A stretch of DNA of 34,742 nt from Oscillospiraceae bacterium. Lineage in GTDB: Bacteria > Bacillota > Clostridia > Oscillospirales > Oscillospiraceae. Positions 1 through 34,742 of this stretch are shown here, one piece after another (the first letter of the stretch is position 1; each line of letters opens with the position of its first letter). The notes beneath the pieces were generated by a model that worked only from the letters and a program-made list of their open reading frames with translations, made no database searches and had not been told where the DNA came from. Position numbers and translations under genes: made by a program. The stretch lies in assembly GCA_902761055.1 (NCBI GenBank), contig CACWIS010000014.1:1-34742 (forward strand), written 5' to 3'.

Positions 1-405
1 ATCCATGACCAGCTCGCGCTCGTCCCAGATGTGCATGAACATGCTGTCGTGGCCGATGATGTGGCAGGCGATGCCCAGCCACAGGAAGTGGGAGTGCAGA
101 CGCTCCAGCTCCTCGGTGATGACGCGGATGTAGGCGCCTCTCTTGGGGACCTCGAGCTGGTTGATGGCCTCCACGGCCATCGCGTAGGTAAAGGCGTGGG
201 AGTGCGAGCAGATACCGCACACACGCTCGACCAGCACGAGGGTCTGGATCGCGTTGCGCTCGGTCGCGAGCTTCTCGATGCCGCGGTGGTTGTAGCCGAC
301 GAAGACCTCCGCGTCCTTGATGATCTCGCCTTCGGTGTAGAGTCTTGCGTGGACCGGCTCCTCCAGTGCGGGATGGTAAGGACCGATCGGGATGATGTAG
401 CTCAT
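1..405 (-). CDS. [NiFe] hydrogenase large subunit, complex-I-like (group 4), N-terminal part
   Basis: Open at the left edge: the first 135 residues are present and no stop is seen. The protein begins MSYIIPIGPYHPALEEP and carries RVCGICSHSH at about residues 65-74. That is the N-terminal CxxC pair that ligates the Ni-Fe centre in hydrogenase large subunits; respiratory NuoD lacks these cysteines. The rest aligns by eye with the 49-kDa/NuoD family (HRGIEKLA, ELERLHSH). The family catalyses H2 oxidation or proton reduction at a membrane-associated complex. The ATG overlaps the stop of the NuoC-like gene (ATGA), so the two are translationally coupled. The hyp genes just upstream would insert and ligate its metal site. 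The exact subgroup (Ech, Mbh or another group 4 type) cannot be decided without the C-terminal cysteines and the remaining subunits. Confidence 0.87.
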   Translation of the reverse strand, partial: MSYIIPIGPYHPALEEPVHARLYTEGEIIKDAEVFVGYNHRGIEKLATERNAIQTLVLVERVCGICSHSHAFTYAMAVEAINQLEVPKRGAYIRVITEELERLHSHFLWLGIACHIIGHDSMFMHIWDERELVMD

Positions 406-809
406 TGTTCACCCGCCTCCTCTCTGTTCAGCCGACGCAGTTCGCTCAAGGGAGTGACCATGATCTGACCCTTGCCCTGTGTCTCCAGCATGTCCTCCGG
501 CAGGAACAGACGCTTGGACACGTCCAGCCCCTCGAAGGTGACGCCGAAAAGCTCGTTGATCTCACGCTCCGGCCACTGGGCGGCGACATCGTAGATCTCG
601 CCGATGGACGGGACGGTCATCTCCCCGACCACGTGGTAGGACTCGACGGCGGGTTCCACCTGGTAGTCGTAGCAGATCTCCATCTGCCCCTCCTTGTTGA
701 CGAAGCCGTGGATCATGGTCAGCCAGACCCCGTTCTTCCTCATGCGCTCTGCAACGGGTACGATCTGATCTTTGTCGATCATAATCTTCTTGTACTCCTG
801 CATTTGCAT
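402..809 (-). CDS. NuoC-like (30-kDa) subunit of the hydrogenase complex
   Basis: About 135 residues, shorter than full NuoC. The signature AAQWPEREINELFGVTFEG, around residues 78-96, matches the conserved core of the complex I 30-kDa subunit family, which links the catalytic large subunit to the peripheral arm. An in-frame GTG lies 9 nt upstream at 818. I prefer the ATG at 809 because AGAGGTG sits 6 nt in front of it and overlaps that GTG. The stop overlaps the start of the large subunit gene. It follows hypE after a 76-nt gap that contains a TATAAT at 855-860 on this strand but no good -35, so an internal promoter is possible. Function is inferred from family and neighbour. Confidence 0.85.
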   Translation of the reverse strand: MQMQEYKKIMIDKDQIVPVAERMRKNGVWLTMIHGFVNKEGQMEICYDYQVEPAVESYHVVGEMTVPSIGEIYDVAAQWPEREINELFGVTFEGLDVSKRLFLPEDMLETQGKGQIMVTPLSELRRLNREEAGEQ

Positions 810-885
810 TCGTTTCACCTCTGTTTTCCCGTATTGAAATGGTTTTTGCGCACAATTATATGATAAATGCCCCTGGGGGCCGTTA

Positions 886-1884
886 TCAACAGATCCTGGG
901 GAGCTGCGCCCCGGCCAGCTTCTGCAGAATGCGGCTGCCGCCGAAGGCCGTCTTCATCACGACCTTGCCGGCGTATCGCTCCGTCACGCGGCCGATCACG
1001 GCCGCGTCCTTTCCCTCCTCCGTCGCGCGCATCGCGGCGAGGATCCTTTCGCTGTCCTCGTGCGCGGCGACGCACAGGAGCTTGCCCTCGTTGGCGCAGT
1101 AGAGCGGATCGAGGCCGAGCAGATCGCAGGCCGCGCGGACCTCGCCCCGGACGGGGATCGCCGCCTCGTCGAGCTCGATCGACAGGGCGCTGCCCTCGAG
1201 GAACTCGCAGAGCGTCGTCGCAACGCCGCCGCGCGTCGGGTCGCGCAGGACGCGCACGGCGCCGCCGCTCTCGAGGATGGCGGCGCACAGGCCGTTGAGG
1301 GCCGCGCAGTCCGACTGCAGCGCGCCCTGCGCCATGCCGCTGCGCGCGAGCATGACGGCCGTGCCGTGGTCGCCGACCGTGCCGGAGACGATCACGTCGT
1401 CCCCCGCCCGGATGGCCTTCGGGGAGAGGCCGGGATACTTCAGAAAACCAATCCCGGCGGTGTTGATATACAGCCCGTCGCCGCGGCCGCGCTCGACGAC
1501 CTTCGTGTCGCCGGTGACGACGTCCACGCCCGCTTTTTCGGCGGCGGCGCGGATCGACTCTATTATACGCCCGAGAGCCCCGGTTTGAAAACCCTCTTCT
1601 ATCACAAAAGCGCAGCTTAAATACCGCGGCACGCCGCCGCTGACGGCGACGTCGTTGACCGTGCCGCAGACCGAGAGCTTGCCGATGTCGCCGCCCGGGA
1701 AAAACAGCGGGCTGACGACGAAGCTGTCGGTCGAAAAGACCAGCTTTTCCGCGCCGGGGAGGATCGCCCCGTCGCCCAGCGCCTCGAGCGCCGGGTTGGC
1801 GAAGGCCGGTACGATCATATTATCGATCAGCCGCGAGGTCTTTTTGCCCCCGCTGCCGTAGTCAAGCGTGATGATCTCGTCCAT
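886..1884 (-). CDS. hypE: Hydrogenase maturation protein HypE (thiocarbamate-forming)
   Basis: 332 residues, the normal family length. HypE dehydrates the carbamoyl group passed from HypF onto its own C-terminal cysteine, giving the thiocyanate that becomes the CN ligands of the [NiFe] site. Visible features are the early YGSGGK motif, the PurM/AIR-synthase-like GDGAI and FSTDSFVV segments, DPTRGGVA near residue 217 and the diagnostic C-terminal PRIC ending, with Cys332 as carbamoyl acceptor. ATG start, 9 nt after the hypD stop. Third maturase after hypC and hypD in a leftward operon that runs into the hydrogenase subunits. HypA and HypB are not in the window. Confidence 0.96.
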   Translation of the reverse strand: MDEIITLDYGSGGKKTSRLIDNMIVPAFANPALEALGDGAILPGAEKLVFSTDSFVVSPLFFPGGDIGKLSVCGTVNDVAVSGGVPRYLSCAFVIEEGFQTGALGRIIESIRAAAEKAGVDVVTGDTKVVERGRGDGLYINTAGIGFLKYPGLSPKAIRAGDDVIVSGTVGDHGTAVMLARSGMAQGALQSDCAALNGLCAAILESGGAVRVLRDPTRGGVATTLCEFLEGSALSIELDEAAIPVRGEVRAACDLLGLDPLYCANEGKLLCVAAHEDSERILAAMRATEEGKDAAVIGRVTERYAGKVVMKTAFGGSRILQKLAGAQLPRIC

Positions 1885-1893
1885 AAGGCGCCT

Positions 1894-2961
1894 CTATACC
1901 GATTGATACTTGTACGCCGCCGCGCAGGCGCCCTCGGAGGACACCATGCAGGGCCCGACCGGATCCTCCGGCGTGCAGCGTTTTCCGAAGAGCGGACACT
2001 CGTTCGCTCCGAGCCGCCCGGTGATGACCTCGCCGCAGCGGCAGGCCGTGGGCCGGGACGCCTCCCTGTATTCGACGCCGAACTTCTTTTCCGCGTCGAA
2101 GTCCGCGAGCTCCCCGCGCAGCCCCAGGCCGCTGTCCTCGATCGCGCCGAGGCCGCGCCAGAGGTCGCGGCGGGGGGCGAAGCAGCGCTCCATCATCGCG
2201 CGGGCGAGCGGATTGCCGTCGGGCGCTACGGCCCGGCGGTATTCGTTCTGCACAAGGCTCTTTCCCTCCGCGAGCTGCCGCAGCAGCAGGTAGACCGCGC
2301 CGAGGATGTCCTCCGGCTCGAAGCCGCTGATGACGGCGGGCAGGCCGTAGTCCCGCGGCAGAAAGTCGAAGCCCCGCTCGCCGATGATCGTGGCGACGTG
2401 GCCCGGGCAGAGAAAGCCCTGCACGTTGAAGCCCTCGGACGCGATGAGCGCGCGCAGCGCGGGCTCGACGGTCTTGAGCATGGAGAAAAGCGAAAAATTC
2501 TTCACGCCCCGCTCCCGCGCCGTCAGCACGGCGGCGGCGGTGCCGGGGGCGGTGGTCTCGAAGCCGACGCCGAGGAAAACGATCTCGCTGCCGGGATTCT
2601 TCTGTGCGAGCTCCACGGCGTCCACCGGGGAGTAGACCACCTCGACGCGCGCGCCGAGCGCGCGGCGGCGGGCGAGATTGTCGCCCGGGACGCTGCCCGG
2701 GACGCGGACCATGTCGCCGTAGGTCGCGAGGATCACGCCGGGGCGCATGGCGAGCTCCAGCACCGCGTCGATCACCTCGCAGGGCGTGACGCAGACCGGG
2801 CAGCCGGGGCCGGAGAGCAGCCGGACGTTCGGCGGCAGCATCGTGCGGATGCCGCTTCTGGCGATGGCCATCGTGTGCGTGCCGCAGACCTCCATGAGCC
2901 GGACCTCGCCGAGCGGCAGGGCGGCCATGGCGTCGATCACGCGCCGCGGATCAAAGGACAT
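1894..2961 (-). CDS. hypD: Hydrogenase maturation protein HypD (Fe(CN)2CO scaffold)
   Basis: 355 residues, full length. HypD is the Fe-S scaffold that, with HypC, assembles the Fe(CN)2CO unit. Visible motifs are EVCGTHT (Cys26), GPGCPVC (Cys54 and Cys57) and a cysteine-rich C-terminus (CRCGEV..., ECPLFGKRC, GPCMVSSEGAC) that ligates the [4Fe-4S] cluster. The ATG lies inside the last codons of hypC (11-nt overlap), indicating coupled synthesis of the HypC-HypD partners. The hypE start follows 9 nt behind the TAG stop. Confidence 0.97.
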   Translation of the reverse strand: MSFDPRRVIDAMAALPLGEVRLMEVCGTHTMAIARSGIRTMLPPNVRLLSGPGCPVCVTPCEVIDAVLELAMRPGVILATYGDMVRVPGSVPGDNLARRRALGARVEVVYSPVDAVELAQKNPGSEIVFLGVGFETTAPGTAAAVLTARERGVKNFSLFSMLKTVEPALRALIASEGFNVQGFLCPGHVATIIGERGFDFLPRDYGLPAVISGFEPEDILGAVYLLLRQLAEGKSLVQNEYRRAVAPDGNPLARAMMERCFAPRRDLWRGLGAIEDSGLGLRGELADFDAEKKFGVEYREASRPTACRCGEVITGRLGANECPLFGKRCTPEDPVGPCMVSSEGACAAAYKYQSV

Positions 2962-3169
2962 CCTTCATTTCCTCCCAGGCCTCGAGATCCTCCAGCGCCT
3001 GCTGTTCGCCGAGGCGTTCGATGGCGAAGCCCGCGTGGACGATGACGTAGTCGCCGAGCTTCGGCTCCGGGATGAAGTCCACGCGGATCGCGCGGCGCAT
3101 GCCCATCGCCTCGCCGACGGCCTCGGCGCCGTTGATCTCAACAAGTTTTAAGGGAATGGCAAGACACAT
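2951..3169 (-). CDS. hypC: Hydrogenase assembly chaperone HypC/HybG
   Basis: 72 residues beginning MCLAIPLKLVEI. The Cys2 exposed after Met removal and the MCLAIP motif are the hallmark of HypC, which carries the iron ligand complex between HypD and the large-subunit precursor. A longer reading frame extends upstream to 3220, but only the ATG at 3169 puts Cys at position 2. The ribosome site is weak (GACGAGG about 11 nt upstream) and lies in the palindromic repeat at 3181-3232. The gene overlaps hypD by 11 nt. Confidence 0.95.
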   Translation of the reverse strand: MCLAIPLKLVEINGAEAVGEAMGMRRAIRVDFIPEPKLGDYVIVHAGFAIERLGEQQALEDLEAWEEMKDVL

Positions 3170-3180
3170 CTTTTCTGAAA

Positions 3181-3232
3181 CCTCGTCCGCCGCGGCGGCG
3201 CCGCGGCGCTTTCCCCTCAAGGGGAAGGCTTT
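3181..3232 (-). repeat. GC-rich palindromic intergenic repeat between hypF and hypC
   Basis: Read on the minus strand it starts with a hairpin (6-bp arms TTCCCC/GGGGAA around TTGA at 3211-3226). It continues through a near-perfect GC palindrome (GCCGCGGCGCCGCCGCGGC) and ends GACGAGG. The TGA in the hairpin loop is the stop codon of hypF, and the terminal GAGG is the only ribosome-site-like sequence for hypC. Similar compact hairpin blocks lie at 28302-28360 and 31248-31349, which suggests a dispersed repeat family. The relationship is judged by eye. Confidence 0.5.
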
Positions 3233-5454
3233 TGGTGATTTGCGATCAGGATCTGGCCGAGGGACAGGCCCTCGTCGTTGGGCGAGACGCGGCGGTGACG
3301 ATAGACCGCGAAGCCCTCCTTTTCCAGCGCCGCGGGCAGGCGGCGCATCAAATAGCGGTTCTGGAAGCTGCCGCCGGAGAGCACGACCCGCTCAAGGCCG
3401 CTGATCTCGCGGGCGCGCAGACACTGGCGCACGGCCATGTCGACGAGCGTGTTCATAAAGCGGGCGGCGAGCGCGCCGCGCTCCGTCCCGGCCTTCTGCT
3501 GCCGCACGATCTCACAGATCATTTCCCGCCAGTCGAAGCGCGCGAGCTCTCCTTCCTCGGAGAAGGAGACGGGGAAGCGTCCCTCGTCCGCCATGGCGGC
3601 GGCCTCGAGCAGGACCGCGCCCTGCCCCTCGTAGCTGCAGCGCTCCTTGACGCCGAGCAGGGCGGACACGCCGTCGAAGAGGCGGCCCATGCCGGTGGAC
3701 AGCGGGCAGTTCAGGCCGCTTTGCAGGATCTTTTCGTAGACCGCGGCGTCCGCGATCCCGTCCGTCCTTTCCCCGGCCGCGCGCAGCAGCGCATACGCAA
3801 CGCGCAGCGGCTCCTTCGTGACGGCGTCGCCGCCGATCAGCGGGATGGGCAGCAGGCTGCCGAGGCGCCGGAAATCCGCATAGCCGCCGACGAGACACTC
3901 GCCGCCCCAGCTCGTGCCGTCCGTGCCGTAGCCGGTGCCGTCCCAGACGAGGCCGACGACCTCGCCCGAGAGGGCGTTGTCCGCCATGCAGGCGGCCATG
4001 TGCGCGTGGTGGTGCTGGACGCGCACAAGGGGCAGGCCCTCGTCCTCCGCGCGCTCCGCGGCGTAGGTCGTGGAGAGGTAGTCGGGGTGCAGATCGCAGG
4101 CGAGCAGCGCCGGGCGGACGTCAAAGAGGCGCTCGAAATGGCGGATCTGGAGCGCGTAGTTTTCAAAGGTCTCGATGTTTTTGAGATCGCCGATGTGCTG
4201 GCTGGGGAAGACGTAGCGCTCCTTCGAGAGGCAGAAGCTGGCCTTCTGCTCGGCCCCGCAGGCAAGGGTCATGCCCGCGTCCTCATGGACGCTGACCGGG
4301 AAGGGCACATAGCCGCGCGAGCGGCGGAGGAAATACTCGCCGCCGTCGAGGGCGAAGCACAGCGAATCGTCGCAGCGGGTCTGGATGTCGCGGTCGTGCA
4401 GCAGGAAGCCGTCCGCGATGCCGGAGAGCTTTTCAAGCGCCTCGGCGTTCCGATACATGATCGGCGTGTCGGAGAGGTTCGCGCTCGTCATGACGAGCAT
4501 GTCGATATCGTCGCCGAACACGAGGTAATGCAGCGGCGTATAGGGCAGCATCACGCCCACAAAGCCGTTTTCGCTCAGATGATCGAGGGCCGCGCCGCGC
4601 TTTTCGAGCAGCACGATCGGCCGCCGGAAGGATCCCAGGAGCTTCTCCTCCTCCGGAGAAACGAAGCAGATCTTTTTTGCGCAGTCCGCGTCGCGGCACA
4701 TGACGGCGAAGGGCTTTTCGTCGCGCTGCTTGCGCCGCCGCAGCGTGCGCGCGACGGCCGGATCGTCGCAGCGGCAGGCCAGGTGCATGCCGCCGAGGCC
4801 CTTGATCGCGACGATCTTTCCCTCTTTAAGGGCGCGGCGCGCGTTCTCGATCGCGTCGCCCTCCGTCTCCCGCCCTTCGGCGTCGAGATAGAACACATGC
4901 GGGCCGCAGACCGGGCAGCAGTCCGGCTGGGCGTGGTAACGGCGGTTTTCGATGTCGTGGTATTCCCTGTCGCAGTCCGGGCACATCGGGAAGACGCTCA
5001 TCGAGGTCTTGGCCCGGTCGTAGGGCACGTCCTTGATGATCGTGAATCGCGGGCCGCAGTTCGTACAGTTGATGAAGGGATAGCGGTAACGCCGGTCGGA
5101 GGGGTCGCGCAGCTCGCGCAGGCAGTCCTCACAGATGCCGATGTCCGGCGAGATGAGCGTGTTGCGCTGCGCCTCGGTCCGGCTCGAGAGGATCTGAAAA
5201 TCCCGGAAGTGCTTGAGCTCGTTCGAGAACTCGGCCTCGACGCGCTCGATGACGGCGAGCTTGGGCGCCTTGACGGGCAGGTCGGCGAGGAAGCGCTCGA
5301 GCTCCGGCCGCTCGCCCTCAAGCTCCAGCTCGACGCCGGAGGAGGTGTTCTTGATGCTGCCGGCAAGGGCGTAGTGCAGGACCTGCTTATGAATAAAAGG
5401 ACGGAAGCCCACGCCCTGAACGATGCCGTGTATGTGTATCAGGACTCTCTCCAA
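3217..5454 (-). CDS. hypF: Carbamoyltransferase HypF
   Basis: 745 residues. HypF makes the carbamoyl group for the CN ligands from carbamoyl phosphate and ATP and loads it on HypE. Domain order is classical. An acylphosphatase-like domain spans about 1-90 (GVGFRPF at 14-20). The zinc-finger pairs are CxxC at 108/111, 130/133, 158/161 and 180/183. A YrdC-like domain covers about 200-380, and a Kae1-like carbamoyltransferase domain carries VQHHHAHMAA. The start is TTG at 5454: an in-frame TAA lies just upstream, no ATG is available, and GGAGG sits 10 nt before it. First gene of the leftward hyp-hydrogenase operon. The C-terminal codons and stop fall in the palindromic repeat at 3181-3232. Confidence 0.96.
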   Translation of the reverse strand: MERVLIHIHGIVQGVGFRPFIHKQVLHYALAGSIKNTSSGVELELEGERPELERFLADLPVKAPKLAVIERVEAEFSNELKHFRDFQILSSRTEAQRNTLISPDIGICEDCLRELRDPSDRRYRYPFINCTNCGPRFTIIKDVPYDRAKTSMSVFPMCPDCDREYHDIENRRYHAQPDCCPVCGPHVFYLDAEGRETEGDAIENARRALKEGKIVAIKGLGGMHLACRCDDPAVARTLRRRKQRDEKPFAVMCRDADCAKKICFVSPEEEKLLGSFRRPIVLLEKRGAALDHLSENGFVGVMLPYTPLHYLVFGDDIDMLVMTSANLSDTPIMYRNAEALEKLSGIADGFLLHDRDIQTRCDDSLCFALDGGEYFLRRSRGYVPFPVSVHEDAGMTLACGAEQKASFCLSKERYVFPSQHIGDLKNIETFENYALQIRHFERLFDVRPALLACDLHPDYLSTTYAAERAEDEGLPLVRVQHHHAHMAACMADNALSGEVVGLVWDGTGYGTDGTSWGGECLVGGYADFRRLGSLLPIPLIGGDAVTKEPLRVAYALLRAAGERTDGIADAAVYEKILQSGLNCPLSTGMGRLFDGVSALLGVKERCSYEGQGAVLLEAAAMADEGRFPVSFSEEGELARFDWREMICEIVRQQKAGTERGALAARFMNTLVDMAVRQCLRAREISGLERVVLSGGSFQNRYLMRRLPAALEKEGFAVYRHRRVSPNDEGLSLGQILIANHQKPSP

Positions 5455-5500
5455 GGCTGCGCTTCCTCCGTAAAACGATGTTCGTTATTTTTCAGACAAT

Positions 5501-5529
5501 ATTATAAACGCTGTCGCCGAAAGGTGCAA
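5501..5529 (-). promoter_or_regulatory. Promoter of the hyp-hydrogenase operon
   Basis: TTGCAC (5529-5524), 17-nt spacer and TATAAT (5506-5501) on the minus strand, about 46 nt before the hypF TTG start. The -10 is perfect and the -35 is weak. It lies downstream of the terminator of the transporter gene, so the operon has its own start. Confidence 0.65.
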
Positions 5530-5618
5530 TATGCAAATGCATGATAGACGCTTTTCGACTTTTACATCATAGCGCATTTTCCCGAAAAGTTCAAGTTTTT
5601 GCAGGGATTTCGGCGCGC

Positions 5619-5658
5619 AAAAAACAAAGGACTTCCCGGAGGAAGTCCTTTGTTTTTT
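5619..5658 (-). terminator. Rho-independent terminator after the SNF transporter
   Basis: Perfect stem AAAGGACTTCC/GGAAGTCCTTT with loop CGGA, flanked by A6 and T6, so it could work in both directions. It lies about 43 nt past the transporter stop at 5701. Confidence 0.9.
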
Positions 5659-5700
5659 GATTGCTTTTCGGAGTGAAAGTATGGTTCGTTCGGAAAACGC

Positions 5701-7224
5701 TTACGCTTCCTTCTTGCCCAGCGCGGCGAAGACCCAGAACACGGCGAGGATCACCGCGGAGACGATGTAGAACAGCACGTCGTGGCCGCCGAAGAAGCCG
5801 ATCATCTGGCCGGCGAGAACGAAGGCCATGACGACGGGGACGATGAACTTGATGCAGAAGGTGAAGAACTTCTTGAAGGCCTCGGAGGGATCGCCGTGCG
5901 CGACCTCGTCGAGCGTGAGCTGCGGGCCGATCTCCCAGCCGATCATGACGGCCATGAGCATGGCGCCGAGCGGCATCATGATGCCTTCGGACCAGCAGTC
6001 GAAGAAGTCGAGCCAGCAGTCGTTCCAGTCAAGCACCTTGGCCGAGCCGAAGATCTCCGCCGGGGAGAAGCCGTTGGAGCCGAGACCGTCGGCCGCGACG
6101 AGCAGCGCGATCGCGGTGATGACGACAGAGACGATCATAACGACCTTCTTGCGGCTGACGGTCTTGCCCTGCTCGGCCGCCTTGTCGATGAAGTGAGCCG
6201 AGAGCACCTCCATCAGGGAGATGGCGGAGGAGATGGCCGCGATCAGGACCAGGATGTAGAAGATCACGCCGAACACGCCGCCGAGAGCGCCCATGTTGTG
6301 GAACACGTCCTGCAGCGTGACGAACAGGAGCTTCGGGCCGCCGAGGGAGATCTCGTTCACGGGGATGCCGTTGTTGATGCCGTTGGCGACGGCCGCGGGG
6401 ATGACCGCGACGCCGGCGAGCAGCGCGACGAGCGTATCGGCGAAGACGATGATGCCGGAGTTCTTGACGAGGTTCTCTTCCTTGCCGAGGTAGGAGCCGT
6501 AGGTGATCATGGCGCCCATGGCCAGGGACAGGGAGAAGAACATCTGGCCGCCGGCGGTGCCGAGAACGGCGACAAGGTTCGGCGCGCTTTCAATGAAGCC
6601 GCCCTTGACCGCATAGCCGGGGACGAACATGAACTTCAGGCCCTCGACGGCGTTGGGGAGCGTCAGAGACCGGATGATGATGATGACGAGCATCACGAAC
6701 AGGGCCGGCATGCCGATCTTGTTGAACTTCTCGATGCCGGAGTCGACGCCGCCGGCGACGATGAAGAAGCAGATCACCATGAAGGCAAGCAGGATGCCGA
6801 TGGAGATCGGGATGCTGGTGATCATGTTGACGAAGGACGACATGCCCTCCGGCATGCCGCCGAAGATACCGATCAGGTTGATGATGATGTAGTAGATGCA
6901 GTAGCCGCCCAGGACCGAGTAGAAGGTCATGATCAGGAACGGCGAGAGCACCGCGAGCCAGCCGAGCCACTTGAACTTCTTCGAAACAGCCTGGTAGGCG
7001 GCGATAGGAGCCTTTCTGGTCTTGCGGCCGAGAGCCAGCTCGGCGCACATGATGATCAGGCCGACGAAGATCGCCAGGAACAGATACACCAGCAGGAACG
7101 TGAAGCCGCCGGACTTGCCCATCTTAAAGGGGAAGCCCCAGATGTTGCCGAGACCGACCGCGGAGCCGACAGCAGCAAGCAGGAAGCCTATGTTGCTGCC
7201 CCATGAACCACGTTGATTTTCCAT
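5701..7224 (-). CDS. Sodium-dependent transporter, neurotransmitter:sodium symporter (SNF/LeuT) family
   Basis: 507 residues, a normal length for bacterial LeuT/MhsT-type Na+-coupled amino-acid importers. The TM1 region reads GFLLAAVGSAVGLGNIWGFP with the unwound GLGNIWGFP signature, and about twelve hydrophobic segments follow, ending with a short charged KKEA tail. Substrate cannot be read from sequence; amino acids are usual. ATG start with AGAGAGGG upstream. A TATAAT at about 7347-7342 on this strand marks a likely promoter. The divergently oriented LysR gene next door makes local control likely. Transcription ends at the strong hairpin at 5619-5658. Confidence 0.93.
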   Translation of the reverse strand: MENQRGSWGSNIGFLLAAVGSAVGLGNIWGFPFKMGKSGGFTFLLVYLFLAIFVGLIIMCAELALGRKTRKAPIAAYQAVSKKFKWLGWLAVLSPFLIMTFYSVLGGYCIYYIIINLIGIFGGMPEGMSSFVNMITSIPISIGILLAFMVICFFIVAGGVDSGIEKFNKIGMPALFVMLVIIIIRSLTLPNAVEGLKFMFVPGYAVKGGFIESAPNLVAVLGTAGGQMFFSLSLAMGAMITYGSYLGKEENLVKNSGIIVFADTLVALLAGVAVIPAAVANGINNGIPVNEISLGGPKLLFVTLQDVFHNMGALGGVFGVIFYILVLIAAISSAISLMEVLSAHFIDKAAEQGKTVSRKKVVMIVSVVITAIALLVAADGLGSNGFSPAEIFGSAKVLDWNDCWLDFFDCWSEGIMMPLGAMLMAVMIGWEIGPQLTLDEVAHGDPSEAFKKFFTFCIKFIVPVVMAFVLAGQMIGFFGGHDVLFYIVSAVILAVFWVFAALGKKEA

Positions 7225-7300
7225 AGTTTACCCTCTCTTCCTTATATTGTTGTGGAACTGCTTACATGAGTTGAGCAATACGAACCCAGTCCTCTTGTGA

Positions 7301-7347
7301 ATCGGCTGCGTTCGTATCGGCTGAACCCTAATTGTGAATAAATTATA
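7301..7347. promoter_or_regulatory. Divergent control region between transporter and LysR gene
   Basis: The 220-nt gap holds two direct copies of ATCGGCTG (7301-7308 and 7316-7323), two copies of TTGTGAAT flanking them, and a minus-strand TATAAT (7347-7342) for the transporter. The spaced repeats sit downstream of that -10, where a regulator could bind. Binding by the adjacent LysR protein is inference. Confidence 0.4.
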
Positions 7348-7444
7348 ACATCGGCCTTGCTTTTTTCATACCTGTATATTATTATAAATATATAACAAGT
7401 CCTTATGGATATGCGCATATATACAAAAAAAGGATCCGGATCAT

Positions 7445-8344
7445 ATGGAAAGCAAAAAGATCAAAGCCCTGCTCGCGGCGGCGGAAACGGGCAGTCTGAC
7501 CGCGGCCGCGGCGCAGCTGGGCTACACCCAGGCGGGGCTGACGCAGATGATGAATTCGGTCGAAAACGAGCTGGGGCTGCGCATGCTCGTGCGCGGCAAG
7601 CACGGCGTGCGCCTCTCCGACGCGGGGCAGAGCCTGCTCGAGCCCATGCGCGCCTTCGTCGCCGCGGCAGAGGAGCTGGAACGCGGCGTAGAGCGGCAGC
7701 GCGAGGAGGACCGCAGCGCCATCCGCATCGGCGCCTACGCCAGCATCTCGCGGCAGTGGCTGCCGGCGATCCTGTCGGAATTTCTGCGCGAGAACCCGGA
7801 CGTCGACGCCTCGATCTCGGTGGGCAGCATCGCGCAGATGTACCAGAGCGTGAAGAACGAAGAGCTCGACTGCGCCTTCGTCAGCTGCCATCCGCGGCTG
7901 ATGAGCGGGCTGATCTGGCATCCGCTGCACGTGGACGAGCTGCTGGCCGTCCTGCCGCCGGACCCCCCCTTCGAGGGCGAGCGCTTTCCCGTCGAGCGCT
8001 TCTCCGGCGCGGAGTTCCTGATGCCCTCGCTGGGCTTCGACATGGACATCGACCCGCTCTTCTCCGCGGCGACACCGCCGGTGACGCCGCGCACGCGCTA
8101 TACGAACATGGACGACGCCGCGCTGATCTCGATGATCGAGCACGGCCTGGGTCTGACGATCCTCTCGCGGCTGATCCTGCAGGGGCTTTCCGTGAACGTG
8201 AAGGCCCTGCCGCTCGAGCCGCGGGGCTACCGCTCGCTGGGGCTGGTCGTCAGCGCGAAGCGGCAGAGCGAGTACATCCTGCGCAGCTTCGTGCGCAGCA
8301 CCCGCGCGACGATCGGCGCGATGTATGAGGGCGAGAGCGCCTGA
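7445..8344 (+). CDS. LysR-family transcriptional regulator
   Basis: 299 residues. The N-terminal winged helix-turn-helix (residues about 1-60, ALLAAAETGSLTAAAAQLGYTQAGLTQ) is followed by a substrate-binding domain starting near 85 (AIRIGAYASISRQWLPAIL). Family members sense a small ligand and activate or repress a divergent gene. The neighbouring SNF transporter, 220 nt away on the opposite strand, is the obvious candidate target. The ATG is preceded by AAAGGA at about 10 nt. Transcription ends at the hairpin just past the stop. The effector is unknown. Confidence 0.93.
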   Translation: MESKKIKALLAAAETGSLTAAAAQLGYTQAGLTQMMNSVENELGLRMLVRGKHGVRLSDAGQSLLEPMRAFVAAAEELERGVERQREEDRSAIRIGAYASISRQWLPAILSEFLRENPDVDASISVGSIAQMYQSVKNEELDCAFVSCHPRLMSGLIWHPLHVDELLAVLPPDPPFEGERFPVERFSGAEFLMPSLGFDMDIDPLFSAATPPVTPRTRYTNMDDAALISMIEHGLGLTILSRLILQGLSVNVKALPLEPRGYRSLGLVVSAKRQSEYILRSFVRSTRATIGAMYEGESA

Positions 8345-8356
8345 TCCGTATCCGCA

Positions 8357-8397
8357 GGGGAAGCGGGCGGCCTGTCGGCCGCCCGCTTCCCCTTTTC
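8357..8397 (+). terminator. Rho-independent terminator of the LysR gene
   Basis: 16-bp perfect GC-rich stem (8357-8372 with 8377-8392), 4-nt loop TGTC, then TTTT. It starts 12 nt after the LysR stop. Confidence 0.9.
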
Positions 8398-8398
8398 C

Positions 8399-8551
8399 TT
8401 ATTGCCAACTCCCGCTCACGCCGTCGGGGGCGGAAGCCTCCGCACGCTGCGCCGCCTCGGTCTGCGCCTCGGCGCTGCGTTCCCGCGCGCGGAAATCGAG
8501 CGCCGTCCCGACCGGCGGCCGCTTGGCTTTCTTTTCCTTTTTCTTTCCCAT
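8399..8551 (-). CDS. Small Lys/Arg-rich hypothetical protein downstream of spoVAC
   Basis: 50 residues starting MGKKKEKKAKRPP. It is strongly basic at the N-terminus and rich in Ala/Glu/Arg after that, with no membrane segment or cysteine. The ATG at 8551 has a good AAGGAGAG site about 7 nt upstream and lies 14 nt after the spoVAC stop, so it is probably co-transcribed. I do not recognise a family. Position suggests a spore-related role, but that is only context. Confidence 0.6.
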   Translation of the reverse strand: MGKKKEKKAKRPPVGTALDFRARERSAEAQTEAAQRAEASAPDGVSGSWQ

Positions 8552-8565
8552 CGTTCTCTCCTTTT

Positions 8566-9006
8566 CTATGCCCCGAAGAGCAGCAACAGCAGGCCGTAGA
8601 TCACGCCGGCGCTCGCGCCGTAGACGATGACCGGGCCTGCGATGACGAACATCTTGGCCGCCGTGCCGGTGATGAAGCCCTCGGTCTTGAACTCCAGCGC
8701 GGGCGCGGCCACGGAATTGGCAAAGCCCGTGATCGGCACGAGCGTCCCCGCGCCGGCCCGTCTGGCGAGATCGTCGTAGACGCCGAGCGCCGTCAGCGCC
8801 GCGCCGAGGAAGATCAGCGCGATCGAGGCCGCCGTGCCCGCCGTTTCCGCGTCGAGGCCGCGGGCCGTGAAGAAGTCGATCAGCCCCTGGCCGACGCAGC
8901 AGATCGCCCCGCCGTAGAGAAAGGCGCGCAGCAGGTCCCCGGCCGTCTGCGAGCGCGGCGCTCGGCGCTCGGCGTAGCGTTTGTATTCCTCGTTGGTCAT
9001 CTTCAT
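8566..9006 (-). CDS. spoVAC: Stage V sporulation protein AC (SpoVA-type membrane protein)
   Basis: 146 residues, the usual SpoVAC length. Four or so hydrophobic segments (about 27-45, 55-78, 112-130 and the C-terminus) and the strongly conserved stretches GVYDDLARRAGAGTLVPITG, FANSVAAPALEFKTEG and GPVIVYG identify the SpoVAC/SpoVAE family. These inner-spore-membrane channel proteins move dipicolinic acid and Ca2+ during sporulation and germination. An N-terminal soluble stretch before TM1 favours SpoVAC over the shorter SpoVAE. ATG at 9006, with AGGGAG 9 nt upstream. Unusually, spoVAD and spoVAE do not follow; only a 50-residue basic ORF does. Confidence 0.88.
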   Translation of the reverse strand: MKMTNEEYKRYAERRAPRSQTAGDLLRAFLYGGAICCVGQGLIDFFTARGLDAETAGTAASIALIFLGAALTALGVYDDLARRAGAGTLVPITGFANSVAAPALEFKTEGFITGTAAKMFVIAGPVIVYGASAGVIYGLLLLLFGA

Positions 9007-9092
9007 GCCGCATTTCTCCCTTCGGCTGCATTTCTCTAATAGCTTCTGCCGGAAAGCCCCGGATTATCCGCGCGCCGGGTGCAAAAAATTCC

Positions 9093-9121
9093 TTGACTTT
9101 GCCATATCTGTGAATTATAAT
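9093..9121 (+). promoter_or_regulatory. Promoter of tRNA-Ser
   Basis: TTGACT (9093-9098), 17-nt spacer and TATAAT (9116-9121), ending 42 nt before the tRNA. Near-consensus sigma-A promoter. Confidence 0.85.
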
Positions 9122-9163
9122 AGGCAAGCTGACAAGTTGATCGTTTCTTCTTGAGCAACACGT

Positions 9164-9255
9164 GGAGATGTCGCGTAGTTGGTCGAGCGCGCACGATTGG
9201 AAATCGTGTAAGGGTCAAAAGCTCTTCGAGAGTTCGAATCTCTCCATCTCCGCCA
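9164..9255 (+). tRNA. tRNA-Ser (anticodon GGA)
   Basis: 92 nt with encoded CCA. The acceptor stem is GGAGATG/CATCTCC with discriminator G and CCA at 9253-9255. The anticodon stem CACGA/TCGTG encloses loop TTGGAAA, with anticodon GGA at 9199-9201 reading UCC/UCU. A long class II variable arm lies between 9210 and 9226 (AGGGT/GCTCT pairing with G-U), and the T-arm is GAGAG-TTCGAAT-CTCTC. It has its own promoter. Its last 71 nt recur exactly at 10128-10198, so its present 3' half is probably the copy brought by an integrated element. Confidence 0.96.
9185..9255 (+). repeat. attL-like direct repeat (3' part of tRNA-Ser)
   Basis: 71 bp identical to 10128-10198. The left flank is GGTC (tRNA D-arm). 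It contains the symmetric anticodon stem-loop CACGATT..AATCGTG, a typical tyrosine-recombinase crossover region. Confidence 0.9.
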
Positions 9256-9259
9256 CGCA

Positions 9260-9299
9260 AAAAGCCTTGTACCGCAATTGGTACAGGGCTTTTCTTTAT
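9260..9299 (+). terminator. Terminator after tRNA-Ser
   Basis: 14-bp stem AAAAGCCTTGTACC/GGTACAGGGCTTTT (one G-T pair) with loop GCAATT, followed by a T-rich tail. It starts 5 nt after the CCA. By the integration model this terminator came with the element. Confidence 0.88.
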
Positions 9300-9304
9300 T
9301 TTCC

Positions 9305-9334
9305 TTGACAAGCATTATAAAAATCGTGTATAGT
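9305..9334 (+). promoter_or_regulatory. Promoter of the island cargo gene
   Basis: TTGACA (9305-9310), 18-nt spacer and TATAGT (9329-9334). It overlaps an AATCGTGT motif (9322-9329). It would give a leader of about 110 nt before the ORF at 9454. A possible 16-codon leader peptide starts with ATG at 9420 and ends at 9470 inside the cargo gene start. Confidence 0.7.
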
Positions 9335-9453
9335 TTTTTTATAATAAATCATGTAATGCCTTTTTTGATATTAATCGTGTCATTTTCAGCGGAATAATAA
9401 GGAAAGAGAGTGTCTAAAGATGGCAGAAAACAAGATAAACGAGCGGAGTTTCT

Positions 9454-9987
9454 ATGGAAGAATATACTGATCTAATTGCTTGGTTTATTAGTGCTTTAAT
9501 ATGTGGTGCGATATCTAAATCAATTTCAAACAAAAGAGGTCTATCTGGTGGTTTTGGTTGGGGTTTCTTTTTATTAGTCATTGGCATAATTATTGTTGCC
9601 TTACTTCCTGTAGATGAAAAAAGAAAAGAAGAATATCTCGACAATACAAGACATATTTATTTCTGCCCTCAATGCTTTTCAACATATAGCGGTACTTCGA
9701 ACGCTAATAATGGTACTTGCCCAAATTGCAAAAGTGCATTATCAGAAACAACAATCCTTTTAGATACATGGCAAACCTTTTCTGACGAAAAGAAAGGGCA
9801 AATGAAGCAAGCATTTGCTGAAGGACAGTACTTAAGATATCCAACAACTAATACCAAAATTAATAACGCAACTAATCAAGTTGTTGGTGGTGCGGAAGAG
9901 ATAAAAAAATACAAAGAACTATTAGATGAAGGCATTATCACTCAAGAAGAATTTGAAGCAAAGAAGAAGCAATTGTTAGGGTTATAA
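9454..9987 (+). CDS. Island cargo: two-TM, zinc-ribbon, SHOCT-domain protein
   Basis: 177 residues. Two hydrophobic helices lie at about 6-23 and 33-52, separated by a short loop. A zinc ribbon follows (CPQC near 71-74, CPNC near 90-93). A linker leads to a C-terminal SHOCT-type segment (residues about 147-177, IKKYKELLDEGIITQEEFEAKK), a short helical module usually at protein ends that is thought to mediate oligomerisation. GGAG lies 5 nt before the ATG. AT-rich codon use unlike the chromosome around it supports transfer. It is the only gene of the mini-element. No enzymatic motif is visible and the function is unknown; a membrane-anchored sensor or scaffold is a guess. Confidence 0.85.
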   Translation: MEEYTDLIAWFISALICGAISKSISNKRGLSGGFGWGFFLLVIGIIIVALLPVDEKRKEEYLDNTRHIYFCPQCFSTYSGTSNANNGTCPNCKSALSETTILLDTWQTFSDEKKGQMKQAFAEGQYLRYPTTNTKINNATNQVVGGAEEIKKYKELLDEGIITQEEFEAKKKQLLGL

Positions 9988-10006
9988 AAGGACGTCACGT
10001 CAAAAT

Positions 10007-10035
10007 TTGCTTTTTATCAAAAAATCGTGTATACT
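10007..10035 (+). promoter_or_regulatory. Promoter-like site facing the orphan tRNA-Ser fragment
   Basis: TTGCTT (10007-10012), 17-nt spacer and TATACT (10030-10035; TATAAT also at 10035-10040), overlapping AATCGTGT at 10023. The surrounding 45 nt resemble those around the promoter at 9305-9334. No ORF follows before the tRNA fragment, so any transcript would be non-coding. Confidence 0.5.
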
Positions 10036-10087
10036 ATAATTGAAAATAAATCGTATACTGCCTTCTGTTTCTTCGCTCAAGAAAATC

Positions 10088-10128
10088 CTTTAAACCATTG
10101 TTGCGCAATGCTTTGAGCATTTTTAAAG
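10088..10128 (+). repeat. Inverted repeat abutting the right att copy
   Basis: Outer arms CTTTAAA/TTTAAAG (10088-10094 and 10122-10128) enclose a small hairpin CATTG-TTGCG-CAATG (10096-10110). The right arm touches the first base of the repeat, so it could be a recombinase or accessory-factor site. Confidence 0.4.
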
Positions 10129-10198
10129 AGCGCGCACGATTGGAAATCGTGTAAGGGTCAAAAGCTCTTCGAGAGTTCGAATCTCTCCATCTCCGCCA
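10128..10198 (+). repeat. attR-like direct repeat: orphan 3' fragment of tRNA-Ser
   Basis: Exact copy of 9185-9255, but the upstream sequence does not supply the acceptor 5' strand or D-arm. It is therefore not a working tRNA. The following hairpin at 10202 is probably the original chromosomal terminator of the tRNA. The 494-nt non-coding stretch 9988-10481 also holds the promoter-like site at 10007, the hairpins at 10202 and 10311, and the arsR promoter. Confidence 0.9.
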
Positions 10199-10201
10199 GA
10201 A

Positions 10202-10241
10202 TAGGATTGCTATTTTAACAAGATAGCAATCCTACTTTTTT
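10202..10241 (+). terminator. Terminator after the orphan tRNA-Ser fragment
   Basis: 12-bp stem TAGGATTGCTAT/ATAGCAATCCTA with a 9-nt loop, then C and T6. It begins 4 nt after the CCA, where a tRNA terminator is expected. Confidence 0.85.
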
Positions 10242-10310
10242 GCCCAAAAGTGCCTTGAAATCCTTGCAATATAGCTATTCTTGGCACTTTTCCGCTATAA
10301 GATTAAAAAG

Positions 10311-10345
10311 GAATCCTGAACCGGGTATTTCTCGGTTCAGGATTC
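10311..10345. terminator. Stem-loop upstream of arsR
   Basis: Perfect 13-bp stem GAATCCTGAACCG/CGGTTCAGGATTC with a 9-nt loop. A T5 tract follows only when read on the minus strand (10306-10310), so it would terminate leftward transcription. No leftward gene is present to the right, so it may insulate the island. Confidence 0.55.
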
Positions 10346-10425
10346 TTGCTATTATGGGTTATTCGCTATGAATTTTGCGTAAGAAATAATGATTACTCTT
10401 GACGTAAATGTTTTATATTGACATA

Positions 10426-10454
10426 TTGACATTCATCTATGTATATGATAATAT
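10426..10454 (+). promoter_or_regulatory. Promoter/operator of arsR
   Basis: Two TTGACA boxes (10418-10423 and 10426-10431). The second pairs with TAATAT (10449-10454) at 17 nt. The AT-rich dyad-like stretch ATTCATCTATGTAT between them may be an ArsR site. GGAGGTGA precedes the gene start. Confidence 0.5.
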
Positions 10455-10481
10455 ATGTTCAATCCATGGAGGTGACCGGCT

Positions 10482-10799
10482 ATGGGATTTAGGGAAGACG
10501 TTAGGAAGATCAAGGCGCTTGCAGATGAAAATCGTCTAGCAATCATGCTCTCTCTGCAACATGGAGAGAAATGTGGTTGTGTTCTGCTTGAAGAACTGAA
10601 TATCACTCAGCCCACGCTGTCCCATCACATGAAAATCCTCTGTGACAGTAATCTGGTCAATGCAAGGAAGGAAGGAAAATGGATGCATTATTCCCTTTCT
10701 AAAAAAGGCCTTTCCGCTTTTCGCGATATGATTGGGATTTATGTCCGCTGTGATTGCGAGAACGGCGATAATGATACTGGATCCTGCTGCTGTGGATAA
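10482..10799 (+). CDS. ArsR/SmtB-family metalloregulator
   Basis: 105 residues, winged HTH with recognition helix ITQPTLSHHMKIL (41-53). Cys31-Gly-Cys33 lies at the start of the preceding helix, where As(III)-sensing ArsR proteins carry their CxC ligands. More cysteines lie at 54, 90, 92 and 102-104 (C-terminal CCCG). Such repressors leave DNA on binding As(III), Sb(III) or soft metals. It is followed by a permease and a thioredoxin-like protein, so it very likely controls the cluster. GGAGGTGA lies 7 nt before the ATG. GC content is lower than in the flanking chromosome. Confidence 0.93.
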   Translation: MGFREDVRKIKALADENRLAIMLSLQHGEKCGCVLLEELNITQPTLSHHMKILCDSNLVNARKEGKWMHYSLSKKGLSAFRDMIGIYVRCDCENGDNDTGSCCCG

Positions 10800-10824
10800 G
10801 CATCAAACCACATAGTATTAAAAC

Positions 10825-10849
10825 AGGCAGTCCGTTTTAGACTGCCTTT
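10825..10849 (+). terminator. Hairpin between arsR and the permease gene (possible attenuator)
   Basis: 8-bp stem AGGCAGTC/GACTGCCT with a 7-nt loop, then TTTAT. The weak T-run suggests partial termination, which would favour arsR over the permease unless read through. Confidence 0.6.
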
Positions 10850-10865
10850 ATAAAGCCAACATACA

Positions 10866-10887
10866 TCGATACATTTGAATGTATCGA
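10866..10887. promoter_or_regulatory. Palindromic operator in front of the permease gene
   Basis: Perfect 10-bp inverted repeat TCGATACATT/AATGTATCGA separated by TG, 18 nt before the permease ATG. Size and symmetry suit a dimeric winged-HTH repressor such as the adjacent ArsR. The binding assignment is inferred. Confidence 0.6.
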
Positions 10888-10905
10888 ACTTTAGGGAGTA
10901 TAATT

Positions 10906-11904
10906 ATGGGTGCTTTTTTTCAAAATCAGATACTCGGTATGAAATGGCTTAATGAACTGGTTGGCAACCTGCTTTCCGCTATGGGGCTGGATACGACTTC
11001 GCGGATTGGCGGGAGTGTACAGTTTTTCATATATGACGTGATCAAGATCACGATCCTGCTTTGCCTGCTGATTTTTATCATCTCATATATCCAGAGCTTT
11101 TTCCCGCCGGAGCGAAGTCGGAAGATTATGGGACGATTCCACGGCATCGGAGCAAATATTGTGGGGGCGCTTCTAGGCACGGTGACGCCGTTCTGCTCCT
11201 GTTCGTCTATTCCCATCTTTATGGGCTTTACAAGCGCGGGTTTGCCGCTGGGTGTGACCTTCTCCTTCCTGATTTCTTCTCCGATGGTAGATCTCGGAAG
11301 CCTTGTTCTGCTGATGAGCATATTTGGAGTAAAGATTGCCATTGCTTACGTGATCCTCGGCCTGGTCATCGCAGTCATCGGCGGGACGCTGATTGAAAAG
11401 CTACACATGGAAGACCAGATCGCAGACTTCATCCGCAACAGCAACAGCAGCGTGAATATCGAATCGCCCGATCTGACGGTCCATGACCGATTGGTTTATG
11501 CAAGGGATCAGGTCGAGTCCACCTTCAAAAAAGTGTTCCCCTATATTCTGGTAGGTGTAGGCATCGGGGCAATTATCCACAACTGGATACCGGAGAACTG
11601 GGTACAGACCGTTCTCGGCAGCAGGAATCCGTTCAGCGTTGTCCTTGCGACAATCGTGGGTGTGCCGATGTATGCCGATATCTTCGGAACGATCCCCGTG
11701 GCGGAGGCGGTGCTGGCAAAAGGCGCCCTTCTCGGCACGATACTCAGTTTCATGATGGCGGTCACCACGCTGAGCCTGCCTTCACTGATCATGCTGAAAA
11801 AAGCAATTAAGCCGAAACTCATGGGAACCTTTATCGTCATTTGTGTCATTAGTATCATTATCATCGGGTATGGCTTTAACGCCTTCCAATATATCTTTAT
11901 CTGA
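10906..11904 (+). CDS. ArsP/UPF0718-family permease
   Basis: 332 residues, about eight to ten TM helices. The conserved GTVTPFCSCSSIPIFMGF motif places the CSC triad at residues 97-99, characteristic of the ArsP_1 (DUF318/YraQ) permease family, whose characterised members export organoarsenicals or soft metals. A soluble loop of about 40 residues follows near 180-220. An upstream in-frame ATG at 10879 lies inside the operator palindrome. The ATG at 10906 has AGGGAG at 7 nt and is preferred. Co-directional with arsR and with the thioredoxin-like gene 14 nt downstream. The real substrate is unproven. Confidence 0.9.
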   Translation: MGAFFQNQILGMKWLNELVGNLLSAMGLDTTSRIGGSVQFFIYDVIKITILLCLLIFIISYIQSFFPPERSRKIMGRFHGIGANIVGALLGTVTPFCSCSSIPIFMGFTSAGLPLGVTFSFLISSPMVDLGSLVLLMSIFGVKIAIAYVILGLVIAVIGGTLIEKLHMEDQIADFIRNSNSSVNIESPDLTVHDRLVYARDQVESTFKKVFPYILVGVGIGAIIHNWIPENWVQTVLGSRNPFSVVLATIVGVPMYADIFGTIPVAEAVLAKGALLGTILSFMMAVTTLSLPSLIMLKKAIKPKLMGTFIVICVISIIIIGYGFNAFQYIFI

Positions 11905-11918
11905 CAGGAGGATACAAA

Positions 11919-12146
11919 ATGAATATCAAAGTTTTGGGTGGCGGATGCTGCAAATGTGAAAATCTGCTCGGTGCGGTCAAGGAAGCCGTAGCCGAAAAAG
12001 GGATCGTGGCAGAAATTGAGTACATCACCGACATGACTAAGATTATGGAGTACGGTATTATGAGTACGCCGGCGCTGATAATTGATAACAAGGTCGTTTC
12101 TATGGGCCGCGTTCTCAAAGCAAAGGACGTTGCAAAACTGCTGTAA
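11919..12146 (+). CDS. Redox-active thioredoxin-like protein with CCKC motif
   Basis: 75 residues, single thioredoxin-fold domain of the small redox-active disulfide protein type. GGGCCKCENL places Cys10, Cys11 and Cys13 at the active turn. STPALIIDNKVV at about residues 48-59 carries the conserved cis-proline. Such proteins are regularly coupled to ArsP-family permeases and may reduce, carry or hand over thiol-bound metal(loid)s; that role is inferred from context. AGGAGG lies 7 nt before the ATG. It ends the operon before a strong terminator. Confidence 0.92.
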   Translation: MNIKVLGGGCCKCENLLGAVKEAVAEKGIVAEIEYITDMTKIMEYGIMSTPALIIDNKVVSMGRVLKAKDVAKLL

Positions 12147-12204
12147 TGAAAAGAAATAATTATTGATTGAAGCTTCTTTGTAAAAATAGCAATCTTTTGC
12201 CATG

Positions 12205-12247
12205 AAAAACAGATCTCCCGCCCACAGGAGCGGGGGATCTGTTTTTT
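12205..12247 (+). terminator. Terminator of the ars-like operon
   Basis: 16-bp stem with one T-G pair (12205-12220 with 12231-12246), loop of 10 nt, flanked by A5 and T7. Confidence 0.92.
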
Positions 12248-12257
12248 TATAAAGCGT

Positions 12258-12374
12258 GGAGAGATTCGAACAGGGCGCGAGCGAAGCGAGAGAAACATGC
12301 CGGGGGCATGTTTCTCTTGCCCGCGTGCGTGCCGGAGCGGCGCCCGCGCCCGGCGAAGCTCTCCGTCTCCGCCA
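12258..12374 (+). repeat. GC-rich structured block with tRNA-Ser-like ends
   Basis: Starts GGAGAGATTCGAACA, the reverse complement of a tRNA T-arm, and ends CTCTCCGTCTCCGCCA. The end differs by one base from the last 16 nt of tRNA-Ser (9240-9255). The ends can pair (GGAGAG 12258-12263 with CTCTCC 12359-12364). Inside is a perfect 13-bp hairpin (12289-12301 with 12305-12317, loop GGG). It lacks an anticodon arm or D-arm and is not a tRNA. It lies in the 412-nt gene-free stretch 12147-12558, which otherwise holds only the terminator at 12205 and the promoter at 12460. It is either a third island boundary or a mobile palindromic repeat that mimics tRNA ends. Confidence 0.6.
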
Positions 12375-12459
12375 TGAAAACAGTTCCCGGCCGGATTGCC
12401 GCGTGTCGGTATTTATGCTATGATGAACGCATCGGCGCGTGCCCGGGCGCTCGTTTTCC

Positions 12460-12489
12460 TTGCGCGAAAGCGCCGGGATATGGTAGAAT
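12460..12489 (+). promoter_or_regulatory. Promoter of the 302-residue membrane protein gene
   Basis: TTGCGC (12460-12465), 18-nt spacer and TAGAAT (12484-12489), 69 nt before the start codon. Confidence 0.55.
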
Positions 12490-12558
12490 CAGGACGGTAT
12501 CCGGACGAAAAGAGGCCGCGGACCTGCGGAGAGCTCAGGTCCCGGGGAAGGAGAAATC

Positions 12559-13467
12559 ATGGACAGAGTAAGAAAAATCAACCGGAGGCAGTGCATGCTC
12601 GCCTTCATCAGCGCCGTGGTGGTCGTGGTCTGCGTCTGCATCGGCGTGACGATGAATCTCACCACGACGGCGGACGAGAACTTTGACCACATGGGCCTGC
12701 GGACCTTCTGCATGTTCACCGTCAATTCCAACATCCTCTGCGCGGCCGCCATGGCCATGGTCATCCCCTATACGCTCGACGGCCTGCGCACGCACAACTA
12801 TCACATGCCGCGCTGGATCGTGGACGTGGTGTACATGGGCGTCACCGCCGTGGCGCTGACCTTTCTGATCTCCCTGCTCGTCCTCTCGCCGGTCAAGGGC
12901 TTCGTGCTGATCTTCACCGGCTCCCGCTTCTTCCTGCACGGCTTGTGCCCGATCCTCGCGATCGCCGCCTTTTGCTTTTTCATGAGCGAGAAGCAGCTGC
13001 GGCTCAAGGACTCGCTGATCGTCCTCCTTCCCGTGCTGATCTACTCCGTGCTCTATTACGTCATGGTCGTGGTCGTCGGTGAGGAGAAGGGCGGCTGGAG
13101 CGACTTTTACGGTTTCCTGACCCGGCTGCCCATGTGGATCCCGCTCACGGCCATTCTGCCGCTCACCTTCCTGATCGCCACCGGCATCCGTGTGCTGCAC
13201 AACCGCTCCTTCGACCGGCGCGAGCAGGAGGAGGCCGCCGCCTTCACCGAGCTCTTTGCCGACGCCGACGTCCCCAAGCTCGTCGCCGCCATGGCCCGGA
13301 GCCACAGCTCCGCGAAGATCCTGGATATCGTGATCCCCACGCGGATCATCTCGATCATGCTCGAGCACAACAAGGGCGGACACTCGCTTGAGGAATGCTG
13401 CGAGATCTATCTCCGCGAGTACTTCGAGACGAGCGACGTCATCAAGATGGAGGAGCTCTGGATCTGA
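12559..13467 (+). CDS. Six-TM membrane protein with cytosolic tail (Pr6Pr-like)
   Basis: 302 residues. Hydrophobic segments lie at about 13-33, 48-70, 88-110, 126-143, 154-174 and 192-211. FTVNSNIL after TM1 and a conserved-looking LHGLCPILAI in TM4 resemble the Pr6Pr family of six-TM proteins, but the match is by eye only. A charged soluble tail of about 90 residues follows, with a DxxKL...Y-type helical pattern. AAGGAG lies before the ATG. It stands alone between its own promoter and terminator. Function unknown. Confidence 0.8.
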   Translation: MDRVRKINRRQCMLAFISAVVVVVCVCIGVTMNLTTTADENFDHMGLRTFCMFTVNSNILCAAAMAMVIPYTLDGLRTHNYHMPRWIVDVVYMGVTAVALTFLISLLVLSPVKGFVLIFTGSRFFLHGLCPILAIAAFCFFMSEKQLRLKDSLIVLLPVLIYSVLYYVMVVVVGEEKGGWSDFYGFLTRLPMWIPLTAILPLTFLIATGIRVLHNRSFDRREQEEAAAFTELFADADVPKLVAAMARSHSSAKILDIVIPTRIISIMLEHNKGGHSLEECCEIYLREYFETSDVIKMEELWI

Positions 13468-13486
13468 ACCCGTCGGAATGCGGCGG

Positions 13487-13524
13487 AAAGCAAGCCCCCG
13501 TCCAGCGGACGGGGGCTTGCTTTT
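13487..13524 (+). terminator. Terminator after the six-TM protein gene
   Basis: 17-bp stem (13487-13503 with 13507-13523, AAAGCAAGCCCCCGTCC and its complement), loop AGC, T-run. Confidence 0.93.
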
Positions 13525-13545
13525 GCCCCGGCCCTCCGGGGGCGG

Positions 13546-13574
13546 TTGCGCTTTCGGGGCGGCTGCGGTATAAT
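13546..13574 (+). promoter_or_regulatory. Promoter of the TIGR00300-like gene
   Basis: TTGCGC (13546-13551), exactly 17 nt, TATAAT (13569-13574), 32 nt before the TTG start. Confidence 0.75.
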
Positions 13575-13606
13575 CGGGACGAATCCATCTGCGGGAGGGG
13601 AACGAC

Positions 13607-14704
13607 TTGGCTTTTGTTTTTCCGAGCTATCGCGCGCCGGACTTTTCCGAGCCGCGCTTTGAAAACGCGCCCGACGCCGCCTGGGCGGCGGTCGAGCGGG
13701 ACGGCGTCGCGCCCGAGGGCTTCCACAGCACCTCGATGTACCCCGAGTATTTCAAGATCGGCGGGCAGTGGCGCCTCGCGGCGGACAGCCGCATGGACTG
13801 CAGCGTCGTGCTGCGGCCCGACGGCGCGCTCGCCGTCGTGGAGAACCGCAATCTGCGCCGCGGCGACCGCGTGATCCTCGGCCGGACGGAGCGCGGCGAG
13901 GAGGGCATCTTCCTGCACGCGCACGGCTTTGACGCGGACTCGGCCGCGGACGGCGACCAGTTCGTCTTCCGGCAGGGACGCAGCCGCGAGACCTCTTACG
14001 CGCGGGATTACGACCGCCTGATCGAGCTGCTGAAAACCGAGCGCGAGAGCGGCAATATCCTGTGGGTCATGGGCCCGGCCTTCGCCTTTGACCGCGACGC
14101 GCGCCGGGCCATGCAGCGGCTCGTCGAGAACGGCTACGCCCACGGGCTGATGGCCGGCAACGCGCTCGCGACGCACGATCTCGAGGGCGCGCTGCTGCAC
14201 ACGGCGCTGGGACAGGACATCTACACCCAGCAGTCCGTGCCCAACGGGCACTACAACCACCTCGACGTCTGCAACCGCGTGCGCGCGAGCGGCTCGATCC
14301 CGCAGTTCATCCGGGACTGGGGCATCGACAACGGCATCATGTACAGCCTCGTGAAGCAAAACGTTCCCTTCGTGCTGGCCGGCTCGATCCGAGACGACGG
14401 GCCGCTGCCGGAGGTGATCGGCAACGCCTACGAGGCGCAGAGCCGCATGCGGGAAATAGTCTCGAAGGCGACGACCGTGATCTGCCTCGCGACGATGCTG
14501 CATACGATCGCGACCGGGAACATGACGCCCTCCTTCCGCGTGCTGCCGGACGGGACCGTGCGGCCGGTGTACTTCTACTGCGTCGACGCCGACGAGTTCG
14601 TGACCGGCAAGCTGATCGACCGCGGCTCGCTGTCCGCCACGACGATCGTGACGAACGTGCAGGACTTCATCTGCATCGTCGCCGGGGGCCTGGGGCTGAT
14701 GTGA
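13607..14704 (+). CDS. TIGR00300/LOR-SDH-like protein, probable ornithine cyclodeaminase type
   Basis: 365 residues. The C-terminal half carries the family's conserved blocks: GLMAGNALATHDLEGALL near 183, PFVLAGSIRDDGPLPEV near 259, ATMLHTIATGNM near 298 and a final Asp-rich YCVDADEFV..GSLSATTIVTNVQDF. Proteins of this type are annotated as LOR/SDH bifunctional-conserved-region proteins; archaeal members and the C-terminal domain of cyanobacterial ArgZ/AgrE act as NAD-dependent ornithine cyclodeaminases (ornithine to proline and ammonia). Here the domain stands alone without an arginine-dihydrolase part. The N-terminal 100 residues look less conserved. The start is TTG, with GGAGG about 9 nt upstream. 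Monocistronic. Confidence 0.8.
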   Translation: MAFVFPSYRAPDFSEPRFENAPDAAWAAVERDGVAPEGFHSTSMYPEYFKIGGQWRLAADSRMDCSVVLRPDGALAVVENRNLRRGDRVILGRTERGEEGIFLHAHGFDADSAADGDQFVFRQGRSRETSYARDYDRLIELLKTERESGNILWVMGPAFAFDRDARRAMQRLVENGYAHGLMAGNALATHDLEGALLHTALGQDIYTQQSVPNGHYNHLDVCNRVRASGSIPQFIRDWGIDNGIMYSLVKQNVPFVLAGSIRDDGPLPEVIGNAYEAQSRMREIVSKATTVICLATMLHTIATGNMTPSFRVLPDGTVRPVYFYCVDADEFVTGKLIDRGSLSATTIVTNVQDFICIVAGGLGLM

Positions 14705-14711
14705 GCGAGCG

Positions 14712-14753
14712 AAAAAACAGGGGATCTTCCAACGGGAGATCCCCTGTTTTTTT
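14712..14753. terminator. Bidirectional terminator between convergent genes
   Basis: Stem of at least 15 bp (ACAGGGGATCTTCC with its complement, one T-G pair), loop AAC, A6 on the left and T7 on the right. It serves the TIGR00300-like gene and the leftward PH-domain gene. Confidence 0.93.
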
Positions 14754-14761
14754 GCTGTGTT

Positions 14762-15154
14762 TCAGTCCGCGGCGGGAAGGGGCCGGCACATCGCCCACTC
14801 GAAGAGCTCCTTGAGCGAGCCCTGCGTGTTGGTGAATACGAACTCCGTCCCGCTGTCGGTGCGGATGCAGACGCTCGAGAACAGGAGCTTCTTGTCGAAG
14901 CGGTACTCCTTCACCGCATCGCGGCGGATGACCGTCACGCTCTTTGCGGCGAGCGCGCCCGCGAAAAGGACGAGCAGACGCCGGTCGGTGACGGCGAGCA
15001 TCTTGCGGTTGCCCTCGTGCACGCCGGTGAGGATGCAGTTGAGCTGTTCGCCCTCCTGCAGGACCTGTGCGAGCGCGTTGAGCTCCTTGCGGTAGTAGAA
15101 GTCGCTGTAGATGGACAGCTCCTGCATCCGCTTGTCAAGCGCTTTCCGGTTCAT
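14762..15154 (-). CDS. Bacterial PH-domain protein (YokE-like)
   Basis: 130 residues, no signal peptide. After a helical N-terminus (1-40) a single beta-rich bacterial PH-type domain follows (GVHEGNRKMLAVTDRRLLVLF, then VTVIRRDAVKEYRFDKKLLFS and ...TNTQGSLKELFEW), with the family's typical TDRRLL strand and C-terminal helix. The start is 3 nt after the symporter stop, so it is the second gene of that operon and probably relies on coupled translation. The role is unknown; membrane association or binding to the symporter is speculation. Confidence 0.75.
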   Translation of the reverse strand: MNRKALDKRMQELSIYSDFYYRKELNALAQVLQEGEQLNCILTGVHEGNRKMLAVTDRRLLVLFAGALAAKSVTVIRRDAVKEYRFDKKLLFSSVCIRTDSGTEFVFTNTQGSLKELFEWAMCRPLPAAD

Positions 15155-15157
15155 GGA

Positions 15158-16471
15158 TCACTTGAGAACGGAATCCTCTTTCAGGAATTTGGTCGACTTC
15201 GCGATGCAGCAGGTGCAGGTCAGGTCGCCGACGACGTTCAGGGCGGTACGGCCCATGTCGAGGATCGCGTCGATGCCCAGGATCATCGCGTAGGCGCCGG
15301 CCAGGACCGTGCCTTCTGCGATCGGGAGGTTGATGCCCTGCATGACCATGGCCAGCATGATCGCGCCGGCGCCGGGAACGCCCGCCGTGCCGATCGAGGC
15401 CAGCGTGGCGAGCAGGACGATCATGCCCATCTCACCCATGGTCAGGCCGCGGCCGAAGCAGGACATGACGAGGAAGAATGCGCAGACGCCCTGGTAGATG
15501 GCGGTGCCGTCCATGTTGATCGTCGCGCCGAGCGGCAGCGAAAAGGCATAGACCTCCTTGTCGACGCCGAGGTTCTCGGCCGCGGTCATCGTGGTCGGGA
15601 GCGTGGCGTTGGACGAACGGGTAACGAAGGCGGTGATGAACGGCGTGCGGGCTTCCTTGAAGAAGGTGCCGATCTTGATGCGGAAGATCTTAAGCAGGCC
15701 GCCGTAGACCAGCACGACGTGGATCGCGTAGCCGAGGAAGCAGGCCACCGTCACCGTGACGAGCGCGCCGGCCACCTTGGCGCCGTTCTTGGCGAAGACC
15801 TCGCAGATCAGGACCGCGACGCCGATGGGCGCGTACTGCATGATGCCGGAGACGATCTTCATCATGACCTCGGTCAGGCAGTCGAAGATGTCGAACATCG
15901 TGTTGGAGATCCTGCGGATGCGCTCGTCCTCGGAGTTCTTCATGTAGGACAGGCACAGGCCGAAGATCAGCGCGAAGAAGATGACCTGCAGCACGGTCTC
16001 GTTGACGAGAGAGGTCAGGACGCTGGTCGGGACGATGTCGGAGATCGTCTTCCAGACGCTGACGTCGGCGGTCTTGCCGGCCGCGTCGGCCGCCAGCTCG
16101 GTGACCTTCGCCAGCTCGGCGTGCGGCTGGAAGATGTTGCCCATGAGCAGGCCGATGATAACGCCGCAGGCGGAGGTCGCCAGATAGATGATGATGACGC
16201 GGATGCCGACCTTACCGACGTTTGCGGGGGAGACAGAGGATGCGCCGACGACCAGAGAGCCGACGATCATCGGGATGATAATCATTTTCAGCAATCTGGT
16301 AAAGATGGTGCCGAACATGCTGATCCACGCGGGGATCGCCGTGACGCCGTTGGCGGCGAGGATCACGCCGGCGATCGCGCCGATGACAAGACCGATCAGG
16401 ATCTTGTACAGCACGTTGAAGTTCAGGTATGCCTGAAGGATACCTTTCTTCTTGGGTGCGCTTTGTTCCAT
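15158..16471 (-). CDS. Dicarboxylate/amino acid:cation symporter (DAACS, SLC1 family)
   Basis: 437 residues, full length for GltP/DctA/SstT-type transporters. Diagnostic motifs are SSNATLPTT (HP1 region), LPLGATINMDGTAIYQG (TM7 NMDGT) and GTAGVPGAG in HP2, with eight TM helices. They take up glutamate, aspartate, serine/threonine or C4-dicarboxylates with Na+ or H+. HP1 reads SSNATLP and the TM8 region reads LGIDAILDMGRTALNVVGD, compatible with an amino-acid substrate. ATG with AGGAGG upstream; TATAAT at 16541-16536 on the minus strand marks the promoter. Confidence 0.95.
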   Translation of the reverse strand: MEQSAPKKKGILQAYLNFNVLYKILIGLVIGAIAGVILAANGVTAIPAWISMFGTIFTRLLKMIIIPMIVGSLVVGASSVSPANVGKVGIRVIIIYLATSACGVIIGLLMGNIFQPHAELAKVTELAADAAGKTADVSVWKTISDIVPTSVLTSLVNETVLQVIFFALIFGLCLSYMKNSEDERIRRISNTMFDIFDCLTEVMMKIVSGIMQYAPIGVAVLICEVFAKNGAKVAGALVTVTVACFLGYAIHVVLVYGGLLKIFRIKIGTFFKEARTPFITAFVTRSSNATLPTTMTAAENLGVDKEVYAFSLPLGATINMDGTAIYQGVCAFFLVMSCFGRGLTMGEMGMIVLLATLASIGTAGVPGAGAIMLAMVMQGINLPIAEGTVLAGAYAMILGIDAILDMGRTALNVVGDLTCTCCIAKSTKFLKEDSVLK

Positions 16472-16607
16472 AATAGCCCTCCTAATGAAATATTCGTCCG
16501 ACCGCCCGAAAAAGGCGGCAATACGGTTAACTTATATTATACAGATTTTTTTCGATTTGGGAAGAGTTTTTTGTCTATAATATGAAAAAAATATGAAGAA
16601 AAGATGA

Positions 16608-16631
16608 ACGGCGGATCGTTCGATCCGCCGT
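16608..16631 (-). terminator. Terminator after the racemase gene
   Basis: 11-bp stem ACGGCGGATCG/CGATCCGCCGT. Read leftward it is followed by a T-rich tract with T7 about 20 nt on, so termination may be moderate. It lies 38 nt past the racemase stop. Confidence 0.6.
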
Positions 16632-16668
16632 CCGCGTTCTCCGCGCCCCGCCGGAGCGCCGGAGGGCC

Positions 16669-17370
16669 TTATTTTGTCTCGTAGCCGCAGAAGCGGATCG
16701 CCGCCTTCGCCAGCTCCAGCGTCGGGTCGATGAAGGGCCCGGGATGCCCGAGCGCCGCGGCGAGGATCGGCAGCTCCGTGCAGGCGAGGACGAAGTAGTC
16801 CGCGCCCTGCCCCCGCAGCGTGACGAGCAGCTCGTGCCAGGCCTCCATCTCGGGCTTGAGAGGACGCGAGGCCTTGACCACGCCGTAGATCAGGCGCATC
16901 AGCTCGTCCCGCTCGCGCTCGCCGGGCAGGAGGAAGTCCACGCCTTGCTGCGCGAGCGCCGCGTCGTAGATCTTCGCCTCGAGCGTGCCCTTCGTGCCGA
17001 GCAGGCAGGCGCACGCTCCCGGGAAGCGCGCGGCGCACTGCGCCGCGGTGATCTCCCGCATGTCGAGGATCGGCTGGGCCGTCCGCTCCTGCAGGCGCGG
17101 GAGGAAATAGTGCGCGGTGTTGCAGGGCATGATGACGCAGTCCGCGCCGCATTTTTCGAGATTGCGCAGCGCGTCGAGCATCTCCGGCACCGGGTCCGGC
17201 CCGCCGCGCAGGATCGCCGCCGTCCGGTCCGGGATGGCGCAGTTGCTGTCGATATAGACGCGGATGTGGTCGTTGTCGCCGTCCGCCTTCGTGTTTTCCA
17301 CGATCTTGCGGTAGAGGTCCGCCGTCGCGAGCGGGCCCATGCCGCCGAGGATGCCGATGGTTTTTTTCAT
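16669..17370 (-). CDS. Aspartate/glutamate racemase family protein
   Basis: 233 residues, usual family size. N-terminal IGILGGMGPLAT, catalytic Cys83 in MPCNTAH and second catalytic Cys197 in ACTELP show an intact two-base, PLP-independent amino-acid racemase of the aspartate racemase (YgeA/RacX-like) group. The ATG directly abuts the stop of the TSUP permease gene, so the two form an operon. Nearby amino-acid transport and aspartate transaminase genes fit amino-acid metabolism, but the substrate is not determined by these motifs. Confidence 0.93.
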   Translation of the reverse strand: MKKTIGILGGMGPLATADLYRKIVENTKADGDNDHIRVYIDSNCAIPDRTAAILRGGPDPVPEMLDALRNLEKCGADCVIMPCNTAHYFLPRLQERTAQPILDMREITAAQCAARFPGACACLLGTKGTLEAKIYDAALAQQGVDFLLPGERERDELMRLIYGVVKASRPLKPEMEAWHELLVTLRGQGADYFVLACTELPILAAALGHPGPFIDPTLELAKAAIRFCGYETK

Positions 17371-18150
17371 TCAGATCAGCTCCGTTATCACTTTGACCGC
17401 GAGCAGGACCAGCACGACCAGGATGACCGGCCGCACGATCCGCGAGCCGTTTTTGATCGCCATGCCCGAGCCGATGTAGTGTCCCGCGATCGAGGCCACC
17501 GCCCCGATCAGGCCGAGGACGAGGAAGACCTTGCCCGCCGCCAGCGAGGTGGCGAGCGCGCCGACGTTGCTCGCGAGGTTGACCAGCTTGACGTTGCCCG
17601 AGGCGGTGCGCAGATCCATTTTGGCGAGATTGCAGAAGATCAGCACGAGGAAGGTGCCCGTCCCCGGGCCGTAAAAGCCGTCGTAGCCGCCGACGAGGAA
17701 CGAGGCGATCCATACGATCGCGGCGCGGCGGGCGGGGGGCATTTCCCCTCTCTCCTCGGGCAGCTGCTTTTGCCGCAGCACAAAGAAGGCCACGAGAGGC
17801 AGCACGATCAGCAGCAGCCATTTGAGCCAGCTCTCGTCGAGCGCGAGCTGCAGCCGCGTGCCGAGGTGCGCGCCCCAGAGCGCGAGGGCGACGGAGGGGA
17901 CGCCGAGCTTCCAGTCCACATAGCCGCCGCGGATGAAGCGCGCCGTGGACACGGCCGTGCCGATCGAGGACGAGAGCTTGTTCGTGCCGAGCGCCAGGTG
18001 CGCGGGCAGACCGGCGAGGAAATAGGTCGGCACCGAGATGATCCCGCCGCCGCCGGCCACGCCGTCGGTAAAGGACGCGAGGAAGACGCCGATCACGACG
18101 ATCAGCAGCATCCTCGGCGTCAGCTCCATCGGAAAGAGCATCGCGCGCAT
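17371..18150 (-). CDS. TSUP-family (TauE/SafE) permease
   Basis: 259 residues, about eight TM helices in two repeats. The first half carries TDGVAGGGGIISVPTYFLAG..LALGTNKL and the second carries GGYDGFYGPGTGTFLVL, the duplicated signature of sulfite/sulfonate/organic-anion exporters of this family. ATG with a very strong AGGAGGTG site 5 nt upstream. First gene of a two-gene operon with the racemase. Substrate unknown. Confidence 0.93.
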   Translation of the reverse strand: MRAMLFPMELTPRMLLIVVIGVFLASFTDGVAGGGGIISVPTYFLAGLPAHLALGTNKLSSSIGTAVSTARFIRGGYVDWKLGVPSVALALWGAHLGTRLQLALDESWLKWLLLIVLPLVAFFVLRQKQLPEERGEMPPARRAAIVWIASFLVGGYDGFYGPGTGTFLVLIFCNLAKMDLRTASGNVKLVNLASNVGALATSLAAGKVFLVLGLIGAVASIAGHYIGSGMAIKNGSRIVRPVILVVLVLLAVKVITELI

Positions 18151-18266
18151 CTCCTCACCTCCTCTGTTTTCCCGTCAGCTTTTTCTGCATTGTACCACGC
18201 GCCGCGGTAAAGGGAAAGAGAAAAAAAGGAAAAGGGGCGCTTTATGATTTTTTGCCAAAATCCGGC

Positions 18267-18295
18267 TTGATGGAATGCAGCGGATATGGTATGAT
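18267..18295 (+). promoter_or_regulatory. Promoter of the aminotransferase gene
   Basis: TTGATG (18267-18272), 17-nt spacer and TATGAT (18290-18295). A GC palindrome GGCGCCGCGCGGCGCC lies in the leader at about 18330-18346. Confidence 0.6.
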
Positions 18296-18368
18296 TGAAC
18301 AAAAGGCGGTCTTCCGCCCCGTACTACGACGGCGCCGCGCGGCGCCGCGCATGAAGAAAGGACCGGAT

Positions 18369-19643
18369 ATGAAAAAATACGCGGAGATGACCCGGAGCGA
18401 GCTCGAGCTCGAGCGGGCCGAGGTACAGGCGAAGTACGACGAGCTCAAGGCGAAAAAGCTCTCGCTGAACATGGCGCGCGGCAAACCCGGCAAGGCCCAG
18501 CTCGACATGACCAGCGAGATGATGGACATTCTGAAGTCCGACAGCGACTATATGTGCGACGGCATCGACGTGCGCAACTACGGCAATCTCGAGGGCCTGC
18601 CCTCCTGCCGCGCGCTGTTTGCCGAGCTGCTCGGCGTGAAGCCCGAGAACGTCTTTTGCGGCGGCACGGCCTCGCTGCAGATGATGTACGACACCATCGC
18701 CAAGTGCTACACCCACGGCCGCGTCAACAGCGACAAGCCCTGGGCGAAGCTCGACAAGGTCAAGTGGCTCTGTCCCGCGCCGGGCTATGACCGCCACTTC
18801 GCGATCTCCCAGAGCTTCGGCATGGAGATGATCACGGTCCCGATGACGAGCGAGGGGCCCGACATGGATCTGGTCGAGGAGCTGATCCGCGACGGCGACG
18901 TGCGCGGCATGTGGTGCGTGCCGAAGTACTCCAACCCCGACGGCATCGTCTACAGCGCCGAGACGATCCGCCGCATCGCCTCGATGAAACCCGCGGCGAA
19001 GGACTTTCTGCTGATGTGGGACAACGCCTACTGCGTGCACGAGTTCTTCGGCGACTATCTCCCCTTCCCGGACATCCTCGGCGAATGCGCCAAATACGGC
19101 AACGAGGACATGGTCTTTGAGTTCGCCTCGACCTCCAAGATCACCTTCCCGGGCGCGGGCGTATCGGTCTTCGCGTGCAGCGAGCACAACATGGAATACG
19201 TCAAGAAGCTGCTGACCGTGCAGGTCATCTCCTACGACAAGGTCAACCAGCTGCGCCACGTGCGCTATCTCAGGGACAAGGCGGGCGTGCTCGCGCTGAT
19301 GAAGCGCCACGCCGCGATCCTCGGCCCGAAGTTCCGCTGCGTGCTCGACTGGCTCGACCGCGAGATCGCCCCGCGCGGCATCGCCCAGTGGCAGAAGCCC
19401 AACGGCGGCTACTTTGTGTCCGTCAACACGATGCCCGGCATCGCGAAGGAGACCTGGCGGCTGTGCAAGGAGGCCGGCCTCACGATGACCGGCGCCGGCG
19501 CGACCTTCCCCTACGGCAGGGACCCGAAGGACAGCAATATGCGCGTCGCGCCCTCTCTCCCGCCCACGGAGCAGCTCGAGCAGGCGATGGAGGTCTACTG
19601 CATCAGCATGCGCCTCGCCGCGCTCAACAAGCTGCTGGCGTAA
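18369..19643 (+). CDS. Aspartate aminotransferase-like enzyme (Aminotran_MocR family, class Ic)
   Basis: 424 residues. PLP fold-type I enzyme: N-terminal LNMARGKPGKAQLDM, VFCGGTASLQMMYD for cofactor phosphate binding, WCVPKYSNPDGIVYS near 188, WDNAYCVHEF with the Asp/Tyr pair near 218, and ASTSKITFPGAGVSVF with the Schiff-base Lys near 256. This is the group described as type Ic aspartate aminotransferase. The frame is open 39 codons upstream to 18252. The ATG at 18369 is chosen because AAAGGA lies 6 nt before it and homology starts there. Monocistronic, convergent with the phosphorylase gene. Confidence 0.92.
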   Translation: MKKYAEMTRSELELERAEVQAKYDELKAKKLSLNMARGKPGKAQLDMTSEMMDILKSDSDYMCDGIDVRNYGNLEGLPSCRALFAELLGVKPENVFCGGTASLQMMYDTIAKCYTHGRVNSDKPWAKLDKVKWLCPAPGYDRHFAISQSFGMEMITVPMTSEGPDMDLVEELIRDGDVRGMWCVPKYSNPDGIVYSAETIRRIASMKPAAKDFLLMWDNAYCVHEFFGDYLPFPDILGECAKYGNEDMVFEFASTSKITFPGAGVSVFACSEHNMEYVKKLLTVQVISYDKVNQLRHVRYLRDKAGVLALMKRHAAILGPKFRCVLDWLDREIAPRGIAQWQKPNGGYFVSVNTMPGIAKETWRLCKEAGLTMTGAGATFPYGRDPKDSNMRVAPSLPPTEQLEQAMEVYCISMRLAALNKLLA

Positions 19644-19666
19644 GCGCGGCTCCGGAAACGGCAAAA

Positions 19667-19700
19667 AAGCATCCCCCGGCTTCACGGCCGGGGGATGCTT
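19667..19700. terminator. Terminator between aminotransferase and phosphorylase genes
   Basis: 14-bp perfect stem AAGCATCCCCCGGC and complement, loop TTCACG. Leftward it runs into T6, so it is best for the phosphorylase gene; rightward the tail is ATGTTTT. Confidence 0.9.
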
Positions 19701-19714
19701 ATGTTTTATATCCT

Positions 19715-21022
19715 TCAGCGCACGACGCCCTTGATGAAGGGAGCCTTCTCGACCGGCGCGGCGGAGAGCGTGTAGCACTTCTGCAGCAGCGCCGCGGCCT
19801 CGGCCGCCTTCTGCGCGTCGGAGGCGTGGATCGTGCCGAGGCTCTCGCCCGCCTCGACGCGGTCGCCGACTTTCTTTTTCAGCACGACGCCGACGGCGAG
19901 ATCGATCGCGCTCTCCTTCGTGGCGCGGCCGCCGCCGAGGTGCATCGAGACGAGGCCCACGTCCTCGGCCTCGATGTGCGCGACATAGCCGCTCGCCTCG
20001 CTGGGGACCTCGCGCGTGACGGACGCGGCGGGCAGCAGGGACGTGTCGTAGACCGCGCGGGGATCGCCGTACTGCGCCTCGACCATCGCGGCGAGCTTGC
20101 CGAGCGCGCTGCCGTCCGCGATCGTCGCCTTGAGCTTGGCGCGCGCGTCCTCCTCGTCCGCGGCGAGGCCGCCGAGGGAGAGCATGAAGCTGCCGAGCGT
20201 GAGGCAGAGCTCCAGAAGCTCGCCCGCCTCGGTGCGTCCGGCGAGGACGTCGATCGCCTCTTTGACCTCGAGCGCGTTGCCCACGGCGAAGCCGAGCGGC
20301 TCGTCCATGTCGGTGATGACGGCGGCGCATTTGCGCCCCGCGAGCCTGCCCACGCGCGTGAGGCCCTCGGCCAGCTCGCGCGCCTGCTCCGCGGTCTTCA
20401 TAAACGCGCCGGAGCCGCACTTGACGTCCAGCACGATCACGTCCGCGCCGGCGGCCAGCTTCTTGGACATGATGGAGCTGACGATCAGCGGGATGCTCGG
20501 CACGGTGCCGGTCACGTCGCGCAGGGCGTAGAGCTTCTTGTCCGCCGGGCAGACCTCCGCGGTCTGGCCCGCGATGGCCAGGCCGATGCGGTTGACGTTT
20601 TCAAAGAAGCGCTCCTCGGAAATGCCGGTGACGAAGCCCGGGAAGCTCTCGAGCTTGTCGATCGTCCCGCCGGTGTGCCCCAGCCCGCGGCCGGACATCT
20701 TCGCGATCTTCGCGCCGCAGGCCGCGACCATCGGGCAGAGCACGAGACTGGTCTTGTCGCCGACGCCGCCGGTGGAGTGCTTGTCCGCCTTCACGCCGCG
20801 GATCGGCGAGAGGTCCAGCGTCTCGCCCGAGTGCATCATGCTCATCGTGAGATCCAGGATCTCGGCATCGTCCATGCCGCGGAAGAGGATCGCCATGCAC
20901 AGGGCGCTCATCTGATAGTCCGGGATCTCGCCCGCGACGTAGCCGCGGATCATCCATTGGATCTCTTCGGTCGTCAGTCTCTCGCCGTCGCGCTTTTTCG
21001 CGATCAGATCGGTCATTCGCAT
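19715..21022 (-). CDS. pdp: Pyrimidine-nucleoside phosphorylase
   Basis: 435 residues, matching the family length. It cleaves uridine, deoxyuridine or thymidine with phosphate to the base and (deoxy)ribose-1-phosphate for salvage. Visible motifs are MRMTDLIAKKRDG at the start, KADKHSTGGVGDKTSL (phosphate and catalytic loop, residues about 78-93), SGRGLGHTGGTIDKLES and DVKCGSGAFM. Start at 21022: AAGGAG lies 9 nt upstream, versus 15 nt for the second Met. It has its own strong promoter inside the end of the preceding gene. Confidence 0.96.
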   Translation of the reverse strand: MRMTDLIAKKRDGERLTTEEIQWMIRGYVAGEIPDYQMSALCMAILFRGMDDAEILDLTMSMMHSGETLDLSPIRGVKADKHSTGGVGDKTSLVLCPMVAACGAKIAKMSGRGLGHTGGTIDKLESFPGFVTGISEERFFENVNRIGLAIAGQTAEVCPADKKLYALRDVTGTVPSIPLIVSSIMSKKLAAGADVIVLDVKCGSGAFMKTAEQARELAEGLTRVGRLAGRKCAAVITDMDEPLGFAVGNALEVKEAIDVLAGRTEAGELLELCLTLGSFMLSLGGLAADEEDARAKLKATIADGSALGKLAAMVEAQYGDPRAVYDTSLLPAASVTREVPSEASGYVAHIEAEDVGLVSMHLGGGRATKESAIDLAVGVVLKKKVGDRVEAGESLGTIHASDAQKAAEAAALLQKCYTLSAAPVEKAPFIKGVVR

Positions 21023-21057
21023 GGCTTCCCGCTCCTTGTCTATGTAAGAATGGTATT

Positions 21058-21086
21058 ATTATATCGCAGCGCCATTGTTTTCTCAA
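21058..21086 (-). promoter_or_regulatory. Promoter of the phosphorylase gene
   Basis: TTGAGA (21086-21081), 17-nt spacer and TATAAT (21063-21058). The -35 overlaps the stop codon of the upstream hypothetical gene. Confidence 0.8.
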
Positions 21087-21559
21087 TACCGAAATACCAG
21101 GCAGCGCTTCCCGGCGATCTCGCGCAGATCGACGCCCGGCGGGACGCGGCGGAGCGCGCAGGGCAGGGCCAGCAGCCGCACGCCGTCCTCCGTGCAGACG
21201 AGGCTGCCGTCCGGCTGCTCGCTCCACGCGCCGCGCGGCGCGCCCTTTTCGTGCGGCGCGGAGTCGTGCTTCTCTTCCTTCTGCGCCTGCTCTTGCCCGG
21301 CGTCGGCGGAGAGCGCGGCGTATTCGATCGGCTCCGGGAAGCTCCGCAGCGCGGCGCGGGACAGCCGGCGGCGCAGCGTCAGCGCCCCGCCCTCCGGCGC
21401 GAGCACGCCGAGACAGGCGCGCGCTCCGCCGCCGAATACCCAGAGCCGCCTCAGCCCCGGCAGCGGGTCGCAGCGCGCCTCGAAGCGCGTATAGGCGCCG
21501 TCCGCGCGGATCTCCAGCGCGCCGCCGCGCAGGCCGCCGATCAGGATCGGGATCGTCAT
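21083..21559 (-). CDS. Hypothetical protein downstream of mazF
   Basis: 158 residues from the ATG at 21559, which has AGAGGTG 8 nt upstream; the frame is open 7 codons further. It appears all-beta and soluble: MTIPILIGGLRGG, then RADGAYTRFEARCDPL and a repeated Leu/Arg pattern. A low-complexity Glu/Lys/Gln insert lies near 90-105 and a hydrophobic end is at LVFRY. No signal peptide, and I know no family. Its ribosome site is part of the hairpin at 21570-21594. Codon use is normal for the chromosome, which supports a real gene. Confidence 0.65.
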   Translation of the reverse strand: MTIPILIGGLRGGALEIRADGAYTRFEARCDPLPGLRRLWVFGGGARACLGVLAPEGGALTLRRRLSRAALRSFPEPIEYAALSADAGQEQAQKEEKHDSAPHEKGAPRGAWSEQPDGSLVCTEDGVRLLALPCALRRVPPGVDLREIAGKRCLVFRY

Positions 21560-21569
21560 GATAAAAACA

Positions 21570-21594
21570 CCTCTCTCCACAGTATGGAGAGAGG
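21570..21594 (-). terminator. Hairpin ending mazF and covering the next gene's ribosome site
   Basis: 9-bp stem CCTCTCTCC/GGAGAGAGG with a 7-nt loop, followed leftward by GTGTTTTTATC. It can terminate mazF transcripts. Its left arm includes the AGAGAGGTG ribosome site of the gene at 21559, so read-through RNA would have that site paired. Confidence 0.6.
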
Positions 21595-21604
21595 CGCTCT
21601 CGTA

Positions 21605-21961
21605 TTACAGGCTTTGGCCCAGCCCGAAGCTCACGGCGAGGGCCGCGTCGACCGCGCCCATCGTCGTCTCGTCGAGACGGCCCATGCGCTCGCGCAGCCG
21701 CGTTTTGTCCAGCGTGCGGATCTGCTCGAGCAGGACCACGCTCTCGCGGTTGAGCCCCACGCTCCCGCTCGGCAGCGTGATGTGCGTCGGCAGCCGCGCC
21801 TTGTCGAGGCGGCTGGTGATCGCGGCGGCGATGACCGTCGGGCTGTGTCGGTTGCCGGTGTCGTTCTGGACGATCAGCACCGGGCGCATGCCGCCCTGCT
21901 CGCTGCCGACGACCGGGCTGAGGTCGGCGTAATAGATGTCTCCGCGTTTGACGATACTCAT
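21605..21961 (-). CDS. mazF: MazF/PemK (EndoA-type) endoribonuclease toxin
   Basis: 118 residues, full length. The N-terminus VKRGDIYYADLSPVVGSEQGGMRPVLIVQND carries the GD(I/V)..., Arg and GS-EQGG-RP catalytic loop, and TVIAAAITS continues the conserved core. These are sequence-specific mRNA interferases. The ATG has GGAGGG 6 nt upstream. No ribbon-helix-helix antitoxin gene is adjacent: the upstream side holds a lipoprotein terminator and the downstream gene is an unrelated all-beta protein. It is therefore an orphan locally, as often for the chromosomal EndoA of Clostridia; the antitoxin must be elsewhere or diverged. Confidence 0.95.
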   Translation of the reverse strand: MSIVKRGDIYYADLSPVVGSEQGGMRPVLIVQNDTGNRHSPTVIAAAITSRLDKARLPTHITLPSGSVGLNRESVVLLEQIRTLDKTRLRERMGRLDETTMGAVDAALAVSFGLGQSL

Positions 21962-22037
21962 GGATTTCCCTCCGGGAAAAGGATCTCGCCCGCTCTATTC
22001 TATGTACCGGACAATCCATATTCTCTCCCGCGGAGGG

Positions 22038-22074
22038 AAAAAATATACGCCGCAGGCTTTCGCCTGCGGCGTAT
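22038..22074 (-). terminator. Terminator of the duplicated-domain lipoprotein gene
   Basis: 13-bp perfect stem ATACGCCGCAGGC and complement, loop TTTC, then T6 read leftward. Confidence 0.92.
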
Positions 22075-22086
22075 GTATGGTTCGTT

Positions 22087-23571
22087 TCAGCCCGCGGATG
22101 CGGAGTCGGAGAGATCGAAAACCTCGACGACATGCGGATTGGGCCCGTTGTACCAGTAGAGGTAGGCCCAGATATCGACCGTCTGGCCGACCTCGAGAGC
22201 TTCGACCGCCTTGTAGGCGGACGTATCCTGGCCGCGGAGATAGAATTCGACGCAGAAATCGATGACCTGGCCGTTTTTGGAGGCCTTGAAGTAGAGGTCG
22301 TCGGTCTTGCCCTCTGCATCTTTGTAGGCAAAGGCGGCGCCGGTCTCGTCGTAGGGCTCGATGGTCATGCCGTCAAAGACGACCTTTTGATTCATATGTT
22401 CACGCAGGAAGTCTTCCTGGTCGAGAACGAATCCCAAGCAATCGAAAGAGTAGGGCATGTAGGTGCCGTGCTGCAGTTCGAAGGTGGCGTCAACGATCTC
22501 GATCTCACCGGCCCACTCGGTCTTTCGGCCGGTCACACGGATCTTCTGGCCATCCTTGAGCAGAAGAGCATCCTCTTGCGAGCAGGCCATGTTGTAGATG
22601 AAATAAGCGCCGTCGGGATCGGCCGCATAAACGGTGATCTTGTTGTCCCACCAGGACTGGGTATCCTGGACATAGGCTTCGATCGTGACGTCGCTGTCCA
22701 GTTCGGCATCCATGTACTCGGCATAGGTCATCGCGCCGTCGGACTTGAAGTTGGCAGGCATGACGGAGATGACGTGCGGGTTGGGTCCGTTGTACCAGTA
22801 GAGGAAGGCCTCGATATCAATGACATCGCCCACCTGCAGCGCTTCAACGGCCTTGTAAACGTCGCTGTCCTTGCCGCAGAGATAGAACTCCACGCAGAAG
22901 TTGTAGGTCTTCCCTTCTCTGGAAGCCTGGAAGTAAAGGTCGTCGGTCTTTCCCTCTGCGTCTTTGTAGGCGAAGGCGGCGCCGGTCTTGTTGCCGTTTT
23001 CATCGACATATTCTTCGACAGTAAAGCCGTTCAGAGCAAACAGAGTATTCTGGAAATGAGCCAGAATGTCATCGTCCGCCCTCAGGAAAGTGCCGGTCAA
23101 ATCGTAGGGGCGGGCGATATAGGGTTCGCCGTCGACGAAGGTGAAGGTCGGGTCGCCCGCGACTTCGACCTCGCCGGCCCACTCGGACTTCCAGCCGTTG
23201 ACCTGGATCCAGGTGCCGGGCACCAGTCTGGCCGCGTCCTCCTCGGAGCAGACCATGTTGTAGATGAAGTAGGCGCCGTCGGGATCGGCCGCGTAGACGG
23301 TGATCTTGTTGTCCCACCAGGACTGCGTCGCCTGGACGCAGACCTTGACCGTGACCTCCGTGTCGAGCGCGGCAGCGGCGTACTCGGCATAGCTCATGGC
23401 CGGGGCGGGCTCTTCGGCGGGAGCGGGCTCCTCGGCGGGGGCGGGCTCTTCGGCGGGAGCGGGCTCCTCGGCGGGGGCGGGCTCCTCGGCGGGCACGGGG
23501 GCGGTCTTGCCGCAGGCGGCGAGCGCGAAGAGCATGATCAGCGCAAGAAGCAGGGCAAAAAACTTTTTCAT
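22087..23571 (-). CDS. Lipoprotein with two tandem copies of an unknown domain
   Basis: 494 residues. Signal peptide 1-19 with lipobox LAAC (Cys20), then five perfect PAEEPA units (27-56) as a stalk. Two homologous domains follow, about 59-280 and 281-487. Each begins M(S/T)YAEY and carries QSWWDNKITVYAADPDGAYF, KTDDLYF, NFCVEFYL and LYWYNGPNPHV. Within each, two segments with a GxxIxVxG...W..(E/I)E pattern look like OB-fold strands, which suggests small-ligand or polymer binding at the cell surface; that is inference. AGGAG lies 9 nt before the ATG. Own promoter, no obvious partner. Confidence 0.85.
   Translation of the reverse strand: MKKFFALLLALIMLFALAACGKTAPVPAEEPAPAEEPAPAEEPAPAEEPAPAEEPAPAMSYAEYAAAALDTEVTVKVCVQATQSWWDNKITVYAADPDGAYFIYNMVCSEEDAARLVPGTWIQVNGWKSEWAGEVEVAGDPTFTFVDGEPYIARPYDLTGTFLRADDDILAHFQNTLFALNGFTVEEYVDENGNKTGAAFAYKDAEGKTDDLYFQASREGKTYNFCVEFYLCGKDSDVYKAVEALQVGDVIDIEAFLYWYNGPNPHVISVMPANFKSDGAMTYAEYMDAELDSDVTIEAYVQDTQSWWDNKITVYAADPDGAYFIYNMACSQEDALLLKDGQKIRVTGRKTEWAGEIEIVDATFELQHGTYMPYSFDCLGFVLDQEDFLREHMNQKVVFDGMTIEPYDETGAAFAYKDAEGKTDDLYFKASKNGQVIDFCVEFYLRGQDTSAYKAVEALEVGQTVDIWAYLYWYNGPNPHVVEVFDLSDSASAG
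23404..23493 (-). repeat. Coding 18-bp tandem repeat (five PAEEPA units)
   Basis: Five in-frame 18-bp units encode PAEEPA in the stalk of the lipoprotein, with silent alternation (CTC/CTT). Copy number may vary by slippage. Confidence 0.85.
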
Positions 23572-23619
23572 TTTTGTACTCCTTTACGAATCGTTGTCGC
23601 TGGGATCTCGGACAGTTTC

Positions 23620-23647
23620 ATTATAATGGTTTCTGCGGCAAAATCAA
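23620..23647 (-). promoter_or_regulatory. Promoter of the lipoprotein gene
   Basis: TTGATT (23647-23642), 16-nt spacer and TATAAT (23625-23620), in the 79-nt gap after the sugar-binding protein gene. Confidence 0.7.
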
Positions 23648-23650
23648 GCG

Positions 23651-25303
23651 TCATCCGCGCTTTTTCTTCCCTTTGAGCCATTCGGACAGACCGTAGAGGC
23701 CGATCAGCACCCAGGCCGCGCCGAGGCACGCGAGCAGCGCGACGGCCGTGGAAGGCAGCGGCGTGCGCTCCGGCTCCGGGGACGTCTCCGCGTCGGGCGC
23801 GCTCTCGCTCGGCGTGATCATGTTCAGCCGGTTGAGGGAGCTGACGTTCTCAAAGAGCTTGTCGAGATAGGCCTCGTCCACGGTCTTTTTGCGCCGCGGC
23901 GCGATCGTCACGTCGTCGATCAGATCGCCCGCCGCGCTGCGCAGCGAGGCCGAGCCGTTGAACACCGGCATGGTGAAGGTGCTCTCCACATGGTCGAGCA
24001 GCAGCTTCGAGGCCTTGATCTTCACGTCGTAGTAGTGATCGTTGTCCTCGCCGCAGCGGGAGAGATAGTCCCGGTACTCCGCGCTCTCCTGCGCCTTGGA
24101 CGTGACCGGGACGTAGCCCTCGGTCTCGGCGTAGGCGATCTGGACCTCGTTGGTCAGCAGATACTGGGCGAAGAGCCAGGCGGCCAGCACCTCCTGGGGA
24201 TCGTTCTTCCGGAAAACGCAGATCGAGGGTCCCTGCGAGATCATCTGCGGATGGGCCGTGTCGAACTGCGGGATCATCATGACCTCGGTCCGGAAGCGCA
24301 CGACGTTGTCCGCGCTGATATCCATCAGCGGCGCCTCGCTGCCCATCCAGGTCGCTCCGGCGGTGGAATCGATGGCGAAGAGGCACTGTCCGGCGTTGAA
24401 GAAGTTGCCGGGGTAGCTGTCGTGCTTGAAGGTCGTGAAGGCGCCGTGGGCGGCATGCCCTGCGACTTCCTTGAGCAGCGAACGCGTAACGTCGCTGAAG
24501 ATCAGCACCTCGCCGCGCGGCGTGGAGTAGGGCGCGTCGAGCTGGCGCAGCATCTGGATCATCATGTTGTCCGAGGACTTGTAAATAAAGGGCTTCATGA
24601 CCTTCTGGCCGTTGAGGCTGTACGTGCCGTCCGCCTCTCTGGCGGTCGCGGCCTCCGAGACCTCCCAGACGAAATCCCAGGTCAGGATCTCGGGCAGCGT
24701 ATAGCCCAGCTTTTCCACCAGGTCGACGTTGACGTAGCAGGCCTCCGTCGAGCGCATGTAGGGGATGGCGTACTGCACGCCGCCGATCCTGCCCTCGGAG
24801 AGGAACTGCGGGATGATCTCGCCGCGCGTCGGCGAATCGAAGCGCAGTTCGCTGCCGCCGAGGCCGAAGGCGGGATCGTCAAGCAGTCCGTCGAGCGGGA
24901 CGACCGTGTCCTCGCCCGAGAGATAGGTGGCGATGTGGTCGGGATAGGTGATGCAGACGTTGGGCGTCGTGTCCGTGGCGATGTTGGTGATGACGTCCTG
25001 ATAGATCCGGCCATAGTCGAAATACTGTTTCAGCCGGACGCGAATATTCGGATAGAGCTCCTCGAAGTCGTGGATCGCCTGCACGTAGATCGCCGTCTGT
25101 ACCTTATTGTTGTCGCTCTTTGCCCAGAAGGTGATCTCAAAGGTCCTGGATTCGTCCAGGCTTTCGGGCAGCCTGTAGAGCGCCTGCTCCGTCGGCGCGG
25201 CGGCCGCGGAGCCGCGTTCTCTTTTCGTGCCGTGGCAGCCTGCGAGCGTGAGCAGGCACAGCAGCGCGAGGCTCAGCGCGAGGAGCCGTTTCAGCCTTCT
25301 CAT
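23651..25303 (-). CDS. Sugar ABC transporter substrate-binding lipoprotein with C-terminal TM anchor
   Basis: 550 residues, longer than the usual 420-450. Signal peptide with lipobox LAGC (Cys23). The family 1 solute-binding fold follows (FEITFWAKSDNNKVQTAIYV near 56, DFEELYPNIRVRLKQYFD, YAIPYMRSTEACYVNVDLVEKLGY, then FNAGQCLFAIDSTAGATWMG). After a Pro/Ser/Glu-rich linker (about 500-520) a C-terminal hydrophobic helix (about 522-542) and KGKKKRG tail follow, unusual for this class, so it may be anchored at both ends. The start overlaps the end of the permease gene (ATGA). Last gene of the ABC operon. Confidence 0.9.
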   Translation of the reverse strand: MRRLKRLLALSLALLCLLTLAGCHGTKRERGSAAAAPTEQALYRLPESLDESRTFEITFWAKSDNNKVQTAIYVQAIHDFEELYPNIRVRLKQYFDYGRIYQDVITNIATDTTPNVCITYPDHIATYLSGEDTVVPLDGLLDDPAFGLGGSELRFDSPTRGEIIPQFLSEGRIGGVQYAIPYMRSTEACYVNVDLVEKLGYTLPEILTWDFVWEVSEAATAREADGTYSLNGQKVMKPFIYKSSDNMMIQMLRQLDAPYSTPRGEVLIFSDVTRSLLKEVAGHAAHGAFTTFKHDSYPGNFFNAGQCLFAIDSTAGATWMGSEAPLMDISADNVVRFRTEVMMIPQFDTAHPQMISQGPSICVFRKNDPQEVLAAWLFAQYLLTNEVQIAYAETEGYVPVTSKAQESAEYRDYLSRCGEDNDHYYDVKIKASKLLLDHVESTFTMPVFNGSASLRSAAGDLIDDVTIAPRRKKTVDEAYLDKLFENVSSLNRLNMITPSESAPDAETSPEPERTPLPSTAVALLACLGAAWVLIGLYGLSEWLKGKKKRG

Positions 25304-26166
25304 CCCTTTGTGCCTCCTCTCGAAACGCCGGCCATGATCTTTTTGCGGAAGCAGAGGAACAGCACGATCAGCGGCACAGAGATCACGACCACCGCCGCCA
25401 TCATCGCGGGGATGTTTTCACGGCCGAAGCCGTTTTCGCGGATCGCCTGGATGCCGTTGGAGACCAGAAAGTAGTTCGTGTCGTCGGTGATCAGGCGCGG
25501 CCAGACGAAGGAGTTCCAGCACTCGATCACCTTGAGGATCGTGACGGTGATGATCGTCGGGCGGCAGATCGGGATCATGACGCGCGTGAGATAGCGGAAG
25601 TCCGTCGTCCCGTCCACCTTCGCGGCGCGGTAGAGCTCGTCCGGGATCTGCTCGAAGTTCTCCTTGAGAAGATAGATGTAGAACACCGAGGTCACGGAGG
25701 GCAGGATCAGGCCGGTGAAGGTGTTGCGCAGTCCGGCGTTGGTGATCGTCTGAAAGTTCGTGATAACGACGAGCTCGCTCGGGATCATCATCAGCGCGAG
25801 GAAGAAGGTGAACACAAGGTCCTTGCCGCGGAACTCGAGGCGCGAGAAGGCGAAGGCCGCGAGCACCGTCACGCCGAGCATCAGCCCCGTCGTGACGAGC
25901 GTGAAGACGAGGGTGTTGAGAAAATATTTCGCCAGCGGGACGGCCGTGAACGCTTCCCGGTAATTCTCCATCGTCGGGCTGAGCGTGTAGAACTGCGGGA
26001 TGTACTCGGCGTTGTAGGCGCCGTAGCTCTTGACGGAGCTCAGAAGCATCCAGTAGAAGGGGAAGAGCACCATCAGCGCCCAGAAGCCGAGGAAGAGGTA
26101 GGTCAGCGTCTTTCTGACGCGTTCGCGCCGCGCGGCGGCGCGTTCGATGCGTTCGTTTTCCATCAT
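25300..26166 (-). CDS. Carbohydrate ABC transporter permease (MalG/UgpE type)
   Basis: 288 residues, six TM helices. The EAA loop reads RAAKVDGTTDFRYLTRVMIPICRP (about 186-209), the site that docks on the ATPase, and the protein ends with a charged GGTKG tail. CUT1-family inner-membrane component, pairing with the neighbouring MalF-like permease. ATG at 26166, 10 nt after the preceding stop; its 3' end overlaps the binding-protein gene. Confidence 0.94.
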   Translation of the reverse strand: MMENERIERAAARRERVRKTLTYLFLGFWALMVLFPFYWMLLSSVKSYGAYNAEYIPQFYTLSPTMENYREAFTAVPLAKYFLNTLVFTLVTTGLMLGVTVLAAFAFSRLEFRGKDLVFTFFLALMMIPSELVVITNFQTITNAGLRNTFTGLILPSVTSVFYIYLLKENFEQIPDELYRAAKVDGTTDFRYLTRVMIPICRPTIITVTILKVIECWNSFVWPRLITDDTNYFLVSNGIQAIRENGFGRENIPAMMAAVVVISVPLIVLFLCFRKKIMAGVSRGGTKG

Positions 26167-26176
26167 GCCCCTCCTC

Positions 26177-27070
26177 TCACACGTAATAGACGTGCTTGCG
26201 GCTGACGAGCAGGTTGACGCAGGTGATCGTCAGCACGATGGCGAACAGCAGGATCGCCGCGGCCGAGGCGTAGGACGGCCAGCCGCCGCTGTTGCCGTAG
26301 AGCATATCGTAGACGTAGCCCACGATCGTGTTCATGCCCGCGGCGTTGAGGTCCGTGCCGAAGATGGCGACCGCGTCGCTGTACGCCTTGAACGCGCCGA
26401 TGAAGCCCGTGATGATGAGATAGAACAGCTGCGGGGAGATCATCGGCAGCGTGATGCGCGTGAACACGCGCCACTTCGGCGTCGCGTCGAGCCGCGCGGC
26501 GTTGTAGAAGTCCTGCCGCACGCTCGCCAGCGCGCTCGTGAGGATCAGGATCTTGAAGGGCAGCACGACCCAGATCGTGTAGAAGCACAGTACGAACATC
26601 TTGGCCCAGTAGGGGCCGTTGATGAAGTCGACCGAGGGGCCGCCGAAGAAATGGATGACCAGGTTCACCAGGCCCTCGGTGTAGGCGGTCTTTTTAAAGA
26701 GGATCATGAACACCAGGCCGACGGCCAGCGTGTTCGTGACGTAGGGCAGGAAGTAGATCGTCTGGAACAGCTCGCGCAGCTTTTTGATCGAGCCCAGCGC
26801 GAGCGAGATCAGCAGCGCAAAGCCCGTCGAGAGCGGCACCGTGATGACGACCAGCAGGAAGGTGTTTTTCAGCGCCTGCAGGAAATACTCGTCACGCAGC
26901 ACGTAGCCGTAGTTGTACCAGCCCGTGCCGAAAAAGCTCTGCGAGGCGGAGTTGTAGCCCTCCTCAAAGGAGTAGACGAACACGTCCACGAGCGGATAGA
27001 CCATGAAGGCGCCGAGGAAGAGGATGGCCGGCAGCAGATAGAGCCAGGCCTTGGAGCCGTTGTTCTTCAT
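26177..27070 (-). CDS. Carbohydrate ABC transporter permease (MalF/UgpA type)
   Basis: 297 residues from the ATG at 27070 (MKNNGSKAWLYLLPAILFLG). The frame is open further upstream but runs into the ATPase gene, and GGCGGAG lies close before 27070. Six TM helices. The EAA-like loop reads NAARLDATPKWRVFTRITLP near 205-224. It partners with the MalG-like permease to form the membrane channel of the CUT1 transporter. Confidence 0.93.
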   Translation of the reverse strand: MKNNGSKAWLYLLPAILFLGAFMVYPLVDVFVYSFEEGYNSASQSFFGTGWYNYGYVLRDEYFLQALKNTFLLVVITVPLSTGFALLISLALGSIKKLRELFQTIYFLPYVTNTLAVGLVFMILFKKTAYTEGLVNLVIHFFGGPSVDFINGPYWAKMFVLCFYTIWVVLPFKILILTSALASVRQDFYNAARLDATPKWRVFTRITLPMISPQLFYLIITGFIGAFKAYSDAVAIFGTDLNAAGMNTIVGYVYDMLYGNSGGWPSYASAAAILLFAIVLTITCVNLLVSRKHVYYV

Positions 27071-27081
27071 CGTCTCCGCCC

Positions 27082-28194
<1,113 letters not shown>

Positions 28195-28234
28195 GTTCCA
28201 AACCACCTGCTTCCGGTTGTTTTTGTGATTTCAG

Positions 28235-28261
28235 TTTATACAAAGCCGCGGGGAATGTCAA
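28235..28261 (-). promoter_or_regulatory. Promoter of the sugar ABC operon
   Basis: TTGACA (28261-28256) and TATAAA (28240-28235) with a 15-nt spacer, short of optimal, 41 nt before the start codon. Confidence 0.5.
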
Positions 28262-28301
28262 CGCTTCGTGACAGATGGGTAAATGTTTGACAAAGGAGCG
28301 C

Positions 28302-28360
28302 GCGGCGCCCCTTTCGGCGGCTGCGCCGCCTCCCCCGGAGGGGGCGATCCTGAAAAGGAT
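28302..28360. repeat. GC-rich palindromic intergenic repeat
   Basis: Three adjacent hairpins: GGCGG/CCGCC (28316-28330), CCCCC/GGGGG around GGA (28332-28344), and GATCC/GGATG. It lies between the rplQ terminator and the ABC promoter and resembles the block at 3181-3232. Confidence 0.4.
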
Positions 28361-28378
28361 GAAGCGGATCCGACATGA

Positions 28379-28410
28379 AAAAGCCCGAAGGAAAACTCCT
28401 TCGGGCTTTT
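28379..28410 (-). terminator. Terminator of the ribosomal/alpha operon
   Basis: 13-bp perfect stem AAAAGCCCGAAGG and complement, loop of 6, with T5 read leftward. It lies 26 nt after the rplQ stop. Confidence 0.93.
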
Positions 28411-28435
28411 GAACCTGTTTGTTCTGATCTGCGGA

Positions 28436-28777
28436 TCAGACCAGCTCGATAACGGCCATCTCGGCGGCGTCGCCGCGGCGGGCGCCGATGCGGGTGATGC
28501 GGGTGTAGCCGCCGCTGCGCTCGGCATACTTGCCGGCGAGCTCGCTCTTGACCTTCTTCGCCACGTCTTCACGGGTGATGAAGCTGAGCATCTGACGGTA
28601 GGACGCAAGGTCCGCCGCCTTGCCGAGGGTGATCATCTTCTCGGCGAGAGGAGCGATCTCCTTCGCGCGGGTGACGGTGGTCTCCATCCGGCCTTTATCC
28701 AGAAAATCGGTGACCTGCTGACGGAGCATCGCCATGCGCTGATCGGTCGGCTTGCCGAGCTTTCTTGTTCCGGGCAT
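28436..28777 (-). CDS. rplQ: 50S ribosomal protein L17
   Basis: 113 residues, complete. [19 protein letters not shown]..., [10 protein letters not shown] and the C-terminal [23 protein letters not shown] are L17 signatures. Binds 23S rRNA near the exit tunnel. AAGGAGG lies 11 nt before the ATG. Last gene of the operon. Confidence 0.98.
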
Positions 28778-28795
28778 AGTGCATTTCCTCCTTAC

Positions 28796-29737
28796 TTACT
28801 GATTGTCCTCGCTTGCCAGCGAAAGGCCCATCATCGTGAGCTTGTGCTCAACTTCTTCAAGGGACTTGCGGCCGAGGTTGCGGACCTTGATCATCTCGTC
28901 CTGCGTCTTGCTGACAAGGTCCTCGACAGTATTGATGTTCGCGCGCTTGAGGCAGTTGAAGCTTCTCACGGACAGATCCAGCTCTTCGATGGACATCTTG
29001 AGCATGGTGTCGGGCTCCTTCTCGATCTGGTCGACGACGATGGAGTTCATGCCGGCCGTGTCGGACAGGTCGGTGAAAAGCGTGAAGTGGTCGCACAGGA
29101 TCTTCGCGCCGAGCGAAACCGCGTCGCGGGCGCTCATGGTCTTGTCCGTCCACACCTCGATCGTGAGCTTGTCAAAGTCGGTCTGGTTGCCCACGCGGGT
29201 GTTCTCGACCGTGTAATTGACCTTCAGCACGGGGGTGTAGATGGAGTCGACCGGGATCGTGCCGATCGGCATCTGCGGATTCTTGTTGCGCTCCGCCGGA
29301 ACGTAGCCGCGGCCGTGGTCCAGGACGAGCTCCATGCTGAGCGCGCCGTCCGGGCCGAGGGTGGCGATGGGCTGTTCCGGATTGAGGATATCCACCTCGG
29401 CGTCCGCCTTGATGTCGCCGGCGGTGACGACGCCCTCGCCGGAGGCTTCAATGTAGACGGTCTTCGGCTCGGTGCTGTGGAGACGCGCGATGATGCTCTT
29501 GACGTTCAGAACGATCTCGGTCACGTCTTCCTTCACGCCGGGGATGGTGGAAAACTCATGCTGCACGCCGGCGATCTTGATGCTGGTGCCGGGCAGCGAG
29601 GAGAGCAGAACCCTGCGAAGAGAGTTGCCAAGCGTTGTGCCGTAGCCGCGCTCCAGGGGCTCGATGATATACTTGCCGTACGAGCTGTCGGTCGGAGTCT
29701 CGATGCATTCGATCCGCGGCTTCTTTATTTCAATCAT
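28796..29737 (-). CDS. rpoA: RNA polymerase alpha subunit
   Basis: 313 residues, normal length. The N-terminal dimerisation domain (1-230; [22 protein letters not shown] near 29-50) and the C-terminal DNA- and activator-binding domain (about 245-313; [31 protein letters not shown]) are both intact. Scaffold for RNA polymerase assembly. AAGGAGG before the ATG, 86 nt after the rpsD stop. Confidence 0.98.
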
Positions 29738-29823
29738 ATAGTACCAGTACCCTCCTTAAATTGTGTGCGTTCTGCGCAGAACGCGTGCTGTGTCGATAGC
29801 TTACCAAAATGAGGGTGTCTTGC

Positions 29824-30423
29824 TTACTTGGAGTACAACTCGATGATGAGATGCTCTTCGACAGGGAATTCAATGTCCTCTCTGGTGGGCGCGGCGACGA
29901 CCTTGCCGACCATGTTGTTCGGATCAAACTCCAGCCAGCGCGGGACCGCGATGCTGGAATTCGCTTCCACGTTTTCCTTGAAGCGCTCGATCTTGCGGCT
30001 GCTTTCCTTCAGTTCGATCACCATGCCGGGCTTGACCTGATAGCTGGGGATGTTGACCTTCTTGCCGTTGACGGTGAAGTGGCCGTGGTTGACCAGCTGA
30101 CGGGCCTCGCGGCGGGTGGTCGCATAACCGAGACGGAACACGACGTTGTCCAGGCGGCTCTCCAGCTGGATCAGCAGGTTGTCGCCGGCCTTGCCGGGCA
30201 TGCGGACCGCTTTCTCATAGTAGGACCGGAACTGCTTTTCCAGAACGCCGTAGATGAACTTGACCTTCTGCTTTTCCTGCAGCTGGCTGGCGTACTCGGA
30301 CTTCTTGCGTCTGGTCTGCGTGTTGCTGTTGCGGGTGGTTTCCTTTTTATTGTAGCCCATGACTGCGGGGCTGATGCCGAGCGACTTGCAGCGCTTGGCG
30401 ATCGGTTGGGTATTCTTAGCCAT
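29824..30423 (-). CDS. rpsD: 30S ribosomal protein S4
   Basis: 199 residues, complete. Zinc-free form: the N-terminus lacks the CxxC pairs. It carries YASQLQEKQKVKFIYGVLEKQF and the S4 RNA-binding domain RLDNVVFRLGYATTRREARQLVNHGHFTVNG (about 90-120). Nucleates 16S rRNA 5'-domain assembly and in many bacteria represses the alpha operon. AAGGAGG site. Confidence 0.98.
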   Translation of the reverse strand: MAKNTQPIAKRCKSLGISPAVMGYNKKETTRNSNTQTRRKKSEYASQLQEKQKVKFIYGVLEKQFRSYYEKAVRMPGKAGDNLLIQLESRLDNVVFRLGYATTRREARQLVNHGHFTVNGKKVNIPSYQVKPGMVIELKESSRKIERFKENVEANSSIAVPRWLEFDPNNMVGKVVAAPTREDIEFPVEEHLIIELYSK

Positions 30424-30441
30424 TACGTGTTCCCTCCTTAA

Positions 30442-30843
30442 TTAGACGCGACGACGCTTCGGAGGACGGCAGCCGTTGTGCGGGATGGGGGTGACGTCCT
30501 TGATCATCGTGACCTCGAGGCCTGCGGTCTGCAGCGCGCGGATCGCAGCTTCACGGCCCGAGCCGGGGCCCTTGACGAAGACCTCGACGGTCTTCAGGCC
30601 ATGCTCCATGGCCGCCTTCGCGGCGGTCTCGGCCGCGGTCTGCGCGGCGAAGGGAGTGGACTTCTTGCTGCCACGGAAGCCAAGGCCGCCCGCGGACGCC
30701 CAGGAAATGGCGTTGCCCTGCGTGTCGGTGATGGTGACCATGGTGTTGTTGAAGGAAGAGCTGATATGAACCTGGCCCTTTTCAATGTTCTTGCGCTCGC
30801 GACGGCGCGTTCTGACGACTTTCTTCTTGGTGTTCGCTGCCAT
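30442..30843 (-). CDS. rpsK: 30S ribosomal protein S11
   Basis: 133 residues, complete. [36 protein letters not shown] and the C-terminal [14 protein letters not shown] are diagnostic. Platform protein of the 30S subunit. AAGGAGG 8 nt before the ATG. Confidence 0.98.
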
Positions 30844-30858
30844 GACTCATATCCCTCC

Positions 30859-31185
30859 TTACTTCTTCTTATTGGCGATGGTGCGTTTCGGACCCTTGCG
30901 GGTACGAGCGTTGGTCTTGCTCCTCTGTCCGCGGACGGGCAGGCCGCGGCGATGACGCTGGCCGCGGTAGCAGCCGATCTCGGTGAGACGCTTGATGTCC
31001 AGCGCGGTCTGGCGGCGCAGGTCGCCCTCAACGATAAAGTTGTGGTCGATGCACTCGCGCAGCTTGCTCTCTTCCTCGTCGGTGAGGTTCTTGACTCTGG
31101 TGTCGGGGTTGATCCCGGTCATCTCCAGGATCTTCTTCGCGCTGGTTCTGCCGATACCGTAGACGTAAGTGAGACCACGTGCCAT
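30859..31185 (-). CDS. rpsM: 30S ribosomal protein S13, lacking about 14 N-terminal residues
   Basis: 108 residues against about 121-122 in the family. It begins MAR and then directly [17 protein letters not shown]. The segment normally between them (IAGVDLPRDKRVEI in typical bacteria) is missing, equal to 42 nt and in frame. The rest is intact to [18 protein letters not shown] and IANKKK. S13 sits in the 30S head and contacts the P-site tRNA and L5. The ATG has AAAGGATG about 10 nt upstream. No other frame upstream encodes the missing block. Either a real deletion or an assembly fault; note the broken infA 320 nt away. Confidence 0.93.
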
Positions 31186-31247
31186 ATTGTTCGATCATCC
31201 TTTCGAATAATTGATTTGCGCATCTTTTTCGCCGAAGGCTTGTTCCC

Positions 31248-31349
31248 GCCGGAGGGAGCCTCCGGCAAATGCGCTCTTTTTTTGATAAGGACAGGTTCGT
31301 ATTCAAAAAACCTTGTCTTGCGCGGTGAATTGCGAAGCGGCGGCTTCGC
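31248..31349. repeat. Palindrome-bearing spacer between rpmJ and rpsM
   Basis: The 191-nt gap 31186-31376 interrupts an otherwise tight operon. It contains GCCGGA/TCCGGC (31248-31266) followed on the plus strand by a T7 tract, and GCGAAGC-GGCG-GCTTCGC (31332-31349). I see no gene in it. It may be an inserted repeat or a regulatory leader. Confidence 0.45.
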
Positions 31350-31376
31350 TGCGTTCTCTCGGTCCGCCGAGGCAGA

Positions 31377-31490
31377 TCAGCCCTGACGCTGCTTGTGCTT
31401 CGGGTTCTCGCAGATGACCATGACTTTGCCCTTGCGCTTGATGATCTTGCACTTCTCGCACATGGGCTTCACGGAAGGTCTGACTTTCAT
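31377..31490 (-). CDS. rpmJ: 50S ribosomal protein L36
   Basis: 37 residues, complete: [20 protein letters not shown] followed by [15 protein letters not shown]. It has the zinc ligands Cys11, Cys14, Cys27 and His32, the C+ form. AGGAGGT overlaps the end of the infA remnant. Too short for many gene finders. Confidence 0.97.
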
Positions 31491-31502
31491 TTGTGTTACC
31501 TC

Positions 31503-31627
31503 CTACTTGCTTCTCCAAGTGATCCTGCCCCGGGTCACGTCGTACGGAGACATCTGCACCGTGACCTTGTCGCCGGGAAGGATCCTGATAAAGTTTCCAG
31601 TTCGATTACATCGTCTTTGTTTGCCAA
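31503..31627 (-). pseudogene. infA: Translation initiation factor IF-1, internally deleted and frameshifted
   Basis: From a TTG at 31627 (GGAGG 9 nt upstream) the frame reads [11 protein letters not shown], the normal IF-1 N-terminus. It then jumps, in another frame, to [20 protein letters not shown] and [10 protein letters not shown], the normal C-terminus ending at TAG 31503. The remnant is 125 nt against about 219 nt for a 72-codon infA, so about 94 nt are lost. As 94 is not a multiple of three, the two halves are out of frame. The lost part covers most of the OB-fold, so no working IF-1 can be made here. IF-1 is normally essential, so a second copy or a sequence error must be considered. 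Confidence 0.9.
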
Positions 31628-31643
31628 ATCAAATAACCTCCAT

Positions 31644-32414
31644 TCAGATGTCGTCTGCCATTGTGAGGATCTCCGGCTCGCCGTCGGTGATCAGGATCGT
31701 GTTCTCGTAATGGGCCGCGAGCGAATGGTCCGCCGTGACGACCGTCCAGCCGTCGCGGAGGATCCGGATCGCCCAGTCTCCCGCGCAGACCATCGGCTCG
31801 ACGCAGATGGTCATGCCCTTGAGCAGCCGGGGATTGGCCCTGCGCTCGCCGGGGCGGTAGTTGGGGACCTCGGGCGCTTCGTGCATGCCCCGGCCGATGC
31901 CGTGGCCCACGAAGTCCCGCACCACGGAAAAGCCGTGGCTCTCCACATAGTCCTGCACCGCCTCGCCGATATCGTGGACGCGGTAGCCGACCTTCGCGAA
32001 GCGGATGCCCTCGAAGAAGGCCTGCCGCGTCACGGCGATCAGCTTCTTCGCTTCCTCGCTGACCTCGCCCACCGCGTAGGTGCCCGCGCAGTCGCCCACA
32101 AAGCCTTTGTAGGTCGCGCAGAGGTCAAGGGAGACGATGTCGCCGTTTCGGACGATCCTGCGGCCGGGAATGCCGTGGATGACCTCGTCGTTGACGGAGA
32201 CGCAGGTCGCGGCCGGAAAGCCCTCGTAGCCCAGACAGCTGGGCACGGCCCCGGATTTCACGATGTACTCGTGCACGGCCCGGTCGATCTGTTTTGTCGT
32301 CAGTCCGTCGCGGACGGCCTGACGGCCGGCGGACCGTGCGCCGGCCGCGATCTTCGCGGCCTGACGCATGATCTCGATCTCGTGGGGTGATTTGATGGTG
32401 ATGCTCTCAGCCAT
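31644..32414 (-). CDS. map: Methionine aminopeptidase, type I
   Basis: 256 residues. All five metal ligands are visible: Asp97 (SLDLCA), Asp108 (GDCAGTY), His171 (GHGIGRGMHE), Glu206 (CVEPM) and Glu237 (HYENT), plus catalytic His80 in VIHGIPG. Removes N-terminal Met from nascent proteins. It starts 3 nt after the adk stop, in the usual secY-adk-map-infA order. A zinc-finger N-terminal extension is absent. Confidence 0.97.
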   Translation of the reverse strand: MAESITIKSPHEIEIMRQAAKIAAGARSAGRQAVRDGLTTKQIDRAVHEYIVKSGAVPSCLGYEGFPAATCVSVNDEVIHGIPGRRIVRNGDIVSLDLCATYKGFVGDCAGTYAVGEVSEEAKKLIAVTRQAFFEGIRFAKVGYRVHDIGEAVQDYVESHGFSVVRDFVGHGIGRGMHEAPEVPNYRPGERRANPRLLKGMTICVEPMVCAGDWAIRILRDGWTVVTADHSLAAHYENTILITDGEPEILTMADDI

Positions 32415-32417
32415 GTT

Positions 32418-33050
32418 TCAGAGCCCCAGAGCCAGGCGGATGGCCGCCGTCGTCTCTTCAATGCTGGGCTGGTTGTCCACGCGGAGGAGCTTGCCTCTCT
32501 CCTCGTAGAAGGCCTTGAGCGGTTCGGTCTCCCGATGGTAGGTCTCGAGGCGGGCCTTCACGGTCTCCGGAGCGTCGTCCTTGCGGATCGTCAGCTCGCC
32601 GCCGCAGAAGTCGCACACGCCCTCGACCTTCGGGGGATTGTAGCGAATGTGGAAGGTTTGGCTGCAGTTCCTGCAGGTCCTGCGGCCGGACATGCGCTCG
32701 ACGATCGTCTCGTCGGCGATCTCGATGGAGAGCGCCGCGTCGATCTCGATGCCGAGCTTCTCGAGCCCTTCGGCCTGGGGGATCGTGCGGGGCACGCCGT
32801 CAAGGATGTAGCCGTTCGCACAGTCCTCACGCGCCAGGCGCTCCCGGACGATGCCCAGGATCACGTCGTCGGAAACGAGGATGCCCGCGTCGATCAGAGC
32901 CTTTGCCTTGAGTCCCACGGCCGTGCCCTCGCGGATCGCGGCGCGCAGGATATTGCCGGTCGAAATGGTGGGGATACCGAGCTCGCGGCTGAGTATCTCT
33001 GCCTGAGTGCCTTTACCTGCGCCGGGGGCGCCGAGAAGGATAAGCCTCAT
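32418..33050 (-). CDS. adk: Adenylate kinase with zinc-binding lid
   Basis: 210 residues. P-loop GAPGAGKGTQ (7-16), NMP-binding region, YILDGVPRT with the catalytic Asp-Arg segment (Val in place of the more usual Phe), and a LID carrying the Zn tetrad Cys126, Cys129, Cys146, Cys149, as common in Firmicutes. Interconverts ATP+AMP and 2 ADP. ATG with AGGA upstream, 18 nt after secY. Confidence 0.97.
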   Translation of the reverse strand: MRLILLGAPGAGKGTQAEILSRELGIPTISTGNILRAAIREGTAVGLKAKALIDAGILVSDDVILGIVRERLAREDCANGYILDGVPRTIPQAEGLEKLGIEIDAALSIEIADETIVERMSGRRTCRNCSQTFHIRYNPPKVEGVCDFCGGELTIRKDDAPETVKARLETYHRETEPLKAFYEERGKLLRVDNQPSIEETTAAIRLALGL

Positions 33051-33068
33051 AGCACGTTCCTCCTCAGA

Positions 33069-34346
33069 TCAGGAAAGGAAGCCCTTGTAGTTGCGCATGA
33101 GCATCTGCGCCTCGATGGCGCGGACGGTCTCAAGGGCAACGCCGACAACGATGATGATGGACGTGCCGCCGAGCGAGAGCCCGGTCAGCGCGGCCGCGTT
33201 GCTGAAGTGCGAGACCAGGATGGGCGTCACGGCGATGATGCCGAGGTAGATCGCGCCGAAAAGCGTGATCTTGTTGAGCACACGCTGGATGAACTCGCTC
33301 GTCGGCTTGCCCGGACGGAAGCCGGGGATGTAGCCGCCGTTCTTCTTGAGGTTGTTCGCCACCTCGATCGGGTTGAACTGGATCGTGGAGTAGAAGTACG
33401 CAAAGAAGATGATCAGCAGGAGGTAGATGATCGCGTAGGGGATGGTGTTCGTCTTGGCCCAGGCGCTCTGGCTGTGGCCGGTGAAGGCCGCGATCGTCGC
33501 CGGGATGGACGAGATGGAGGACGCGAAGATGATGGGCATGACGCCGGACATGTTGACCTTCATCGGAAGGTGCGTGGACTGGCCGCCGTACATCTTACGG
33601 CCCACGACCCGCTTGGCATACTGGACGGGGATGCGGCGCTCGGCGTCGTTGACAAAGACGATGAGCACGATCAGCGCCAGCGCGCCGAGGAAGACCAGCA
33701 GAGCCGCCCACCAGGCCAGAGAGCCGTTCGCGACGTTCTGGATCGTGGTGATGACGCTGTTGGGGAAGCGGGAGATGATGCTGGCGAAGAGGATGATGGA
33801 GATGCCGTTGCCGACACCGAACTCGGTGATCTGCTCGCCGAGCCACATGATCAGGGCGGAGCCGGAGGTGAAGGTCAGGATGATGATGATCGCTGCCCAC
33901 ACGCTCTTGGAAGCTTCCGCGACGATGATGCCGTTGTTCTTCATCAGCATGTAGTAGCCAAAGCCCTGCAGCAGGCCGATGGCCACGGTGGAGTAACGGG
34001 TGATCGAGGCGATCTTCTTGCGGCCTTCCTCGCCCTCTTCCTTGCTCATGCGCTCCAGCGCGGGGATCGCGATGCACAGGAGCTGGATGATGATGGATGC
34101 GTTGATGTAGGGCTGGATGGAGAGCGCGAAGATCGTCGCGTTCGAGAACGAGCCGCCGGACATGGCGTCGAGCAGGCCCAGAGCCGTGTTCTGCAGGTAC
34201 GCGAAGTACTGCTGCAGCAGCGCGGTGTTGACGAAGGGGACGGGGATGGCGTTGCCGATTCGATAAAGCAGCACGATCAGGAGCGTGAAGAGGATCTTCT
34301 TGCGGATCTCTTCGATCCTCCAGGCGTTGCGCAGTGTCTGAAGCAC
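33069..34346 (-). CDS. secY: Protein translocase subunit SecY
   Basis: 425 residues, ten TM helices. Plug and TM2 region (GLLDAMSGGSFSNATIFALSIQPYINASIIIQLL), RIPVQYAKRVVG in the cytosolic C4 loop and PGFRPGKPTSEFI in C5 are conserved SecY motifs. Central channel of the Sec translocon. The start is GTG at 34346, directly abutting the rplO stop, with AGAGGTGG 5 nt upstream. Confidence 0.97.
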   Translation of the reverse strand: MLQTLRNAWRIEEIRKKILFTLLIVLLYRIGNAIPVPFVNTALLQQYFAYLQNTALGLLDAMSGGSFSNATIFALSIQPYINASIIIQLLCIAIPALERMSKEEGEEGRKKIASITRYSTVAIGLLQGFGYYMLMKNNGIIVAEASKSVWAAIIIILTFTSGSALIMWLGEQITEFGVGNGISIILFASIISRFPNSVITTIQNVANGSLAWWAALLVFLGALALIVLIVFVNDAERRIPVQYAKRVVGRKMYGGQSTHLPMKVNMSGVMPIIFASSISSIPATIAAFTGHSQSAWAKTNTIPYAIIYLLLIIFFAYFYSTIQFNPIEVANNLKKNGGYIPGFRPGKPTSEFIQRVLNKITLFGAIYLGIIAVTPILVSHFSNAAALTGLSLGGTSIIIVVGVALETVRAIEAQMLMRNYKGFLS

Positions 34347-34742
34347 TTAAACCACCTCTGCCTTTCCGCCGGCCGCCTCAATCTTCTGTTTCGCGGTTTC
34401 GGAGAAAGCAGCAGCTTTAACAGTAAGCTTCTTCGTGAGTTCGCCGTTTCCGAGGAACTTCACGCCGTATCTGCACTTGGAGAGGACGCCTGCGTCGAGC
34501 AGGGCCTTCGCATCGACGACGGCGCCGTCTTCAAACTTGTTGAGGGCGCTGACGTTCAGGGCCTCGAGGGGCTTGGCGAAGATGTTGTTGAAGCCTCTCT
34601 TGGGGATGCGGCGCGCCAGAGGCATCTGGCCGCCTTCGAATCCGATGCGGGTGCCGCCGCCGCTGCGGGCCTTCTGACCCTTGTGGCCGCGTCCGGCAGT
34701 CTTGCCGTTGCCGGTCGCATGGCCTCTGCCCTTGCGCTTGTC
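34347..34742 (-). CDS. rplO: 50S ribosomal protein L15, partial
   Basis: 131 residues, the C-terminal majority; the N-terminus runs off the right edge. Sequence [19 protein letters not shown], then [18 protein letters not shown] and the C-terminal [15 protein letters not shown] identify L15. The internal Met at 34625 is not the start, because upstream codons are all L15. It leads into secY with no gap, the standard spc-operon order. Confidence 0.97.

What the first reader, a model, noticed from the sequence alone, without database searches (positions are those of the whole stretch)
9185..10198. 943-bp single-gene element bounded by 71-bp tRNA-Ser repeats and lacking a recombinase
The last 71 bp of tRNA-Ser(GGA) recur without a mismatch 943 bp downstream. 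The DNA between is AT-rich and carries one gene. tRNA integration by recombinases is established; a unit this small with intact att copies and a single membrane/zinc-ribbon/SHOCT cargo suggests a non-autonomous passenger moved in trans, comparable to a satellite or integrative MITE.
Basis: partly seen in the sequence, partly recalled or inferred. Interest (0 to 1): 0.75.

Follow-up and report, generated by a model that had tools for sequence, protein, structure and literature searches.

The report
Integrase-less single-gene passenger at tRNA-Ser
A tiny 943-base stretch of foreign DNA carrying one gene sits behind a serine tRNA gene with what look like all the docking sites of a larger tRNA-inserting element but without the enzyme that moves it, so it looks like a stripped-down passenger, and it is the outermost layer of a stack of inserts there.

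Summary
In detail: 71/71-bp copies at 9185-9255 and 10128-10198, one AT-rich gene between them, no recombinase. The element is best read as an integrase-less derivative of a tRNA-targeting tyrosine-integrase family of the same genus. Congener G067 carries a 4,739-bp relative, with integrase, at its tRNA-Ser(GGA). Both have three AATCGTGT-type sites at the left end (steps 25 and 26 bp) and a right site 96 bp before the core; the cargo gene begins about where the integrase does. In nine congeneric loci with such integrases, left-end repeats copy the anticodon stem of the element's own tRNA (Pro, Lys, Thr, Leu, Ser). None of 101 other genomes of the genus gave the whole segment. Movement in trans is inferred, not shown; no integrase of this family was found in the own, 81%-complete assembly. 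The element tops a stack: an arsenic-type operon, then (12257-12374) a structured element of a family, not found in Rfam, whose outer stem and tail copy the 3' end of the neighbouring tRNA. That family may be the more novel find.

The parts
9164..9255 (+). tRNA-Ser(GGA) gene, the insertion target; its 3' 71 bp (9185-9255) form the left copy
   Evidence: ARAGORN; repeat
9192..9208 (+). presumed recombination core: CACGATT-GGA-AATCGTG, the anticodon stem-loop (second copy 10135-10151)
   Evidence: lies in the part shared by the 65-71-bp copies of the window, L061 and L062. Core role inferred
9260..9293 (+). terminator-like hairpin apparently brought by the element, now behind the tRNA
   Evidence: like the hairpin just after tRNA-Thr(GGT) in L136/L137: 95% over 37 bp read in the opposite orientation, 86% in the same one
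9305..9334 (+). promoter-like TTGACA-18-TATAGT (11 of 12) overlapping the first left repeat site
   Evidence: 7 such sites in the region against 6.9 in shuffles, so weak evidence
9322..9381 (+). left arm-like sites at 9322, 9347, 9373 (AATCGTGTA, AATCATGTA, AATCGTGTC)
   Evidence: same 25/26-bp steps as L061; none of 2000 first-order Markov resamplings reaches the count of 5 in the element
9420..9470 (+). 16-codon ORF whose ATG lies 47 bp after the third site, as the integrase start codon does in L061; possible remnant
   Evidence: weak
9454..9987 (+). cargo gene, 177 aa: hydrophobic N-terminus, CxxC...CxxC zinc-ribbon-like middle (my reading), C-terminal SHOCT
   Evidence: residues 8-114 to phrog_8436 (E 2.8e-5), C-terminus to phrog_888 (E 9.2e-18), both of unknown function
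10023..10057 (+). right arm-like sites at 10023 and 10049; 10049 is 96 bp before the core motif at 10145
   Evidence: L061 has 4590 and core 4686, also 96 bp
10128..10198 (+). displaced 71-bp 3' end of tRNA-Ser, right copy
10202..10234 (+). hairpin that follows tRNA-Ser directly in congeners G102, G085 and G077
10482..12146 (+). neighbouring insert: ArsR-type regulator, ArsP_1 permease, MTH895/ArsE-type thioredoxin
   Evidence: stretch 10178-12160 is 94% identical to part of G017:C141
12205..12248 (.). inverted repeat with A-run and T-run (terminator-like) just before the structured element
   Evidence: minus-strand terminator-like calls at 12234-12217 and 12230-12215
12257..12374 (+). structured element with outer stem and tail resembling the tRNA-Ser 3' end
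   Evidence: model R1 30.4 bits, E 8e-7; fold z -6.25 for 12250-12380

Best explanation
The 943-bp segment is an integrase-less (CIME-like) derivative of a tRNA-integrating element of the G067/L061 family. A tyrosine integrase presumably recombined the anticodon-stem core of an element circle with tRNA-Ser(GGA). The element's own 71-bp tRNA end restored the gene, its own hairpin now stands behind the tRNA, and the original 3' end was displaced to 10128-10198. Shown: duplicated tRNA end, repeat sites at both ends at the spacing of the integrase-bearing relative, no integrase, no full-length match in the rest of the genus. Inferred: the repeats are integrase arm sites; the integrase gene was lost and the cargo gene took its place near its start codon; the retained promoter drives the cargo; the unit could still be cut out by an integrase supplied in trans.
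For: 71/71-bp repeat. Relative in G067 at tRNA-Ser(GGA): 4,739 bp, identical 65-bp tRNA end at its far side, Phage_integrase gene next to the tRNA. In the genus search the left site region matches only G067 (83% over 64 bp, E 5.4e-10); the right end also matches G067's left end (79% over 61 columns). Spacing: left steps 25/26 in both, right site to core 96 in both; five inner sites against 0.18 expected. Family rule: 9 of 9 integrase loci have at least two near-copies of one strand of their own tRNA's anticodon stem where 0.2 or fewer are expected (better of two motifs tried); own motifs 3.0 per end against 0.4 for other tRNAs' motifs over 10 ends including the window. Empty configuration in G102, G085, G077. 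G017 has the DNA right of the element at 94% identity without the element.
Against: No excision was observed and no integrase of this family was found in the own assembly; the nearest is a 310-aa tyrosine recombinase at 26-31% identity, but the assembly is 81% complete. Only one such unit was found, so repeated movement is not demonstrated. The tRNA core to first left site distance differs (120 bp here, 130 in L061). In six of the seven further integrase loci no second tRNA copy was detected in the stretch fetched, so their boundaries are unknown. The empty-site genomes are other species and resemble the window only for about 60-150 bp beyond the tRNA. The integrase remnant is at most 16 codons.
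Confidence: 0.78

Rival explanations
1. Dead remnant: an integrase-bearing element inserted, lost its integrase by internal deletion in this lineage, and the remainder is stable and no longer moves.
For: No matching integrase in the own assembly; single copy in the own genome and no full-length match in 101 other genomes of the genus.
Against: 71-bp copies without a mismatch and repeat sites at native spacing at both ends indicate recent insertion or maintenance; neither integrase-bearing element at tRNA-Ser showed a cargo relative (by inspection and DNA comparison).
Confidence: 0.4
2. Local tandem duplication of the tRNA 3' end around a gene native to the genus.
For: Only the repeat itself would need explaining.
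Against: Cargo N-terminus matched in 1 of 391 class genomes, the own; interior DNA matched in full in 1 of 102 genomes of the genus, the own, others only in fragments; end sites match an integrase-bearing element; GC differs from the flank.
Confidence: 0.03
3. Assembly chimera joined at the 71-bp repeat of a draft contig.
For: No reads available; repeats at this site interrupt other assemblies (G017: runs of N and a contig that starts at a structured element).
Against: Both ends carry matching site sets of one element; the right-hand DNA recurs in G017 next to a tRNA-Ser-derived 21-mer; the start of a SpoVA-type gene lies upstream of this tRNA also in L292 (read).
Confidence: 0.04
4. Insertion by another integrase type that uses this tRNA, as in the phage-collection contig L292, where only a 23-bp copy is left.
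For: Such an element exists at the same tRNA.
Against: The copy here is 71 bp and includes the anticodon stem, and the end sites match the L061 type.
Confidence: 0.03

Closest known systems
CIME (cis-mobilizable element); definition read in passages of PMC5704250
   Same: No integration or transfer genes, both att ends retained, sits in a stack of inserts at one gene end.
   Different: CIMEs as described there arise by decay of ICEs or IMEs and were seen to transfer in tandem with an ICE; this one is 943 bp with one gene, and in its integrase-bearing relatives no conjugation gene was recognised.
Tycheposons; passages of PMC10872708 and one of PMC11389934; original paper not read
   Same: Cargo DNA at a tRNA gene, associated with a tyrosine recombinase.
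   Different: Given in PMC10872708 as 4-200 kbp with a tyrosine recombinase xerD; no sequence relation was tested.
MITEs and CALIN arrays; passages of PMC11389934
   Same: Unit keeps the recombination sites and depends on an enzyme encoded elsewhere.
   Different: MITEs use transposases and lack genes; CALINs use attC sites and an integron integrase; here the sites are tRNA-derived and the presumed enzyme is a tRNA-targeting integrase.
G067 element (L061, 4,739 bp) and G015 element (L130, 1,392 bp)
   Same: Same layout: tRNA, hairpin, anticodon-stem repeats, then integrase.
   Different: Both encode the integrase; the G015 unit has it as its only gene by my reading, the window unit has only cargo.
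KplE1 intS/attL arrangement; abstract and passages of PMC2951348
   Same: Integrase promoter overlaps the attL integrase-binding sites behind a tRNA end.
   Different: Shown by experiment in E. coli; here only the sequence overlap is seen and the gene behind the promoter is cargo.

Membership tests
CIME | attL and attR retained | tested here: met
   71-bp copies and end sites; that they are functional is not tested
CIME | integration and transfer genes lost | tested here: met
   only a 177-aa ORF of note; that a transfer module ever existed is not shown
CIME | derived from an ICE or IME | tested here: inconclusive
   relatives L061 and L062 have an integrase and a resolvase-type recombinase; no relaxase or conjugation gene recognised among the seven proteins scanned
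CIME | mobilised by accretion with a functional element | not testable with these tools
   needs excision or transfer assays
Anticodon-stem-armed tRNA elements (L061 integrase family, my grouping) | tRNA, then hairpin, then repeats of the own tRNA's anticodon stem | tested here: met
Anticodon-stem-armed tRNA elements (L061 integrase family, my grouping) | family integrase encoded in the element | tested here: not met
   no Phage_integrase match within 9256-10127; the seven matches of the own genome lie on other contigs
Tycheposon | cargo element at a tRNA gene | tested here: met
Tycheposon | tyrosine recombinase present, 4-200 kbp as given in PMC10872708 | tested here: not met
   943 bp, no recombinase
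MITE | terminal inverted repeats and no gene | tested here: not met
   direct tRNA repeats, no inverted repeat pair of 16 bp or more reported within the element, one ORF
Phage satellite | packaging or capsid-interference genes | tested here: not met
   none recognised; single SHOCT ORF

The most novel reading that the evidence does not exclude
tRNA 3' ends in this genus act as entry ports of a modular cassette system. Small units, each bringing its own tRNA end and terminator, stack behind a tRNA. Some carry only an integrase (G015, 1.4 kb), some only cargo (the window, 943 bp). The structured elements, whose outer stem and tail are re-copied from whichever tRNA they sit behind and whose hairpins covary almost without G-U pairs, are single-strand-folded recombination sites (attC-like) of an unknown recombinase.
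Probability: 0.22. Interest if true: 0.9.

Novelty: new variant of a known kind. Interest (0 to 1): 0.6.

Why it matters
It shows how small a tRNA-integrating unit can become while keeping what look like complete att ends, and names a concrete candidate helper type (the G067 integrase) so that trans-mobilisation can be tested directly. The rule that end repeats copy the anticodon stem of the element's own tRNA would let one read an element's target, and recognise integrase-less passengers, from sequence alone. The neighbouring tRNA-fitted structured elements, matched in 58 of 102 genomes of the genus and not in Rfam as far as searched, may be a new type of mobile or regulatory DNA.

Tried and rejected
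Rejected: local duplication, origin by the L292 integrase type, phage satellite (see rivals and membership). Cargo relatives: none in viral contigs; 16 loci in genome contigs, all matching within residues 89-177; 9 genomes besides the own in a search of relatives, all within residues 117-177; 9 phage records, residues 133-177 only, 18-25% coverage; weak PADLOC DruE matches (best E 1e-4, 18 bits) read as zinc-ribbon noise. Helper in the own genome: 7 Phage_integrase hits, none above 31% identity to the L061 or L062 integrase, where only the longest frames of each locus were compared. Plasmid search with the G067 integrase: 595 records, all under 60% identity, none covering 80% of it. Rfam: no match to the structured element at gathering score in three loci nor a credible one in the window. 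Whether structured-element cores follow tRNA type or genome: mean identities nearly equal (0.77 same genome, 0.75 same tRNA, 0.74 neither), so no clear answer. One short match against the reading: the right-end site region also hits 30 bp (90%, E 5e-4) in G001, where no tRNA lies near, probably chance. Literature searches listed nothing that I recognised as a description of the structured element or of anticodon-stem repeats at element ends; they are narrow, and most hits were seen as listings only. The first tRNA-context script had an offset error and printed nothing, redone.

Full report
Observation. The window is the whole of contig 14 of an unnamed 1.89-Mb, 80.7%-complete assembly. The right copy lacks the first 21 bp of the tRNA, so the left one is the complete gene.

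Distribution. The interior DNA (872 bp) was searched in 102 genomes of the genus, own included; up to four candidate places per genome were scored. Only the own genome matches in full. Ten others match in short pieces: six in the SHOCT-coding end (G052, G070, G076, G060, G005, G012), G001 in 30 bp of the right end, G080 and G090 in the hairpin (37 bp at 95%), and G067 in the left site region (64 bp, 83%). The N-terminal 130 residues of the cargo match 1 of 391 genomes of the class, the own one. tRNA-Ser(GGA) matches were found in 85 of 101 genomes, own included. In that call G067 and G065 have a second copy of 65 nt about 4.7-4.9 kb downstream on the same contig; G080 and G090 have a 67-nt copy on another contig.

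Integrase-bearing relatives. G067 (L061) has a 4,739-bp element between tRNA-Ser and an identical 65-bp copy, and G065 (L062) a 4,949-bp one with a diverged copy (92%). Both contain a tyrosine integrase (447 and 354 aa; 38% identical over 351 columns), a resolvase-type serine recombinase and a 109-aa ORF without a Pfam match. The ends of the window element align with those of L061: sites at 9322, 9347 and 9373 against element positions 77, 102 and 128, and a right site 96 bp before the core in each. The distance from tRNA core to first left site differs, 120 against 130 bp. The ATG at 9420 lies 47 bp after the third site, as does the integrase start in L061; it opens only 16 codons, so the remnant is a suggestion. 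The promoter-like TTGACA/TATAGT pair overlaps the first site, an arrangement for which autoregulation of the integrase has been shown in KplE1 (PMC2951348, abstract and passages).

Family rule. Besides G067 and G065, seven integrases matched L061 with E below 1e-36; 55 further genomes gave only weaker matches, about 24-31% identical in the rows listed, and were not used. The seven lie near tRNA-Pro(GGG) twice, Lys(TTT), Thr(GGT) three times and Leu(CAG). In all nine loci the DNA between tRNA and integrase has at least two copies, allowing one mismatch, of one of the two anticodon-stem motifs of that tRNA, against at most 0.2 expected; the other motif often had none. Across ten left ends, including the window, own motifs number 30 (3.0 per end) and other tRNAs' motifs 16 in 40 cells (0.4); part of the latter arises because the Ser and Pro motifs resemble each other. 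L132 and L134 are near copies and L129 and L131 similar, so the independent cases are about five. AATCGTGTA is absent from the whole of L129-L135. In six of these seven loci no second copy of the tRNA end was detected. In the seventh, G015 (L130), the unit is 1,392 bp, has a 49-bp tRNA-Lys repeat and a 306-codon integrase frame as its only gene by my reading (a 75-codon frame and antisense frames were disregarded).

Empty sites. Of the 72 tRNA-Ser placements listed besides the window's two, three (G102/L068, G085/L078, G077/L150) run at once into the hairpin that follows the second copy in the window. Similarity to the window beyond the tRNA extends about 150 bp (77%) in G102, 62 bp (90%) in G085 and 43 bp (95%) in G077 (G102 and G085 aligned). 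In G017 a 21-bp tRNA-Ser end, there the tail of a structured element at a contig edge, is followed by the hairpin and the whole ars-type block at 94% identity over 1,989 columns, without the 943-bp element.

The stack. Right of the element come an ArsR/ArsP_1/thioredoxin module, matched in part by 55 of 102 genomes of the genus, own included, many only in the hairpin, then a terminator-like inverted repeat and a structured element at 12257-12374, after which GC returns to host level. The order, with perfect 71-bp copies nearest the tRNA and two mismatches in the distal 21-mer, fits successive insertion with the 943-bp unit last; this is inference. An IMG/VR contig (L292) shows a further insertion, with an unrelated-looking integrase, into the same tRNA, leaving a 23-bp copy and then a structured element.

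Structured elements. A model (R1) from 15 tRNA-Ser cases matches 58 of 102 genomes of the genus, own included, up to 18 places in one genome (strict filters, at most 32 candidates scored per genome), but only 5 of 295 genomes in a sample of the order, own included (at most 11 scored). From 102 rows, 86 were kept (2 duplicates and 14 rows under 36 bits dropped). Of these 86, 69 have a same-strand tRNA upstream in the fetched piece, 51 of them at 39-54 bp, from 15 isoacceptors; the other 17 have none in the piece. The tail matches the own tRNA's 3' end at 17.0 of 21 positions on average against 10.4 for other tRNAs, with 41 of 69 at 18 or more; some fit poorly, such as both L238 elements (12, 13), the second of L233 (12) and of L199 (11). 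Base pairing holds in 96.7% of 3,082 cells against 35-48% for slid versions; the covariation score is 0.572 against 0.164 in shuffles; 28 of 39 pairs change on both sides, not far above the shuffled mean of 24.4 (that alignment was fitted to the model). G-U cells outside one pair number 31 of about 3,003 (my count); I recall RNA helices as richer in G-U, so selection at the DNA level is a possibility, not a result. Cores up to 92% alike occur behind different tRNAs (53 of the 69 plus 12 tRNA-Ser cases). There is no Rfam match. What these elements do is open.

Mechanism and limits. The best reading is an integrase-less passenger or remnant of the anticodon-stem integrase family. Integration by such an enzyme is well supported by anatomy; mobility in trans is a hypothesis with a named candidate helper type. 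The cargo's role is unknown; a phage-related membrane or immunity function is a guess from its PHROG and SHOCT matches.

Noticed in passing
window 12257-12374; L219-L278 and others: Family of three-hairpin structured elements behind many different tRNA genes; outer stem is an inverted copy and the tail a direct copy of that tRNA's 3' end; in 58 of 102 genomes of the genus, no Rfam match.
   Followed up: partly
window 10199-12202; G017:C141 (L306): ArsR/ArsP_1/thioredoxin block that recurs at 94% identity in G017, in both cases directly behind a tRNA-Ser 3' end copy.
   Followed up: partly
L130 (G015), tRNA-Lys: 1,392-bp unit with an integrase as its only gene by my reading, 49-bp tRNA repeat, followed by a sequence that looks like a structured element.
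   Followed up: partly
L292 (IMGVR_UViG_3300028048_002747): Viral-collection contig with a different integrase inserted in the same tRNA-Ser(GGA), 23-bp right copy, then terminator-like hairpin and the start of a structured element.
   Followed up: partly
L309 (G022) behind tRNA-Ser(CGA); L318 (G000:C4) behind a tRNA-like 3' end: The hairpin that follows the window's second copy also follows other tRNAs, in G022 with about 196 bp of leader at 86%.
   Followed up: no
L067 2192-2660 (G070): Another small unit behind tRNA-Ser(GGA) with one lipoprotein-like gene, closed by a structured element.
   Followed up: no
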